DNA from: Candidatus Krumholzibacteriota bacterium
Lineage (GTDB): Bacteria > Krumholzibacteriota > Krumholzibacteriia > Krumholzibacteriales > Krumholzibacteriaceae
Assembly (NCBI GenBank): GCA_016932415.1
Contig: JAFGCX010000009.1
Span: 1 to 64,000 of the forward strand
DNA: 64,000 nucleotides
Direction of reading: 5' to 3'
Shown: one piece after another, positions 1-64,000 of the stretch
Layout of the letters: each line of letters opens with the position of its first letter
Position numbering within the stretch: the first letter of the stretch is position 1
Position numbers and translations under genes: made by a program
Notes under the pieces: model-generated
Seen by the model: the letters and a program-made list of their open reading frames with translations, nothing else
Database searches by the model: none
What the model was told of the DNA's origin: nothing

Positions 1-46
1 CTGCCTGTCACGCAGGAGGTCGCGAGTTCGAGTCTCGTCGGCCCCG
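1..46 (+). tRNA. tRNA-Asp (GTC), 3' part only
   Basis: The window opens inside this tRNA. The anticodon loop (bases 5-11) carries GTC at 7-9. It is closed by GCAGG at 12-16, whose partner strand runs off the left edge. The T arm follows with the loop TTCGAGT (27-33) on a five-base-pair stem, then the acceptor 3' strand and discriminator G46. No CCA is encoded; the sequence runs directly into T's. The D arm and 5' acceptor strand lie outside the window. Confidence 0.95.
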
Positions 47-55
47 TTTTTATTG

Positions 56-89
56 ACCGGAAGATGATAGAGAATCTTCCGGTTTTTAT
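56..89 (+). terminator. Rho-independent terminator after tRNA-Asp
   Basis: A perfect 10-bp stem (56-65 with 74-83) closes an 8-base loop and is followed by TTTTATT. It lies 10 bases past the tRNA end and so probably ends the tRNA transcript. Confidence 0.8.
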
Positions 90-191
90 TTCCATGAGGG
101 ATGTCCGGGGATTTTCATGCAGTATAATTCTCATATATAGTTCCATTCCTGAAGACTTGAAGAACTGGTCTGCGCTGCCCCTTATCTGATC

Positions 192-222
192 AAAAAAAGG
201 CGCGGAGGATGACCTCCGCGCC
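192..222 (-). terminator. Rho-independent terminator of the RRM protein gene
   Basis: A perfect 10-bp GC-rich stem (199-208 with 213-222) has a 4-base loop. On the minus strand it is followed by seven T's (complement of A192-A198). It lies 33 bases downstream of the RRM protein stop codon. Confidence 0.85.
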
Positions 223-254
223 TGTATATCATAGCCATCTATATGGAAAATGAT

Positions 255-572
255 CTAGTAGTCCCTGTTGTACCCGCCGCGACCGCCGCCGCCACCGCCG
301 CCACCGCGGCTGTTTCTGCGGTCCTCACGGGGCCTTGCTTCGCTGACCTTAAGGGAACGGCCTTCTATTTCCATTCCATTGACAGCCTCTATCGCTTTCA
401 ACGCTTCCTCATCATTTTCCATCTCGACGAAGCCGAAGCCTCTTGAACGATCAGTGAATTTATCCTTGATTATACGGGCTGATGAGACAGCGCCAAAAGG
501 AGCGAAAATCTTGTCCAGATCATCATCATTTGTTGAGAATGGAAGATTTCCCACATAAATATTCTTTGCCAT
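255..572 (-). CDS. RRM-domain glycine-rich RNA-binding protein
   Basis: A 105-residue single-stranded RNA-binding protein of the bacterial/cyanobacterial Rbp type. One RNA recognition motif fills residues 3-81, with RNP2 (IYVGNLPF, about 5-12) and RNP1 (RGFGFVEM, 44-51). The tail is charged and then glycine-rich (about 92-105) and ends in NRDY. Such proteins usually act as RNA chaperones and are often cold- or stress-induced; that role is inferred. AAAGGA lies a little upstream of the ATG. The gene is monocistronic: it has its own terminator and a divergent gene far upstream. Its leader (604-674 on the minus strand) can form a long hairpin (CGGGAAA arms) that may matter for regulation. Confidence 0.95.
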   Translation of the reverse strand: MAKNIYVGNLPFSTNDDDLDKIFAPFGAVSSARIIKDKFTDRSRGFGFVEMENDEEALKAIEAVNGMEIEGRSLKVSEARPREDRRNSRGGGGGGGGRGGYNRDY

Positions 573-1101
573 TTTTTACGGATCCTTTCTAAGACATATA
601 AAAACGGGAAAAGGCCGCGGTCACTTCAGGCCGCCGCATTAACTGAGTTACTTTTCATTCACCTCTTTCCCGCTCAGCCAAACAAAGATCGATGAGTATT
701 GCGCCGATATATCTGGCCATATACATTATCCTGTGTGATCCGTACGAATTAAGTTGTCCTGGAATCTGATAAAGACAGGCGCAAATACTTCATCGATAGG
801 ATCCTGCAACAGAAGATCTTTGAATTCTGAGCATTTAAACTGTTGGTTCGCTTCTCCTTTTTTGGACAAAAGTCCCTTCTGACCAAATATACAAGAAGAA
901 ATATCGGCAAATCCAGTCTTTTTTATTAATTTTAAGGCTATTTTTCAGGGGAAAGATTCGGATTGCCAGCAATCAATAGTGCTGATATCCTCAGGTAATC
1001 CCGAGCCGGCTGACCAGGCAGCCGGCAAAGCGGTAAAACCCGCTGGTCCCCGGGCCGCGGACAGATTCCGAAGGAAGAATTCTCAGGATGGAGGAGCAGG
1101 A
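573..1101. other. Long divergent intergenic region
   Basis: This 529-base non-coding stretch separates the RRM gene (minus) from the dipeptidase gene (plus). It should hold both promoters. I see no confident sigma-70 pair, tRNA or riboswitch. The only structure noted is an imperfect inverted repeat, 604-614 with 662-674, in the presumed RRM leader. A GTG-initiated extension of the dipeptidase frame (from 979) enters this region but lacks a ribosome-binding site. Confidence 0.5.
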
Positions 1102-2676
1102 TTGAATGGAAAAACGGTTAATCACGGATTGGTTCTTTTTCTTCTGGCCGGCGCGCTCTTTTTTCCGCGGGAGATCGATTCATGTACCTGTATCCTTGTC
1201 GGGAAAAAGGCTTCAGTCGACGGTTCTGTGACTACTTCACACACATGCGACAGCAGGATCGACAGGACATGGCTTGAGGCAGTCGGGGAAGGAAAGTACA
1301 GGCAGGGCGCAGTATGCGGAGTCTATTCAGGGCTGAGATTCATGCGATTCCCTGGTGATACGGCAGGGGTCGTTCTCAAGAAAGAGATACCGCAGGTCGA
1401 GAAGACTTACGCCTATCTGAACAGTTCATATCCCTGTATGAATCAATTCCAGCTGGCAATAGGAGAATCGACTTTCGGGGGAAGACCGGAACTTCGAAAC
1501 CGCGACGCGGTCTTCTCGTGCGAAGAGCTGTGCCGGTTTGCCCTCGAGAGGGCAAAGACCTGCAGGGAGGCGATCGCCATAATAGGCGAACTGGTTGCGG
1601 AATATGGCTATAATGATGGCGGCGAGTGCCTGATGTTTTCCGATAAAAATGAAATATGGCACTTCGAGATCATCGGTTGCGGGAGTGATCGTATCGGCGC
1701 CGTTTGGGCGGCGCAGCGTATCCCCGATGATCATATCGGTGTTTCAGCCAACGCAAGCAGGATCATGGAGATCGATCCCGAAGATACAGGGAATTTCATG
1801 GTATCGGCAAACATATACGAAGTGGCGATCGCCAATGGCTGGTATGACCCTGGTTCGGGTGAGCCATTCAGGTTCTGCTACGTATATGCTCCCGAAGGAA
1901 GGACCAGCATGGCGGCGAGACGCCGTGAATGGAGAGTCTTTGACCTTCTTGCCCCTTCACTGAGACTCGATCCCAATTCGGAGAATTATCCGATATCGGT
2001 AAAACCGGATACTCTTGTCTCTGTGAGACAGATCATGGATGTCTTCCGGGATACCTTTGAAGGGACAGAGTTTGATATGACTAAATTCATGTATGTCGAA
2101 GACGATAAAGGAAATTTCGTGAAGAGTCCGTACGCAAACCCCTTCATGCATTACGATATGATGCCGCTGATGAAGATCAATGGCGGGTGGGGCAGGATGG
2201 GCGAGAGGTGTATAGCGAGGTATTACTGCACATATATAACGATAACTCAGTCAAGAGACTGGTTGCCTGACCCTGTCGGCGGCCTCGTCTGGTTCGGCTG
2301 GGATAATCCGGCGATGACGGCATTCGTGCCTCTCTATTGCGGTATCGGCGATCTGCCCGATACCTGGAAGCTGAGCGGCAGGCAGGCGTTCGACAGGGAT
2401 TGCGCCTGGTGGGGGTTCAACAGGGTAGCCGACCTGGCTGCGCAGAAATGGGGGGAGATGCGCGTAGACGTCGATTCGGTAAGAACTTCCCTCGAAGATG
2501 AGGCTTTTGCCGCGATTGAAAATGTTGAAAAAAAGGCTATCGAATTGTACGGGAAAAATCCGGAAAAAGCGAAAAAATATCTTACTGGCTACTCGACAGG
2601 GTTCGCTCAAAAGGCGACGGAAGCATACTGGCAGCTTGGAGACCATCTCTGGTGGAAGTACACCGGTAGATTCTGA
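1102..2676 (+). CDS. C69-family dipeptidase (PepD-like), secreted
   Basis: An N-terminal-nucleophile dipeptidase of peptidase family C69. The motif SCTCILVGKKAS matches the family signature, which makes Cys28 the nucleophile (numbered from the TTG start), followed by DGSVTTSHTCD. The full-length domain continues with the family-typical SANASRIMEID region. I place the start at TTG 1102: a strong GGAGGAG site lies 6-8 bases upstream, and the product then begins with a short hydrophobic signal-like segment ending just before the catalytic Cys. The open frame extends to a GTG at 979, but that start has no Shine-Dalgarno site. At 524 residues the length is normal for the family. It precedes an MFSD1-like carrier by 77 bases, so dipeptide cleavage may be coupled to transport (inference). 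Confidence 0.9.
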   Translation: MNGKTVNHGLVLFLLAGALFFPREIDSCTCILVGKKASVDGSVTTSHTCDSRIDRTWLEAVGEGKYRQGAVCGVYSGLRFMRFPGDTAGVVLKKEIPQVEKTYAYLNSSYPCMNQFQLAIGESTFGGRPELRNRDAVFSCEELCRFALERAKTCREAIAIIGELVAEYGYNDGGECLMFSDKNEIWHFEIIGCGSDRIGAVWAAQRIPDDHIGVSANASRIMEIDPEDTGNFMVSANIYEVAIANGWYDPGSGEPFRFCYVYAPEGRTSMAARRREWRVFDLLAPSLRLDPNSENYPISVKPDTLVSVRQIMDVFRDTFEGTEFDMTKFMYVEDDKGNFVKSPYANPFMHYDMMPLMKINGGWGRMGERCIARYYCTYITITQSRDWLPDPVGGLVWFGWDNPAMTAFVPLYCGIGDLPDTWKLSGRQAFDRDCAWWGFNRVADLAAQKWGEMRVDVDSVRTSLEDEAFAAIENVEKKAIELYGKNPEKAKKYLTGYSTGFAQKATEAYWQLGDHLWWKYTGRF

Positions 2677-2753
2677 TATTTCAACGCGGATTTGTGCTGC
2701 ATTAAGGGAGATAGCCCAGGTGTTTATCTGGCAGGCACAGGAAGGGAGTTCTT

Positions 2754-4046
2754 ATGACTGAGACAGCGGATCTGCATGAGAGGAAGTGGTGGAGGTGGTT
2801 TGTCCTCGTCATGGTCAGTCTCATCATGTTCGGATCGTACTACGTCTATGATTCGCTCAGTCCGATCAATGATAATATCCAGACGGCGATGGGGCTTGAT
2901 AATTCGAAATTCGGTCTCCTGTTCACCTTCTACGCCCTTCCAAATATCTTTTTTCTCCTCGTAGTGGCGGGGTTTTTTCTCGACAGGGTCGGTATCAGGA
3001 AAGCGGGGAGCTTCTACGCTTTTCTTATCCTTCTCGGTACGCTGCTTACATCGATAGGGGCGGGAAACTCATTTGCCCTTATGTTGATAGGAAGGATGGT
3101 CTTCGGATTCGGATCGGAGGCTACCCTTCTCGTAACGAACAAGGTGATAGCCCGGTGGTTCAAGGGAAAGGAACTCGGTCTCGCTTTCGGTCTGAATATA
3201 ACAGTGATGAGACTCGGGACAGTCCTCGCGCTTAATTCATCGGCCCAGATAGCTTCCTGGAGCGGATCCTGGCGGTGGTCCGTATGGGCCGGTACGGCAG
3301 TGATGCTGGTCTCTTTCATATTATTCCTGCTCTATATCTTCAAGGACAGATCGATCGATATAGCTGTGGAAGGTGGAGAAGAAGAGCGGATAGTGATGAA
3401 AGACATATTCCATCTGGAACCTGCATTCTGGGCGATCAACCTGTTGTGCCTGACTTTTTATTCGGCAGTCTTTCCCTTCACGAGCCACGCGACCCGGTTC
3501 CTTCAGGTCAAATTCGCCATGAGCGCGGCGAAGGGAGGGCAGTATACTTCATATATAATGACTGCCTCGATGATCTTTACGCCTGTGATGGGTTTTTTAA
3601 TCGATAAATTCGGACACCGCGGAAAGATCATGATAGCCGGTTCGATGCTTATTATTCCGGCACACCTGCTTCTGGGTCTTACTTTTGTGAAACCATACAT
3701 AGCCTTTATCCTGCTTGGAATATCGTTTTCGCTGGTGCCGGCGGCGCTGTGGCCAGCGGTACCGATCCTTGTACGGGAAAAATTCCTCGGCACTGCCTAT
3801 GGTCTTATAGCATGGATCCAGAGTATCGGCCTGGCAGTATTCCCGTGGCTTGCCGGCAAGGTAGTCGATATGTCAGGCGGCGATTACACCAGCATGCAAT
3901 GGATGTTCGCTTCGCTCGGTCTCGCCGGGCTTTTCTTCTCTGTCATGCTGATGATCCTTGACCGGAAAAATCGTTCCGGTCTGGAGCTTCCGAGCCGGCT
4001 TGCCCAATCCAGGGCCGACGCGGAGAGGGATCTATCCGGGAGTTGA
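2754..4046 (+). CDS. MFS transporter, MFSD1-like (dipeptide-type carrier)
   Basis: A 12-helix major facilitator of 430 residues. Several stretches resemble animal lysosomal MFSD1: GSYYVYD near residue 23, FFLDRVGIRKAG (about 75-86), RWFKGKELGLAFG (about 134-146), and ALWPAVPILV followed by GTAYGLIAWIQSIGLAVF. MFSD1 has been characterised as a dipeptide carrier; the bacterial substrate is inferred. The start has GGGAG five bases upstream of ATG. It follows the C69 dipeptidase and faces a convergent S9 peptidase across a bidirectional terminator. An oxalate or sugar antiporter of the same superfamily is less likely given these motifs. Confidence 0.85.
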   Translation: MTETADLHERKWWRWFVLVMVSLIMFGSYYVYDSLSPINDNIQTAMGLDNSKFGLLFTFYALPNIFFLLVVAGFFLDRVGIRKAGSFYAFLILLGTLLTSIGAGNSFALMLIGRMVFGFGSEATLLVTNKVIARWFKGKELGLAFGLNITVMRLGTVLALNSSAQIASWSGSWRWSVWAGTAVMLVSFILFLLYIFKDRSIDIAVEGGEEERIVMKDIFHLEPAFWAINLLCLTFYSAVFPFTSHATRFLQVKFAMSAAKGGQYTSYIMTASMIFTPVMGFLIDKFGHRGKIMIAGSMLIIPAHLLLGLTFVKPYIAFILLGISFSLVPAALWPAVPILVREKFLGTAYGLIAWIQSIGLAVFPWLAGKVVDMSGGDYTSMQWMFASLGLAGLFFSVMLMILDRKNRSGLELPSRLAQSRADAERDLSGS

Positions 4047-4082
4047 GAGGATCAGGGATAAATATCGCTGAAAAGGCTGAGT

Positions 4083-4122
4083 AAAAAGAAGGAGAAGATC
4101 TGGCGATCTTCTCCTTCTTTGC
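4083..4122. terminator. Bidirectional terminator between convergent genes
   Basis: A perfect 16-bp stem (4085-4100 with 4105-4120) with a TGGC loop. A's on the left and T's on the right give terminator character on both strands. It sits between the transporter stop and the S9 peptidase stop. Confidence 0.85.
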
Positions 4123-4153
4123 AAGGTCTCCGTTTATTGCGAGTGCTGGAGGA

Positions 4154-7100
4154 TCACTTGTCCGAAAGAATGGCAAGAAGGTCTTTCTCAAGCGATTCTG
4201 AAGGAGTCTCGACTATTCTTCCGATCTCACTGCCGTCGCGCAGTATGATTATCGTAGCGACCCTTTCCACGTCGAACCACTTTCTGATATCCCGTGACCA
4301 GTTAAACAATCTTGCCGGAATCGGCATATCGATCGTAAATCGTGAAGATCCGACGGCGAGCATTCTGATCTCCGAAACGGGATATTCCATTTTTTCCAGT
4401 ATTTTCCAGAGCCTGGGGATCTCCCTTCGCGAGTCCGGACACCAGGTGCCGAGGACGCAGAGTATTTCCACTCCGTAGATCTTTTCTTCAAGCACCGCGA
4501 TAGTCGCTTCATCCGGTTCGTACGCAAAGAATTCGCTGTCCCAGCCGTCGAGGCCCTCAATGATCTCTTCCCTCGTCACTTCTCCCATAAGGACAACGGT
4601 ATCATCACCCAGGTCGATTTTTTCCGCAGCTACTTTTTCCGGTTCTTTTTTCTTTTCATCTTTCAGCGGAGGATATGTCTCATTCCACCACTCAGGCTGA
4701 TCTTTCAGCCATTTGTCGAACCAGGCCAGCTGGGCGTCAGACCAGGATATGCGCTTTTTATAATCGAGGATGAAATGATTCTGTCCGGAATACTTGATAT
4801 ATTCTACTTCCTTACCAAGTACTTTCAGCGCCGTATACATCTGTTCGCTTTCCCCTGGAGGAACGTTGGTGTCGGAACCTCCGTGAAGGAGAAGAAGCGG
4901 TGTCGTTATTTTATCCGCGGCAAAGAGAGGACTCTGGTCGACATAGATATCAGGCCTGTTCCATGGATAGCTTCCGGCAGCTGAAACGGCATTATAGGCG
5001 TATCCCCAGTATCCTTCTCCCCAGTAGCTCGGGATCATGCTTATCCCCGCGTGAGAGATCGCCGCGGCGAAAAGATCGGTTTTCGTGATAAGGAGCTGGG
5101 TCATGAATCCACCATACGACGCTCCTATACAGCCCACCCTGCAGGGGTTGACGAAAGGATGGGCCTGAAGGAATTCTTTCGTCCCGAATATGATCTCCTC
5201 CGCCGTGGTCTTACCCCAGTCATTTACATGAGCCGTTGAAAATTCCTGGCCGAAACCAGTGGCGCCGCTCGGTTGAAGCACATAGACGACATAACCTTTT
5301 GCCGCCCAGAGGTTCTTTGGATATCTGCCTCCAAAAGCGCGATTGACCGGGGAAGTCCCCCCATAATAATAGACTATACAGGGGTATTTCTTTTCCGCGT
5401 CGAAATCCGGAGGATAGTGAACCCGGCCGACGATCTTTACACCTTTTTCACTGATGAAATCCCAGTTCTCGATCTTTCCGAGCCTGACATTTTCCATCAT
5501 TTCCCTGTCGGGATCATAGATCTCCTTTGCCTTTCCATTTTTAAGGTTGGCGTAATATAACTTTGCAGGTTGATCAGCACCCGATCCGGAGAAGACCATT
5601 GAAAGGCTATTATCGCTTATATCACCCCTGCTTATCACGTCGACGCCGAAATCGAATTCATTGAATCTGCTTTTCCGTGGATCAAACCTGTAGCATTTTA
5701 CGTATGATCCGCTTTCGGCAACGATATATATGTTCCCGTCGGCTTCAGACCAGACAGCCCTCTGCACCGCGGGATCAAATTCTCTCGTGATCGGTCTTGC
5801 TTTTTTCGTTTCGGGGCTGAAAATATAAAGCTGGTGGTCGTAATCATTCGGGATCAATCCATCAGCGATATTTTTTCCATCCTTGCCAAAGGTTGATGGG
5901 CCTCCGGTTATAAGTATCTCGCTTCCGTCAGGCGACCACGCGGCATTATTAAGCCACTGTCCCTCCCACAGAAGCGAAGTACTCATATCGTTGAGATCGA
6001 GAATCAGGAGCTGAGAAGAAAAGAAGGGACGTTTTTCAAGATCCTCGTAACCTTTCTGCACGAGAAGTCTTTGTCCGTCGGGGTGAATATCATAGACGAA
6101 GATGTCGTGTTTTCCCGTCGCGATCTTTCGTGTCGTCCCACCCGGCACCGAAGTCAGATATGTGCTTGTCCTGTTCCTGGCATAGTCAGTCCTATCCTCT
6201 ATCCCCCTGAGTCTTTTTATCCCTGAGGGATCTTCTTTATAATTCTCTTCGACGTAATAGATCATGTAAGTCTCGTCGGGGCTCCACAGATATCCGCCGA
6301 GATCCTTTATCCCTTCCAGGACCGTTTCCGTCCTTCCCGATTCAAGATCGAGGATCTTTATTGAACCGGCGCCATTGGAAAAAAAGGAATATGAAAGACG
6401 GTGACCGGAAGGAGCCCACCCCACATTTCTCATGCGGGAATCGTCAAGCATTCTGACCATGGTCCCCTCTGGTAGAGATCTGATCTCCCTCCATGATTCC
6501 CTTTCTCCGTCCGGGGGAAGAAATCTCCAGTAACTTATCAGCGCCAGTTTTCCGTCAGGGGAGAGGTCGATAGAACCAATGTTGTTCACATCGAGGATGT
6601 TGGAGATATCAAGGGGAGCCGATGGGTCGATAGAAGCCTTGATGGGAGTGTCAAAGCCTTCGCCTGGTCTTATGCGGGCGTCGAAGCTCCATACTGAAAC
6701 GGAATCAGCCGGCATATAGACTGTCTTGACAACGACCAGGTGCTTTCCCTGCTTGAGATTTTCCGTAGCCGAGACCCTGTGCCTCGTCTTTCCCGTTCTT
6801 TCCTTGAGTGATTTTGCTGCTGATCTGCCGTCGATATACAGTTCGAACGGATCAGAGCCTGATACTTCCATCTCGATCTTCGTCCAGCGATGTGTCTCAA
6901 TATATGAAGCAAGATATGTTATCAACGGTTCATTTCCAGCCGTGTCGAGGTGGACTCCGTCCGTGTCGGGTCTTGCCGGTGTCCACAGGGCGCTGCCTCC
7001 CAATGGCAGGTATTCGACTGATTTTCCCACTGGTTTGAAGGCGTCGATTCTCATGTCCCCGAAGGAGAGAAGGAATTTGCTGTCATTATCAGTCTTTTCT

Positions 7101-7312
7101 TCCTGGTGGAAGGCTGGAAGAGTCGTGGTAACAGGCCCAAGAACAAGCCACTCGCCTATCTGAATATAGGGTGTCTTGTCTGGTTCAGCCCCTGATGAAT
7201 CCTGAGGCGCCGCTTCGGGAGTCGCAGAGAAGGCACCGGGCGCCGGAATGAATAATGCGGACAATATCGCGAGAATGACCAGAACGGCCCGAAATTCGAT
7301 CGATCTACGCAT
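4154..7312 (-). CDS. S9 (prolyl-oligopeptidase-like) peptidase fused to a thioredoxin-like domain
   Basis: A secreted protein of 1052 residues. An N-terminal signal peptide (about 1-30, Arg-rich start, hydrophobic core) leads to a domain of unknown function and then WD/DPP-type beta-propeller repeats (for example SPDGKLALIS, WSPDETYMIYY, WSPDGSEILI). The S9 alpha/beta hydrolase domain follows, with triad residues Ser732 (GASYGGF), Asp814 (GGSDTNVPP) and His846 (QNHF). A Lys/Glu-rich linker then joins a C-terminal thioredoxin-fold segment (about 895-1052). Its active site is GTWCPDSRREIP, a monothiol C-P-D-S rather than CxxC. S9 enzymes release di- or oligopeptides or free amino acids from peptides; the fused domain is unusual. 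ATG start; the gene is divergent from a thioredoxin lipoprotein. Confidence 0.93.
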   Translation of the reverse strand: MRRSIEFRAVLVILAILSALFIPAPGAFSATPEAAPQDSSGAEPDKTPYIQIGEWLVLGPVTTTLPAFHQEEKTDNDSKFLLSFGDMRIDAFKPVGKSVEYLPLGGSALWTPARPDTDGVHLDTAGNEPLITYLASYIETHRWTKIEMEVSGSDPFELYIDGRSAAKSLKERTGKTRHRVSATENLKQGKHLVVVKTVYMPADSVSVWSFDARIRPGEGFDTPIKASIDPSAPLDISNILDVNNIGSIDLSPDGKLALISYWRFLPPDGERESWREIRSLPEGTMVRMLDDSRMRNVGWAPSGHRLSYSFFSNGAGSIKILDLESGRTETVLEGIKDLGGYLWSPDETYMIYYVEENYKEDPSGIKRLRGIEDRTDYARNRTSTYLTSVPGGTTRKIATGKHDIFVYDIHPDGQRLLVQKGYEDLEKRPFFSSQLLILDLNDMSTSLLWEGQWLNNAAWSPDGSEILITGGPSTFGKDGKNIADGLIPNDYDHQLYIFSPETKKARPITREFDPAVQRAVWSEADGNIYIVAESGSYVKCYRFDPRKSRFNEFDFGVDVISRGDISDNSLSMVFSGSGADQPAKLYYANLKNGKAKEIYDPDREMMENVRLGKIENWDFISEKGVKIVGRVHYPPDFDAEKKYPCIVYYYGGTSPVNRAFGGRYPKNLWAAKGYVVYVLQPSGATGFGQEFSTAHVNDWGKTTAEEIIFGTKEFLQAHPFVNPCRVGCIGASYGGFMTQLLITKTDLFAAAISHAGISMIPSYWGEGYWGYAYNAVSAAGSYPWNRPDIYVDQSPLFAADKITTPLLLLHGGSDTNVPPGESEQMYTALKVLGKEVEYIKYSGQNHFILDYKKRISWSDAQLAWFDKWLKDQPEWWNETYPPLKDEKKKEPEKVAAEKIDLGDDTVVLMGEVTREEIIEGLDGWDSEFFAYEPDEATIAVLEEKIYGVEILCVLGTWCPDSRREIPRLWKILEKMEYPVSEIRMLAVGSSRFTIDMPIPARLFNWSRDIRKWFDVERVATIIILRDGSEIGRIVETPSESLEKDLLAILSDK

Positions 7313-7539
7313 CTTTGACCTTTCTCCTGATGGAAACGGATAAACCGCGATCTTTTCTGCTTCAACAGGCAGATATCAGGATAATACAGCCAACAGCCGT
7401 CAAGGGCAAGCCAGATCATCGGTCTTTCCGTCCGTAGATCCTTTTGGCGACCATATCTTCTTGAATGGGGCCGGATACAACAGTATATTATCAAAACGAG
7501 CGAATGGAACGAGTAAGAGCGCCGAAAGGAAGACAGAAT

Positions 7540-8061
7540 ATGGCATCGATCAAAAAAAGGAATACCACTTTCTTTCTGGCAGCGGTCGCGGCGATATGGA
7601 TCGCCTGCGGAAGCGGTGCCGAAGAAAAATCGGAAGGATGGATCGGTTTCAATGAAGGTATAAAACTGGCTGAAGATACGGGGAAACCGGTAATAATCGA
7701 TTTTTATACATCCTGGTGCAAGTGGTGCAAAGAGATGGATAATAAGACTTTTTCAGATCCCCAGGTCAGCGGAGTCCTCCAGAAAGGTTTTATTACGATA
7801 AGGATAAATGCAGAGAACAGGAGCGAACAGTTGAAATACCAGGGAAAGATCTATACGCCCGCTCAATTGACCAGGCATTTTGCCGTCAGGGGATTCCCCT
7901 CGCTGGCATATCTCGAAAGCGACGGAACTAAAATTATGGTTGTTCCAGGTTTCAAGCAGACAAAAGAATTCCTGTTGACGTTGAATTATGTAAATGAAGG
8001 ATGTTATAAGAAGGATATCACGCTCGACAGGTACCTGAGAAGTGGTGGGAACTGTAACTAG
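7540..8061 (+). CDS. Thioredoxin-like lipoprotein
   Basis: A 173-residue periplasmic disulfide-active protein of the thioredoxin_7/DUF255-like type. A short lipoprotein signal ends at Cys23 (IAC). The redox motif W-C-K-W-C gives Cys60 and Cys63, and FPSLAYLESDG carries the cis-Pro of the fold. The start at ATG 7540 has AAGGAAG upstream and yields a proper signal peptide; longer in-frame starts (to 7465) would bury the signal. It lies 35 bases before the phosphofructokinase gene and may share its transcript. The partner is unknown. Confidence 0.88.
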   Translation: MASIKKRNTTFFLAAVAAIWIACGSGAEEKSEGWIGFNEGIKLAEDTGKPVIIDFYTSWCKWCKEMDNKTFSDPQVSGVLQKGFITIRINAENRSEQLKYQGKIYTPAQLTRHFAVRGFPSLAYLESDGTKIMVVPGFKQTKEFLLTLNYVNEGCYKKDITLDRYLRSGGNCN

Positions 8062-8096
8062 GACCGGTTTAATTGCCTTGAAATGGAGAAGATCAG

Positions 8097-9161
8097 ATGA
8101 GGATAGGAGTGCTTACGGGGGGCGGGGACGCCCCGGGGTTGAATCCCGCGATTGCTGGAATAGTTGAGAAAGCCTCAGTTTACGGATACAAGATCATCGG
8201 TTTAAAGCGTGGGTGGGAAGCTCTTTCGATCGAGGATAACAAGGACCATATTGTCGAACTGGGTCCGGAGATCATCAGGGAATACAGCAGGCTGGGTGGC
8301 AGCAAGCTTCTCTGCAGCAGGACCAATCCTGTTTCGAAGGATAATAACAGGATCGATATTGTAATGAAAAATATCAAGAAACTTAAACTCGACGCCCTGA
8401 TCGCCATTGGTGGGGACGATACGCTGGGTGCCGGTTCCGCGCTGGTTGATGAAGGGATCCCTGTCGTCGGTATTCCCAAGACGATAGACCGGGATCTGGC
8501 GGGGACGGAATATTCCCTCGGATATGATACGGCATTAAATGTAATAACCGAATGTGCTGAAAGGATCGCCCAGTCCGCCGAGTCCCATCAGACGATATTC
8601 TTTCTTGAAGTCATGGGGCGCCACGCTGGATGGCTCGCCCTGAGGGGCGGGGAAGCGGCTTTTGCCGATGTGATCCTCATCCCCGAGTATGAATTCACGC
8701 TGGACAAGCTTGCCGAAGTCATCCAGAAGAAACTTGATTTTTCCCGAAAGATCGGATTCGATCATGTTTACAAGATCATAATTGTCGCAGAGGGTGCTCA
8801 TATAGCCGGTGAGGAGGAAGTTAGGAAGGACGCGAAACTCGACGAGTTCGGACATTACAGTCTCGGAGGAGTCGGGAATTATCTTAAAGGTCTGATGGAG
8901 CACAGATTCCACCATACTAGGTATACGGCGCTGGCTTATCTTCAGAGAGGCGCCCCTCCTTCCCAGAAGGACAGGCAGGCCGGGCGGCGTTTCGGCAACA
9001 GCGCGGTCGAACTGATAAAAAATGGAGACGCGGGCTATATGGTATCGGTCATTAAGTCAAAGTTGACCAAGGTGCCATTGGCGGAGATAAGAAAATCTCC
9101 AAGCCTTGTCGATGTCAAAACTTATTATGATACTGAGAATCTGAACGTCAAAATGAGTTGA
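8097..9161 (+). CDS. 6-phosphofructokinase, probably PPi-dependent
   Basis: Phosphorylates fructose 6-phosphate to fructose 1,6-bisphosphate. The N-terminal phosphate loop is GVLTGGGDAPGLN (about 4-16). Two positions that separate phosphoryl-donor types are both of the PPi kind: Asp108 in GGDDT (ATP enzymes have GGDG) and Lys128 in PKTIDRD (ATP enzymes have PGTID). MGRHAGWLA and QRGAPPS are the usual substrate motifs. At 354 residues it has the size of the short, mixed-substrate PPi-PFK group. A PPi enzyme would make glycolysis reversible and save ATP. Donor specificity is inferred from these two residues. Confidence 0.92.
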   Translation: MRIGVLTGGGDAPGLNPAIAGIVEKASVYGYKIIGLKRGWEALSIEDNKDHIVELGPEIIREYSRLGGSKLLCSRTNPVSKDNNRIDIVMKNIKKLKLDALIAIGGDDTLGAGSALVDEGIPVVGIPKTIDRDLAGTEYSLGYDTALNVITECAERIAQSAESHQTIFFLEVMGRHAGWLALRGGEAAFADVILIPEYEFTLDKLAEVIQKKLDFSRKIGFDHVYKIIIVAEGAHIAGEEEVRKDAKLDEFGHYSLGGVGNYLKGLMEHRFHHTRYTALAYLQRGAPPSQKDRQAGRRFGNSAVELIKNGDAGYMVSVIKSKLTKVPLAEIRKSPSLVDVKTYYDTENLNVKMS

Positions 9162-9164
9162 TTC

Positions 9165-10337
9165 CTAACTCCTTTTGAGCATACCGACCGTTTCCGTATG
9201 ATAGGTACCCGGGAACATGTCAATAAGGTCGATGCTCGAAAGGATATACCCCGCTTCGATAAGCTTTCCTGTATCCCTGGAAAATGTCGGAGGTTCGCAT
9301 GAGACGATGATTATTTCCTCAGGCCTGAGTTTTATTATTCCATTCATGGCCGAGTCGGGGATACCGGAACGTGGAGGGTCCGCTATCAACAGATCGGCCT
9401 CACGGATCCTGTGTATCTCTTCTTCGGCTTTTCCCTTTCTGAATCTGACATTTTCGATCTTATTCAATTTCAGGGCCGCCGAGGCGTTCTTTACAGCCTG
9501 TGGGTCGCGCTCGATCCCTATGACTTCTTCTGATATACGGGAGAGCGGAAGAGTGAAAAACCCCGTTCCGCAATAAAGATCAACAATTTTCCTGACTGCT
9601 TTACGGGGAAGTGAAAGGACTGTTTCGATAAGTTTGTCGTTGAGCAGCCTGTTCACCTGAAAGAACCCGTCAGAGCTGATCGGATAATTATAGCCTCCCG
9701 CTTCCATCAGGATGTCCGGCGCTCCGGAATCACCTTTTAATCCATGAAAATGCACATTCTCATATCTGTCCAACCTGACTCGGACTTCCGCCCCCGGAAA
9801 GCGTGAACTGGCAGGGAGAGAGGAGATCTCTTCACGTACCTTGACAGGCAGAAGAAGGCATCCTTCGTCGGGAAACGGAACGACTGTCCTTGAGCCCTTC
9901 ATCCTGAATCCCGGCCTGCAATCATCGTCAAACCAGAAGACGGCGTGATTCCTGTAGCCTTCCCGGGAAGGAGAAGCAGTCATCGCGTCCAGTTCCATGC
10001 TGATCTTTCCTATCCTGGAAAGGTTCTCGGCCACCGACTCTCTTTTCACTTTCAATTCGCTGTCATAATCAAGATGCAACAGGTGGCACCCTCCGCACCT
10101 TCCAAATATCGGGCACCGGGGAGTGACTCGATCCGGAGAGGGTGTGGTTATATTCAGGATCTCCCCGAACAGGACCTTCTTCTTGGCCTCGGTAATATTA
10201 AACTCAACGATATCTCCCGGAGCGGTATACGGGATGAAGAGGGTCTTGCCTTCAAAATGCGCGAGGCCCAGACCTCCATAGACTATTTTCTTGATCTCCG
10301 TCGAGCCCTGACTGTTCAGATAATCTTTGTCCGACAT
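9165..10337 (-). CDS. TrmA/RumA-family RNA (uracil-5-)-methyltransferase
   Basis: A SAM-dependent RNA m5U methyltransferase of 390 residues. The N-terminal TRAM-like beta-barrel (about 12-62) is followed by Fe-S cluster cysteines Cys75, Cys81 and Cys84 (CPIFGRCGGC). The SAM motif is DLYCGTGFF, then ADPPRSG, catalytic Cys347 in VSCEPPTFSRD, and the family-typical DMFPGTYHTETV end. The usual catalytic signature is SCNP, so Glu replaces Asn here. Whether it modifies 23S rRNA (RlmD/RlmC type) or tRNA cannot be told. Convergent with the phosphofructokinase gene, with a 3-base gap. Confidence 0.92.
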   Translation of the reverse strand: MSDKDYLNSQGSTEIKKIVYGGLGLAHFEGKTLFIPYTAPGDIVEFNITEAKKKVLFGEILNITTPSPDRVTPRCPIFGRCGGCHLLHLDYDSELKVKRESVAENLSRIGKISMELDAMTASPSREGYRNHAVFWFDDDCRPGFRMKGSRTVVPFPDEGCLLLPVKVREEISSLPASSRFPGAEVRVRLDRYENVHFHGLKGDSGAPDILMEAGGYNYPISSDGFFQVNRLLNDKLIETVLSLPRKAVRKIVDLYCGTGFFTLPLSRISEEVIGIERDPQAVKNASAALKLNKIENVRFRKGKAEEEIHRIREADLLIADPPRSGIPDSAMNGIIKLRPEEIIIVSCEPPTFSRDTGKLIEAGYILSSIDLIDMFPGTYHTETVGMLKRS

Positions 10338-10492
10338 CGTTTATCGCCCTTTCCGCCTGGCCGTCACAGGTGTCTGACCGATGGCATTTTTTCCATTTGA
10401 CGCCCCGCAACATGCCAGGAAGAGATCACGCGGCATTTATATCGTCAGGCTATACCTGTTTTATATTGAACAAGGTAGCAGGAAGTGATTAT

Positions 10493-10498
10493 TATAAT
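10493..10498 (+). promoter_or_regulatory. Possible -10 element upstream of the glycan cluster
   Basis: A consensus TATAAT lies 50 bases before the GTG of the first glycosyltransferase. The nearest -35-like hexamer, TTGAAC at 10466-10471, is 21 bases upstream, which is too far for a standard sigma-70 pair, so the call is weak. Confidence 0.3.
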
Positions 10499-10548
10499 CC
10501 GGTGTATTAAATTATGCAATATCGAGTTTTAAAGGGCGGAGTCTTCTC

Positions 10549-11757
10549 GTGCGAATAGGAATGGTTCTGAAAGGGAGAATTCCTCCTCCCGATATTCGGG
10601 TGGAGAAGGAAGCAGGCACTCTGATTTCGGAAGGGCACAAGGTATTTCTGCTTCTTGAAAGAGGACCGGGACAGCCTCTGCGGGACACGATCCATGGCAT
10701 CGAACTTTTCCGCGGCGTGGAAATGGGGAAATCAAGGGAAAAATGGCACAGATATACTTTCTCCTTTACTTACAAGGATACCCTCTGGCGCAAGGCGATC
10801 GATGATTTTGTGACGGCCAACTCGATCGATGTCCTCCATATCCATGATCTGCCTCTTGTCGGGGAAGCAGTCGAAATCGCGCGGAAACACTCGATACCGG
10901 TCGTCGCCGATATGCACGAGAACTATCCCGGAGGCCTTCAGGTATGGTATACGAGCAGATTCAAGAAAAAGACGATCTACAATTTCAAAAGATGGGCGAG
11001 CTATGAAAAAAATATACTGGCAAAGGCTGACGCCGTCATCGCAGTGATAGAGGAATCGAGAGATCGTTTGAAAGGAATTGGGATCGAGGCGGAAAGGATA
11101 TTCGTGGTGCCGAACACGGCACATGTAGAGAGGATAAATATCCCTCTTGATAAAGAGATAACACGCAGGTACGAAGGAAGTTTCATGGTCTCGTATATCG
11201 GGGGGTTCGCCCCGCACAGGGGACTGGATATCGTAATACGTTCTCTTCCGAAGTTGAGGGATGAAGTGCCCGGCCTGAAAGTCGTGCTGGTAGGCGACAG
11301 GAACAAACCGTACATGGATTACCTCAAGGGTCTCGCGGATGATCTCGGCTGTAGCGACCTGGTAGAGATGCCAGGCTGGCAACCCTTCGACAAGATATGG
11401 AGTTATATCGATTCAAGTTCGGTGTGCCTTGTGCCGCATTCGCGTAATCCCCACACCGACACGACGATTCCGCACAAGATATTTCAGTATATGATGGTCA
11501 AAAAACCAGTGATAGTCAGCGATTGTCCGCCGCTTAAAAGAATAATAGAAGATGCCGGTGGAGGGCTTGTCTTCAGATATGATTCTCCCGAAGAACTCGC
11601 CTTGTCTATAATAAGGCTGTTCAAGGATGAGAACCTGCGCAGGGAAATGGGAGAATCGGGACAGAAAGCTTTTCTAGACCGCTATAACTGGGACAGCACG
11701 AGTGGCGATCTCAAAAGATTATACAGAGGCCTGTCGATTGAAAGAAAAGAGAAATAA
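10549..11757 (+). CDS. Glycosyltransferase family 4 protein
   Basis: A 402-residue GT-B glycosyltransferase. The N-terminal half has the Rossmann acceptor domain (IHDLPLVGEAVEIA, MHENYPGG). The C-terminal donor domain has SYIGGFAPHRGLD, VLVGDR and the GT4-type acidic region H-K-I-F-Q-Y-M-M (about 305-312). GTG start with a purine-rich site upstream. First gene of a three-gene unit; its stop overlaps the next ATG by one base, so the two are co-translated. Likely adds a sugar to a surface glycan or nucleotide-sugar product; substrate unknown. Confidence 0.9.
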   Translation: MRIGMVLKGRIPPPDIRVEKEAGTLISEGHKVFLLLERGPGQPLRDTIHGIELFRGVEMGKSREKWHRYTFSFTYKDTLWRKAIDDFVTANSIDVLHIHDLPLVGEAVEIARKHSIPVVADMHENYPGGLQVWYTSRFKKKTIYNFKRWASYEKNILAKADAVIAVIEESRDRLKGIGIEAERIFVVPNTAHVERINIPLDKEITRRYEGSFMVSYIGGFAPHRGLDIVIRSLPKLRDEVPGLKVVLVGDRNKPYMDYLKGLADDLGCSDLVEMPGWQPFDKIWSYIDSSSVCLVPHSRNPHTDTTIPHKIFQYMMVKKPVIVSDCPPLKRIIEDAGGGLVFRYDSPEELALSIIRLFKDENLRREMGESGQKAFLDRYNWDSTSGDLKRLYRGLSIERKEK

Positions 11758-12875
11758 TGGAAGTCAGATTGCTCGATCTGAAATCGCAGTATAAAGGAAT
11801 CCGTGATGAGATAGAGAAAGCAGTAAAGGAAGTTCTTGAATCCCAGTATTTTATCCTTGGTCCGAGAGTCGCGGAATTTGAAGAGACAGTCGCCAGCTAT
11901 TGCGGCGTCTCCAATGGGATCGGTGTGGCATCGGGGTCCGACGCGATTCTTATTTCTCTTATGGCGCTTGGGACAGGACCCGGGGATGAGGTCATCACGA
12001 CGCCTTATACTTTTTTTTCGACTGTTAGTTCGATCACCAGGCTTGGCGCTACTCCGGTCATGGTCGATATCGATCCGAAAACATATAATATCGATCCGGT
12101 CAAGGTGGCCGAGGCAGTGACCAGTAGGACAAAAGCCGTCCTTCCCGTGCACCTTTTCGGTCAGACGGCAGATATGGATGGCATAGAAAAGGCAGTCTCC
12201 GGCAGAGGGATACCTGTCATCGAGGACGCATGCCAGTCTATCGGCGCGACCTACAATGGGAAAAGAGCAGGTTCGCTCGGGATCGCGGGATGCTTTTCGT
12301 TTTTTCCCTCAAAGAATCTCGGTGGATGCGGGGATGGAGGAATGATCGTATCAGATGACGCAGAATTCGCGTCGAAGTGCCGCATGTTGAGGAATCATGG
12401 CGGGCACGAAAGATATTATCACGATGTCGTTGGGATCAACAGCAGGCTTGATGCTATCCAGGCGGCTGTCCTTGGAATCAAGATGAAATATCTCGATGAA
12501 TGGAGCAGCGGACGGAGAATGAACGCATCCTACTACAATGAGGGATTGGCCGGTATCGAAGGGGTCTCGACCCCTTTCGTGGAGGATGGTAATGAAAGCA
12601 TCTTCAATCAGTACATAATAAGGACGAGGGAGAGAGACAATCTGAAAGCCCACCTTGGCAGCAAGGGCATCGGATGCGAGATCTATTACCCGGTGCCTCT
12701 GCATCTTCAGAAATGTTTCAGTTATCTTGGAGGAAAAGAAGGGGATCTTCCCGCGTCTGAGTCAGCCGCGAAAGAGACGCTCGCCCTTCCTGTCTATACG
12801 GAACTTTCGAGGACAGAGCAGGATTATGTTATCGAATGCATCAGTGAGTTCATGATAAGCGCGGGCCGGGCATAG
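11757..12875 (+). CDS. DegT/DnrJ/EryC1/StrS-family sugar aminotransferase
   Basis: A PLP-dependent aminotransferase of 372 residues that converts a keto-sugar nucleotide to an amino-sugar nucleotide. ASGSDAI (about 58-64) binds the PLP phosphate, IEDACQSIGA holds the pyridine-nitrogen Asp, and Lys186 in FFPSKNLGG forms the Schiff base. The family's C-terminal motif for swapping active sites (NQYIIRT) is present. Translationally coupled to the glycosyltransferase before it. The context points to an amino sugar (such as a 3- or 4-amino-deoxy hexose) in the surface polysaccharide. Confidence 0.93.
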   Translation: MEVRLLDLKSQYKGIRDEIEKAVKEVLESQYFILGPRVAEFEETVASYCGVSNGIGVASGSDAILISLMALGTGPGDEVITTPYTFFSTVSSITRLGATPVMVDIDPKTYNIDPVKVAEAVTSRTKAVLPVHLFGQTADMDGIEKAVSGRGIPVIEDACQSIGATYNGKRAGSLGIAGCFSFFPSKNLGGCGDGGMIVSDDAEFASKCRMLRNHGGHERYYHDVVGINSRLDAIQAAVLGIKMKYLDEWSSGRRMNASYYNEGLAGIEGVSTPFVEDGNESIFNQYIIRTRERDNLKAHLGSKGIGCEIYYPVPLHLQKCFSYLGGKEGDLPASESAAKETLALPVYTELSRTEQDYVIECISEFMISAGRA

Positions 12876-12906
12876 CTGGAGCTGACTGAAAAGGATCGGA
12901 TCAGTT

Positions 12907-14031
12907 TTGAAGATCGTATGTTTTTCCGAGATACAGTGGCGGTATGTAAGGACGCGAAAACAGCAGATTCTCAGCCGTTTTCCAGGTGACTGGGATATAC
13001 TCTTCCTTTCAAGCGTAGTGGCGGGAAAGAAGAACAATTTCAGGCCGATGAAAGATGGCCGGATCACGCATCTATGCATCCCCGTCTTTAAGAATTTTCC
13101 CCAGAAATCATTGAAAACCCTCTTTTCCTTTCCTCCCGCGAGGTTTATGTGGAATCTGATCCTTCTGGTCTGGGTGAGGATCGCTCTAGCCGTGACCGGG
13201 TTCGCTGGCCGCGACAGGGTCTTTTATGTATCAAACATTTATTATTCGGCAATCATCCCTTTTTTGCCGAGAAAAATGATGCTCTACGATTGTAATGATG
13301 ATCCGATGGAGTTCCCCGATGCTCCTGAATGGTCGAGGAAGTATTTCAGAAAGCTTGTCTCAATGGCGGACAGGACAGTCGCGGTCAGCCGCGGGTTGAT
13401 GCAACGATTGAGTGAACTCGGGGTCAGGGATATCCACTATATAGGTAACGGTGTTGATTATGATCTCTTCAGAAAAGCGATCGAATCGGGGGTGCCGGAA
13501 GAGATGAAAGGCCTGAAAAGGCCACTGATAGGATACTCGGGGGCGATAGCTCCATGGTTTGATATGAAGACTCTCGATCTAGTCGCCGCTTCTTTCAAAG
13601 ATGCTTCGATCGTCCTCTTCGGACCCCTTTTCGAACCAGGAAGAGGAGAACTGGAAGATATAATCAGGAAAAGAGGTAATATCCATTATCTCGGTTCCTT
13701 TCCATATGAGATGCTTGGGGCCTATATCGCCGCTCTTGACGTCGCGATCATACCGCTGCAGATGAATGAACTGATGCGGATGGCTGATCCCAATAAACTG
13801 TATGAGTACGCAGCGGCTGAAAGACCGATTGTGACTTTTAAATTCGCAAAAGAGATGGAAGATCTTTCAGGTTTTGTATACCTGGCCGAGACAGCGGAAG
13901 AATTCGTTGAAGGGGTCAGGACAGCTCTCGATAAAGGCGGGAACAGTAAGAGTTTGAGGGAGTTTGCCGTAAAAAGCAGCTGGCAGGCACGCGCCGATGA
14001 AATGGTAGCACTTGTCATGGATTACAACTGA
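12907..14031 (+). CDS. Glycosyltransferase (GT-B, TuaH-like)
   Basis: A 374-residue glycosyltransferase. YDCNDDPMEF (about 116-125) resembles the YDC.DD motif of TuaH-type enzymes. AVSRGLMQRL and NGVDYDLF mark the interdomain region, and PNKLYEYAAAERPIV is the donor-binding C-terminal segment. TTG start with AAGGA about 11 bases upstream. Third gene of the cluster. It overlaps the extended frame of the next gene only if an upstream start is used; the preferred ATG at 14057 leaves 25 bases. Confidence 0.88.
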   Translation: MKIVCFSEIQWRYVRTRKQQILSRFPGDWDILFLSSVVAGKKNNFRPMKDGRITHLCIPVFKNFPQKSLKTLFSFPPARFMWNLILLVWVRIALAVTGFAGRDRVFYVSNIYYSAIIPFLPRKMMLYDCNDDPMEFPDAPEWSRKYFRKLVSMADRTVAVSRGLMQRLSELGVRDIHYIGNGVDYDLFRKAIESGVPEEMKGLKRPLIGYSGAIAPWFDMKTLDLVAASFKDASIVLFGPLFEPGRGELEDIIRKRGNIHYLGSFPYEMLGAYIAALDVAIIPLQMNELMRMADPNKLYEYAAAERPIVTFKFAKEMEDLSGFVYLAETAEEFVEGVRTALDKGGNSKSLREFAVKSSWQARADEMVALVMDYN

Positions 14032-14056
14032 GCAGGATCCAACAGGAAAGGGCGTT

Positions 14057-15277
14057 ATGAGAAGAAAACTTTACATGGTTCTAATCACGATGATCGGCAT
14101 CTTTTTGCTGAGCCAGGCCTGTTCCGATGAACCGGATAATTCCGATCTATATCTGCTTGAGGAACTCGAAACGGCATCGGCGGTCAAAGATCCCGGGCAA
14201 CGGGTCGAGCGGCTCGATCTCTACGCCAGGGCTCACAATACACATCCTTACAGGATACTGGCATATGTAAAACTTCTTGAGACGATCGCCACTGATCTGA
14301 ACGATCTTGACCGCGCCCTGGATCTTTTCGAAGGTTACCTGGCGAAGGAGACCGATCCGGAGGCAAGGGGAGAGCTGCTTTACAGAAAATTCGCCTATCT
14401 CTGGAATTCTCACGGGGAAAAGGCGATAGATCTCGCGGAAGAGTTGATCGACGGAGGGGAAAAAGACTACAAACTGTTTCTCTATATCGGTTATTACACG
14501 ATGGATGATGCGGCGACGTCGGGACTTGCCCGAAGATTACTTGAAAAAGCGATCGAAAACACGGAAGACCGGTTTAAAAAGAACCACATCCTTACCGTAC
14601 TGGCAGAGCTGGAAGACAAAGCGGGAAGAAGCGATGAAGCGTATGAGACGGCCTTGCGGGCATCGGATTATACATTCGCGAACGAACTTGTCGGCCGGGC
14701 CCTCTGGGAGAGAGGCGAAAGGAAAGAAAGCCTTGAGGCATATATAAGGTTGGCGGCAGGAGCTCCGGGATATGGTGAGCATATCAGACTTGACAGCCTC
14801 TACGCTCTTGTCTATCAGGATACGGACCATCTGAAGGGAAAGATCCTGGATAAACGGCTTAATGACGAAGGACCGGTCCCTGATTGGGACTTTATCGATA
14901 TCAGGGGAAGAAAACACAGGATATCGGAATACAGAGGCACAAAGCTTGTGATCAGCGCGTGGAGCCCCACCTGACCTCCATGTATTGCGGAGTTGCCGCA
15001 AATGGAAGAACTCAGGAAAAAAGAAGAAGAACTTGGTTTCAGGATACTGCTGACCGATGCCAAGGGAATGCTCGGTAAGACTCGCGAGATCCTCGATGAA
15101 AAGAATATCACGATACCATTGCTTCTCGATAGCCGGGGATATGCCAGGAACAAGCTGAACGCGATGTATACTCCTACTACCTTTATCATTGATGGAAAAG
15201 GCCGGTTAAGGGCGAGACTGGTCGGAGGATCGGAAAATATTGTAGAAGTAGTCACGGACCTGCTTGAAAAGATATGA
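14057..15277 (+). CDS. TlpA-like thioredoxin lipoprotein with in-frame TGA (probable selenoprotein, UPPC motif)
   Basis: Read through TGA 14972-14974, this frame encodes 406 residues. A lipoprotein signal ends at Cys22 (LSQAC). About 250 residues of helical, TPR-like sequence follow, then a C-terminal TlpA/AhpC-TSA-type thioredoxin domain (about 280-406). That domain begins HRISEYRGTKLVISAW and continues after the TGA as PPCIAELPQMEEL. The TGA falls at the first Cys of the family motif W-x-x-x-C-P-P-C-x-x-E-x-P, giving U306-P-P-C309. Later motifs LLLDSRGYARNKL and YTPTTFIIDGKGR (cis-Pro) are intact with no shift, so only the TGA interrupts the frame. A SECIS-like hairpin starts 3 bases after it. 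ATG 14057 has AGGAAAGGG upstream. The alternative is a single-base error or nonsense mutation; the hairpin argues against that. A periplasmic thiol oxidoreductase or peroxidase role is inferred. Confidence 0.8.
14978..15005 (+). promoter_or_regulatory. Candidate bacterial SECIS element
   Basis: Directly after the in-frame TGA, CCAT (14978-14981) pairs with ATGG (15002-15005). After a 3-base bulge, TTGCGG (14985-14990) pairs with CCGCAA (14996-15001), leaving the apical loop AGTTG. The loop carries the G-U pair expected for SelB recognition. The 16 bases from TGA to the loop are close to the 17 in E. coli fdhF. All of it lies within the coding sequence, as in other bacteria. Confidence 0.7.
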
Positions 15278-15301
15278 TTGGTCCTGCCGTGCCTGAAGGC
15301 G

Positions 15302-16900
15302 TCAGTTCTGGTAAAGGGCTTCGCTGTCGGTTTCGATCTTTCTGACAGTCTCGTCAAGAGTGTCAAGGAGTGATCTGTCGAGATCATCCGACCGCGCGTT
15401 GTTTATCAGTTCAATCGCGTCTGATGGATTGTTCAGATGATCGCTGAGGATCCTCGCAAGGAGTATCGAGGTCTTGGCGACAATATTAGGGGACTCATTT
15501 TTCTCGATTATATATCTGTATATATCGTGTGCTTCTCCATATCTGTCTTCTTCTGCAAGCCATTTACCTATACGCATGAGCGATTGGGCCTGAATAGTCA
15601 ACCGGTCACAGGCTATCAGCCGGAAGGCAAAGTCAGTCGCTTCATAAAGGCGGGATCTGATGATCAGGGTCTTCAAAGTCTTTTCCCCGAGGATGAGGCA
15701 GTCATCGAAGATTCCGTGTTCGATGTAAATGGAACAGATATCAATGGCAAGCTTGAGATCTTCAGGGCGGTCCTGGAGCAGCTGTGAAAATATCAATCTC
15801 GCCCTTCCGATCTGATTTTCGTTTATCAAACGGCATCCTTCATCAAATCTCGGGTCGCTGAGCACACCTTCGTCGATCTGTTTTTTCTCGACCATCGGAT
15901 CGATCCATTTCTTCTCCACTCCGGTAGCTTTAAAAGTGAGTGCGGTGATGATTCCGGCCATATATCCCGCTATATGAGCAAGGTATGCCACTTCTGATCC
16001 TCCGCCTCCGAATTCGGCGAGCGATTTTAACGCGACCTGCTGGAAGAACCAGAAAGGCAGGAAAACGAAAGCGGGGAGGTAGAAATTGCCCCAGAATGGG
16101 CGGAACAGGAAGATGAATAAATAGAAAAACTTGATCCGGGTCATAAAATGCCTGACAGTGAAAGCGCCCATGATCGCGGCGATCGCTCCGGAGGCGCCGA
16201 TCAGCGGAATACTCGAGGAAGTATCCTGAAGACAGTGAGCCCATCCGGCGAATATGCCGCCCGCAAGGTAGAAGGCGAGAAACGGATACCGGCCCCAACT
16301 GTCCTCGAGCAGGCATCCGACGACCCACAGGAAAAGCATGTTTCCAAGAAGATGCCAGATATCTCCATGAAGGAAGAGATGGGTGACGAAAGTCCATATC
16401 CTGTTCATTTTAGCCGGTACCAACCCGAGGGAGTATGAGGGCAGGCCGGCCAGAGCGCGGTCCTCCTCTTCCTTGCGTATCTTCCAGTCCCTGAAAAGAT
16501 TGTTTGCCTGCGAAGCTCCGTGATAATATGATTCGTCTCGTGAAAGGAGGATATCGCCGAATTCCCCGATTTTTTCTATACAGTCGAATGATTCTCCCGT
16601 CGCGACATAGATCCCTTCCTCAATAGCGGGAAAATCGCGGGCATTCCTGATACTCGCGATAGCTGCTGACTGATATTCATCGAGATATTGACCGTCCGGG
16701 TCACCTGGATTTTCTTCGAGGAGATAAAGGTGCACCTGATCGGCATATAGATCAGGATAGATCGTAATGAGCTTTTCGGAAGGGTCCTCGGATGTAAGGC
16801 CCGATAAAATATGAATAACCACGCATGTCACGATAAGGGAGATCGTAACGAGCGGTTTCAGGGCGAGTGTGTTTTTTGTTCCTATCGGTATAATAATCAT
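15302..16900 (-). CDS. Rhomboid intramembrane serine protease with TPR-like tail
   Basis: A membrane protease of 532 residues. After the first helix (about 15-33) there is an unusual soluble insert of about 125 residues. The rhomboid core follows: WHLLGN with Asn187, Ser237 in GASGA, and His309 in AHIAGY, which is the complete Ser-His dyad. The last 170 residues are helical and TPR-like, probably cytoplasmic. I take ATG 16900, because AAAGGGG lies six bases upstream; an in-frame start at 16918 is also open. Third gene of a minus-strand run with the beta-CASP nuclease and endonuclease V, but separated by about 230 bases. Confidence 0.9.
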   Translation of the reverse strand: MIIIPIGTKNTLALKPLVTISLIVTCVVIHILSGLTSEDPSEKLITIYPDLYADQVHLYLLEENPGDPDGQYLDEYQSAAIASIRNARDFPAIEEGIYVATGESFDCIEKIGEFGDILLSRDESYYHGASQANNLFRDWKIRKEEEDRALAGLPSYSLGLVPAKMNRIWTFVTHLFLHGDIWHLLGNMLFLWVVGCLLEDSWGRYPFLAFYLAGGIFAGWAHCLQDTSSSIPLIGASGAIAAIMGAFTVRHFMTRIKFFYLFIFLFRPFWGNFYLPAFVFLPFWFFQQVALKSLAEFGGGGSEVAYLAHIAGYMAGIITALTFKATGVEKKWIDPMVEKKQIDEGVLSDPRFDEGCRLINENQIGRARLIFSQLLQDRPEDLKLAIDICSIYIEHGIFDDCLILGEKTLKTLIIRSRLYEATDFAFRLIACDRLTIQAQSLMRIGKWLAEEDRYGEAHDIYRYIIEKNESPNIVAKTSILLARILSDHLNNPSDAIELINNARSDDLDRSLLDTLDETVRKIETDSEALYQN

Positions 16901-17128
16901 CCGGGGCCCCTTTGCCACGATCCGGGATCAGACCATTGCATATTGAGATTCAGCGAAAAACCGATATATCGAAGATGTTGGATAAATTCTCCTAACATAT
17001 TGTCGATATGAACGATAAACCACATCGTGTTGAAACTGGCCACTTCCGGTAATGGGTAACAGCAAGAACGATTCCACCGTGTTTCGGCGGGAGTCTCTGA
17101 CAAGAGTGATCTTTCAGCGGGGAACGCT

Positions 17129-17797
17129 TTAACGATCTCCGGCGGCCAGCTGGTGAGCTGCTCTTAATGGTTCAGGTATCCTGTAGCGCGGGGAAGAGGC
17201 GATCGTCAGCTCGATCGATTTATCCAGATCAATCATATGACCCACAGAGACATAGACAGGTCGCGTTCCATTCCTTGTCCTGACGGCAGCTCCGATTATT
17301 TCCCCCCATTTGTCCCTGACGGGGGATATGTCCCCTTTGAATTCTCCCGGAGGGGCAAAGTCTCCGTAAAGATGGGACTTGGCGCATCCTATCGCGGGAA
17401 GGTGAAGGATCAATCCAAGATGGCAGGCGAGGCCGAACCGGCGGGGGTGAGCGATACCGTGGCTGTCGCACATCATGATATCAGGAATGATTTTCAGGCC
17501 TTTCCAGGCCCGGAATATTGAAGGGATCTCCCGAAATGACAGGAGGCCTGGAATATAAGGGATCTCGCATCTCATCAGTGATACCGATGAATCGATGATC
17601 TTGAGTCCGGGATATGACAGGACCGCGATCGCGGCGCGAGCGGTATTTTTTTCCGGGAAATGCACGTCGGCCGCGCCTATATTGCGTACAGGCGCGGCTT
17701 CCCATCTTCTGATCACATTCGTTCTTAACTTGTTCTGTATCGCTATGCCGCCCGAAGCAGTCCCGTCCCAGTGCTCAAGAAAACAATTCTTTTCCAT
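17129..17797 (-). CDS. nfi: Endonuclease V (deoxyinosine-specific)
   Basis: Cleaves DNA near deoxyinosine or inosine in RNA; Mg-dependent. At 222 residues it is full length. The family's metal-binding acids are present: Asp44 (GAADVHF), Glu90 (YIPGLLSFRE) and Asp111 (CDSHGIAHPRR), plus Lys140 (GCAK). The motif usually reads D-G-H-G; here it is D-S-H-G. It starts 7 bases after the beta-CASP gene stop and is probably co-transcribed with it. Confidence 0.93.
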   Translation of the reverse strand: MEKNCFLEHWDGTASGGIAIQNKLRTNVIRRWEAAPVRNIGAADVHFPEKNTARAAIAVLSYPGLKIIDSSVSLMRCEIPYIPGLLSFREIPSIFRAWKGLKIIPDIMMCDSHGIAHPRRFGLACHLGLILHLPAIGCAKSHLYGDFAPPGEFKGDISPVRDKWGEIIGAAVRTRNGTRPVYVSVGHMIDLDKSIELTIASSPRYRIPEPLRAAHQLAAGDR

Positions 17798-17804
17798 GAT
17801 TCAA

Positions 17805-19202
17805 TCAGGATATCTCTACTTCTTCGCCAGGTACGGGAAGATGTCCGGGGAATCCCTTTTCCTTAAGAAGGTCGAGAAACATCTTTGACTGGGACTCTTC
17901 TCCATGAACTATAAAAATATTTTTGACAGATCCTTTCAAAGGTCCCACGTATTCAAGAAGTTCATCCCTGTCAGCGTGAGCGCTGAAAGAGTTCATGATC
18001 TCAACCTGAGCTCTCAGAATATGTTCTTCGCCGAAGATCTTTATCTTCTCCTGGCGCTCGACTATTTTTCTTCCCAATGTATTTTCCGCCATATATCCGA
18101 TCACAAGAACCGTATTTTTTGGATCGCCGACATTGTTTTTAAGGTGATGGACTATCCTTCCAGCTTCGCACATTCCTGAAGCGGAGATTATAATCATTGG
18201 CCGGTCATCGAAATTGAGGGCCTTTGATTTTTCGACATCCCTGATATATTCGATCCTGTTTGTTCCCAGAGGGTCCTTTCCGGATCGGAAAGCTTCATAC
18301 ATCTCCTTGTCGTAACATTCGGGGTGCCGGATGAATACTTCGGTCACATTTACTGCAAGTGGGGAATCGACATATATCGGTATTCCCGGTATCCGGTCTT
18401 CCAGAAGCAGTTGGTTAAGGTAGTAGGCTATCTCCTGGGTCCGTTCGAGGGCAAAAGAGGGGATAATGATCTTGCCTCCCCTTTCGACGGTCTTGTTTAT
18501 TATTTCAGCAAGCCTGTCTTTCGTCGTATCGACTGAGTCGTGCAACCTGCCGCCGTAAGTTGATTCTATTATCAGGTAGTCGATATTTTCAGGCCTGTCA
18601 GGGTCGTTGAGTATTGGTATGTTTTTTCTGCCAAGGTCGACGGCATACGCAAGCCGGATCGTTTTGTCCCCATCCTGAAGTTCTATCAGGGGGGTGGCTG
18701 ATCCGAGAACATGTCCTGCGTCATGGAAAGTGACCGATATATCATCAGTGACTTTTATTTTTTGAAGGTATGGATGACCGGCGAAGTATTGAAGGGAATC
18801 TTCAGCCTCCTTCCTGTTATAAAGGGGCTCTACAGGAGGCAGGCTCTTTCTTTTATGGATCTTGTTTATGTATTTGACGTCTTCTTCCTGAATATGCCCC
18901 GAGTCCGGGAGCATCGCGCCGCAGAGGTCGCGAGTCGCGTCAGTAGTATGGATAGGGGAGTTGAAGCCCTGTTTTACAAGATTCGGGATATTTCCACTGT
19001 GGTCGATATGAGCGTGCGACAGGATACAGGCGTTCAAGGTCGATGGGTCGTATGAGAATTCGGAATTTCGTTTATAATATTCTTCCCTGTGACCCTGAAA
19101 AAGTCCGCAATCGATAATTATCCTGGATTTTTCCGTCGAAACCAGGATATTTGATCCGGTAACAGTCCTCGTCGCGCCTATGAATTTGATCCTGACACTC
19201 AT
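17805..19202 (-). CDS. Beta-CASP metallo-beta-lactamase RNase (CPSF73/Ysh1-like)
   Basis: A zinc-dependent ribonuclease of 465 residues. The metallo-beta-lactamase signature SHAHIDHSG gives His63, His65, Asp67 and His68. The beta-CASP insert has IIPSFALERTQEIAYYL, and the C-terminal RNA-specificity part has SASGMCEAGRIVHHLKN and NSFSAHADRDELL with the last His ligand. Length and motifs fit the bacterial 'exonuclease of the MBL-fold RNA specificity domain' class. The ATG has AAAGGAG four bases upstream. First gene of the unit with endonuclease V. Confidence 0.93.
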   Translation of the reverse strand: MSVRIKFIGATRTVTGSNILVSTEKSRIIIDCGLFQGHREEYYKRNSEFSYDPSTLNACILSHAHIDHSGNIPNLVKQGFNSPIHTTDATRDLCGAMLPDSGHIQEEDVKYINKIHKRKSLPPVEPLYNRKEAEDSLQYFAGHPYLQKIKVTDDISVTFHDAGHVLGSATPLIELQDGDKTIRLAYAVDLGRKNIPILNDPDRPENIDYLIIESTYGGRLHDSVDTTKDRLAEIINKTVERGGKIIIPSFALERTQEIAYYLNQLLLEDRIPGIPIYVDSPLAVNVTEVFIRHPECYDKEMYEAFRSGKDPLGTNRIEYIRDVEKSKALNFDDRPMIIISASGMCEAGRIVHHLKNNVGDPKNTVLVIGYMAENTLGRKIVERQEKIKIFGEEHILRAQVEIMNSFSAHADRDELLEYVGPLKGSVKNIFIVHGEESQSKMFLDLLKEKGFPGHLPVPGEEVEIS

Positions 19203-19234
19203 GTTGCTCCTTTCCCGTCCGATGAGACCCCGGG

Positions 19235-19294
19235 ATCATCCTCAAGGCCGAATCAGATCCTGTATTTTCATATAATCTACGGGCTGAGGATGAT
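19235..19294. repeat. Inverted repeat between tldE and the beta-CASP gene
   Basis: ATCATCCTCA (19235-19244) and TGAGGATGAT (19285-19294) are perfect 10-base arms 40 bases apart, with further GGCC/GGGC pairing inside. No T-run follows on either strand, so it is not a standard terminator. It lies upstream of the beta-CASP start on the minus strand and could be a leader structure or an operator. Confidence 0.4.
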
Positions 19295-19406
19295 TAATGC
19301 ACCCCTTTTCTTGATATTTTTCGACAATCTCCCGGGTTCCCGGCACGGGCAACACCCGCGAGCGGTAGCCAAGGCATGAACGACACTGAAAAAATATCAG
19401 GCACGA

Positions 19407-20750
19407 TCATTTTCCGCTGATAGTCATTCCCTCGATCTTGAACGCCGGCGAAGCGATCGAAGTCCTCCAATCGAGCGTGTCCGCGACCATTACTATTCCG
19501 GAGAGCATCTGGCTGAAAGTCCCCGCTATTGTGAATTCGCTCACTGGAAAGGCCAGTTTGCCATCGATTATCCAGATACCCTGACCACCCTGGGAAAAAT
19601 CACCGCTTGATATATTTGCTCCGGGTCCGGAGAGGGAGGTGAGAAAAAGACCGTTATCAATGCTGGAGATGATATCGTCGATGGAGGATGAGCCTTTTTT
19701 CATGAAAAAATTGGATATTCCTCCCGCATTTCCCGTTGTTTTCAGCGACAATTTTCTTGCCTGGTAGCTGCTCAGCAGGAATGAGCGAAGGATCCCGTTT
19801 TCCACGACTGTGGTCTTTTTCGATCTGACTCCCTCAGAGTCATATGGCCTGCTGCCGGGATTTCCGGGAATCAACGGATCATCGATTATCGTGACGAGTG
19901 GTGAAGATATCTGCATGCCGGTCATATCGGCGAGGAAAGAAGTTCTTTTATAGATGTTGCCTCCGTTGACCGCTGACGCGATCGAACCGAGGAAGCCCCT
20001 TGCTGTCACCTCGTCGAAGATCACAGGCACTTCGCAGGTATCAGGTTTTACAGCTCCGAGTTTTCTCAGTGTTCTCTCAACCGCTGTAGATGCTACGCTT
20101 TCAACGGGGTCGAGGTCTCTGAAAGAGGTCGAAGTGGAAAACCAGTATGATGATTGTTTCTTCCCAGTGTTTTCTCCTCCATCCTGAAAGTCCTCCACGG
20201 CGCATGAGATATCTATCGAATTGTGGGTCTGTCTGTATCCTTCGCAAAAACCGAGGGAGTTCGCGTACGCCGAAGCAAAGAGTCCGCTGGAAAAAGAGGC
20301 TCCGTCCGATATGATCCGGCTGTCAGATTTGAGAGCGATCCTCTCGAGATCCCGGGCTATAGATATCTTCTTTTCAGTCGAAATCTCTGCCGATTCAAAG
20401 TCGAAAAGGCCGAGATCTTCACTGGTCGAGCCGAGTTCATCCTTATCAGGCAGGCCGAAGTACTCATCCCTGTCCATTACCGATGAAAGTTCGACCGCTT
20501 CATGGATAAGTCTCCTGATGCTCGATTCAGACAGATCGCTCGAAGTTGCTGAAGATTTCCGTTTATCCCTTGAAATCGTAATCCCTATGGCGTTGGATCC
20601 GGATTCGGTAAGATTCTCGATGTTATCGTTTCTTATCGTAACTCCGAATTGATTGTCGGAAAGTACGCTTACTTCCACAGTTTCTGCTCCTTCATCAAGG
20701 GCGATCCTGACTGTGGAGGCGGCAATCTTTTTAATCTCCTCCGGGTTCAC
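19407..20750 (-). CDS. pmbA: TldE/PmbA-family metalloprotease subunit
   Basis: The 447-residue partner of TldD. It has the PmbA fold (VTIRNDNIENLTESGSNAIGITI, about 34-56, and the C-terminal SGPGANISSGDFSQGGQGIWIIDG) and no HExxxH. In the known heterodimer TldE lacks the metal site and completes the active-site cavity, which cleaves unfolded peptides and some RiPP precursors. GTG start with AGGAG upstream. It starts 19 bases after tldD ends, as an operon. Confidence 0.93.
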   Translation of the reverse strand: MNPEEIKKIAASTVRIALDEGAETVEVSVLSDNQFGVTIRNDNIENLTESGSNAIGITISRDKRKSSATSSDLSESSIRRLIHEAVELSSVMDRDEYFGLPDKDELGSTSEDLGLFDFESAEISTEKKISIARDLERIALKSDSRIISDGASFSSGLFASAYANSLGFCEGYRQTHNSIDISCAVEDFQDGGENTGKKQSSYWFSTSTSFRDLDPVESVASTAVERTLRKLGAVKPDTCEVPVIFDEVTARGFLGSIASAVNGGNIYKRTSFLADMTGMQISSPLVTIIDDPLIPGNPGSRPYDSEGVRSKKTTVVENGILRSFLLSSYQARKLSLKTTGNAGGISNFFMKKGSSSIDDIISSIDNGLFLTSLSGPGANISSGDFSQGGQGIWIIDGKLAFPVSEFTIAGTFSQMLSGIVMVADTLDWRTSIASPAFKIEGMTISGK

Positions 20751-20769
20751 TTTTTTTCTCCTGATGATG

Positions 20770-22185
20770 TCAGAGATCGCTTCCTCCGACTGTGATCTCC
20801 GATATCTTGACTGTCGGTAGCCCTACTCCGACAGGAACAAGCTGTCCTTTACCGCATGTCCAGCGGCCGTCACTGAAAGCAAAGTCGTTTCCCACCATTG
20901 TAACCTTTGACAGGACATCAGGGCCGTTGCCTATAAGAGTCATGTTTTTGACCGGAGCCGTGATTTTGCCGTTTTCTACCAGGTATGCTTCTACTGGAAC
21001 GAACACAAAATCACCATTGGAAATATCTACCTGCCCTCCCATGAAAGATTTGCAGTAAATACCCTTTTTCGTCGAGGCGAAGATCTCTCCAGGATCAGAT
21101 CGGCCATTTGCCAGATAAGTCACCGTCATACGGGGGATCGGCGGGTATTTGTACGATTCTCTCCTGCCATTCCCCGTCAGGGGGAGGTCGAAAAAATTGG
21201 AGCTGATCCTGTCATGCATAAATCCCTTGAGAATCCCTTCTTCAATCAGGACAGTCGATTCCGGAAGAGTCCCTTCATCATCAAAATTTATGGATCCGCG
21301 GTCATGATCGATCGTTCCATCGTCTATCACGGTGACAAGTCTGCTGGCAACCTGGTCTCCTATGCGTCCCGTGTACGCCGATGTCCCTTTCCGTATAAAA
21401 TCGGCCTCGAGAGGATGTCCTACCGATTCGTGAAGGAGGATGCCGGAATCGGCGGGAGCAAGGATTATCTCCATCGGACCGGCGGGAGCGTCAATTGCTT
21501 CGAGAAGGAGGACAGCCTGTCTGGCGGCTTCTTTTCCGTGACTTTCCGGATCCCTGCCTCCGGTGAAATATTCCGGGCCGAGTCTCCCTCCACCGCTTGA
21601 GACTCCAGTCTGCCGCGTCCCCTCTTTTTCAGCTACTACTGAAACAGACAACCTTGTCATTGGCCTTATATCGCTCAGTGATCTTCCGTCAGAGGTCGCT
21701 ATCCTTATATTGCTCGACCTGTCGGCTATAGTAACGGAGACTTTTACGACTCGTGGATCGAAGCTTCTGGCGGCTTTTTCAGCCTTTTCGATCCATCCTG
21801 TCTTTTTCCGGAGCGCGGCGTCAGTAGTGAAATCGATGATCGGGTAGTGGTTCTTGAAAGGCACGTTGGAAAGCGGAGCTGTTCCGCCAGCATTTCCCGA
21901 ATCTGCTATCGCCGCGGCGGTAAGCGCGGCCTGTCTCATTTTATCGAACGATAATTCCTCCGTATAAGCGTAGCCGGTGCCCTCTCCCTTTACAGCCCTT
22001 ATGCCGGCCCCCAGCGATATTGACTTGACTCCTTCCTTTACGATACCTTCTTCCATCGTGATAATATTGACGATCGTGTGTTCAAGGAAAATATCGCTGT
22101 AATCAGAGCCTTTGGACAGAGCGGCGCCCAGGATCTTTTCGATCTCTTCATCACTGATATTGAACTGATATAAGGGTCCTGACAC
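20770..22185 (-). CDS. tldD: TldD-family metalloprotease, catalytic subunit
   Basis: A 471-residue zinc peptidase. LLHESVGHPLEADF contains the HExxxH metal motif in the middle of the protein, and the C-terminal domain has FMGGQVDISNGDFVF. It works with TldE to degrade or mature peptides in the cytoplasm. GTG start with GGAGGTG eight bases upstream. No candidate RiPP precursor is visible nearby, so a housekeeping proteolytic role is more likely. Confidence 0.95.
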   Translation of the reverse strand: MSGPLYQFNISDEEIEKILGAALSKGSDYSDIFLEHTIVNIITMEEGIVKEGVKSISLGAGIRAVKGEGTGYAYTEELSFDKMRQAALTAAAIADSGNAGGTAPLSNVPFKNHYPIIDFTTDAALRKKTGWIEKAEKAARSFDPRVVKVSVTIADRSSNIRIATSDGRSLSDIRPMTRLSVSVVAEKEGTRQTGVSSGGGRLGPEYFTGGRDPESHGKEAARQAVLLLEAIDAPAGPMEIILAPADSGILLHESVGHPLEADFIRKGTSAYTGRIGDQVASRLVTVIDDGTIDHDRGSINFDDEGTLPESTVLIEEGILKGFMHDRISSNFFDLPLTGNGRRESYKYPPIPRMTVTYLANGRSDPGEIFASTKKGIYCKSFMGGQVDISNGDFVFVPVEAYLVENGKITAPVKNMTLIGNGPDVLSKVTMVGNDFAFSDGRWTCGKGQLVPVGVGLPTVKISEITVGGSDL

Positions 22186-22288
22186 TTTCGGGCACCTCCG
22201 CCGTATTCACACGGTCTCCAATCGTTTCCGATGATTAAGCGGATCGGTTGCGTACTGGAAAACCAACTGGTATAATAAGCATGGAGTC

Positions 22289-24472
22289 ATGATTTTGAAA
22301 GGATTTATTTTGAATTACAGCCATGCCGGCCTCAAGGCTCTTCTATTATCGATTGTCGTGATCCCCGTCGCGATAAGCGGTTCCCTGCACTCGCAGACCT
22401 GCCAGGTGTGCGATCTCATCGACAAGGTGAATCCATTCTCGATAGAGGGAACAGTGAGGGCGATCAGTGGAGAGGATTCAGTAAATATCGATGGCATGAT
22501 GACCCTTATCAAGACGAGATATACCTTTTCCGATCAGAAGACCACTGCGATGAAATATCTGATGAAAGTCGCTTCAGATCTGGGATATCAACCATGGACG
22601 GAAGAATTCATCCTGACGATCGATACCCCGGACCTTACGGGGATAGATATCTCATCCGGGATGGATACCGTCTGGGCGGGTTCGATCGAGGGCAATATAT
22701 TCAGGGCGACGGCAAGTGATGGATGGACAGCGTTCGAGCTTATATCGTCTGTCGGCGGGAGAGTCATAGAACTTGTGAACAGTCCGGGCGGAAGATTATT
22801 CGCCGCGTGCAAGACGATCGGAAGTGGATACGGAAGGATATTTACTTCAACAGATGGTGGTGTGACCTGGATCCTCTCTTACGATGGAAACAACCAGAAT
22901 GTCTACGCCCTTAATACGATCACTTTCTGGAACGAAGATTTTGGTTTTGCTGCCGGGGACGCGGGATCTTTTCTGTATACTGCCGATGGTGGAGAAAGCT
23001 GGTTCTCAGAGGTAGACCCCTCGGAATTCGGCTATAGATCGATCAATGGTTCATCAGCTACCGGGCCTTTTCACTTCTGGGTCGTAACGACGGGGGGATA
23101 TCTTTACGAGAGTGAGAATTTCGGTCGTACGTGGATGCCGGTGTACCAGGCTTCAGCCTGGGTCAACGATGTTGATTTTTTTAACGCGGACAGGGGAATC
23201 ATAGTCGGAAATAAAGTGACCTGCTATACGACAGACGGGGGAGAGAACTGGACAGAGACGGTTGTAGATGCTGATCTTAGATGCGTCGTGATGGTCGACT
23301 CAGTCAAGGCAATAGCCTCCGGTGGTGGGGGGGATATCTGGATAAGCGAGGATGGGGGCGCGACCTGGACAGGAACCGGAGTCGAATGCACGGGAGAGAC
23401 CGACGTTTGGAGGATCGCGGTCTCGGATTCCGGCACGATATGGGGTGCCGGAAGGGACGAGGTAGTCAGGGTAGCGACTGATGAATATCTTCCGCCTGAT
23501 TGCAGCATATACGCTTTCAGCGATACGATCTTTGGAAAAAATATAATTTTCAGGCGCGAGGGAGAAACGCTGCCGGGAAACAGAATCATAATATGCGGTC
23601 ATTACGACTCGATAAACAGGAGTACAGATCCTTTCGTTTGCGCGCCAGGTGCTGACGATAACGGAAGCGGAGTAGCATCGGTCATGGAGTGCGCGAGATT
23701 GCTTGCCGACGCGCGCCTTGAAAAGACGGTCGAGTTCATACTTTTCGATGGAGAAGAATTGGGACTGATGGGGAGCGTGGCTTTCGCCCGGGATCTCGAT
23801 CCTTCAGTGACCTATGAAGGAGTCTTCAACATCGATATGGCGGGAAACGACTATGCCGGCAACTCAACGATAAGTGTCGCCGGATATGACGGGACTGCCG
23901 ATACCGTTCTTGTCGATCTTCTTATGAGATCATCAGAATCTTATAACAGGATATATTCGCTTGACTGGGGTTTCAGAGGTTCACACCAGCCCGCCAGCGA
24001 TAATCTTGCATTCAAGGAAATCGATGAAATTCCAGCAGTCCTGATTATTGAGACGGGGTATTTCGAGAATCCTCATTATCACAACTGTACTGACCTCGTT
24101 GATTTTATGGATTTTAATTACGTTGCTGACGTGGTGAGATCGGTTCTTGGAGCCGCGGTCAGCCTTGCAGGACTGAGAAGCGTTCCCCTGGCCGAACAGG
24201 TCGTCCTGTATCAGAACTATCCAAACCCATTTTTTTCTTCTACAAGCATACCTTTCGAACTTCCCGAATCTCTCCCGGTCGAATTATCGATATTTGATGT
24301 ATCGGGAAGAAGGGTCGCCAGGCTGATAAATGAAAGGCTTGGCCCCGACAGGATAGTCTATCAATGGGACGGCAGGAATGAGACGGGAGAGACGGTCGCG
24401 AGTGGCCTCTATTTCATCCGACTGGAAGCGGGTCCTTACACGAAGGTGAAAAAAACGGTCATCCTGAGGTGA
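22289..24472 (+). CDS. M28 aminopeptidase with inserted BNR/Ycf48-like propeller and type IX sorting domain
   Basis: A secreted protein of 727 residues. A signal peptide (about 1-35) precedes an N-terminal peptidase-associated segment. Repeats of the BNR/photosystem-stability type follow (about 110-410; TSTDGGVTWILS, TADGGESWF, TTDGGENWTE, SEDGGATWTG). The M28 zinc domain spans about 430-625: His438 (GHYDS), Asp456 (GADDNGSG), Glu489/Glu490 (DGEELG) and a His near 596-598. The C-terminal domain from NYPNPF (643) to the end (VILR) is of the T9SS/FlgD-Ig sorting type. A propeller placed before the catalytic domain is unusual. ATG with GGAG two bases upstream is a tight spacing, so a nearby alternative start is possible. 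Confidence 0.92.
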   Translation: MILKGFILNYSHAGLKALLLSIVVIPVAISGSLHSQTCQVCDLIDKVNPFSIEGTVRAISGEDSVNIDGMMTLIKTRYTFSDQKTTAMKYLMKVASDLGYQPWTEEFILTIDTPDLTGIDISSGMDTVWAGSIEGNIFRATASDGWTAFELISSVGGRVIELVNSPGGRLFAACKTIGSGYGRIFTSTDGGVTWILSYDGNNQNVYALNTITFWNEDFGFAAGDAGSFLYTADGGESWFSEVDPSEFGYRSINGSSATGPFHFWVVTTGGYLYESENFGRTWMPVYQASAWVNDVDFFNADRGIIVGNKVTCYTTDGGENWTETVVDADLRCVVMVDSVKAIASGGGGDIWISEDGGATWTGTGVECTGETDVWRIAVSDSGTIWGAGRDEVVRVATDEYLPPDCSIYAFSDTIFGKNIIFRREGETLPGNRIIICGHYDSINRSTDPFVCAPGADDNGSGVASVMECARLLADARLEKTVEFILFDGEELGLMGSVAFARDLDPSVTYEGVFNIDMAGNDYAGNSTISVAGYDGTADTVLVDLLMRSSESYNRIYSLDWGFRGSHQPASDNLAFKEIDEIPAVLIIETGYFENPHYHNCTDLVDFMDFNYVADVVRSVLGAAVSLAGLRSVPLAEQVVLYQNYPNPFFSSTSIPFELPESLPVELSIFDVSGRRVARLINERLGPDRIVYQWDGRNETGETVASGLYFIRLEAGPYTKVKKTVILR

Positions 24473-24506
24473 TCAAACTGACTGCCAGGCGCGAGTCGAT
24501 CGAGCC

Positions 24507-25091
24507 TTATCTCGTTATCTCCACATCTCCAAAGATCATTGATATCCTGATAGTGATCTTTTCCGAAGATTCATCGAATCCCGGACTGGTATAACCGGAG
24601 GTGACCGGTTTTCCATCCGGTGTGACAGTCGATCCGAATATGTTGCTTCCCTTTATCTCGAACGCGATCTTCTCAGGTAACCTTATGATGAGGTCTCCGA
24701 ATACTGAGTGGATATCGAGCTGGCCATAATTTTCTATATGGTCGACGCTTGTCAAATCAATCGAGATCTTGCCGAAAATATTGCTCAGCGTCCCTCCGGA
24801 GAATCTTTCATTCTCTATCTTCAGACGGATGTCCCCGAATGCGCTGGAATTCCTGACGTATTGGCTCGATGTTGTCGCCACGGTATCGCCAAAGACCTGG
24901 AAATCACTGTCACCATGCGTGGCTCTGCCTCTTTTCCTCAGGATATGAAATCCCCACCACACAAGAAGAAGGGGGGAAAGCTTCCATAGCGACTCCCCGA
25001 AATCGAAGAATCCGAAATTGTTGATTATGAACAGAAACCCGACGATTATAAGTATCAGGCCTATACCCCTGTTTTTTGATAAAAAGGTCAT
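24507..25091 (-). CDS. LiaF-like cell-wall-stress membrane protein
   Basis: 194 residues. Two N-terminal hydrophobic segments (GLILIIVGFLFIINNFG and the LSPLLLVWWGFHIL region) are followed by a soluble all-beta domain with repeated FGD/FGK turns (VFGDTVAT, AFGDIRLK, VFGDLIIRLP, IFGDVEI), typical of the LiaF C-terminal domain. In Firmicutes LiaF restrains an envelope-stress kinase; no such kinase is nearby. GGAGG lies six bases before the ATG. Probably co-transcribed with the next upstream gene and the class V aminotransferase. Confidence 0.8.
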   Translation of the reverse strand: MTFLSKNRGIGLILIIVGFLFIINNFGFFDFGESLWKLSPLLLVWWGFHILRKRGRATHGDSDFQVFGDTVATTSSQYVRNSSAFGDIRLKIENERFSGGTLSNIFGKISIDLTSVDHIENYGQLDIHSVFGDLIIRLPEKIAFEIKGSNIFGSTVTPDGKPVTSGYTSPGFDESSEKITIRISMIFGDVEITR

Positions 25092-25115
25092 TTCAATCCT
25101 CCAAAAAAGCCCGTT

Positions 25116-25619
25116 TCAATAATCGATGCCGTTTTCTTCCCCGCCCCTTTTTCTCATAAGAATAAGTACTCCGATCACGATCAGTGCCGGTGGCCAGAGA
25201 TACTTGATGATCGTATAACTCTGCAGCAGGAATACACCGCCGACAACTGTCAGGATTATTGCTGGAACGAGAAGACCACGGTCTCGCTTTCCAAAGAGAA
25301 ACATCGCGTAGAAACCGAATGCCGGACCAAGTATAAAGAAAGGCCATAGATCCGACATATCAGCCCATCTGAATCTGGCCGCAAGGTTGAATATGACTCC
25401 GTACGTCAAAAGGACCGTTCCAGGCATGATAAGTCCTTCCTTGCTCCTGTCGAAGATATATCCCAGCCAGAATATAATACCCAGAACCAGTATGAAATAT
25501 GTCCACAGGACGTCCCAGTCAAGATCAAGTAATTCGAAGTTGCTCAGGACAGCGATGATCCCCACGCAGATCAGTATGAGGCCGGGGACCACGGACTGTC
25601 TCTTTTCACGTTTTTTCAT
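25116..25619 (-). CDS. DUF5668/LiaI-like integral membrane protein
   Basis: 167 residues with about six hydrophobic segments, starting LILICVGIIAVLSNFELL and ending LIVIGVLILMRKRGG. It looks like repeated two-helix LiaI/DUF5668 modules. Its ATG overlaps the aminotransferase stop (ATGA at 25616-25619), so the two are translationally coupled. The LiaF-like gene follows 24 bases later. Function unknown; probably an envelope-stress membrane component. Confidence 0.8.
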   Translation of the reverse strand: MKKREKRQSVVPGLILICVGIIAVLSNFELLDLDWDVLWTYFILVLGIIFWLGYIFDRSKEGLIMPGTVLLTYGVIFNLAARFRWADMSDLWPFFILGPAFGFYAMFLFGKRDRGLLVPAIILTVVGGVFLLQSYTIIKYLWPPALIVIGVLILMRKRGGEENGIDY

Positions 25620-26758
25620 TTCGTCACCTCCAGCGCTGAAAAAAACTTTTCTATATCCTTCTGGTCATTGTACAGATGGGGACTGAGTCTTATCGTTTTT
25701 TCGCGAAGGCTGCATATGACGTTTGTTTCAGTCAGCTGGCGGTAGATCTCTCCTGAATCTTTCTCCGGATCGAAAAAACAGATAATCCCGGATCGCTCAT
25801 CATCGTTAAACGGGCTGGAGATGGAATACCCTCTCGACTCGAGCCCTTCGGCAATCAACGACGTAAGATGCATGATCCGTTCTTCGATCTTATCTGTCCC
25901 GATCTCAAGAAATCTCCCTATTGACGCGCCGAGCGCGTAGATCCCCTGCAGATTATGCGAACCTTCCTCATACCGGGAAGCGTCATCGCGATATTCGAAA
26001 TTATAATCGAGAAAATCGCGCGGATTGACCACTCCGGTCCAGCCGGGGTTCGGCACGGCCAGTTTTTTGATCAGGTCTTTCCTGCAATAAAACAATCCTA
26101 TTCCAGGTGTCGCCAGCATCCATTTATGACCGCCGCACGAGAGGAGGTCGATCATTTCCTTCTCTACGTCGATCTTTAATGCTCCAAGAGCCTGAATAGC
26201 GTCGATATGCAGAAGAATCCCTCTTTCACGGCAGTACTTGCCAAGCTGTTGACAGTCGATTCGCTGGCCGGTCGAGAACTGGACATAGCTCACAGTGACT
26301 GCTCTGGTTCTGCCGTCACAGATATCGGCCAGCATCTCGGCGGTGACTTTTCCGTTTTCAGGCTCTACCATCCTTATTTCGACGCCTTTTTCAGTGAGTC
26401 CTATCCATGGATATACGTTGGCCGGGAACTCTATCGCGGGCATCACTATGTTATCGCCTTCGCTGAATCGGATCGCGTTTGCCGCGAGAAGGACCGCGTG
26501 AGTGGTATTTCGCGAGAAGGCTATTTCTTCCGCGGTAGCGCCGATGAGAGCAGCCGCGGAGCTACGGATCCCGGAGACTTTCGCGAAGACTTCCTCCTCG
26601 CAGAGCATTCCCTTACTGACGAAAAGATCGCTCACTTCTCCTATCGCGTTTCTTACCCGCAGAGACATTGGACTTACAGCAGCTGCGTTTAGATATGTGT
26701 AATGCCTGGCTGCGGGAAAATCCGATCTGTGCAGTTTCCAGTCTATGCTATTGGACAA
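25616..26758 (-). CDS. Class V aminotransferase (PLP, cysteine-desulfurase-like fold)
   Basis: 380 residues. PLP-binding signatures are HIDAIQALG with Asp186 and GGHKWM with Lys212, the Schiff-base lysine. FSRNTTHAV (about 82-90) contacts the phosphate. No clear sulfur-transfer Cys loop is seen, so a desulfurase role is not supported; isopenicillin-epimerase-like or kynureninase-like members share this fold. The ATG has GGGAGG four bases upstream. First gene of a three-gene operon with the LiaI/LiaF-like proteins. Confidence 0.88.
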   Translation of the reverse strand: MSNSIDWKLHRSDFPAARHYTYLNAAAVSPMSLRVRNAIGEVSDLFVSKGMLCEEEVFAKVSGIRSSAAALIGATAEEIAFSRNTTHAVLLAANAIRFSEGDNIVMPAIEFPANVYPWIGLTEKGVEIRMVEPENGKVTAEMLADICDGRTRAVTVSYVQFSTGQRIDCQQLGKYCRERGILLHIDAIQALGALKIDVEKEMIDLLSCGGHKWMLATPGIGLFYCRKDLIKKLAVPNPGWTGVVNPRDFLDYNFEYRDDASRYEEGSHNLQGIYALGASIGRFLEIGTDKIEERIMHLTSLIAEGLESRGYSISSPFNDDERSGIICFFDPEKDSGEIYRQLTETNVICSLREKTIRLSPHLYNDQKDIEKFFSALEVTK

Positions 26759-26952
26759 TCAAGCCTCCCGTTTATTGGTAGAGTCTCGCAGAAGCACGAT
26801 CCAGTTACAAGTTAAAACAATAGATGATCCCCAATGGCGTCAGCTGACAATCAGCGTTCACCTTCTCCCTGATCGGTCGATTGTCGTTAAATAGTACGAT
26901 AAAGAGGGGCAAGGAGTTTCAATACGGGTCAGTGGGAGTGAATGCCGGCTCG

Positions 26953-27603
26953 TCACCGGATATTCGACCGCTCCCAGAATCCAACGGCAAGTGTCAGCTC
27001 GTTCTTATCCCATTCAATAATATCAGCGGTTTTAAGTCGATTGAGCAGCCTGGAAAAAGTCTCCGGTATCGTCCCGACCGCTCCTGCCATCTCTTTCTTC
27101 GAAATGTCGATATTGTATTTTTCGTGTCTGCCGTAATTTTCGCTGAGGAATCTGAAAAATCTTTCCTCGACGTCGAATGACGTGAGAAAGAGTATCCTGT
27201 CGGCGAGGTATTCGAGTCTCTTCATCAGAAGAGTCAGAAATCTGTCTCTGAATTCTTTTTTATCGAGATAACCTGTAAAGACTCTTCTGGATAAGGAAAA
27301 TAATCGCGAATTTTCTATAGCCAAGGCAGTGACCGGGTAGTATTCGTTGGCAAACAGGATAGTCTCGGCGAACGATTCGGGAGGTGAAATGATCTTTACC
27401 GTTATTTCGCGGCCCTCCTCAGTCGATTTGAGGAGCCGTATCCTGCCGTCGACAAGAATAAAGAAATCTTTTCCGATATCTCCCTCACAGAATACCAGGC
27501 CACCCTTGATGACACTTCTGAAATTTCCATCAGATACGATCCGGGCGAGCATATCCTGAGGCAGGCCGCTGAAGATCTCTGATTTTGACAGGATCTCTTT
27601 CAT
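26953..27603 (-). CDS. Crp/Fnr-family transcriptional regulator (HcpR/DNR-like by context)
   Basis: 216 residues. A cyclic-nucleotide-binding-type sensor domain (about 10-120) precedes a C-terminal winged helix (ISKKEMAGAVGTIPETFSRLLNRL, about 166-189). There is no FNR-type N-terminal cysteine cluster; only one Cys, at residue 39, is present, so a 4Fe-4S oxygen sensor is not supported. The gene diverges from hybrid-cluster protein and a TTGAC-N4-GTCAA site lies between them, which suggests control of the nitrosative-stress response. Its own promoter would place transcription at or near the ATG. Confidence 0.9.
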   Translation of the reverse strand: MKEILSKSEIFSGLPQDMLARIVSDGNFRSVIKGGLVFCEGDIGKDFFILVDGRIRLLKSTEEGREITVKIISPPESFAETILFANEYYPVTALAIENSRLFSLSRRVFTGYLDKKEFRDRFLTLLMKRLEYLADRILFLTSFDVEERFFRFLSENYGRHEKYNIDISKKEMAGAVGTIPETFSRLLNRLKTADIIEWDKNELTLAVGFWERSNIR

Positions 27604-27639
27604 TCCTCATTGTATAGGCTGTTTGCTGGAAAATGTCAA
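27601..27639 (-). promoter_or_regulatory. Sigma-70-like promoter of the Crp/Fnr gene
   Basis: On the minus strand a consensus TTGACA (27634-27639) and TATACA (27611-27616) are separated by exactly 17 bases. Only seven bases separate the -10 element from the ATG, so the start of transcription would fall on or beside the start codon (leaderless mRNA). Confidence 0.6.
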
Positions 27640-27710
27640 TTTTAAGTTGGCAGGACCGTCATATTCCGATAGCATGACATAATCACCGTAATTTGAAAAA
27701 AAACGTACTA

Positions 27711-27724
27711 TTGACCCAGGTCAA
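27711..27724. promoter_or_regulatory. Crp/Fnr-type operator upstream of hcp
   Basis: TTGAC-CCAG-GTCAA is a perfect 5-4-5 palindrome with the spacing of FNR/DNR/HcpR sites. A TATCTT element at 27746-27751 is positioned as for class II activation (site centre near -41.5). It lies in the shared region between the regulator and hcp. Confidence 0.7.
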
Positions 27725-27811
27725 GGCGGAAATCACCGGACCTGGTATCTTGAGCGAGTGAACGGATCATGCCGGTCCGGCAAAGCGATGGACGGTCGAA
27801 AGGAGAAGCTC

Positions 27812-29452
27812 ATGGGAATGTTCTGTTTTCAGTGCCAGGAGACGGCTAAAAACAGCGGATGCACGGTCAGGGGGGTCTGTGGCAAGAGCGAACAGACATC
27901 CCATTACCAGGATCTTCTGATCTACACGCTCAAAGGTATTTCCATATACGGGGTCAAAGCGGCGGAAAAAGGGGATTCACTGACGAAAGCGGGAAGGTTC
28001 ATCACGAGCTCACTTTTCGCGACGATAACCAACGCCAATTTTGACGATGAGATATTCAAAAGCCTGATAAAGAAAGGGTTGGAGATAAGGGATGATCTTG
28101 CTTCCAGGTATGGTTCCGATGCCGGGGATGACCTGCACGACGCGGCGACATGGAAGCCCGGTCCTGGCAAAGGGATGGAGGACAAGGCGATCGAGACCGG
28201 TGTCCCCCTCACCGGCGATGAGGATCAGCGCTCGTTGCGGGAATTGCTTGTCTATGGTCTGAAAGGGATATCGGCGTATGCTCATCATGCCGAGGTCCTC
28301 GGTCATGAGGATGAGAAGATATATGCCTTCATCATGGAAGCTCTCGCGTCGACGACCATGGAACTTTCTCTCGATGATATGGTTGCCATGGTCATGAAAT
28401 CCGGTAGTATGGCCGTTGAAACGATGGCTCTTCTTGACAAGGCCAACAGTACGACGTATGGCAACCCCGAGATAACGGTCGTTGATACGGGAGTGAGGAC
28501 TAATCCTGGCATCCTCATCTCAGGCCATGATCTGAAAGATCTCGATGAACTGCTGAAACAGACTGAAGGTTCCGGAGTCGATATTTACACGCACAGCGAG
28601 ATGCTTCCCGCCAATTACTATCCAGCGTTCAAAAAGTACGGCCATCTGGCGGGAAATTACGGAAACGCGTGGTGGAAGCAGAACACCGAATTCGAATCAT
28701 TCAACGGCCCGATACTGATGACGACGAACTGTATTACTCCAGTTCAGGATTCCTACCGCGAAAGAATATTTACCACCGGAATGGCCGGGTATCCGGGGAT
28801 CAGGCATATCCCTGACCGGAAAGACGGGAATCCGAAAGATTTCTCGGAGATCATAGAACTTGCCAAGAGATCAAAACCGCCCGTCGAACTGGAGAACGGA
28901 AAAATTACCGGCGGATTCGCGCACAATCAGGTAATGGCTCTTGCCGACAAGGTTGTCGATGCGGTCAAGAGCGGCGCTATCAGCAGGTTTGTGGTGATGG
29001 CCGGATGCGATGGACGGCAGAAAGGGAGAAATTATTTCAGCGAAGTCGCCGCAGGACTACCCGATGATACGGTCATACTTACCGCCGGATGCGCCAAATA
29101 CAGGTATAATAAGCTCGACCTGGGAGATATAGGGGGAATTCCCAGGGTGCTCGACGCCGGCCAGTGTAACGACAGTTATTCTCTCGCGGTCATCGCCCTG
29201 AAACTCAAGGAGGTCTTCGGGCTTGACGATATCAACGATCTGCCGATCTCTTTCGATATCGCCTGGTATGAGCAGAAAGCTGTCGCGGTCCTGCTGGCCC
29301 TGCTCTCGCTCGGCGTCAAGGGGATCCGTCTCGGACCTACATTGCCGGCCTTTCTCTCGCCAAATGTCGTGAAGGTCCTGGTCGATAATTTCGATATAAA
29401 ACCGACCGGAGATGCCGAGGAAGATATCGCTTCGATCGTGAGGGGGGAATGA
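27812..29452 (+). CDS. hcp: Hybrid-cluster protein (hydroxylamine / nitric oxide reductase)
   Basis: An Fe-S enzyme of 546 residues that reduces NO (and hydroxylamine in vitro). The N-terminal [15 protein letters not shown] motif supplies the cluster cysteines, ending GVCGK. The hybrid-cluster ligands are in [15 protein letters not shown] and [12 protein letters not shown] start at ATG 27812 with AAAGGAG six bases before it; the frame is open to 27758. A second ATG two codons later (MFCF) is also plausible. Probably controlled by the divergent Crp/Fnr regulator. A terminator-like hairpin follows. Confidence 0.97.
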
Positions 29453-29497
29453 TCGCTGCTTCACCGGTCCGGCCGGTGTGAAAGCGTATGATTGCTT

Positions 29498-29541
29498 GAA
29501 TGCGGCTCAACGGATCGGGATATCCAGGGCCGCATTCTTTA
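29498..29541 (+). terminator. Probable terminator of hcp
   Basis: GAATGCGGC (29498-29506) pairs with GCCGCATTC (29529-29537) across a 22-base loop and is followed by TTTATATT. It lies 45 bases after the hcp stop. The large loop makes it a moderate call. Confidence 0.55.
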
Positions 29542-29642
29542 TATTATACCGGGTCTGCCGATATATCCCATTTACATGACAGCTTGAAACAGCTAAATTG
29601 CAAGATGGCTGAATATGCAAAACAACCAGGTCAGGAACGGAT

Positions 29643-31439
29643 ATGAAACAAATAAGGAATTTCAGTATAACGGCCCATATCGATCATGGAAAGTCCACTC
29701 TGGCAGACAGAATGATCCAGTATGCCGGCATGGTCGAGGACCGCAATTTCAGAAATCAGCTTCTTGATAATATGGATATTGAACGTGAGCGGGGGATCAC
29801 GATAAAAAGCCAGACAGTATGCATTCCGTACACGGCAAGATCGGGAAAAGAATATATTTTGAACCTGATCGATACTCCCGGGCATGTCGATTTTTCCTAC
29901 GAAGTCTCGAGGGCACTAGCGTCCTGCGAAGGGGTCCTTCTCCTGGTCGATGCCAGCCAGGGAGTCGAGGCGCAGACCCAGGCTAATCTGTATCTGGCCC
30001 TTGAGCATAACCTTGAGATAATCCCGGTCATAAACAAGATAGATCTTCCATCGGCTGATATCGAACGGACGAGAGAGATGATCGATGTGGAACTTGGGAT
30101 CAATGGAGATGATGCTATCCTCTGCAGCGCCAGGGAAGGGAAGGGTATACAGGATATTTTTGAGGCGATAACTGAAAAAATACCCGCGCCGTCAGGAGAC
30201 GCGAACAGACCTTTGCGCGCGCTTATATTCGATGCTCAGTACGACCCGTTCCGTGGAGCAATCATAAGTTGCAGGATCGTCGATGGAATCATAAAGACAG
30301 GGGATACTATACGCCTGATGTCTCTCGGGACCACTCACAAGGTCGAGGAGGTGGGGGTATTCAAGCTCGTAAGGGAAAAAAGGGGAAAGCTGCAGGCCGG
30401 GGAGGTCGGATATATAATAGCGGGAATAAAGACGGTGAGTGATACGCGCATCGGGGATACTATCATTCTTGACGATGGCCCGCCTGTCGATCCTCTCCCT
30501 GGGTTCAAGGAGGTCAAACCTGTCGTATTCTCTTCCATCTATCCTATCGACTCGGATGATAACGCGGCCCTGACTGACGCTCTTGAGAAGTATAAACTCA
30601 ATGACGCTTCGCTCACTTATCAAAAAGACTCATCCGCGGCGTTGGGCCAGGGATTCAGATGCGGATTTCTGGGATTGCTTCATCTCGAGGTCTTCCAGGA
30701 AAGGCTTGAGAGGGAATTCAACCAGTCGATAATAATGACTTCGCCGAGCGTGGAATATAGATTCATACTTACAAACGGTGAAGAGATGACAGTAGATAAT
30801 CCCGAATATTATCCCGATCCGGCGCTGATAGAGACGGCGATGGAGCCCTTTATCAAGGCCACTATAATGATCCCGGAAAAATACATGGGCTCGGTGATGA
30901 AGCTCTGCCTGGCCCGCAGGGGAGTCAACTCTCATTTTCACTACCCGCTGCCGGGCAGGATCGAGATATTTTTTGATATGCCCCTTGCTGAAGTGATCCA
31001 TGATTTCTACGACAAGCTGAAAACGATCACCCAGGGGTATGGATCGTTCGATTACGATCTGCTCGATTATCGAAAAGACGATCTGGTAAAAATAGATATT
31101 CTGGTAAATGGCGAGAAGGTGGACGCTCTTTCAGCCATCGTGCACCGTGAACGGGCCAGGTCCCGGGCGATGCAGATCTGCGACCGGCTCAGGGAGGAGA
31201 TCCCTCGCCATATGTTCAAGATCGCCATTCAGGGAGCCATAGGAGGCAAGGTCATAGCCCGCTCGACTATTTCAGCGATGAGGAAAGATGTCACCGCCAA
31301 ATGTTACGGGGGGGATATCACAAGAAAGAGAAAACTCCTTGAGAAGCAGGCGAAAGGTAAGAAGAGGATGAAGGCGATCGGAAAGATCATGATTCCGCAG
31401 GAGGCCTTCGTGGCGGTGCTCAGGGCAAGCGATGATTGA
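29643..31439 (+). CDS. lepA: Elongation factor 4 (LepA)
   Basis: A ribosome-bound GTPase of 598 residues that acts on stalled elongation complexes. The G motifs AHIDHGKST (11-19), DTPGHVDF and NKID are present, with RERGITIKSQTV in switch I. The C-terminal LepA-specific domain ends RKRKLLEKQAKGKKRM...IPQEAFVAVL. Full length. The last 8 bases overlap hemW, so the two are probably one operon, as in many bacteria. Confidence 0.98.
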   Translation: MKQIRNFSITAHIDHGKSTLADRMIQYAGMVEDRNFRNQLLDNMDIERERGITIKSQTVCIPYTARSGKEYILNLIDTPGHVDFSYEVSRALASCEGVLLLVDASQGVEAQTQANLYLALEHNLEIIPVINKIDLPSADIERTREMIDVELGINGDDAILCSAREGKGIQDIFEAITEKIPAPSGDANRPLRALIFDAQYDPFRGAIISCRIVDGIIKTGDTIRLMSLGTTHKVEEVGVFKLVREKRGKLQAGEVGYIIAGIKTVSDTRIGDTIILDDGPPVDPLPGFKEVKPVVFSSIYPIDSDDNAALTDALEKYKLNDASLTYQKDSSAALGQGFRCGFLGLLHLEVFQERLEREFNQSIIMTSPSVEYRFILTNGEEMTVDNPEYYPDPALIETAMEPFIKATIMIPEKYMGSVMKLCLARRGVNSHFHYPLPGRIEIFFDMPLAEVIHDFYDKLKTITQGYGSFDYDLLDYRKDDLVKIDILVNGEKVDALSAIVHRERARSRAMQICDRLREEIPRHMFKIAIQGAIGGKVIARSTISAMRKDVTAKCYGGDITRKRKLLEKQAKGKKRMKAIGKIMIPQEAFVAVLRASDD

Positions 31440-32547
31440 AAGATCTCCGGGTTTATATATTCACATTCCATTCTGCGGCAGGCGATGTGGTTATTGCGAT
31501 TTCTATTCAATCGAAAATGAAGAACTGCAGGAAGATTTTTTCAATGTCCTGACGAAGGAAGCGCGTTTATACAGCAGACAGTTCAGTGAGTTCGGCACCA
31601 TCTACCTGGGCGGGGGCACTCCGTCTTTTCCTGACGCTTCCAATATCTCTGCTTTGCTGGAAGAGGTCTCGGATATATTCTCATTCCAGCCTGACAGGGA
31701 GATCACGATAGAGGTGAATCCCGACGATATCTCCAGGGAAAAAATCGAATCGTACCGCAGATCCGGCGTAGGAAGAGTAAGTATGGGCGTTCAGTCGTTC
31801 GATGAAGGCGAACTGGTCTTTCTTCAGCGAAGGCATGATTCCGAGGCGGCGCGGAGAGCGATAGTAACTGTTCGTGAGGCGGGTGTCGGTGATCTTGGAT
31901 TGGATCTGATTTTTGGATTTCACAACCATTCGGAAGAATCCTGGAGAAGGACGCTTGAAGAGGCAGTCAGGTTTTTACCGGAGCATATCTCCTGTTACCA
32001 GATGACAATATCAGAATCGACTGATATGGGAAGGCTTCTGGCCGAAGGGAAGATCAGCGAGATATCCGATGAATTGCAGCGTTCACTTTTTCTGCTCGCC
32101 GACGAGATTCTTACGGCAAACGGGTACCTTCATTATGAGGTCTCCAATTTTGCGAGAGAAGAAAGGTTTATTTCCAGGCATAACAGCAGGTACTGGAATC
32201 GAACCGATTATCTCGGACTTGGGCCCTCAGCGCATTCATTAAGAGCTGATCGAAGATGGTGGAATATCGCGTCAGTTGAAAAATATTGCGATCTGGCGGA
32301 TAAAGGAATCAGCTGCGTAAGTGGAGAAGAAGAACTATCGCCGGAACAGATCTCGATCGAGGACCTGTATCTGGGATTAAGGACTGCGCATGGAGTACCA
32401 CTTTCCCTCCTGAGCGGTTTTGCAGGAGGAATGAGGACCGTGGACGAATTGATCAGGGAACGGCTCCTTTTCATCCGTGACGACCGGGCCATCCCGACGA
32501 TAGCTGGATTCCTTGTCGCTGACACGCTACCTCTTCTTTTTTTATAG
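31432..32547 (+). CDS. hemW: HemW-like radical SAM heme chaperone
   Basis: 371 residues. The radical SAM cluster motif CGRRCGYCDF supplies Cys15, Cys19 and Cys22, followed by LGGGTPS and a conserved GVQSFDE segment. HemW is the oxygen-independent coproporphyrinogen-oxidase-like protein that hands heme to apoproteins; true HemN has an extra cysteine after the motif, absent here. It overlaps lepA by 8 bases. The C-terminus (IAGFLVADTLPLLFL) is complete. Confidence 0.93.
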   Translation: MIERSPGLYIHIPFCGRRCGYCDFYSIENEELQEDFFNVLTKEARLYSRQFSEFGTIYLGGGTPSFPDASNISALLEEVSDIFSFQPDREITIEVNPDDISREKIESYRRSGVGRVSMGVQSFDEGELVFLQRRHDSEAARRAIVTVREAGVGDLGLDLIFGFHNHSEESWRRTLEEAVRFLPEHISCYQMTISESTDMGRLLAEGKISEISDELQRSLFLLADEILTANGYLHYEVSNFAREERFISRHNSRYWNRTDYLGLGPSAHSLRADRRWWNIASVEKYCDLADKGISCVSGEEELSPEQISIEDLYLGLRTAHGVPLSLLSGFAGGMRTVDELIRERLLFIRDDRAIPTIAGFLVADTLPLLFL

Positions 32548-32612
32548 TCTTGCCGGGGAGCAGCCGCGCGGATGTGGTGAGCGCCGGACGATATCAAGCG
32601 GTTCGACCCGTA

Positions 32613-34625
32613 TCACCTTAGAAGGACCATCTTTCGGGTCATGTCAATGCCGTCGGTGGATAATCTGTAAAAATAGAGTCCAGAGGAGACTTTTTCGCCG
32701 TGGTCGTTCATTCCGTTCCATCTTCTGGTAAAGGTGCCAGCCTGGAAATATCCCCTTGCTAGAGTGACTATATGGGCGCCTGACAGGTCGAATATTTTCA
32801 GAGAGATGTTGGAAGGCCTTCTTAGAGTAAAACTGATATTCGTTACGGGATTGAACGGGTTGGGGTAATTCTGTGAAAGGAGAGTGAGAGGCGGGAGATC
32901 CTCATCTCCTACCGTCGATGTCGTAAGCTCGCGCAAGACCCAGTGGTCCGGATCAAGCTGCACGTCGACGACAGGATCATCCACCACAAGCTGGAAAGAT
33001 TCTTCGGCTTCATCGACCCAGAGAAAGGTGTCAACAGTACCGGCGCCGGTTGATATTCTCAGGTCTACCGGCATAGTATACGGCCCTGGTTGATTCTGGA
33101 TTACCGCTACGGATAAACGCGTCGACCCATCTTCCGGGTAACTGTCCCAGAGCAGCGTGTAGTCAGGCCTGTCTTCCCTGGTGAGCCAGGGGGTGAAAAA
33201 CCAATCAAGATCTGAACCGTAAAACCCCTCGAATATCTCGATAAAATCGTCAGTCTCGGCATATGAGAACCTGAACCGTGGATCTTCCAGATAAGCGCGA
33301 GTCGCGGCGAAAAAATTTCCGTCTCCCATAATATGCCTCAGCATGTGCAGGACCCAGGCAGCCTTGCTGTAAACGACGTTGTTGAAGTAATACCACGGAT
33401 CATCTTCATCTGGAGATCTGAGGACAGGCCCCGCCCAGTATTGAGGGATGTCCTTTGATTCCATGTAGGAGCGCAGAGTCGCTGCGCCTTCAAGATGTTC
33501 GAACCAGAGGGCTTCGCTGTAACTGGCCCATCCTTCATTCAACCATATGTGAGTCCAGTCCCCGCATGTGACGAGGTCCCCAAACCACTGGTGAGCCATT
33601 TCGTGGACCAGGATCCAGTCATAACGATGATCTCCGGTCACCAGGGAACCTCCATAACTTGTCAATGTCTGGTGTTCCATGCCTCCCCCTATGGAACACA
33701 TCGCTATTCCGTATTTTTCATCGATAAAGGGGTAGAGGCCAAATACGGAAGAAAAGAAATCAAGAGCCGGTACCTGAATATCCAGGTCGACGAGAGACTG
33801 ATTTACCCTTGCCGGATAGACATAGTTGGTCACCAGCATAGTCTCGCCAGGTGAATGCACGAAGTAATCGTCCAGTCTCACGTAATCTGATATCGCCATT
33901 GAAAAGAGGTAATTGGCCATGGGATGATTCTCGCGCCATTTGTACTTCCTGTAAGGCGCTCCCCAGTGCGTAGTGTCGCTTTCACCGATATACTGACCAT
34001 TTGAAGCGGCGAACAGTCCCGGTTCAACAGCTATCGATATATCGAACAACGCCTTATCATCCGGGTAGTCCTTGCAGGGATACCACGTTCTGGCTCCCCA
34101 GGGCTCGCTCAACGTGTAGATCACCGGAGCTCCATCGAATACTCTGAAGAAAAGTCCCGGGTCGACTGCTCCCTCGGGAAACCCGTCATATAGTATTTCG
34201 ATCCGGATCTCCTCTCCGGCGGAAAGGCCGGAAGGGATAGTCACAGTTATCATGTCGGCCACCCTTCCCCAAACGGCGGAAGGTTTAGCGGGAATCGATA
34301 CTGACAGGATATTTAGGATAGCGTCAGCGTCGATATCGATCTCGTAGAGGTTCCCGTACATGCTTTCAAGGGTGATTATTACCCTGCCTTCGACCTGGTG
34401 AGTCGCCGGGTTTATCGCAATTGAGATGTCATAGTGTTTTACATCATAGGCGGTCTGAGATGGTGTAGGATCAGGCATTCTCAGTATTCCAGTGGAAAGC
34501 CGGCCTGATCTGGCCGCGTCGATTTTTGAGATCAGATCGTGATGGATAGTATCGAAAGGTTCCCCGGCCGTATGGGATGAGACAAGGGTGAGAATAAGAG
34601 CGAGTTTCGCGCAAAGAGTTTTCAT
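32613..34625 (-). CDS. Secreted M1 aminopeptidase with type IX sorting domain
   Basis: 670 residues. A signal peptide starts MKTLCAKLALILTLVSS. The M1 N-terminal beta domain (YDVKHYDISIAINP) is followed by GGGMEHQT (the family's GxMEN substrate motif, here MEH) and HEMAHQWFGD with the downstream LNEGWA Glu, which completes the zinc site. The C-terminal module from QNYPNPFNPVTN to VLLR is a T9SS-type sorting/FlgD-Ig domain. The start at ATG 34625 gives the cleanest signal peptide; the frame extends 8 codons to a TTG. Confidence 0.94.
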   Translation of the reverse strand: MKTLCAKLALILTLVSSHTAGEPFDTIHHDLISKIDAARSGRLSTGILRMPDPTPSQTAYDVKHYDISIAINPATHQVEGRVIITLESMYGNLYEIDIDADAILNILSVSIPAKPSAVWGRVADMITVTIPSGLSAGEEIRIEILYDGFPEGAVDPGLFFRVFDGAPVIYTLSEPWGARTWYPCKDYPDDKALFDISIAVEPGLFAASNGQYIGESDTTHWGAPYRKYKWRENHPMANYLFSMAISDYVRLDDYFVHSPGETMLVTNYVYPARVNQSLVDLDIQVPALDFFSSVFGLYPFIDEKYGIAMCSIGGGMEHQTLTSYGGSLVTGDHRYDWILVHEMAHQWFGDLVTCGDWTHIWLNEGWASYSEALWFEHLEGAATLRSYMESKDIPQYWAGPVLRSPDEDDPWYYFNNVVYSKAAWVLHMLRHIMGDGNFFAATRAYLEDPRFRFSYAETDDFIEIFEGFYGSDLDWFFTPWLTREDRPDYTLLWDSYPEDGSTRLSVAVIQNQPGPYTMPVDLRISTGAGTVDTFLWVDEAEESFQLVVDDPVVDVQLDPDHWVLRELTTSTVGDEDLPPLTLLSQNYPNPFNPVTNISFTLRRPSNISLKIFDLSGAHIVTLARGYFQAGTFTRRWNGMNDHGEKVSSGLYFYRLSTDGIDMTRKMVLLR

Positions 34626-34745
34626 TAATGTAACCTGTTCAATCAACAATCTCTTATACTAATAATACTACAAATGACCCTGACAGGCAAGTCGACCAGG
34701 CCAGATCGTTGCCGGCCGGATCGGGGGATGATAATCGCCGGGGAA

Positions 34746-34780
34746 ACGAAAAGAGGCATATCCGGCGACAGATATGCCCC
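34746..34780 (-). terminator. Terminator of the Lon-like operon
   Basis: GGCATATC (34755-34762) and GATATGCC (34771-34778) form an 8-bp stem with an 8-base loop, followed on the minus strand by a TCTTTTCG tract. It lies 31 bases after the last gene of the operon. Confidence 0.6.
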
Positions 34781-34810
34781 TTACGGGTCTGTATCATCAT
34801 CAGCAGATGA

Positions 34811-35284
34811 TCAGCTGGGAAGATGACGCTTTATAAGGATCTTTGAATCCTTTTTAATCCCGGGTCCATTCGGATCGATTTCCAGCATGCCGGACTTGTC
34901 AGGGAACAGGCTGGTTCCATCTATTATAATCTCGACTTCACCGGTTCCGTGTCGGCTTTCCCCCACCAGATGAAAAGTCCTGTGTTTCGATATGCTGTCC
35001 TGAAATTCTCTCAGCAGAAACCGGCCATCCCTTGAACAGAACCTGATCGCTTCTTCCTTATATGGCTCTTTCGCCGCCGCCCAGGGATGATCTCCGGCAA
35101 ATGGTTCAGTATATGGCTGGTAGAGAAGCTCGATCTCCTCGTGATCGGAATCCGGATGGCTGGCAGGGGGTGGTGGTATCTTATTCATAAGAGCATCGAA
35201 TCTATCATCGATATTCCTGCTTCCAAGAGCTTTTTCATAATAGCGATAGAACTCGATCAATTCCGCCCGCTTATCCCTGTTCAC
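34811..35284 (-). CDS. Unknown protein, last gene of the Lon-like operon
   Basis: 157 residues; I do not recognise the family. A charged helical N-terminus (residues 1-40, tyrosine-rich) leads to a Pro-rich stretch (IPPPPASHPDSD) and then a beta-rich C-terminal half (FHLVGESRHG, VEIIIDGTSLF, KILIKRHL). GTG start with GGGAGGT nine bases upstream, so it is well supported as a gene. No signal peptide, so probably cytoplasmic. Its start overlaps the small upstream gene by 14 bases. Confidence 0.7.
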   Translation of the reverse strand: MNRDKRAELIEFYRYYEKALGSRNIDDRFDALMNKIPPPPASHPDSDHEEIELLYQPYTEPFAGDHPWAAAKEPYKEEAIRFCSRDGRFLLREFQDSISKHRTFHLVGESRHGTGEVEIIIDGTSLFPDKSGMLEIDPNGPGIKKDSKILIKRHLPS

Positions 35285-35462
35285 AACGCGTACCTCCCGA
35301 TGTGATCGCAGGTATCATGCGCCGAAACAGGGGAACCGGCTGACAGGCAGCAGTTCCCCTGATAAAAATATCCGCCGCTGAAAACCCCTCCAGTACTCTG
35401 ACGGCGAGCATCCCAGGATTTCCCCTAGGAAGGCACTTGACCAGTGCCGCGTTATCTCGCAT
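35271..35462 (-). CDS. Small unknown protein in the Lon-like operon
   Basis: 63 residues filling the gap between two operon genes. The ATG at 35462 has AAGGAG seven bases upstream, and the stop overlaps the start of the next gene by 14 bases, both signs of a coupled real gene. No recognisable domain; basic, with two Cys and a GFSAADIFIRGT segment. The frame is open farther upstream to 35501. It could still be chance. Confidence 0.5.
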   Translation of the reverse strand: MRDNAALVKCLPRGNPGMLAVRVLEGFSAADIFIRGTAACQPVPLFRRMIPAITSGGTRCEQG

Positions 35463-35487
35463 CCAGTTACTCCTTACTGGTGACAAA

Positions 35488-36576
35488 TCAAACATCTGCA
35501 CGAATTTTATTTAAAAGATTATTCCAGGCCACATTCCAGAAGTTCTGAAAACTGCCCATATACACTTTTCTGTAAATTTCGCGTGTACAATGCTCCGCGT
35601 ACCGCGCGAAGATCTCGTGCGAGGGAGATCTTTCCGCGTGCATAATAGTCTCTTCCATATGATCTGCCGCTACTTTTATAAAAAGGTCCCTGTAACGGGA
35701 CGATCCATCATCTCTCCAGTGATATTGCTCCGCCGCTTCGCTGACAGCCTCGGCGGCAAGGTGCAGCATCTGTTTCTGCATGTATTCCTGCATGGGATCG
35801 CTATTGTAGATATTCCTGATTGAAGGAGTGAATTTCGAGCTTATCAGCTGAAATATCGCCATCCGTAGAACAGAGAGTTCAAGAACCGGTGAAAATCTTT
35901 CATCCAGGGCCAGGGCATCAAAAATAATATCGGTCATCCTGCCAGGTGTCACCGACCGGGGCAGGTCGACCGGACATAGAGAGACGATATCTTCTACTGA
36001 AGCCTGGTGGAGACTCTGACCCGTATCGTTTGAAGCCAGATCCGATATCCGGTCCCCTTCCCTTGAATATCTTGGATCATTCCTTATGTGTCTTGTAGCC
36101 GCGGTGTAAATGTAATGGAGAAGGCTCTTTTCCGATCTGTATATATCCCTTATCACGCTACTGACGTTTTTTCCCGTTATACCTTTGAGATACAGGAAAA
36201 AATCGTTTTTATCCGACCTTTTCGTTTTCCGGAAGAACCGTCTTATCAGGTTGACCAGGTCGAGAAATCCATCGTTACCCCGTGAGCAAAAAGGGATCTC
36301 GGCCGCTTCGCTCGCGATATCCTCGGATTCATACGATACTGATTCGAGAAGAAACCAGTCTTTAGAGTGAGATCTGGATCTGAGTTCCGCGACGGCCATG
36401 GCGTAAAGATGCCTGTGAATAATCCGGAACTGCTCTCTCGCGGAGGATTCTGCTTTTCCGGTCTCAACAGCGGGGTCGCCGTGCCCCGGCAGCCCGGTAA
36501 AAAGAGAATCTACCTTTTGCGCCGCTTTAAAGAGGACTTCCAGTTCGATGCTGTCTTCAAGGAGTCGATCATTCAT
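35488..36576 (-). CDS. Unknown alpha-helical protein, coupled to the Lon-like protein
   Basis: 362 residues with no family I recognise. It appears almost wholly helical. A basic segment (LIRRFFRKTKRSDKNDFF, about 111-128) and a central block (SVIRDIYRSEKSLLHYIYTA) recall RNA-polymerase-associated or sigma-like helices, but no clear sigma or HTH signature is seen. No signal peptide or membrane segment. The ATG overlaps the preceding stop (ATGA at 36573-36576), so it is translationally coupled to the Lon-like protein and may be its cytoplasmic partner or substrate (inference). Confidence 0.75.
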   Translation of the reverse strand: MNDRLLEDSIELEVLFKAAQKVDSLFTGLPGHGDPAVETGKAESSAREQFRIIHRHLYAMAVAELRSRSHSKDWFLLESVSYESEDIASEAAEIPFCSRGNDGFLDLVNLIRRFFRKTKRSDKNDFFLYLKGITGKNVSSVIRDIYRSEKSLLHYIYTAATRHIRNDPRYSREGDRISDLASNDTGQSLHQASVEDIVSLCPVDLPRSVTPGRMTDIIFDALALDERFSPVLELSVLRMAIFQLISSKFTPSIRNIYNSDPMQEYMQKQMLHLAAEAVSEAAEQYHWRDDGSSRYRDLFIKVAADHMEETIMHAERSPSHEIFARYAEHCTREIYRKVYMGSFQNFWNVAWNNLLNKIRADV

Positions 36577-38849
36577 CGGGGCTGCCCCGGGGCTGTATTA
36601 TTGGCAGCAATCGATTTGAGATATGAACTGCTGATGACGGGGGTGTCGACCCATCTCGTGCCATCCCAGTATTTCACGTTCCGTGCAAGCCATTTCTCGT
36701 CCTCTTCTCTGCCTTTATAATAAACAGTGCGGACATCATCCCTTGTGACGGTCGAATTGGCCGTTAACTGCTTGCAATCGACTACCTGAGCTCTGTAGCA
36801 GGACAGGTCGCTGTCGAAAAAGAACCGGACGTCGTCTCTTCTGCTCTTTACGAGAACAGACAGATCTTTAGTCGTCTCATGAAAAGTGACGTTCATTCCC
36901 ATCTCATTTCTGAATTTTACATATTTATCATAGTCAGGGAGCATGACGATATACTTGGCAATGTCATCAGTATAACCTGGCGCGGTATAACAGTATCCTT
37001 TAGGGGATGATCCGTTCATATATCCGGGATCAAGACCTATCATTACAGCCGCTTCAAGGTCAATGTTATAACCGGACAGCATGATCTCAGTCTGACCATC
37101 GTTGTCATAGTCGCCGACCCGTATATCTCTTAACATCCCCTTGTGAAAGAAGAGGCCGGCGGTATTATCCCTTATTGAATATCTTATCAGGACACCGGGG
37201 CAGTAGGCAGTGTGGTTTGCGACAATATAAAAAAGAGCCTGCCCGGAATCATCGTTGAGAATATGACAATTCCTCACTAATAGCGGAAATTCCGTACCGT
37301 TTGTCCCGATCTCTGCCCCGAGGATCTTTTCATCGTCAATAATATATTTCTGGACCATCGATCCTATGTCATCAAAGATCATGATATGTATCCTGTTGTG
37401 TTGGCCGGCTTTTAAACGGCACTTGCGGGATTCAGCCAGAAGGCAGACTACTTCGATCTTCCCGTCATTATCGTAATCGTCGATAAAGTATCTTTCGTAT
37501 CCAGTATCGTTTTTTCCGTGCTGAGTAAAACCCACGTTATAGTCTGCGATCGGTTTACCCATATTGTTTTTCATGATAAGAGTGCTGTCGGCGAATTCGA
37601 CGTTTGAGATCGTATCGTCGAGATAAGGTTGTATTGAAAAAAGATATATCAGGGCAGCTACTGTCACCGATGTTCCGGTGATGATGTGCTTGCGCAGGTG
37701 AAAAGCGTATTGCAGAATCGACCTCAACCTTGAGGTAGTACGTTCTTCCATCACGCGACGTTCCCCGCACAGCCGGGAGATATCGGAAACGGGGATGATC
37801 TCGAGTCTTCTCTCCGGATGGTCATTGATAAAAGTCTTACGGCATTCGCAGGCAGTCGTCATATTCTCTCCGGGGACGACGAACCTCTCGCAGGTCGAGA
37901 AAAATACCGAGCGGACCTTTTCCTTTAAAAAACCTTCTTCCACCGGCACTATATTTCCGGAATCGTCGATTGTCCCGGTGAAAGCCGTGCGTGGGCGAAT
38001 CTGGCAACTTGATCTGACCAGTTCGAGCTTGCCCAGAAGCGATATCAGGATAGCAGTGATAGCGAGTCCTGCCGAGCCGCCGGTAACCATAACGCTTATG
38101 GGATCGGGGAGGGAAGCGATCTCAGGGAAGGAGACAGTATATTGTCGGGGAATCCTGAATATACCCCGCATTTTCAATGAAGAAGAAACAAATTTTTCGG
38201 CGGCGTTTATTGCCGTGAAGACCTGTTTCTCGAAGATGCTGTTTGGCTCGGCGGATATATGATCAAACGTCACGGCAGGTTTATATTTTTTTCTGATACT
38301 CCACTCACCGGTGATCTTGAGGCTTATGCTCAGCTCGATGACCCGCCCCGTAGTCAGCGGCACGGATCCCGTGGAATAAAGCGAAACGAATGGAATGCCC
38401 GCGGAATCAAAAAGATTCTCATGGAAAAAACCTGATCTGGCATCACCTTTTGTTCCGCCGGATCCTGCCTGATTGGTCTCGTCGCCTTTTCCATCAACAG
38501 TATTGTCTATCCTCGCGATCTTCTCTCTGATCTTTCTGATGTTCCGATCGACCGTGTCGGGCATGTATTCGCCGGCAAGCAGCGGGATATCAGAAGTGAT
38601 CTTCAAAAGTGAAGTCAATCCATCATATCCAAACGAGACGAACGATTCAGCGACCAACGCGTCGATCAATACGGGGATAAACCTTGATATATATAAATCG
38701 TAAGCCTGCCTGTCCGACTCCTTCAGCCAGGAAAGAAGGATGGCGGCAGGTTCGACAAGCGACAACCCTTCTTTTTTCCCTCTAAGCCTCTGGTAGAGAT
38801 TTTCAAGAAGGTTGTCGATATCCCTGATTGTAAAACCTGATTCTTTCAT
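36573..38849 (-). CDS. Membrane-anchored Lon-like (S16) protease with FG-GAP-like repeats
   Basis: 758 residues. The N-terminal helical region (about 1-115) and a flexible Gly-rich linker come first. A Lon-type proteolytic domain follows (about 165-360). Catalytic Ser259 is in GGSAGLA and Lys309 in FLKEKV, with TGTIDDSGNIVPV in between, as in Lon. No AAA+ ATPase domain is present. A single membrane helix (about 390-406, IITGTSVTVAALIYLF) follows, then about 350 residues with DDYDNDGKIEVV and GDYDNDGQTEIM repeats, which are calcium-loop FG-GAP/VCBS-like. I prefer ATG 38849; a TTG at 38864 is also in frame, and neither has a good ribosome site. First gene of a four-gene unit. Its role is unknown; a transmembrane sensor-protease is an inference. 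Confidence 0.82.
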   Translation of the reverse strand: MKESGFTIRDIDNLLENLYQRLRGKKEGLSLVEPAAILLSWLKESDRQAYDLYISRFIPVLIDALVAESFVSFGYDGLTSLLKITSDIPLLAGEYMPDTVDRNIRKIREKIARIDNTVDGKGDETNQAGSGGTKGDARSGFFHENLFDSAGIPFVSLYSTGSVPLTTGRVIELSISLKITGEWSIRKKYKPAVTFDHISAEPNSIFEKQVFTAINAAEKFVSSSLKMRGIFRIPRQYTVSFPEIASLPDPISVMVTGGSAGLAITAILISLLGKLELVRSSCQIRPRTAFTGTIDDSGNIVPVEEGFLKEKVRSVFFSTCERFVVPGENMTTACECRKTFINDHPERRLEIIPVSDISRLCGERRVMEERTTSRLRSILQYAFHLRKHIITGTSVTVAALIYLFSIQPYLDDTISNVEFADSTLIMKNNMGKPIADYNVGFTQHGKNDTGYERYFIDDYDNDGKIEVVCLLAESRKCRLKAGQHNRIHIMIFDDIGSMVQKYIIDDEKILGAEIGTNGTEFPLLVRNCHILNDDSGQALFYIVANHTAYCPGVLIRYSIRDNTAGLFFHKGMLRDIRVGDYDNDGQTEIMLSGYNIDLEAAVMIGLDPGYMNGSSPKGYCYTAPGYTDDIAKYIVMLPDYDKYVKFRNEMGMNVTFHETTKDLSVLVKSRRDDVRFFFDSDLSCYRAQVVDCKQLTANSTVTRDDVRTVYYKGREEDEKWLARNVKYWDGTRWVDTPVISSSYLKSIAANNTAPGQPR

Positions 38850-39112
38850 TTTTTTATCACGCAAAGAAAAGATGGCACCGGTTCACTTTTAGATTGTCTG
38901 TTAAGGCCCCGAAAAATGAGTCTAACTGAAATTGAAGCGCCGATTCAAGGGAATTATATGTCATAATAATCATGGCATGATGATTTGCCGCGACTACCGG
39001 CAGGCCTGAAACCGGGCGTACGGATAAGACCGGCTCTTAAAAAACTTGAACAGGGAACGATTGGCCTGTAATTTATCAGATCAGGTGGATTCAGCGCAGG
39101 GAGAAGCAATAT

Positions 39113-40999
39113 ATGGGCATGCGAAGACGATCTTTTCTTCTTACGATCCTCACGGCAGGGGTCATATTAAGAATTGTCTATATCATCCAGCTTGGCAGGT
39201 CGGATATAGGCCGAATCCTTCCTCTTGACATGGACTTTTATTTCGATCTGGCAGCCCGCATAAACTCGGGGGGCGGATTGAAAGGAACAGCGATATCATT
39301 CAATCCTCTCTATCCTTTTATTCTAAGCGCCATAACCGGTATCTTCGGAAGGAGCCTGCTCTGGCCGAGGATCATACAGGCGGTCACCGGACTGGCTACC
39401 ATAGGCCTCATATTTTTTTCAGGGCGTTTCCTCGGCCGAAGAAGCGGCAACGTCAGATCGGATGGATACACCACCGGGTTGATAGCGGCGGCGGCAGGGC
39501 TTCTTTATCCGCAGTTTCTTCTGTATGAAGGAGCGCTGCTGGCGACTGTTTTCGTGACATTTATCGCGGCAGCGTCTTTTGCCGTTGCCCTTCTGGTCGA
39601 TTCCAGTCTTCGCGACGGGTCAAAGATCGTCCTGTTCTCCAGGCCGTTGCCGGTCGAGGCAGCTGCATCCTTATTCGGTATCCTTCTCGGCGCCGGAGCT
39701 CTTGGCAGGCCGAACCTCTTTTTCCCACTTATTCTTATGCTTCCTCTCCGGTTTCTGATCAGTGGTACTGAAAGAAAGAGGAGCCTTCGAACCAGTCTGC
39801 TCTGCGTAGCAGGCATAATCATCATGATCCTTCCTTCCGCTGTATATAACGCGGCACAGACCGGTAAGTTCGTGCCGGTGACGACTCATGGAGGAATAAA
39901 CTTTTATATAGGAAACAGGCCGGAAGCGACCGGGATCTACGATCCTCCTGACGGGATGAGATCGGACATGCGAGGATTGATAGAAGATGCCGGGCGGATA
40001 GCCGAAAGAGAATCAAATCGCGGTCTCTCGATGGCTGAAGTGTCCGATTACTGGTTTGGACGTTCGAAAGAATGGATACTGACAGATCCGGTGGGATTCG
40101 CAAGGCTTCTGGCGAGGAAATTCGTCCTTTTCTGGAATGGGGCCGAAGTCTCCGATATCGTCGAGATATCGGCGTACAGGGAGGAATGCTGGATCCTCAG
40201 GCTTCTGATCCTGCCGTATTCGATCATATCGGTCTTTGCTTTCGCCGGATTCTGTTTTCTTTTTATCGGGGGGAGAAACAGGAGTATTCCGTCGATATTC
40301 CTCCTGGCGGCCCTCGCGTCGATAATGTTCTTCTATATCAATACACGCTACAGGATACCTTCAGTACCCGTCCTGATCGTCATGGCCGCATTCGGCGTGA
40401 CAAGTTTCGCCGACTGGGTGAGAGGGGGTAGATGGAAGCGGGCGACGGCTGTCGCGGTTGTCGGATCTTCGCTGTCTGTGCCGATGGCAGCTGTAAAGAC
40501 AGTCGCTATAGACAGGAGCGCCTCATATACCTTTCTCGGGAATCACTACATGGAGGAAGGTGAATATATCAAAGGTGAGAAAGCTTTTGCAAGGGCGTAC
40601 GATATGGCACCGCAACAGGTCATGACCAATATAAACTATGCCCGAGCGCTGTTAAAACAGGGGAAACTCGATCAAGCCCGCCGATTTTATTCTTCGGCAT
40701 TCAATATCGATCCGGATTTTCCTCTTCTCGCCGTAGAATATGGTTCGTTGCTCGAACAGGTCGGAGACAGGGATGAAGCGGCAAAAGCTTTTCTTTACGC
40801 GTATCGGCTTGATTTTAAAAGAGATCGTCTCCTTGCCTGCCAGTTTCTTTCGAGACTGGAATATGAAAAAGGCGATATACCGGAAGCGATTGAATGGATA
40901 AAGAAAGGCCTCGAGTTGGCCCCCGGCGATGAAAAACTTTCGCGGATCATGAATGAACTGATCATGGAGATCAATGACCAGCCCACGGGCTTGAAGTGA
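39113..40999 (+). CDS. GT39-like (ArnT/PMT) membrane glycosyltransferase with TPR tail
   Basis: 628 residues. About ten hydrophobic helices span residues 8-460, with an acidic LDMDFYFDL motif (Asp39-Met-Asp41) in the first periplasmic loop, as in lipid-linked-sugar GT-C enzymes. A soluble C-terminal region (about 465-628) holds TPR repeats (GNHYMEEGEYIKGEKAFARAY, NYARALLKQGKLDQARRFYS, QFLSRLEYEKGDIPEAIEW). GT-C enzymes move a sugar from a polyprenyl phosphate to lipid or protein; the TPR tail may bind the acceptor. GGGAG lies eight bases before the ATG. Divergent from the Lon-like operon. Confidence 0.85.
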   Translation: MGMRRRSFLLTILTAGVILRIVYIIQLGRSDIGRILPLDMDFYFDLAARINSGGGLKGTAISFNPLYPFILSAITGIFGRSLLWPRIIQAVTGLATIGLIFFSGRFLGRRSGNVRSDGYTTGLIAAAAGLLYPQFLLYEGALLATVFVTFIAAASFAVALLVDSSLRDGSKIVLFSRPLPVEAAASLFGILLGAGALGRPNLFFPLILMLPLRFLISGTERKRSLRTSLLCVAGIIIMILPSAVYNAAQTGKFVPVTTHGGINFYIGNRPEATGIYDPPDGMRSDMRGLIEDAGRIAERESNRGLSMAEVSDYWFGRSKEWILTDPVGFARLLARKFVLFWNGAEVSDIVEISAYREECWILRLLILPYSIISVFAFAGFCFLFIGGRNRSIPSIFLLAALASIMFFYINTRYRIPSVPVLIVMAAFGVTSFADWVRGGRWKRATAVAVVGSSLSVPMAAVKTVAIDRSASYTFLGNHYMEEGEYIKGEKAFARAYDMAPQQVMTNINYARALLKQGKLDQARRFYSSAFNIDPDFPLLAVEYGSLLEQVGDRDEAAKAFLYAYRLDFKRDRLLACQFLSRLEYEKGDIPEAIEWIKKGLELAPGDEKLSRIMNELIMEINDQPTGLK

Positions 41000-41053
41000 C
41001 AGTCATCGATCCTGGCTTCAACGGACTGACGGTGGGGATTTCATTTCATCGAT

Positions 41054-42382
41054 TCAAGAGAAATCGGTCGTCGCCACGTCAGGTTCTTTCCTGTTCTGAA
41101 CCTCGATTCCCGCCCTGCACAAGAGGAATATCAGAGCAATCGCGCTTGTGATAACAAGTATAAGGCATAAAATATGGAAGAATGAAAAGGGAAAATCATC
41201 CCCTAAACAGCGTTGGAAAAGATCTGCAATCCTGGTCTTGCCTTCAGCGCGGCTTGTGCCGAGGGCCAGCGCTACTCCCCTGAACAGGTTGGAACCCCAT
41301 TCACCCGCACCCCATACTACCATAAAAAAAACTGTCCATCCGCGATATAAGGCCTTTTCCATTCTCGAAAGGCATATAAGCATCAGAGGAAGCACCCAGA
41401 GTACATAGGCGGGAAATGTGATCGATATGGTAAGGAGCGTCAGGTAAAGGGCGCCCGAAATCATAAAGACCATCGGAATTCTATTGTGGACTCTCCAGCA
41501 GAACAGGGAAACGGAAGCGGTCGCAAGGATAAGAGAAGCGATCTTTATCACGGGCTCACTAATCCTTAACCCGAGGTTCCAGAAAAGGGCCCATAGCGAG
41601 AGAGAAGATCCCGGATCTATCATATGGGCGATTACCGGAGTAAGGCCGAAAAATATCCTGTGATATCCTATATGAGCAGCCAGGACCGTGATACAGGTGA
41701 GAGTCCATAACCGGAAATAATACAGGGAGCGGGGCGATGCCAGCGCGATCGGTATAGCCAGGATCAGTAAAAAATATTTGCCGGCAAGGGTAGTTAGAAT
41801 AAATATATAAACGATCTCCTTCCACCACTCTTTTTTCGCAAAAACGTAAAGTGTTATAACAAAAAGTGATGCGTAAATTTCTTCCTGGGGGATCAGGGCG
41901 ACAGCTCCCCACACTGAAGGCAGCAGGGAAAATAAGACCAGGGCTGAGCGCCTGCGAGCTTGATTAAATCCTTCGATCCTGTCCATTACGAGGGAAATCA
42001 CGAACATCGTCATAACTGTCCATGACAGTATCCCGATTCTAAGTCCCCAGAAATCGGGGAGGATCCTCAACCATGGGTACACTAAAATACTGAACAGGAG
42101 AGGAAGAAGAGGTGGAAATGAACCCCAGTTATCACTGATTCCGGAAGCAGTGTAGTCACCCCAAAGTACGAGAGGGTGCTCGGAGAAGTAGATCAGTATC
42201 CTCGCGTCATCGGCGATTTCTTTCCCGCCGGAGAGAGTGAAAACAGCATATATTATCAGCACGTTCAGTATTACGAGGATCATCAGGGGAATGATCAATG
42301 TCAGGCGAAGATTCGGTGATACCGCAGAATCAGGCGGTATATCGGGCGCGTTCTGCAGATTATTATCGAATTTGTCGACCAA
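41054..42382 (-). CDS. Multi-spanning GT-C-like membrane protein
   Basis: 442 residues with about ten hydrophobic helices. The first periplasmic loop carries GGKEIADDARILIYFSE, with an adjacent acidic pair similar to the GT-C active-site loop, and the domain layout resembles mannosyltransferase-like GT87 or DUF2029 proteins. No residue-level signature is decisive. It sits between the GT39-like gene and the polysaccharide genes, so a lipid-linked sugar transferase is likely (inference). Confidence 0.65.
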   Translation of the reverse strand: MVDKFDNNLQNAPDIPPDSAVSPNLRLTLIIPLMILVILNVLIIYAVFTLSGGKEIADDARILIYFSEHPLVLWGDYTASGISDNWGSFPPLLPLLFSILVYPWLRILPDFWGLRIGILSWTVMTMFVISLVMDRIEGFNQARRRSALVLFSLLPSVWGAVALIPQEEIYASLFVITLYVFAKKEWWKEIVYIFILTTLAGKYFLLILAIPIALASPRSLYYFRLWTLTCITVLAAHIGYHRIFFGLTPVIAHMIDPGSSLSLWALFWNLGLRISEPVIKIASLILATASVSLFCWRVHNRIPMVFMISGALYLTLLTISITFPAYVLWVLPLMLICLSRMEKALYRGWTVFFMVVWGAGEWGSNLFRGVALALGTSRAEGKTRIADLFQRCLGDDFPFSFFHILCLILVITSAIALIFLLCRAGIEVQNRKEPDVATTDFS

Positions 42383-42466
42383 TACCGGATCTCCTCTTCC
42401 GGGTCTGTCTGCCTGTAATAATTATCCAGGAGATTTTCGCATCATAATATCAGGAACCAGATTCTA

Positions 42467-42484
42467 CTCAATAATCATATTGAG
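42467..42484. repeat. Small inverted repeat in a divergent promoter region
   Basis: CTCAAT-N6-ATTGAG is a perfect 6-6-6 palindrome in the 245-base region between the GT-C-like gene and the Wzz-like gene. It could be an operator. No clear sigma-70 pair is seen beside it. Confidence 0.35.
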
Positions 42485-42627
42485 AAAAAGGATTATTTCC
42501 CGATTTAAGACAGTTCCCGCCGGAAAGATCCGATTTACGCTTGCCGGTTTAATACGGTGATGTTACATTTTGCGCGTACAGGCGTGATAACGGGGGTATT
42601 TCTCCCCGAAGATTAATATTTATCCAG

Positions 42628-43845
42628 TTGGATACTATGTTGACTTTCCTTTCCATTCTCCTTCGGTATAAAAAGACAGTTGTTCTTGTGACAATGGCTG
42701 GATGTGTTATTTCTGTGGCTGCTAGCCTCGTTTTGTCTCCTAAATATATATCGACAGCGGCCTTTATGCCGGCAGGAGTTGAGAATGAACTGACCGGGGG
42801 AGGAGGTTTTTTTTCCAACCTCGGCGCTCTTGGAGAAACCTATTCGGCCTTTGTCAGGGTCCGTAGAAATTTTATCATAGACTATATAGTCCGCAGCAGG
42901 CTGATGAGCACCCTGATGTCTGAAAAATTCGATCTAATGACCGTATACGGCGTCAGGAGTGAAGAGGAGGTCAGGGAAAAGCTGATGCGCGCGACTATAG
43001 TGATCGTAAGGGATGAAGGCGTACTTGAGATCGGCGTGGAATCGGAGAACCCTGTCATGGCGAGAGATATGGTCGACGCGTACATAGGATACATCGACAG
43101 CATCCTAGTGTCAATGTCGGTCGCGAGCGCCGGTTCGACGAGAAAATACCTTGAAGACGAGGTCGCGAGAAGGCGCGGCAAAATAGCCGTGATTGATTCA
43201 TCGATTCAGGACTTTTCAGACAGGCACGGCATTTTCGCGATCCAGCAACAGGCAAGGGCGGCGTTTCTGGTCATGGCCGGAATCTCGGCCAGGGAAAATC
43301 TTCTTGAGATAGAAAGAAATATCCTTGAACGTTCGATGAAGGACAATTTTCCCGAGATGAAGATGCTTGATCTCGAACTTGAAAAAATAGAGGAGCAACT
43401 CAAAAATATGATGGAAGGAGGGGAGGCAAGTGTGCTTTTCCCTCCCCTGAAAGAATTTCCCGAGATTGCTTCCGGATATATGTCTCTTGTCAGCGACAGG
43501 ATGATCCAGGAATTCGCTCTGGCATTCATAATGTTGAAACTCGAGGATGCCAGAGTCTCCGAGTCAAGCGACGCCAGCGTCATAAGAATAATCGATCCCC
43601 CATATATTCCAGGCGTGAGATCGTGGCCGAAGAGAAAGCAGATCGTGATCGTATTCACCCTTGCCTCTTTTTTCTGGGCGTTATTTTCCATCCTGCTTTA
43701 CGAACAGATAAAGGCGGGACTCTTCAGGGGCTGGAAAGAGGGGATGTCTAAAGAGAAGGGTGAAGAGAATAAAAGAACCGGTCATTTTTCCAGTGATGGA
43801 GGTCTGCCTGCCGGAGACGGCCGGGAAAAGAGGCTTGAAGATTGA
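42628..43845 (+). CDS. Wzz-family polysaccharide chain-length determinant
   Basis: 405 residues with the classical layout: one N-terminal helix (VVLVTMAGCVISVAASLVL, about 16-34), a long periplasmic helical region (PKYISTAAFMP, then coiled-coil-prone 170-280), and a C-terminal helix (IVIVFTLASFFWALFSILL). No cytoplasmic tyrosine-kinase domain follows. It sets polymer length in Wzy-dependent assembly. TTG start, or ATG 42637. Its stop overlaps the next ATG (43842-43845). Confidence 0.9.
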   Translation: MDTMLTFLSILLRYKKTVVLVTMAGCVISVAASLVLSPKYISTAAFMPAGVENELTGGGGFFSNLGALGETYSAFVRVRRNFIIDYIVRSRLMSTLMSEKFDLMTVYGVRSEEEVREKLMRATIVIVRDEGVLEIGVESENPVMARDMVDAYIGYIDSILVSMSVASAGSTRKYLEDEVARRRGKIAVIDSSIQDFSDRHGIFAIQQQARAAFLVMAGISARENLLEIERNILERSMKDNFPEMKMLDLELEKIEEQLKNMMEGGEASVLFPPLKEFPEIASGYMSLVSDRMIQEFALAFIMLKLEDARVSESSDASVIRIIDPPYIPGVRSWPKRKQIVIVFTLASFFWALFSILLYEQIKAGLFRGWKEGMSKEKGEENKRTGHFSSDGGLPAGDGREKRLED

Positions 43846-45245
43846 TGGATTTTCGACCTGAAACCGCTTCCTTCAAGGGCAGAAAAATCATATTTCTTCT
43901 CCTTGCGGTGACGGTTCTACTCGCCCTCTCGGCGATATTTCTTCCTCCAGGGCTTATAAGGCTTGCTGTTTCAGCGCTGTTGATCTCACCTGTCATATTT
44001 GTCCTGTTCGACAAACCGGAGTGGACATTTTATCTGCTTTTATTTCTATTATTCTCCAACCTTCATATCTTTTCAGATCTCCCCGTGACCAGGTCGATCT
44101 CGATCCTGTTGATTATCACTTTTTTGACCGCCTGTATCAAAGGCCGCAACGTGCTTGTTCATGACAGGTTGTTTTTACTGATGACCTTGGCCTTCCTGAT
44201 ACTGGCGTTTCAATCGATGGCGTTGTCAAGGGATATAGACAGTTCCATTTACAGGATAAGTCTGTTTATCCGCTATCTTATATATATTTTTTTCGTCATT
44301 CAATTTTCATCGACGAGAAGAGAATTTATCACAATTCTCTGCGTGATAGCATTCGCGAGCGCGATAAGCAATTTTCTTCCCTTTATCCTCCCTCCGCCCG
44401 ACAAGTTCGCCGATCTCTCGCTTATGTGGGAAGAAGGTGTTTTCCGGTACGAAGGGTATGAGCGAGAGGCGAATATGTTTGCCTTCACCCTGAACTTTAT
44501 CATCCCGATACTTTTTCTCGTCTTCGCCAGATTCAGAAGACCATGGTTTATAAGACCGCTCGCGACGGCCGCGATCGGGGGGTCGATATTTGTCCTTTTT
44601 CTGAGTTTCTCAAGAGGTGGTTTTATCGGCCTGGTTTTCATGTTTCTCGCTCTGTTCATCATTGAGAGAAAAAACAAGGCTGTTATCAGCACCGGGTTGA
44701 TCCTTATCGCGGCCGGAGCTATACTCGCTCCATATTTGTACTGGGACAGGATATCTTCGATACTTGATGTAGGTTCCAGGATATCAGAGGATTTCTCGAT
44801 CCTGTCCCGGTTGGAGACAATAAGGATCTCTCTTATCCTTGGAGTAAAAAACCCTCTCTTTGGTCTTGGAATAGGGAGTTTTCTCTTTTCCGCCGCGCGT
44901 TATGTCCCTTTCAGCGACGTCGTGCACAATTCCCTTCTCCAGGTATTCGCCGAAATGGGTTCAATCGCCCTTGCGGTCTTGTCGGTTATAATCATTTATA
45001 ATTTCAAGGTCATAAAGAAGCTGATCGATCGTCGTGACGATCCCGAGGCCGCGCAGGTAGGAAGAGTCCTGTTTATCCAGCATGCTGCCGTATTGGCCAA
45101 TTCCATGACCCTTCCGGTAGCTTTTAATATGGTCTTCTGGTTCACGCTCGTCTTGCCGACCGTGGCATGGTACGTCTACTCGGGAAGATCCCGTCTTGCT
45201 GGCAATAGCATGAAATTGATTAATAAAGAAGATCAGAGACCGTAA
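43842..45245 (+). CDS. O-antigen ligase/polymerase family membrane protein
   Basis: 467 residues and about twelve hydrophobic segments, with a large periplasmic loop near residues 310-370 that includes FGLGIGSFLFSAARY and VHNSLLQVFAEMGSIAL, the Wzy/WaaL-type H-N-x-x-L motif. It joins or polymerises polysaccharide repeat units at the periplasmic face. Coupled to the Wzz-like gene by the ATGA overlap. Its 3' end overlaps the convergent barrel gene by 13 bases. Confidence 0.88.
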   Translation: MMDFRPETASFKGRKIIFLLLAVTVLLALSAIFLPPGLIRLAVSALLISPVIFVLFDKPEWTFYLLLFLLFSNLHIFSDLPVTRSISILLIITFLTACIKGRNVLVHDRLFLLMTLAFLILAFQSMALSRDIDSSIYRISLFIRYLIYIFFVIQFSSTRREFITILCVIAFASAISNFLPFILPPPDKFADLSLMWEEGVFRYEGYEREANMFAFTLNFIIPILFLVFARFRRPWFIRPLATAAIGGSIFVLFLSFSRGGFIGLVFMFLALFIIERKNKAVISTGLILIAAGAILAPYLYWDRISSILDVGSRISEDFSILSRLETIRISLILGVKNPLFGLGIGSFLFSAARYVPFSDVVHNSLLQVFAEMGSIALAVLSVIIIYNFKVIKKLIDRRDDPEAAQVGRVLFIQHAAVLANSMTLPVAFNMVFWFTLVLPTVAWYVYSGRSRLAGNSMKLINKEDQRP

Positions 45246-46171
45246 CCGATCGAGATCCTCGTCTGCCTTCCGAACGCGTCCAGAGGATCGAATCTGAAGG
45301 ACAGAGCGATCAGGATATCCCTGTAGTTGGAAAGCAACCCGACATGCGGTATTGTCCTTGATCCGTTTACAAGGCGCATGTCGGCGCCGCAGGTTATGTG
45401 AAGAAGTTTTTCAGCGATGATGATCTCCGATCCGAAAAGGAACCGGTTCATTTCTCCTTCTTTACTCACCGCGTCGCATTCCACCGAAACCCTGTCAAAA
45501 ATATTTTCCCATGATATGGCAATGTTGATCGATGAATCGATATCATAGTCATTTTCCGGATAGTGAACAGTACCGTTAAAATTCCTTCCAACCAGGGCGA
45601 ACCATATATTCTTGTGGAGTCTCGTTGTCCATCCGATATCGAGCGCGAAACCCCAGGAATCAGCATTATCAAGGTCTGTCCAGCCTTTAAGCAGCTTGCA
45701 GCCGATCCCGAAGCTGTTGAAGTGATTCGGGGAAAAAGCTCCTGCCAATCCTATGGTGCTCTCATTCCAACCCGATCCTTCAGAGAGATCAAGGCCGAGA
45801 TGAGTCACGCTCAGGGCCGCGGCGAACCTTCTCATCGATACCATGCCATCGGGAGAGACCCTTGTGTCGAGCAGGCCTGTTCCTATAGAGAGGATGCTGT
45901 ACCTGTTATTCAGATCGGGAACAGGTTTCATCGTGCCAAGAGTCATCATCGTAGTTTCGAGGAAGACGAGGTTTGCCGGGTTCCAGTATGCCGAGCAATC
46001 ATTCCTGACGAGCAGAGAAGCGGCGCCGGCAAGGCCTTCCCCTCGCGCGTCCCATCCCAGCGGGAGGAACGAACCGCCTTTTGAACCTTCACCGGCTGAT
46101 ATTCGCGCCGGCGATAAAGCCAGGAGGCTGACAAAAAGGAAGGTCAATATCGATCTGCCGGTAATTACCAT
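45233..46171 (-). CDS. PorV/PorQ-like outer-membrane beta-barrel protein
   Basis: 312 residues. A signal peptide (about 1-26) is followed by SFLPLGWDARGEGLAGAA and the family segment CSAYWNPANLVF (about 59-70). The rest has alternating beta strands, ending on a terminal strand (ISIGYGL). PorV-type barrels shuttle type IX cargo at the outer membrane. It starts 2 bases after the Ig-repeat gene ends, so one operon; the neighbour may be its partner or cargo. Other UPF0164-type barrels have the same motif. Confidence 0.85.
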   Translation of the reverse strand: MVITGRSILTFLFVSLLALSPARISAGEGSKGGSFLPLGWDARGEGLAGAASLLVRNDCSAYWNPANLVFLETTMMTLGTMKPVPDLNNRYSILSIGTGLLDTRVSPDGMVSMRRFAAALSVTHLGLDLSEGSGWNESTIGLAGAFSPNHFNSFGIGCKLLKGWTDLDNADSWGFALDIGWTTRLHKNIWFALVGRNFNGTVHYPENDYDIDSSINIAISWENIFDRVSVECDAVSKEGEMNRFLFGSEIIIAEKLLHITCGADMRLVNGSRTIPHVGLLSNYRDILIALSFRFDPLDAFGRQTRISIGYGL

Positions 46172-46173
46172 AT

Positions 46174-47763
46174 TTATCTGACCACCGCGATGAAATTCTT
46201 TTCCACAGTCTTTCTAGTGCCATATTCAATTGTCAGCACTACGACGAACGGGCCGTTGTTGACATCGTCTCCGTCATTGTTGCGAAGATTCCACTCGATC
46301 TGGAAGGCTGTCGATGGTCCCCATTCGAACAGAGTCCTTACCTCTTCTCCAGCAATATCATATATCTCTATCATGACTTCCTGGGCCGTCTCGGTAGTAA
46401 CGATCTCAAAGTTGCCGGGAGAGCGGAATACCTCAGGAAATTCCACGGAACAGGTGACGTCGTAGTCTATAGTCACAGTGTTGGAGTTCTCACTGATATT
46501 TCCTGCCTTGTCTTCAGCGCTGATCCATATATGGCTTGTGCCTGGAAGAAGAACGACAGAATGCTGCATCTTATGGTGAATATGGTTTTCTGTCGTATCG
46601 CCTTCGAAGACCTTGAAGATCGAAAGGTATTCCGTATCATCATCGTCATAGGTGATATCAAGCATCAGGTCGGGTAATATCACCCGTCCACTCCGGTTGT
46701 TGATCACGGGAGCGGGCGGTGCTGTCCTGTCGAGAGTGAATGTTCTGCTTTCCTGTTTCTGCTGGTCAAAATTGTCGGTCGCGACCACTTTCAGGGTGTA
46801 AGTGCCTTCGTCATAGGAAGATACTCCGGTTATGCTGTCAGGCAGATCGAATCTCCAGTAAAGAGTGTCAGCCTGCATCCACGTCTCGTCCGGCAGAAAA
46901 TATGGAGTAGTCGAATAGTTTCCTTCATCATCATATTGTCCCCAGGAGAGATCGATCGTATCCTGGACCCCGCTTCGGTCATGACAATAACCGGTAATCG
47001 AGAGAGGCGCGTCTGTCGTATCAGATGGCAGGCTGGTCAGGAACTTAATCACCGGACCCTTCGTGTCTATGTTCAGCGCTCCTGAGGAAATTGAGCTGTT
47101 TCCCGCTTCATCGGTGATCTTCAGTCCGATAGTATATATTCCGTCGACCCATGAGCCAGCCGGTTTAAAAGTATAGCTGTATTCACCGTCTTCTGCCGCG
47201 CCGAGCGGGTAGTAGTCCGACTCTTCATCAGGATCTGTTATAGTGATCGTCAGATCGGACCCCGATTCATATCCGGTGACAATATAATATACTGATACGT
47301 TCGCCGACGTATCGGGATAGCCGGGGGAGAAAGATCCCGGTTCGATCCTGTCGATAGTTATCACTGGCGCCGTCATGTCTATGATTATCGTCCGGAAGGT
47401 GATATCGGGACTCGATCCGGTCGATTCATAAAGCTTCATCCGGTATTCGCCCTCACCGAGCGGAGTGCCCAGGGAATCACTGCCATACCAGATAGCGGTA
47501 TATTCCCCTTCCGGGCAGGGGGTGAGGAAAAAGAGAGTGTCGAACACTTCGGTGTCGTACAGGTCCTCCACAGTAAGGATCAGTGAATCGATCTCTGTCG
47601 CGACGATGAGAGTCGCTGATAATTCATCCTGCGTTCCGTCACCATCGGGCGAGATCGAGGGGAAATTTATTATCAGCGTAGATTCTCCAGCGACGGCGGG
47701 GGCGGCAGACAGGGCCAGCGCCGCGGCGAGGAAGATATATGCGAAAAACTTCTTTTTTGGCAA
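46174..47763 (-). CDS. Secreted Ig-like repeat protein with FlgD-type C-terminal domain
   Basis: 529 residues. Signal peptide (1-26), then SPDGDGTQDELSATL (residues about 37-51), a start typical of gliding-motility-associated modules. Several bacterial Ig-like domains follow, each with the DxxGN turn (TDEAGNSS, EDKAGNIS) and a TxPV motif. The C-terminal strand-rich domain (IEIYDIAGEEVRTL, WNLRNNDGDDV) is FlgD Ig-like. It ends VEKNFIAVVR rather than the KKxVLLR form. Likely a surface protein exported with the PorV-like barrel next to it. Confidence 0.85.
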   Translation of the reverse strand: MPKKKFFAYIFLAAALALSAAPAVAGESTLIINFPSISPDGDGTQDELSATLIVATEIDSLILTVEDLYDTEVFDTLFFLTPCPEGEYTAIWYGSDSLGTPLGEGEYRMKLYESTGSSPDITFRTIIIDMTAPVITIDRIEPGSFSPGYPDTSANVSVYYIVTGYESGSDLTITITDPDEESDYYPLGAAEDGEYSYTFKPAGSWVDGIYTIGLKITDEAGNSSISSGALNIDTKGPVIKFLTSLPSDTTDAPLSITGYCHDRSGVQDTIDLSWGQYDDEGNYSTTPYFLPDETWMQADTLYWRFDLPDSITGVSSYDEGTYTLKVVATDNFDQQKQESRTFTLDRTAPPAPVINNRSGRVILPDLMLDITYDDDDTEYLSIFKVFEGDTTENHIHHKMQHSVVLLPGTSHIWISAEDKAGNISENSNTVTIDYDVTCSVEFPEVFRSPGNFEIVTTETAQEVMIEIYDIAGEEVRTLFEWGPSTAFQIEWNLRNNDGDDVNNGPFVVVLTIEYGTRKTVEKNFIAVVR

Positions 47764-47958
47764 CAGTTTGACCTCTATCTGTAAAGTTCGTTGTATTATA
47801 AGGATTTAGAATAGAGGCAGTCAACAGATAATTGAGCGGGAGATCCCGTTTTTTATGATGCGAAATCACGGGGCCTTGCGCGAGCTTCTTTTCCTTGCAA
47901 GGCATGGGATATTTAATTATAGTGGTAATCCTTTTATTAGTATCTGTCATGTTTTTCC

Positions 47959-49620
47959 ATGGAGGATGAATTGGGTTTTGAAATGGCATTTATGATCATC
48001 GGCGGGCTCGGTTTCTTCCTGTTCGGGATCAAGGTCATGTCGGAAGGGCTCAGAAGGGTCTCGAGCGACCGGTTGAAGGATATCCTTTCCTATCTGACGC
48101 AGAATAAGCTGATCGCCATGATTGTCGGTGCCGGAGTCACCGCCCTGATACAAAGCAGCAGCGCGATGACAGTGATGGTCGTCGGTTTCGTAAATGCCGG
48201 ACTTCTTACTTTAAAACAGGCGATACCCGTAGTCCTCGGTGCCAACATAGGCACGACATTCACAGCCTGGCTGGTCAGTTTTCTCGCTGTATTCAAGATC
48301 ACTCATTACGCTCTTCCGGCAGTCGGGATAGGTTTCTTCTTAATGTTGATGGAACGCAGGTCAAGTCTCAAGCAGTGGGGAGAAGTGATCTTTGGATTCG
48401 GTGTGCTGTTTGTCGGCATCGGATTCATGAAAGACGCTTTCGAACCTCTTGAGAGCAGCGAACATGTGTTGCGGATCATGGTCAATTTCAGCGAGTACCC
48501 GATCCTTGGCGTGCTGGTCGGCACCGCGATCACGATGCTTCTGCAGAGCAGCAGCGCCACGATCGCTCTTGTGCAGCTTCTCGCGCTGAGGGGGCTTATC
48601 GATTTCCCAGCCGCGATACCGATTATTCTCGGAGACAATATAGGGACGACGATCACGGCGCAGATAGCGACCATAAATGGCTCGACCGGAGCAAAGAGAG
48701 TTGCCTGGGCGCATACTCTCTTCAACGTCTTCGGGACCGCTTACATGCTGATCTTCGTCTACATGGGACTGTATGAAAGGTTTATCGAGTGGCTTGTCCC
48801 GGGAGCCGTTAATACAAAGAATATCATGGTCCATATAGCCCTGGCTCATTCGGCCTTCAATATTTTCAATGCTATATTATTCCTGCCGGCGACATCATTG
48901 CTTCAGAAGCTGGTAGAAAAATTGATCAGGGAGACCGGGGACGTGGTAAGCATCAAACCGAAATTCCTTGAAAAACATTTTCTCGAAACGCCGGTCATCG
49001 CCCTGAATCAGAGTCGCCTTGAGGTCGTTAGGATGCTTGGGCTGGCCGAATCGGCGTTCAAGAGTTCCTTCGATCTTTTCGTCAATAACAGGATCGAAAT
49101 GGCGAAAAAAGTTTCGAGAAGGGAAGAGGCGGTCGATAATCTGCAGGCCGAGATCACCCGTTATCTTATCGATATCTCGATGGAGCCTCTCGATAAAGAG
49201 GAAGCGGAGATGATCCCCGTCTTTATTCATTCCGTCAATGATATAGAGAGAATAGCCGACCAGGCGGAGAATATCGTCGAACTGGGGATGAGAAAAATGG
49301 ATCGGAAACTCGAACTGTCTGTTGATGCGGTCGGAGAACTGCAGGAGATGTTCGGTATCACGCTGGAAATGATCGAAGATGTCAATAAAGGATTAAAGAC
49401 GAACGATCTGAAACACGCCAAGAGAGCGATGAAGAAGGAAGACCTCCTCAACCGGATGCAGATCGAACTGAGGATGAAGCATGTCGATCGGCTTAATGCC
49501 GGATCATGCGATGTCTACGCCGGGATGATTTTCCTCGACTGCGTCGATTATATGGAAAAGATCGGGGATCATCTTGCCAATATAGCCCAGGGACTGCTTG
49601 GCGGGTTCCGCTGGGATTAG
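47959..49620 (+). CDS. Na/Pi cotransporter family protein with PhoU-like domain
   Basis: 553 residues. The membrane part (about 9-315) has two inverted repeats with the family's QSSSA motifs (ALIQSSSAMTVM and MLLQSSSATIAL), each with a GANIGTT or GDNIGTT loop. The C-terminal part (about 345-545) holds PhoU-like helices (ESAFKSSFDLF, ADQAENIVELG). It moves phosphate with sodium. ATG 47959, or a TTG at 47971 with GGAGG five bases before it. Divergent from the Ig-repeat gene. Confidence 0.92.
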   Translation: MEDELGFEMAFMIIGGLGFFLFGIKVMSEGLRRVSSDRLKDILSYLTQNKLIAMIVGAGVTALIQSSSAMTVMVVGFVNAGLLTLKQAIPVVLGANIGTTFTAWLVSFLAVFKITHYALPAVGIGFFLMLMERRSSLKQWGEVIFGFGVLFVGIGFMKDAFEPLESSEHVLRIMVNFSEYPILGVLVGTAITMLLQSSSATIALVQLLALRGLIDFPAAIPIILGDNIGTTITAQIATINGSTGAKRVAWAHTLFNVFGTAYMLIFVYMGLYERFIEWLVPGAVNTKNIMVHIALAHSAFNIFNAILFLPATSLLQKLVEKLIRETGDVVSIKPKFLEKHFLETPVIALNQSRLEVVRMLGLAESAFKSSFDLFVNNRIEMAKKVSRREEAVDNLQAEITRYLIDISMEPLDKEEAEMIPVFIHSVNDIERIADQAENIVELGMRKMDRKLELSVDAVGELQEMFGITLEMIEDVNKGLKTNDLKHAKRAMKKEDLLNRMQIELRMKHVDRLNAGSCDVYAGMIFLDCVDYMEKIGDHLANIAQGLLGGFRWD

Positions 49621-49662
49621 CGCACGGAACACGGGAAGAAGGGCTAAGAGACCGCGGTAATC

Positions 49663-51807
49663 TTATCGGGGACTTTTCTCCTGCTCCCGGAGTTTCTTCG
49701 ATATCCTTTCGATATCATCGTTGGGAGGCGGCGAAGTCCTGTTGAGTTCGCCGCAGCGGCGAAGGTGGTCGAGCGCTACGGAGTAATTGCCCATTTCTTC
49801 CTCGACAAGTGCCATATTGTAATGAAGTGTCGGTGAAAAATCGTTCGACCTGAGTGCTTCACTGAGGATCTTATGGGCCTGTTTGAATTCTTTTTTCTCC
49901 ATCGCGATCATGGCGAGATTGTTTGAAGCGATCCAGTCCGTAGGATAGGTCCTCCGCGCTCTTTCGTAGTATCGCTTTGCTTCTTCATATTCTTTTTCCT
50001 TCTGAAGCTCTACGCCCTTGTTCAACAGCGCTGAAGTCAGGTTCTTGAGGTACTGGTCGTTCTCCGGGTCGAACTCGAGGACCGTCTCATAAGTCCTGAT
50101 GGCCTCATCGTACCTGCTGCTGTGATTATAAGCGTAGCCAAGCCGGATCCAGTACCTGACCCTTGTCGAGTCAGCATTTTTAAGCTTGATATATTCCGCT
50201 ATAGCTTCTTCCATCCAGTTGTTCTCGATATATGCCTCAGCCAGTTTCTCGGAATATTCCATGTCATCAGGTCTCAATCTCGCGGCCTTGATCATGTTCG
50301 ATACAGCATCGCTCTTTCTGTCTTCCATCGTATTGATCGTCGCGAGAGTCGACCAGACAGAGGCGTCTTCCCCGTTTTTCCCTGCCGATAACTGGAGCCA
50401 CTCTGTAGCTTCGGCGAATTGTCTTTTCTCGAAATATCTATTGCCGATGATCTTCTCCGGTCCGCCTTGTGGTAGGGGAAGTTCCCTGATTCTTTTGATT
50501 CCGAGATTATCCGAATGCGAGATGGCGATCATCGGGGTCGAATGAAAGATACCAAGAGCGAAAATGAGCAATGCCGCGTAACCGAATTTTGAACGGAATG
50601 CAAGACGTGAATTCAGGGCCCAGAGCGAATAGGCCGCGAACACGGGACCCGAGACGGCGATAATATCCCATCGGAGACCGGACTCTATCTTTTGAGCGGT
50701 CAAGATAAGAAAGAGAAAAGCGCTCACGGACGCCGTGGCGAGAAACCTTTCCTCGAACAGGGAAGATTGAGCCGCGTGGTGCCTGTTCCGTTTGGATGTG
50801 AGGAGGAAGAAAAGGGCTGTGATCGACACTGGACCGGCGAGAAGAAGGGCATTGCTCAAGTCGGAAAAGAGTTTGATGGTATTGCCTGAAGCGAGAAAAT
50901 GAGTGAACTCCCGGAAAAGGGCAAAAAGGGATCTCGATGGTCCGGAGAAGCTGCCTCCCCAAAAAGGCGACAGATCTGCCGCCGCGTATAGTATTACAAT
51001 GACAGTGATAGCGGGGATAATACCTCTTCTTCGGTCCTTTTCCCTGAAGTCGACAGCGGCGAGATATGCGAATCCGGGCAGAAGGAAGAGTGTGGACAGA
51101 CTGGCCATGATCGAGAGAATAAACAAGAACGCAGTCAACCAGAGTGGAGTATTACCCCTTATATGGGTTATTGAGGAGACGACGAAAAGGATCACAAAGA
51201 GCATCGCCAGAGGCGTGTTTCCCCCTGATCCGAAAAAGAGGGTAAAATATCCTCCCGAAACCACGACAAGAAGCGAAAGGGTCCGGTTTTCGGAGAGGTA
51301 TTTACCTTCCCGGTGGAGAGCGCGGGAGAGGAAAGCGGCAAGAAGTATGTATACTCCACCTGAGATAATACTGAGAAGAGTCGTGGCTGAAGAAGCGCTC
51401 AGCAGCAGGATCGAATTGGCCAGGATGAATATCAATTGATTGAGCATCAAGGCCAGGGGCGCGCCGGGTACGAAGAAAATACCATTTGTGACAGCCTCCG
51501 AGATCTCAACCCTTTCACCCCAGTAATCATGCCCGGACCTGAGCTGCCACATCAGGATGACCATTATGCCAAGTATGATAATCGATATCCATCTGTCAGA
51601 CAGGCGGATGCGATTGAAAATATTGAGGATCTTCTGATTGATCCCGCCGATCAGAAGCAGAAGGAGAATCGCGGCGAGTACTATCTGCGTTGTATACGAA
51701 ACTGCCGACCATGACGAAAGGCCCCAGAGGGGGAGGCCTGCGAATGTCGAAGATGTTATCGTAACGATTATATACAGGAGGAACAATATCTGTATCTTTT
51801 TTATCAT
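49663..51807 (-). CDS. Polytopic membrane protein with TPR domain
   Basis: 714 residues. About twelve hydrophobic helices (residues 5-425) are followed by a long TPR tail (about 445-690; ATEWLQLSAGKNG, WIRLGYAYNHSSRYDEAI, LNKGVELQKEKEYEEAKRYY, NMALVEEEMGNYSVALDHL). The layout matches the GT39-like gene at 39113 and may be another GT-C enzyme, but no catalytic loop is clear. Its start overlaps the end of the symporter gene by 4 bases (ATGA), so the two are translationally coupled. Confidence 0.7.
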   Translation of the reverse strand: MIKKIQILFLLYIIVTITSSTFAGLPLWGLSSWSAVSYTTQIVLAAILLLLLIGGINQKILNIFNRIRLSDRWISIIILGIMVILMWQLRSGHDYWGERVEISEAVTNGIFFVPGAPLALMLNQLIFILANSILLLSASSATTLLSIISGGVYILLAAFLSRALHREGKYLSENRTLSLLVVVSGGYFTLFFGSGGNTPLAMLFVILFVVSSITHIRGNTPLWLTAFLFILSIMASLSTLFLLPGFAYLAAVDFREKDRRRGIIPAITVIVILYAAADLSPFWGGSFSGPSRSLFALFREFTHFLASGNTIKLFSDLSNALLLAGPVSITALFFLLTSKRNRHHAAQSSLFEERFLATASVSAFLFLILTAQKIESGLRWDIIAVSGPVFAAYSLWALNSRLAFRSKFGYAALLIFALGIFHSTPMIAISHSDNLGIKRIRELPLPQGGPEKIIGNRYFEKRQFAEATEWLQLSAGKNGEDASVWSTLATINTMEDRKSDAVSNMIKAARLRPDDMEYSEKLAEAYIENNWMEEAIAEYIKLKNADSTRVRYWIRLGYAYNHSSRYDEAIRTYETVLEFDPENDQYLKNLTSALLNKGVELQKEKEYEEAKRYYERARRTYPTDWIASNNLAMIAMEKKEFKQAHKILSEALRSNDFSPTLHYNMALVEEEMGNYSVALDHLRRCGELNRTSPPPNDDIERISKKLREQEKSPR

Positions 51808-53087
51808 TTTTTCTCCTTTTCAGACTCTGCCGGAATCGCGTGCAGGTCTCCTTCTGTGGCGGCCACGATGACGGCAGCGGAGGCGTCACCCGTAATATTG
51901 ACCACTGTCCGGCACATGTCGAGTATTCTGTCGACACCAAGGACGAGCGCTATCCCTTCAAGGGGGACTCCTATCGTCTGAAGGACCATCGCCAGGGTTA
52001 TGATCCCCACGCCAGGGACGCCGGCTGTCCCTATAGAAGCAAGCGTAGCCATGAGGACGATCGTCAGCTGATCTCCTATCGAGAGAGATATACCATATAC
52101 CTGCGCTATAAATACGGCCGCGACGCCCTGATACAAAGCTGTTCCATCCATATTGATCGTCGCGCCGAGAGGAAGGACGAAGCTCGATATTTCTTCCGAG
52201 ACCCCGAGGTTCTCCTCGACGCATTCTATGGTGACCGGAAGGGTCGCGTTACTCGACGAGGTGGAGAAGGCGATCAGCTGGGCCGGTCTGATAGCCCTGA
52301 AAAAAACCATCGGCCTGATCCCGGAGAAGACGCGGACCGCGGAAGAGTAGATGAACACTCCGTGGACAGCGAGGCCGACGATCACGACAATAGCGTATCG
52401 GAGAAGGGAAAGGAGGATATCGATCCCGAACTTTCCGACGACGGCGGCGATCAGAGCCAGTACTCCAAGGGGAGCCATCTTCATCACGATATGGACAAGT
52501 TGGACCATCCCATCGCTTACCGCCGCGAAAAAATCGATTACAGGTTTTCCGCCGTTTCCCGGTATCAAAGTCACAGCGATCCCGAAGATCAGAGCGAAGA
52601 ATATTATCTGCAGCATGTTCTCCTCAGCCAGGCTTTCGACAGGATTGGCAGGGACAATGCGGGTTATCGTCTCCAGGACTCCGGGTTTGTTTTTAGCGAG
52701 ATCAATTTTAAGAGCGGCTTCTTTTTCGTATGACGCCATCAACTGGGTCCTGGTCGAAGAATCTATATTCTCGCCAGGTTTGAAGATATTTCCGAGAGTA
52801 AGGCCGATAGTGATAGCGATAGCCGTTGTGCAAAGATAATAGGCTACGGTCTTGGCTCCTATCCTTCCGAGTTTTTTAATATCACCAAGGCTTGCCGTAC
52901 CGACAAAGAGGGATGAGAAGACGAGAGGGACTACGATCATTCGAATCAACCGGATGAACAGTTTACCAAGAGGTTCTATAACTTCAGCTCGAGGCCCAAG
53001 CAGGAGACCTATCGGGATTCCCGCGACAAGACCGATCATGATCTTTGTATGAAGGGGAATCTTTAGAAATTTCCTGAATAGATTCAC
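51804..53087 (-). CDS. Dicarboxylate/amino acid:cation symporter (GltP/DctA family)
   Basis: 428 residues, the usual length. Signature segments are FSTSSNATLPVTIECVEEN (hairpin loop HP1), GATINMDGTALYQG (TM7), and ASIGTAGVPGVGIITL (HP2), then VDRILDMCRTVVNITGDA in the last helix. It imports C4-dicarboxylates, glutamate or aspartate with Na or protons. I take the GTG at 53087 (AGCAGG seven bases upstream; product starts VNLFRKFLKIPL); the open frame runs on to 53288, but that extension would overlap the divergent gene. Confidence 0.92.
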   Translation of the reverse strand: MNLFRKFLKIPLHTKIMIGLVAGIPIGLLLGPRAEVIEPLGKLFIRLIRMIVVPLVFSSLFVGTASLGDIKKLGRIGAKTVAYYLCTTAIAITIGLTLGNIFKPGENIDSSTRTQLMASYEKEAALKIDLAKNKPGVLETITRIVPANPVESLAEENMLQIIFFALIFGIAVTLIPGNGGKPVIDFFAAVSDGMVQLVHIVMKMAPLGVLALIAAVVGKFGIDILLSLLRYAIVVIVGLAVHGVFIYSSAVRVFSGIRPMVFFRAIRPAQLIAFSTSSSNATLPVTIECVEENLGVSEEISSFVLPLGATINMDGTALYQGVAAVFIAQVYGISLSIGDQLTIVLMATLASIGTAGVPGVGIITLAMVLQTIGVPLEGIALVLGVDRILDMCRTVVNITGDASAAVIVAATEGDLHAIPAESEKEKK

Positions 53088-53235
53088 ATTTAAACCTGCT
53101 GGCCGTCTGCATCCGGTGATCACCCTCGCGCTGAGGCTGACGGAACCGAAATTACTTGAATTCCTGTTTAATGTAAGACAAAATACCCGTGATGAAAACA
53201 ACTTTTCACTCCCCGAACCAGGCAAAGGGTTTATT

Positions 53236-53982
53236 GTGAGGTTGACCCGTAGCAGGAAGGCTGCCTTGATCAAGAAGAGCGTACTCATTTTATCAGTGCT
53301 CCTTCTTTATATCTCCCAGGGATGCACTACGGGCGATGTCGTCTATGACAGGCTCAGAGAGTCGATGGTACGCGAGCAGATCATCGCCCGGGGAATAACG
53401 GACGAGAAAGTCATTCTCGCCATGAAAAGCGTCCCAAGGCATCTTTTCGTCCCCGAAGAATATACTGGTATCGCGTACATCGACAGTCCTCTCCCAATCG
53501 GGAGTAAACAGACTATATCTCAACCATATATCGTAGCGTTGATGACGGCTTTCCTGAGTCCTGATTCGCTGGACAGGATACTGGAGGTCGGGACCGGTTC
53601 AGGATACCAGGCAGCTGTTCTATCGATGATCGTCGATTCAGTCTTTACTATCGAGATCCTTTCCGAACTGGCCTCGCGTGCTTCCGCCCTGCTTGATACG
53701 CTCGGATACGATAATGTCATGGTCAGAACGGGGGATGGTTATAACGGATGGCCGGGGAAAGCTCCTTTTGACGGTATTATAGTGACCGCCGCGGCTCCAA
53801 GGATCCCTGAACCTCTCGTCGAGCAACTGAAGTTGGGAGGGATGCTTGTGATCCCGGAAGGTCAGTTTCCCCAAAAACTCAATCTGTATGAAAAAGTGGC
53901 AGACGGACTCAAACTTCACTCTTCAGTGCCGGTGCAGTTCGTTCCGATGACCGGGAAGATAAGAGAAAGGAATAAAAAGTAA
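53236..53982 (+). CDS. pcm: Protein-L-isoaspartate O-methyltransferase, lipoprotein form
   Basis: Repairs isoaspartyl residues by methyl transfer from SAM. 248 residues from GTG 53236, which has AAAGGG upstream. The product begins with basic residues, a hydrophobic core and YISQGC, a probable lipoprotein signal ending at Cys30. The PIMT domain follows, with MREQII, PRHLFVP, SQPYIVALMT, LEVGTGSGYQAAVLS (SAM motif) and AAAPRIP. Cytoplasmic Pcm lacks a signal, so an exported copy is odd because SAM is cytoplasmic. Longer in-frame starts reach 53116. One base separates it from the M48 gene, so one operon. Confidence 0.88.
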   Translation: MRLTRSRKAALIKKSVLILSVLLLYISQGCTTGDVVYDRLRESMVREQIIARGITDEKVILAMKSVPRHLFVPEEYTGIAYIDSPLPIGSKQTISQPYIVALMTAFLSPDSLDRILEVGTGSGYQAAVLSMIVDSVFTIEILSELASRASALLDTLGYDNVMVRTGDGYNGWPGKAPFDGIIVTAAAPRIPEPLVEQLKLGGMLVIPEGQFPQKLNLYEKVADGLKLHSSVPVQFVPMTGKIRERNKK

Positions 53983-53983
53983 A

Positions 53984-54799
53984 ATGAAATATTCAAAGGA
54001 TCTTATAAGATTATCAGGATACGGTGTAATCTTTCTTTTCGCTGTTCTTGCCGGCGGTTGCGCCACGACCGGCATAAATTCCGGCCAGGTCAACCTGATC
54101 AGTTCTCCCGAAGAGGTCCAGATGGGAAAGGAGTTCTCGGTAGAGATCGAAAAGCAGTTCGAGATCTATGACGATCCTGAGGTCTCGGGGTATGTCCAGC
54201 GGGTCGGAAATCGTCTTGTCCAGGTCTGCGATCGAAGGGACATCGAGTATCATTTTGCTGTTATAAATAAAGATGAATTAAACGCTTTTGCTCTTCCGGG
54301 AGGGTATATCTATATCTACACGGGACTGTTATCCGAACTCGACGACGAAGCTCAACTTGCAGGCGTGCTGGCTCATGAGATCGGGCACGTGGCTTCGCGT
54401 CATTCGACCGAGAGGCTTACGGCGATGTATGGATACCAGATCCTTTCCAGCCTGATACTTGGAGACAATCCCGGGCAGATGGCCCAGCTTGTCTCGAACA
54501 TATTCTCCACCGGGGGATTCCTCGCCTACAGCAGAACGAATGAGTTTGAAGCTGACAGGCTTGGATCGAAATATTCAAATTCCGCCGGATATGACCCCAA
54601 CGGAATAGTCGAATTGCTCGGCAAACTGCATTCGACAGAAGAAAGGGAACCAGGCAAGCTCGAGGAACTTCTCTCGACCCATCCGCCTACTTCAGACAGG
54701 ATCGCGAGGACGAAGACGATCGTAGCGTCGTTTGGAGATACATCCGGAAAAGAAAGGTCAGCGGCCAGGTACCAGGAGATGAAAAGATCCCTGCCGTGA
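53984..54799 (+). CDS. M48-family metallopeptidase lipoprotein (BepA/LoiP-like)
   Basis: 271 residues. A lipoprotein signal ends at Cys26 (LAGGC). The zinc motif HEIGH gives His131, Glu132 and His135, with the third ligand in NEFEADRLG. It probably degrades or quality-controls misfolded envelope proteins. No TPR domain follows, unlike BepA. It starts one base after the pcm stop, so exported repair and proteolysis may be linked (inference). Confidence 0.92.
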   Translation: MKYSKDLIRLSGYGVIFLFAVLAGGCATTGINSGQVNLISSPEEVQMGKEFSVEIEKQFEIYDDPEVSGYVQRVGNRLVQVCDRRDIEYHFAVINKDELNAFALPGGYIYIYTGLLSELDDEAQLAGVLAHEIGHVASRHSTERLTAMYGYQILSSLILGDNPGQMAQLVSNIFSTGGFLAYSRTNEFEADRLGSKYSNSAGYDPNGIVELLGKLHSTEEREPGKLEELLSTHPPTSDRIARTKTIVASFGDTSGKERSAARYQEMKRSLP

Positions 54800-54806
54800 A
54801 GGGTCT

Positions 54807-55757
54807 TTACATTGACGGGTAGTCTAACCGGAATCTTCGCCTGTAGTATATCCTCGTCGCTATGACGATAATTAAGAGGAAAGGGATATACAGTCTGAAC
54901 AGGAATCCCGCAACGACAGAAAAAACAAGAGTGGAGAGCTTGGCAGGAATGAGAATATTGCTCCGGGAAAGACGGGCATTTTCAGATCTCATCGGAACCA
55001 GGAAAGCGGGAAGGGAGAGCAGGGTGGCATAGAGCGCTTCCCTGTTTGATGAAATGACGGCAAGAACCGCTGCAGCTGCCATAAGGATCGTCGAGAAGAT
55101 CAATCCCTTTTTTACTCCGAGAGCGATTCCGCTGGTGCGGAGCGAGCTTTTCCTGTCGCCTTCGATGTCAGCCAGGGTTGTCACCAGGTGAACCGAGGCG
55201 ACAGCGAATGGATATGGAAGAAGGATGATCAGACCTTTCAGTTCCCCTCCGACAGCGATCCATCCAGCGAGAGTGTTGAGAATGCCATTTCCAACAGCGT
55301 TGGCAAGTACGTCGAAAAGAGGGCGTTTTTTGAGCCTTACAGGCTCTACCGAGTAAATGATGCCGAGAAGCAGGCCGGCGAACGAGATCAGCGTGAAACC
55401 GGCAGGTAACCACGTGAAAGAGATCGCCAGCGAAATGATGATAAGGACCGATGCTTCCACTGATGCTGTTCTTACGGAGATGATCGATTCTGGAATAAAA
55501 AAGAGCTTGTCGTTATCGAGATCGCTTTCCCTGTCCGATATCTGGTTGATTATATAAATGGCTCCGGTCAACATCGTAAAGGCTATTATTCCCGGAATGA
55601 ATCGGCCCGACCAGAGATCTCCCGAATGGCCGGAGTGCCAGGCGCCAAGCAGAAAGAATGTCCACACGGGAACAAGGATGAGTGGCCTGAGAAGAAACAG
55701 ATGATCGAGAGACCGCAATATAATTGAAGGTCTTTTATCCAGGTGCGAAGCTACCAT
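54807..55757 (-). CDS. UbiA-family prenyltransferase
   Basis: 316 residues and about nine hydrophobic helices. The first Asp-rich motif NQISDRESDLDND (Asn71, Asp75, Asp79) and the second (LADIEGDRKS) bind Mg-pyrophosphate. It prenylates an aromatic or glycerophosphate acceptor; quinone, heme or lipid products are all possible and no neighbour decides between them. It lies 7 bases after the acyl-CoA synthetase stop, so probably co-transcribed. Confidence 0.9.
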   Translation of the reverse strand: MVASHLDKRPSIILRSLDHLFLLRPLILVPVWTFFLLGAWHSGHSGDLWSGRFIPGIIAFTMLTGAIYIINQISDRESDLDNDKLFFIPESIISVRTASVEASVLIIISLAISFTWLPAGFTLISFAGLLLGIIYSVEPVRLKKRPLFDVLANAVGNGILNTLAGWIAVGGELKGLIILLPYPFAVASVHLVTTLADIEGDRKSSLRTSGIALGVKKGLIFSTILMAAAAVLAVISSNREALYATLLSLPAFLVPMRSENARLSRSNILIPAKLSTLVFSVVAGFLFRLYIPFLLIIVIATRIYYRRRFRLDYPSM

Positions 55758-55764
55758 CGCTGAT

Positions 55765-57519
55765 CTATTCCCTGGCCCACGATACCAGGTGGCGTTTCAC
55801 CTTGCGCGTAGTCGTCTTTGGAAGCTCCATGTCCCTGATCTGAAAACCGAGCAGGTGTTTGTAATCAGGAAGATCCTCAAATATGGCGCGAAGTTCTTCA
55901 CCGATGAATCTTTTTATATTTTCCTCGGTCAGTTCGCTTTTCAATTCGGCGACTGTCCCGAGCATGTCATAGTCGGGTACTATTACCGCGCCGGGCCGTG
56001 TATTGCCCTTTTTGTCCTCTACAGATAGAACGACGCACTCAAGGATATACGGATTTTTAATTATCATTGCTTCGAGCTCATCCGGATAGACGTTTTTCCC
56101 CCCGGCAGTCACTATCAGCGATTTTATCCTTCCAGAGATCGTTATATACCCGTCCTGATCTTTTTTCCCAAGGTCTCCGGTGCGCAGATATCCATTTTTC
56201 AGTACGGCGGCGGTCGCCTCCCGGTTTTTGTAGTATTCCTTCATCACATTCGGCCCCTTGACGAGTATTTCTCCGACTCCGTCACTGTCGGGAGAATCTA
56301 TCACCACATCGATTCCGGGAAGGGGAGGTCCAACTGTCCCATTTTTCGGGCTGTCAGGAATGTTCATCGCGATCACCGGCGATGTCTCGGTCATTCCATA
56401 TCCCTGGATCAGCGGTATTCCCGCTTTGATAAAGGCTTCTTCGACATCAGGACGCAGTGCAGCCGCGCCTGTCACGCACAGCCTGATATTTTCCATCCCG
56501 GCGGTGACTATCTTTTTCGTCATTGTTCCCGATGGTTTCTTTCGGCCGAAAAGCCTCCCCAGTCCGATCACCGCCCGGAGGAAAAATCGCCTGACTTTAC
56601 CGCTCGCGCCTTTTTTATCCTTTTCCACCGGAACAAGAAGGGGGGCGAGATGCTCGTAGAAAAGAGGCACGGCGACAAGGACGGTGATCTGTTCCCTGAT
56701 TATATCTTCAAGGATGATCTTTGGTTTGATCGATCTGGCGAAGACGATCGTAGAGCCGTTATAGACAGGAGTAAGAAAAACGCTCATGACAGGAAATGTA
56801 TGGTAAAGTGGCAACAGGCAGAGAAAAGCGTCATCTGAAGTAAAACGGATGATACATGAAAGCGATTCAATATTGGCGACGAGATTGCTGTGGAGAAGGA
56901 CCGCGCCCTTCGGTTGTCCAGTGGTACCTGAAGTGTAGCAGATCGCCGCCGTATCTTCCGGCCTGACCTCCGTCCTGCGCCGAAAGAATGAGGTGTCGCC
57001 GTTGTTTACCTTTTCCTTTCCCCTGGCCATCAACTCGCCGAGCGATAGAGCGTCTATTCCTGTCTCCTGCTCTCCAATGACTATAACGTCTATATCGCGC
57101 AGGTTCATTCCTTCTACCAGGTCATTGTATATTCCTGGAGAGACGACGATCGATCCCGCTTCAGAATGAAGGAGAAGATGCCTCAGTTCATTTTCCTGGA
57201 GATTGGTGTCGAGTGGTACGATCACACCCCCGCAGGAAGTCACTCCGGCGTAGACAAGCAGCCACTCGGGGCTGTTTTCAGCCATCAATGCTACGCGGTC
57301 ACCATTGCTGAGGCCGCGTTCAATCAATCCGGATCCGAGAAAAGAGATCAGTCTGCCGAATTCCTGGTATGATATCGACTGGTGTCCCCATGAATGTCTT
57401 TTCTTGATAGCAACAGTGCCAGGGTAATTGTCAATGGCATGCTGGAAAATATCGGGAAGAGTCTTCAGGCCGATCTCTTTAAATCCGCCTGGAATATTGA
57501 GTTTAGGGTGCCCCTGCAT
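55765..57519 (-). CDS. Long-chain fatty acid-CoA ligase (AMP-binding)
   Basis: 584 residues. Adenylate-forming motifs are CYTSGTTGQPKGAV (P-loop-like, about 193-206), GYGMTETSP, YLRTGDLG and GKNVYPDELE, with a C-terminal K near TTTRKVKRHL. It makes acyl-AMP then acyl-CoA from fatty acids. The ATG has AGGAGG eight bases upstream. Followed by UbiA 7 bases later. A medium-chain or non-CoA ligase cannot be excluded. Confidence 0.92.
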   Translation of the reverse strand: MQGHPKLNIPGGFKEIGLKTLPDIFQHAIDNYPGTVAIKKRHSWGHQSISYQEFGRLISFLGSGLIERGLSNGDRVALMAENSPEWLLVYAGVTSCGGVIVPLDTNLQENELRHLLLHSEAGSIVVSPGIYNDLVEGMNLRDIDVIVIGEQETGIDALSLGELMARGKEKVNNGDTSFFRRRTEVRPEDTAAICYTSGTTGQPKGAVLLHSNLVANIESLSCIIRFTSDDAFLCLLPLYHTFPVMSVFLTPVYNGSTIVFARSIKPKIILEDIIREQITVLVAVPLFYEHLAPLLVPVEKDKKGASGKVRRFFLRAVIGLGRLFGRKKPSGTMTKKIVTAGMENIRLCVTGAAALRPDVEEAFIKAGIPLIQGYGMTETSPVIAMNIPDSPKNGTVGPPLPGIDVVIDSPDSDGVGEILVKGPNVMKEYYKNREATAAVLKNGYLRTGDLGKKDQDGYITISGRIKSLIVTAGGKNVYPDELEAMIIKNPYILECVVLSVEDKKGNTRPGAVIVPDYDMLGTVAELKSELTEENIKRFIGEELRAIFEDLPDYKHLLGFQIRDMELPKTTTRKVKRHLVSWARE

Positions 57520-57647
57520 ATTACGGTCCTCCTGATATTACCATTTTAATACCTTAAAACCATGTCCTTGTACGAATCTATCAGGATAAAACAGCGCGGG
57601 CAATTCTTTTTTGATCACCTGACAGAGGTGGTTACCGCCGGTGTGGA

Positions 57648-57938
57648 TCAGACTCGTTTATTTTTTTCCCAGTACTGGTTTCTTGACGGCAGGCCTCTTG
57701 TGTTTCTTGACGCTTTTCGGGAAGATTTTTCGATCCTGTCGCTGAAATCAAGAAGTTTTCTGCCGATCCTGGAATGAAGCGTCCGGATAGGATCTTTTGC
57801 TTTTCTGCACTGATACAGAGCGATGGTGTATTCCCTGGGAAAAGCGCGCATCATCTCGAAGATAAAATCGTGTGAATCGAACCGGTCCTCCATTTTTTCA
57901 AGGATAGATTCAAAGACGGTGTCGACGAACAGCTCCAT
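57648..57938 (-). CDS. Small unknown protein
   Basis: 96 residues with no family recognised. Acidic N-terminal helix (MELFVDTVFESILEKMEDRF) and a basic C-terminal half. The ATG has GGAAAGG five bases upstream and follows the nitroreductase stop by 18 bases, which supports a real operon gene. It has no signal peptide or membrane segment. Confidence 0.65.
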   Translation of the reverse strand: MELFVDTVFESILEKMEDRFDSHDFIFEMMRAFPREYTIALYQCRKAKDPIRTLHSRIGRKLLDFSDRIEKSSRKASRNTRGLPSRNQYWEKNKRV

Positions 57939-57956
57939 CTCGTACCTTTCCGTTTC

Positions 57957-58457
57957 TTACCATTTTCCCCTGTGTACTCTTTCTTCGTCGTATTGGGTCC
58001 TCGGTTGTTTTTCCTCCGCCGGGTGGCCGATCGCTATAAGGCTCAGTATTCCCGTTCCATCAGGGATATCAAGGACCTTTTTTATCGCCGATACGCGTTC
58101 TTCTCTGGGATGGCATCCAAGCCAGACTGATCCCAGCCCCAGTCCGGTCGCCGCGACGAGGATGTTTTCCGTCGCGGCTGCGCAATCCTGGACCCAGTAA
58201 TCGGGGGAGATGGCTGTCTCGGCGCAGACAGCGATTGCCGCGGTGGCTTCGAAAAGCATCTTGCCATGTGGATGGGCTTCGGCCAGGCTGTCGAGGACCT
58301 CTCGATCGGTAACTGTAATAAAATGCCATGGTTTAAGGTTTCTTCCCGAAGGCGCGGCCATGCCCGCTTCAAGAAGAGCCGTGATATCTTCCCGCCCGAC
58401 AGGAAGGTTTGAATACTTTCTTATACTTCTTCGGGCGAATATATTTTCATTCGACAT
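57957..58457 (-). CDS. Nitroreductase-family FMN oxidoreductase
   Basis: 166 residues, FMN-dependent. The family's ARRSIRKYS (about 8-16), AAPSGRNLKPWHF (about 34-46) and LGLGSVWLG motifs are present; the C-terminal FMN site reads IAIGHPAEEK. It probably reduces quinones or nitro-compounds with NAD(P)H. I choose ATG 58457 because GGAG lies 6-7 bases before it; four more in-frame codons are open to 58469. The small unknown gene follows. Confidence 0.9.
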   Translation of the reverse strand: MSNENIFARRSIRKYSNLPVGREDITALLEAGMAAPSGRNLKPWHFITVTDREVLDSLAEAHPHGKMLFEATAAIAVCAETAISPDYWVQDCAAATENILVAATGLGLGSVWLGCHPREERVSAIKKVLDIPDGTGILSLIAIGHPAEEKQPRTQYDEERVHRGKW

Positions 58458-58518
58458 CGCAAACTCCATTCTGCTCGATCCTGCCGGGGATCACCGGTTC
58501 ATCCATCCGATCTCCCCG

Positions 58519-59334
58519 CTATTTTGACGTAACCTGTTTTCTCTGCCTCAAAGCCTCATAAAGGACTATCGCCGCTGCCACCGAGACATTAAGGGAATCG
58601 GCATTTCCATGCATAGGAAGCTTGATCCCATCGTCGCACGCGTCCATCCATTTACCGCTGATACCGCTGTCCTCACTGCCGACGGCTATCGCGACAGGTC
58701 CGGTAAGGTCCATTTCCGAATATAATTTTTCCGCCCGGGGAGTTGTCGCCATTATCCTTATATTATGTTTCTTGAGCCATTTGATGATCTCTTCCGCCTG
58801 GGAGATCGCCGAGGGAATGGAAAAGACAGTCCCGAGACTTGCCCTGATGAGGTTCGGATTGCTCAGGTCAGTGACCGGATCGCTTATCAGGACTCCGCTG
58901 GCGCCAGCACCATCGGCGGACCTGAAAATTGCGCCAATATTCCCCGGTTTCTCGACTGAATCGACGACAAGATAAAGGGGGCTGGCGCCAGGCCTGAGAT
59001 CATCAAGGGTATTTTTCATTTTTTTAGCGAGCGCTGCCAGAAAACTCGAACTGCCCCTGTACGTTATTTTTTCCAGAACCTGAGGAGTGACTTCAGTCTG
59101 TTTGATATTCATCGGGCCAAGCACTGTCAGAAGGTTTTCCTTCTCCTCATCAGTGGCAAGAGTGGGACAGATGAATATTTCGGTGACCTCGATACCGTTT
59201 TTCAGAGCTGAATGGAGTTCCCTTACTCCCTCAATAAGCATCAGGCCCGAAAGGTCTCTTTCTTTCTTTTTTCCGAGTCTGATCAGCGATTTGACGACCG
59301 GGTTGTGCAGACTCGAAATCTTTTGAGGACTCAT
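58519..59334 (-). CDS. SpoU/TrmH-family RNA 2'-O-methyltransferase
   Basis: 271 residues. An N-terminal substrate-binding domain (SLIRLGKKKERDLSGLMLIEG) precedes the SPOUT domain with the knot motifs VDSVEKPGNIGAIFRSADG, AVGSEDSGIS and MHGNADSLNVSVAAAIVLYEA. It methylates a ribose in rRNA or tRNA with SAM; RlmB-like or TsnR-like. It starts 9 bases after the methyltransferase stop. Confidence 0.93.
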   Translation of the reverse strand: MSPQKISSLHNPVVKSLIRLGKKKERDLSGLMLIEGVRELHSALKNGIEVTEIFICPTLATDEEKENLLTVLGPMNIKQTEVTPQVLEKITYRGSSSFLAALAKKMKNTLDDLRPGASPLYLVVDSVEKPGNIGAIFRSADGAGASGVLISDPVTDLSNPNLIRASLGTVFSIPSAISQAEEIIKWLKKHNIRIMATTPRAEKLYSEMDLTGPVAIAVGSEDSGISGKWMDACDDGIKLPMHGNADSLNVSVAAAIVLYEALRQRKQVTSK

Positions 59335-59343
59335 TTTTGCAGG

Positions 59344-60162
59344 TCACTTTTCTCTTTTGCGGTATCTCGCGACCCTGTCTCCGGCAAGCAGCGCCTGGAA
59401 TATCCTGCTTCGTCTACGCTCCAGAGACCGGGCCAGCGAGAGGCTGAACTTTTTAGCCAGAATATTTATAACAGGAAGATTGTAATCGAAATGGGCTCCC
59501 TTTTCCATTAAAAGGCCGGATTCCCTGCATAACCTGTCAAAGACGGCTGTGCGGTATCTTGTCAGAATGACCCCCGTGTCATCCGATCGGCTACCTGGTC
59601 TGATAACACCCTTGATCTTCTGGATAGAGGGATATACAAGCTGTTCATCGAATGATTTAGGGGAGTATTTTTTTGATATCTGTATCACGGCGTATCCGCC
59701 GGGTCTTGTCAGAGAATATATCTTGTCAAGAAACTCCCTGATCTTCGGTATGTAAGAAACGACTCCGATACAGAGGACAGCGTCAAAATACCCTTCCATA
59801 TCGTTAAGATCATATATTTCGCCAGTAGTAAAAGTGACTCTCTTTTCACCGATCTCGTCGGAGAATTTTTTGCTCGCCTTTTCAATCATGCCGGGCGCGA
59901 TATCAATACTCGTGATATTGTACCCCCTGTCAAGAAGCTGACGGGTATAGATCCCGGGGCCGCACCCTATATCGAGAATTTTTTTTCCATCATCTTCCAG
60001 GAGCTCAAGGACATGGGCCATTCTGGCAAGATACGAGTATTGATGACAGTTTGAGTAATCTTCGGTGTATCTCACCTCTTCGTAGCGGCGGGAATCCTCA
60101 TCGAAATACTCTTTGACCTTTGATTTCTGATATTCAGAGTCCATTGTCATCTTCTTTACCAC
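59344..60162 (-). CDS. SAM-dependent methyltransferase of the glycan cluster
   Basis: 272 residues. KILDIGCGPGIYTRQL (motif I, about 60-75), SIDIAPGMIEKA and DAVLCIGVVSYI define a class I methyltransferase. GTG 60162 with AGGAAA upstream; ATGs at 60150 or 60144 are alternatives and would reduce the 29-base overlap with the LbH gene. The context suggests methylation of a surface sugar or a lipid-linked intermediate (inference). Confidence 0.85.
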   Translation of the reverse strand: MVKKMTMDSEYQKSKVKEYFDEDSRRYEEVRYTEDYSNCHQYSYLARMAHVLELLEDDGKKILDIGCGPGIYTRQLLDRGYNITSIDIAPGMIEKASKKFSDEIGEKRVTFTTGEIYDLNDMEGYFDAVLCIGVVSYIPKIREFLDKIYSLTRPGGYAVIQISKKYSPKSFDEQLVYPSIQKIKGVIRPGSRSDDTGVILTRYRTAVFDRLCRESGLLMEKGAHFDYNLPVINILAKKFSLSLARSLERRRSRIFQALLAGDRVARYRKREK

Positions 60163-60733
60163 GTTTCCTGATCACTTTCGCCGGTGAACCGGCTGCCACG
60201 GAGAAAGATTCGATCGGCTTTACGACGACGCTCCCCGCGCCTATTATCGATCCCTCACCGATATTGTTCATTATCACCGAATTAGCTCCTATCCAGGAAC
60301 TCTTTCCTATCGATATGAAAGGATCTTTTTTTTCGCTTTCAACCAGGATCCCTTCTTCATTGTACATATGCTGGTATTTACCGCTCAATATCGAAACATG
60401 ATCGGAGATCATAACGTTGGAATCAATCGAAACAGATCCGATTATCGAGTACTGGCCGATATATATTCTGTCTCCAACCGAGGCATCCCTGTGGGTAAAG
60501 AGCGATCCGAAGCTGACCAGCAGGTCTTTTCCAGAATATCGAAGAGTGTAATTATAATAAGCCCGTCTGGCAAATTCTCCATGTTTACCACTGATCCGGC
60601 TGAGCATCTGCGCGAAGGCGCTGAAGGTGTTCTCCGTTCCCGAGATCCTGTGGTTGAAACAGACAAGAAGATACAGAGGAAAGACGACAATCTTGTATAT
60701 CGAGTTCAATATATGTTTCATAAGATTATTCAT
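60134..60733 (-). CDS. Left-handed beta-helix acyltransferase
   Basis: 199 residues. Hexapeptide repeats (IGQYSIIGSVSID, ISDHVSILSG, SWIGANSVIMNNIGEGSIIGAGSVVV) form a LbH coil, with the family-typical VAAGSPAKVIRKRG end. It probably O- or N-acetylates a sugar of the polysaccharide. It overlaps the methyltransferase frame and follows the GT4 gene by 52 bases. Confidence 0.9.
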   Translation of the reverse strand: MNNLMKHILNSIYKIVVFPLYLLVCFNHRISGTENTFSAFAQMLSRISGKHGEFARRAYYNYTLRYSGKDLLVSFGSLFTHRDASVGDRIYIGQYSIIGSVSIDSNVMISDHVSILSGKYQHMYNEEGILVESEKKDPFISIGKSSWIGANSVIMNNIGEGSIIGAGSVVVKPIESFSVAAGSPAKVIRKRGKEDDNGL

Positions 60734-60785
60734 CGCTACAGCCCGGAAACAGGTCCAGCATCAGATCGCCTCAGTCAACGCATTT

Positions 60786-61880
60786 TCAAAGTACCAGCTT
60801 ATCATATACGCTACAATATTTTTCAACCATGGTATCGGTTGAAAAAAGACTCTCCACTCTTTTTCTTGATTCGATCCCCATCTCTTTCCTCAGAGCTTTG
60901 TCTTTTACCAGTCTCAGTATCGCAGAGGCGAGAGCGCCCGAATCGCGGGGAGGAACAAGTATCCCTGTTATGCCGTCGATCACTAGCTCAGGTATGCCAC
61001 CCACTTGTGTAGAGACTACCGGTATGCCCGCGGCCATAGATTCAAGGACGACCATCGGCAATCCTTCAGAGTCGGAGGAGAGAGCCGATATATCGACTCC
61101 TTTCAGGACTTCGTCCATATCCTTTCGATAACCGGCAAAATCAGTTCGAGACGCGACGCCCACTTCAGCTGCGTATCTTTCAAGCTCTGACTGAAGAGGT
61201 CCGTCTCCGACTATCAGGAATCTCACGATATCGGTCTCCCTGATTATCGCGGCGGCGGCGTCGAGAAAATTGAAATGGTTCTTTACTTCAGAGAGCCTGC
61301 CGATTATGGCGACAGTGATCAAGTCGTCTTTTACATGCAATTGGATATCGTCCACGGTCTGTGAGGAAAGGTCGGGAAGAAGGGGCGTGCCGTTATAGAT
61401 AAGGAGATCGCATTTGTAGAGTGACATCAGCTCTTCCGACACCGCTATTTTGTGGTTATTCTTGAAAAGACCGCAGTATTTTATCAGCGCTTTCTGTTTC
61501 AAACTGTAATGGAATATCCCGTGAAGGGTCGTTATTACCGATGCCCTTGTCCTGACAGCCGCGGCGTGGCCGTAGAGTTCTCCTCCGACATGGCAATGGA
61601 CTATATCTATCGATTCATTTCTGATTATATCGCGGATCTTTCCGACCAGTGAGGGATCGAAACCCTCTTTTCTTCCCGGAAAATGCAATCTGATCCTTTC
61701 TTCGTCCAGTTTTCCGGCCAGGAAGGTGTCCCTCTCGTCTTCCATGCTGCAGACGGAGACTTCGTATTTCTCCCCGTCGAGGTGGGTGGCGAGATCATAC
61801 ACTATCTTTTCCGCGCCACCGGTCCGGAGAGAATCTATGACCTGTAAAATCCTTATACGTTTTTTCACTCGAATCTCCAT
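60786..61880 (-). CDS. Glycosyltransferase family 4 protein
   Basis: 364 residues. A GT-B fold with SLRTGGAEKIVYDLA at the N-terminus (about 15-29) and the donor motif SEGLPMVVLESMAAGIPVVSTQVGGIPELV (about 268-297), including the GT4 E-x7-E acids. It extends a surface glycan. It is 22 bases downstream of the next glycosyltransferase, so one operon. Confidence 0.93.
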   Translation of the reverse strand: MEIRVKKRIRILQVIDSLRTGGAEKIVYDLATHLDGEKYEVSVCSMEDERDTFLAGKLDEERIRLHFPGRKEGFDPSLVGKIRDIIRNESIDIVHCHVGGELYGHAAAVRTRASVITTLHGIFHYSLKQKALIKYCGLFKNNHKIAVSEELMSLYKCDLLIYNGTPLLPDLSSQTVDDIQLHVKDDLITVAIIGRLSEVKNHFNFLDAAAAIIRETDIVRFLIVGDGPLQSELERYAAEVGVASRTDFAGYRKDMDEVLKGVDISALSSDSEGLPMVVLESMAAGIPVVSTQVGGIPELVIDGITGILVPPRDSGALASAILRLVKDKALRKEMGIESRKRVESLFSTDTMVEKYCSVYDKLVL

Positions 61881-61902
61881 AGGCCATCCAGGACAGTCAG
61901 AA

Positions 61903-62919
61903 TCAGAGCCCAGCCTCCTGTTTCAAGTCCTCGATCCGAAAGGTGATCATATTGAAATCCTTAAGCCATTCTTTCCTGAGAGACTCTTTCAGGCTTTCCA
62001 GTTCCTTTTTGAGACTCTCCCTGTCGCCGGCAGCTTTTATAATAGCGTCAGCGATCGAGCGTTCATCATGTCTCGTGTAGACGGCGCCGCTGGAAAAATA
62101 TCCTTTCAGAGTGTCGGTGTCGGAAAGGATCAATGGTTTAGAAAGAGAGACACCTTCATACCCGCCACAGACTATGCATCCTTCCTGTTCGGTCAGGACC
62201 ATGACGATATCGACGCGGCTCAGCAGGGCGAGATATTCCCTGTCGGGAAGGTATCCCGTCAGATCGATCCTGCCTGAAAGAGCATCCCGGTCTATTCCGG
62301 CTTTTCTGAAGTTTCCCGTCACGAATATCCTGAAACCGTCGGGAAGAAGTTCCGCCGCCCTGAAAACAGACCCGTACGGTTCATCCTCGGCGAAAGTACA
62401 GACATAAAGGATGTTGATACCTTCAAGTCGATTGTCATCACCCTCGATATCGAACGAAGGAACCGTGTCGGGAAGGATCATTACTCCATCGACGTGAAGC
62501 CGCTGCCTGAAATTGTCGTTCGTCACGATAGTGAGATCGGAGTGTCTTATGCAGAACCTCTGGAGAGCCCAGAACAACTTCGCGAGAACCGGAGGAAGAT
62601 CGATATAGGGAGTATGCAGGTCATTGATAAGGATGTACCTGAAAAACTGTTTCAACATTACGGCAAGCAGGACAAGGATTATCGACGGATTCTGAACGAA
62701 CAGTATTCCGGGGCGATCATGCCGGATCGTGGTTATTGTCCTGCCGATACTTTCACGGTAGCGCGAAAGCCTGCTTTTGGCCGACGTACCGAAGTGGTAA
62801 TAATCAGATCCGAATTCACGGGCGAGAAAGTCGCTTCTTCTGTGATAATGCCAGCTGATCCAGATCTTTTCTTTTTTCATCCTCTTTTTATCAGAGGAGC
62901 GATGAGTATAACTTTTCAT
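61903..62919 (-). CDS. Glycosyltransferase (GT-B)
   Basis: 338 residues. INDLHTPYIDLPPVLAKLF (acceptor domain), LYVCTFAEDEPYGSVFRAA and EGVSLSKPLILSDTDTL (donor domain) suit the GT4-like group, although the C-terminal E-x7-E motif is imperfect. ATG with AGGG upstream. The first 29 bases overlap the end of the preceding glycosyltransferase. Confidence 0.85.
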   Translation of the reverse strand: MKSYTHRSSDKKRMKKEKIWISWHYHRRSDFLAREFGSDYYHFGTSAKSRLSRYRESIGRTITTIRHDRPGILFVQNPSIILVLLAVMLKQFFRYILINDLHTPYIDLPPVLAKLFWALQRFCIRHSDLTIVTNDNFRQRLHVDGVMILPDTVPSFDIEGDDNRLEGINILYVCTFAEDEPYGSVFRAAELLPDGFRIFVTGNFRKAGIDRDALSGRIDLTGYLPDREYLALLSRVDIVMVLTEQEGCIVCGGYEGVSLSKPLILSDTDTLKGYFSSGAVYTRHDERSIADAIIKAAGDRESLKKELESLKESLRKEWLKDFNMITFRIEDLKQEAGL

Positions 62920-63964
62920 AATCCCTGACTACCCTTGCCGCCGAGAAATCATTTTCAATGACTGTTCTCGCGTTTGCCGACACGGAGACCGCCTTTGCCA
63001 TATTGCCGAAGATACGGTCGATGACATCTGCTATGGCTTTCGGATCCCGAGTTTCGACCAGGTATCCGTTTCTACCATCCGTTATCAATTCCGTGATCCC
63101 CGGGATCCTTGTGCTGATGACTATTTTTCCCATGGCCATCGCTTCCATGATTGACCTGGAAATACCCTCAGTCAGCGAAGGCAGGACCATGATCCGGGAC
63201 CTGTTGAGAAGGTCGAGACTGTCGTTCCTGTGTCCAAGGAAATCTATACGGTCCGAAATGGATAACCTTTCCGCTAAAGATTCAAGTTCGCCACGCATCG
63301 GTCCATCACCGATGATCTGCAGTCTTGTCTCCTTATCTTTAACCATCGCAAGAGCATTGATCAGATCATCGACTCTCTTGAGACTGACCAGCCTGCCCAT
63401 ATAGGCGATCAACCGCGGGTCCCCTTCTTCAGGAACCGGTATAGTGTCGAGATCGACAAAATTGTTTATCACAATCAATTTTTTCTTTTTTATTCTTTTA
63501 AGTGTCGAGGCCATTTTCTCAGACAAAGGAGCAACCGAGTCGAAATGGCGAAGAAAAATCCTGTCGATTTTTTCATATAACCCCAGCTTCCGGTCTCCCG
63601 TGGCGCACCATCCATGAGGAGTGCTTATTTTTTTTGCTGAAAGACCTCGCGCGGCGAAAAGGGCATAGACATCCGATTTGTAATCGTGAGAATGGACAAT
63701 ATCCGATTCAGCGGCAATGATCTCTTCGCGGATAATCTTGATATCATCAGAGCTGAATTTCGACGAACTTTCCAGGACCATATACTCGATACCGATCTGC
63801 TTGATGTGGCTGGCGATCTCAGGGTCCCCACCGGGAGCAAGAAGAATGACCCGGGGTTCGACGATCGACCTGTCGATCTTCCGCAGAAAAGCGAGCAGCC
63901 ATCTTTCCTTTCCGTAATTTCCCAGCGGTGAGAGGATGTGCAGGACTTTTATTTTTTTCAACAT
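62891..63964 (-). CDS. Glycosyltransferase family 4 protein
   Basis: 357 residues. LSPLGNYGKERWLLAFL (residues about 10-26) is the acceptor-side start, HSHDYKSDVYALF the mid-domain, and SLTEGISRSIMEAMAMGKIVISTRIPGITELI the donor motif with the paired Glu residues. It is the first gene of the unit in the window. Only 36 bases remain to the right edge, so its promoter is not visible and upstream genes are unknown. Confidence 0.92.
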   Translation of the reverse strand: MLKKIKVLHILSPLGNYGKERWLLAFLRKIDRSIVEPRVILLAPGGDPEIASHIKQIGIEYMVLESSSKFSSDDIKIIREEIIAAESDIVHSHDYKSDVYALFAARGLSAKKISTPHGWCATGDRKLGLYEKIDRIFLRHFDSVAPLSEKMASTLKRIKKKKLIVINNFVDLDTIPVPEEGDPRLIAYMGRLVSLKRVDDLINALAMVKDKETRLQIIGDGPMRGELESLAERLSISDRIDFLGHRNDSLDLLNRSRIMVLPSLTEGISRSIMEAMAMGKIVISTRIPGITELITDGRNGYLVETRDPKAIADVIDRIFGNMAKAVSVSANARTVIENDFSAARVVRDYEKLYSSLL

Positions 63965-64000
63965 CTCTATCCAGTGTCCCCCGATAAAGCAAAGTGAAGT

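Follow-up and report, generated by a model that had tools for sequence, protein, structure and literature searches.

A gene at 14,057–15,277 on the forward strand of the DNA analysed here, a 64,000-nucleotide stretch of a Candidatus Krumholzibacteriota genome (the window), encodes a genuine selenoprotein, a conclusion in which we have very high confidence. Codon 306, an in-frame UGA, is almost certainly read as selenocysteine (Sec). The protein is most likely a periplasmic thiol:disulfide (selenenylsulfide) reductase, and our confidence in identity and function taken together is high, though a step lower than for the identity itself. The window lies on contig C9 of a host genome of 3.1 Mb that is 95% complete.

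The TGA occupies positions 14972-14974, in the context AGC CCC ACC TGA CCT CCA TGT. When it is read through, 14057-15274 forms a single open frame of 406 codons followed by a TGA terminator at 15275-15277, and codon 306 is the sole departure from translation table 11. The redox motif of the resulting protein is WSPTUPPC, which places the TGA at the first redox position of a TlpA/ResA-type domain. Standard annotation from the ATG at 14057 would stop after 305 amino acids, immediately ahead of the redox site, and a mechanical list of open reading frames gives a 320-residue product from a TTG at 14012 plus a separate 94-residue frame from 14993. A first-pass annotation made from the letters alone had claimed an unshifted frame across one TGA, a single TlpA-type domain on both sides of it, Sec at the first position of U-P-P-C and a gene that standard annotation would split in two; all four claims agree with the data presented here, the last with the 305-residue product and the 94-residue frame as the two pieces. 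Genome-wide recoding of TGA to a sense codon was ruled out, since the selenoprotein gene and several of its orthologues themselves end in TGA. When the window was scanned against the syntenic DNA of relatives, position 14972 stood out as a TGA–TGA match flanked by codon-like conservation on either side and not antisense to a long open reading frame. One other such match, at 57775/57811, sits in a low-complexity frame with several stops. The many further TGA–TGA matches from the whole-window read-through scan were discarded as artefacts, nearly all of them antisense to long open reading frames. The match at 14972 is not due to chance: profile searching recovers the frame in the order's other genomes as a single protein containing exactly one TGA, and this TGA aligns in every orthologue that spans the site.

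Table 1. Features of the selenoprotein gene, its upstream neighbours and two further selenoprotein genes of the host genome. Positions are those of the window unless a genome and contig are given.
Feature	Position	Strand	Basis or remark
Glycosyltransferase group 1 gene	10549..11757	+	Upstream operon gene
DegT/DnrJ/EryC1 aminotransferase gene	11757..12875	+	Upstream operon gene
Second glycosyltransferase gene	12907..14031	+	Upstream operon gene; ends 25 nt before the ATG
RBS-like AGGAAAGGG	14044..14052	+	5' of the ATG; by inspection
Selenoprotein gene	14057..15277	+	ATG start, 406 codons, Sec at codon 306, terminator TGA 15275-15277
Signal peptide ending at lipobox Cys22 (LLSQAC)	14057..14122	+	Lipobox read by inspection
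TPR-like all-helical segment, residues 30-267	14144..14857	+	AlphaFold2, weak TPR Pfam matches, Foldseek
TlpA/ResA-type thioredoxin-fold domain, residues 273-406	14873..15274	+	Pfam, AlphaFold2, Foldseek; cis-Pro TP 372-373
Sec codon UGA (U306), UPPC redox motif	14972..14974	+	TGA in 21/21 orthologues
Cys309, resolving	14981-14983	+	UPPC motif
bSECIS-type hairpin	14985..15001	+	UUGCGG 14985-14990, loop AGUUG 14991-14995, CCGCAA 14996-15001
Optional outer helix	14977-14981 / 15002-15006 (14977..15006)	+	Present in window sequence; not conserved
SelD selenoprotein, GFSSCLGUASK	G000:C10:246767-247690 (L016)	-	SelD itself a selenoprotein
Peroxiredoxin with in-frame TGA at TFVU	G000:C25:32770-33165 (L111)	-	Standard Sec-peroxiredoxin motif

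The product is predicted to be an exported lipoprotein with a TPR-like arm and a TlpA fold that carries Sec306 and Cys309. The lipobox Cys22 is kept in all 18 full-length orthologues. AlphaFold2 modelled the full protein with a pLDDT of 91.8 and a pTM of 0.86, with helices at residues 30-267 and a thioredoxin fold at about 273-406; the N-terminal half modelled alone reached a pLDDT of 91.4. The first-pass annotation had described this half as a helical lipoprotein segment, and the description stood, refined by AlphaFold2, Pfam and Foldseek to a TPR-like superhelix. Its Foldseek matches to TPR superhelices reach E values of only about 1e-3, and several family members give weak matches to TPR Pfam profiles; we hold the label "TPR-like" with moderate confidence. 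The Pfam AhpC-TSA/Redoxin domain extends across the TGA (residues 273-386, E=3.5e-14), with 53.3 bits for PF00578 (AhpC/TSA) against a cut-off of 26. The C-terminal half matches ResA and TlpA both by sequence and, in Foldseek, by solved structure, and the structure matches include a mixed disulfide of TlpA with the copper chaperone ScoI. Residues T372-P373 are invariant among the aligned orthologues.

Orthologues were collected by protein and profile searches across 80 genomes of the phylum and come from records filed mostly as Candidatus Krumholzibacteriota and in a few cases as Latescibacterota or plain bacterium. They occur, full-length or truncated by contig ends, throughout families f1 and f2 of the order and share 36-67% identity. 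The codon at the Sec column is TGA in all 21 orthologues that span the site; TGC, TGT, TAA and TAG were never seen there. The redox motif takes the forms UPPC, UPSC and UMPC, with [IV]AE and [LFV]P after it, and the domain downstream of the TGA is intact in each of the 21. Eight more distant relatives from families f4, f6 and f8 of the class likewise have TGA at this column, within UPAC, UPGC, URYC or UGGC, and each carries an N-terminal extension that is partly matched by the profile or helical by eye. No Cys version of the TPR-like plus TlpA architecture was found in the 80 genomes, and Cys at the Sec column was seen in remote TlpA paralogues only. The classic Sec/Cys exchange is therefore shown against those remote paralogues alone. 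A TlpA-domain tree places the Sec proteins to one side of a single branch, with weak support (77/90). The gene can also be lost: in a genome that is 97% complete in two contigs (G033; L134, G033:C1:238000-247000), both the selenoprotein gene and the adjoining rhomboid gene are absent between the DegT and MBL genes, and no replacement was found at this syntenic place. Three congeners of G033 possess the selenoprotein.

A bSECIS-type hairpin, which the first-pass annotation had suggested searching for, lies downstream of the UGA and shows covariation. Its loop begins 16 nt after the UGA, its stem has 6 bp, and the region folds with -12.9 kcal/mol. The published bSECIS rules, as laid out in the available text of a recent review (PMC13188914), specify 3-9 nt in the loop, a G within its first two positions, 4-16 bp in the stem, a distance of 16-37 nt from the UGA and a minimum free energy of at most -7.5 kcal/mol; the window hairpin conforms in loop, stem, distance and energy. 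Every one of the 21 orthologues uses GCG, GAG and CCG at codons +5, +6 and +8 (Ala, Glu and Pro), in contrast to the synonymous variation of 0.6-2.4 bits at nearly all remaining conserved residues. Recodings that keep the protein and draw on pooled codon usage would be expected to form the six stem pairs in about 5% of cases per gene; the pairs are formed in all 21 genes, which are not independent of each other by kinship. Over 28 distinct sequences the stem is paired in 99.4% of cells, and cells with compensatory double changes number 20, compared with 5.2+/-1.7 after shuffling and 0-4 after sliding, most of this covariation separating the order from the other families so that independent compensatory events are few. 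For example, a C-G pair of the order becomes U-A in families f4, f6 and f8, where GCG/CCG is changed to GUG/CCA or UCA with a concomitant replacement of Ala by Val, and in G034 a U-A pair of the stem becomes C-G together with a change from Gln to Arg. Eight Cys TlpA genes that were checked form 2-5 of the 6 pairs at the same place. Compared with synonymous recodings, the hairpin region has only a mildly lower energy (mean z -1.3), since some of the stem pairing is already favoured by the protein motif. Free energy alone is thus weak evidence, and the case for a SECIS element is carried by covariation and codon freezing. As judged from these sequence comparisons, codon freezing, pairing relative to recodings and covariation show that the RNA at the hairpin is under selection. 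An outer helix was rejected as a conserved element, with 60% of cells paired over 20 orthologues.

The first-pass annotation had noted that Sec use would need dedicated machinery elsewhere in the genome, and selA (E=3.1e-120), selB (E=9.2e-105), two selD genes above cut-off (E=4.3e-113 and 9.2e-101) and a tRNA-Sec with a TCA anticodon are all encoded by the host. Infernal scores the tRNA-Sec at 53.8 bits against a gathering score of 47, with CTTCAAA as the anticodon loop; its 3' end is lost at a contig end and the score is still above gathering. ARAGORN called no tRNA at the locus where Infernal finds tRNA-Sec, probably because the contig end cuts the gene. Most relatives have full-length tRNA-Sec genes of 66-76 bits. 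The host gene (L001:1494-1580) runs into the contig end, and the match in a congener (G024:C4:76605-76683) spans the same partial range of the model (9-83), so assembly may be broken by some feature on the 3' side, or this side may be different in both congeners. Two other selenoproteins of standard type are encoded by the host, SelD (GUASK) and a peroxiredoxin (TFVU). Given the complete machinery and these two standard selenoproteins, UGA is therefore decoded as Sec in the host independently of the TlpA-type gene. The second SelD (L092:2475-4739, G000:C10) is a 755-residue protein in which SelD, with GCACK at its active site, is fused behind a NifS-like class-V aminotransferase domain; the same genome thus keeps a Sec-SelD alongside a Cys NifS-SelD. 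In the portion of the Global Ocean Sampling (GOS) paper available to us (PMC2398784), a NifS-SelD fusion is given only for Geobacter sp. FRC-32. Within the phylum, selA is found in 78 of 80 genomes.

These data bear on two readings in which codon 306 is not Sec. Readthrough of UGA exists in bacteria and a product ending at codon 305 would be a complete lipoprotein, so the UGA could be an ordinary or leaky stop, with the 305-residue TPR-like lipoprotein as the working protein and the full-length form as a minor product carrying Trp or another residue. We consider this very improbable, since all 21 orthologues conserve the protein sequence of the 100 codons past the UGA, none of them has any other codon in its place, residue 306 fits the catalytic Cys of TlpA/ResA, and a covarying hairpin stands at bSECIS distance in a genome with the full Sec machinery. 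A sequencing error as the source of the TGA, or a pseudogene, is refuted by the orthologues and has a negligible probability: the same TGA recurs in independently assembled genomes from several studies, including the single-contig genome G014, and the sequence downstream of it shows no decay. Reads with TGC or TGT, homologues with TAA or TAG and a decayed downstream domain had each been named in the first-pass annotation as findings that would speak against Sec; the aligned column is TGA throughout and the domain is intact in all orthologues covering the site.

The selenoprotein gene is the last of four co-directional genes that encode, in order, a glycosyltransferase, a DegT aminotransferase, a second glycosyltransferase and the selenoprotein, and it faces a convergent rhomboid gene and an MBL/beta-CASP gene. 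The order of these genes is largely kept across families f1 and f2; genus g13 is without the second glycosyltransferase, and the rhomboid gene was not seen in genus g12. Elsewhere in the window, 4154-7312 on the reverse strand encodes a 1052-residue protein that by eye combines an S9-type peptidase-like part with a C-terminal thioredoxin-like stretch (LCVLGTWCPDSRREIPRL), an unusual fusion. A DsbD-type membrane protein is the usual electron source for TlpA-type domains, and the host genome encodes one. We propose that SelA, SelB, SelD and tRNA-Sec of the host would decode UGA 306 as Sec under the direction of the hairpin, and that the product would be exported and anchored by a lipid at Cys22. 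Sec306 and Cys309 would then form the redox pair of the TlpA/ResA-type domain. Electrons would probably be passed to it by the DsbD-type protein, Sec306 would attack a disulfide of the substrate, Cys309 would resolve the adduct, and the TPR-like arm may hold or select the substrate; donor, redox direction and substrate are inferred.

It is conceivable, if rather unlikely, that the protein is a selenoprotein with a task other than general disulfide reduction, such as a peroxidase, a thiol that handles copper or another metal, or a partner dedicated to one glycan enzyme of the operon. PF00578/Redoxin also covers peroxiredoxins, the TlpA-ScoI complex among the structural matches involves a copper chaperone, and the operon context is kept throughout the order. 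Against such roles, the UxxC motif with its resolving Cys three positions on and the cis-Pro TP form the layout of a reductase, unlike the TxxU of peroxiredoxins, and the best structural and profile matches are to the reductases ResA, TlpA and StoA. A peroxiredoxin selenoprotein of the TxxU type was ruled out, since the site reads S-P-T-U-P-P-C with a UxxC pair and the TFVU peroxiredoxin of the genome is a different gene. With the reductase as the favoured function, the operon context suggests that the protein may work with an envelope glycan pathway. A bolder proposal, which we advance tentatively and regard as more likely wrong than right, is that the TPR-like plus TlpA selenoproteins form one family across the class (UPPC, UPSC, UMPC, UPAC, UPGC, URYC and UGGC) in which Sec never goes back to Cys and the gene, where it disappears, has no substitute, and that in one order its tie to the glycosyltransferase/aminotransferase operon marks a step in the assembly of envelope glycans or glycoproteins that depends on Sec and for which no counterpart has been described.

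In every genome of the group, automatic annotation would end this protein just short of its active site and lose the redox half. The findings also add an uncultured phylum to the map of selenocysteine use, and Sec use so close to universal within it merits a survey of the full selenoproteome. The combination of UGA, conserved hairpin and operon provides a handle on why a periplasmic TlpA-type reductase keeps Sec over Cys across such divergence.

The first-pass annotation had called the protein a probable new selenoprotein. This held for architecture and lineage, but not for the active-site chemistry: Sec at the UxxC of a PF00578/TlpA-type domain is already known, and what is new is the TPR-like lipoprotein architecture and the lineage. 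Searches of the open-licence literature found no paper linking Krumholzibacteriota to selenocysteine and none on a TlpA selenoprotein with a lipoprotein. Selenoproteins with UxxC of the PF00578/TlpA-like/Redoxin type have been on record since the Sargasso Sea and GOS surveys of 2005-2008 (PMC1088965, PMC2398784, as far as their available text goes). Table 1 of the 2026 review (PMC13188914), as available in part, lists a Prx-like thiol:disulfide oxidoreductase, a thiol-disulfide isomerase-like protein (cd02966) and Redoxin (PF08534) as UxxC selenoproteins, the latter two from marine metagenomes and other lineages. At the Pfam level, the window protein shares with the Prx-like proteins ("Prx-like 1" in PMC2398784; also PMC1088965 and PMC13188914) the PF00578 thioredoxin fold and Sec as the first residue of UxxC. 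Unlike those proteins as described, it has a TPR-like lipoprotein segment; the fusions that the accessible part of the GOS survey (PMC2398784) names are with PP2C phosphatase, Secretin_N-like and unknown domains, and not with such a segment. It likewise resembles the cd02966 and PF08534 selenoproteins in its TlpA-like/Redoxin fold and UxxC active site, and differs from them, as they are outlined in the review (PMC13188914), by the added TPR-like lipoprotein architecture. The WAxxUGC protein of NF041054 also combines a ResA-like fold with an active-site Sec, but its motif is UGC rather than UPPC and the window protein scores 38.3 bits with its model against a cut-off of 300. The curated NCBIfam cut-offs for ResA, StoA, TlpA and DsbE were all missed as well (56.2 vs 170, 49.1 vs 210, 43 vs 230 and 29.3 vs 123, respectively), and no other NCBIfam model reached its cut-off either. 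The Cys-containing ResA, TlpA and StoA, which are membrane-anchored extracytoplasmic reductases, have the same fold (Foldseek TM normalised to target 0.64-0.89), but carry Cys where the window protein has Sec and are without the TPR-like domain.
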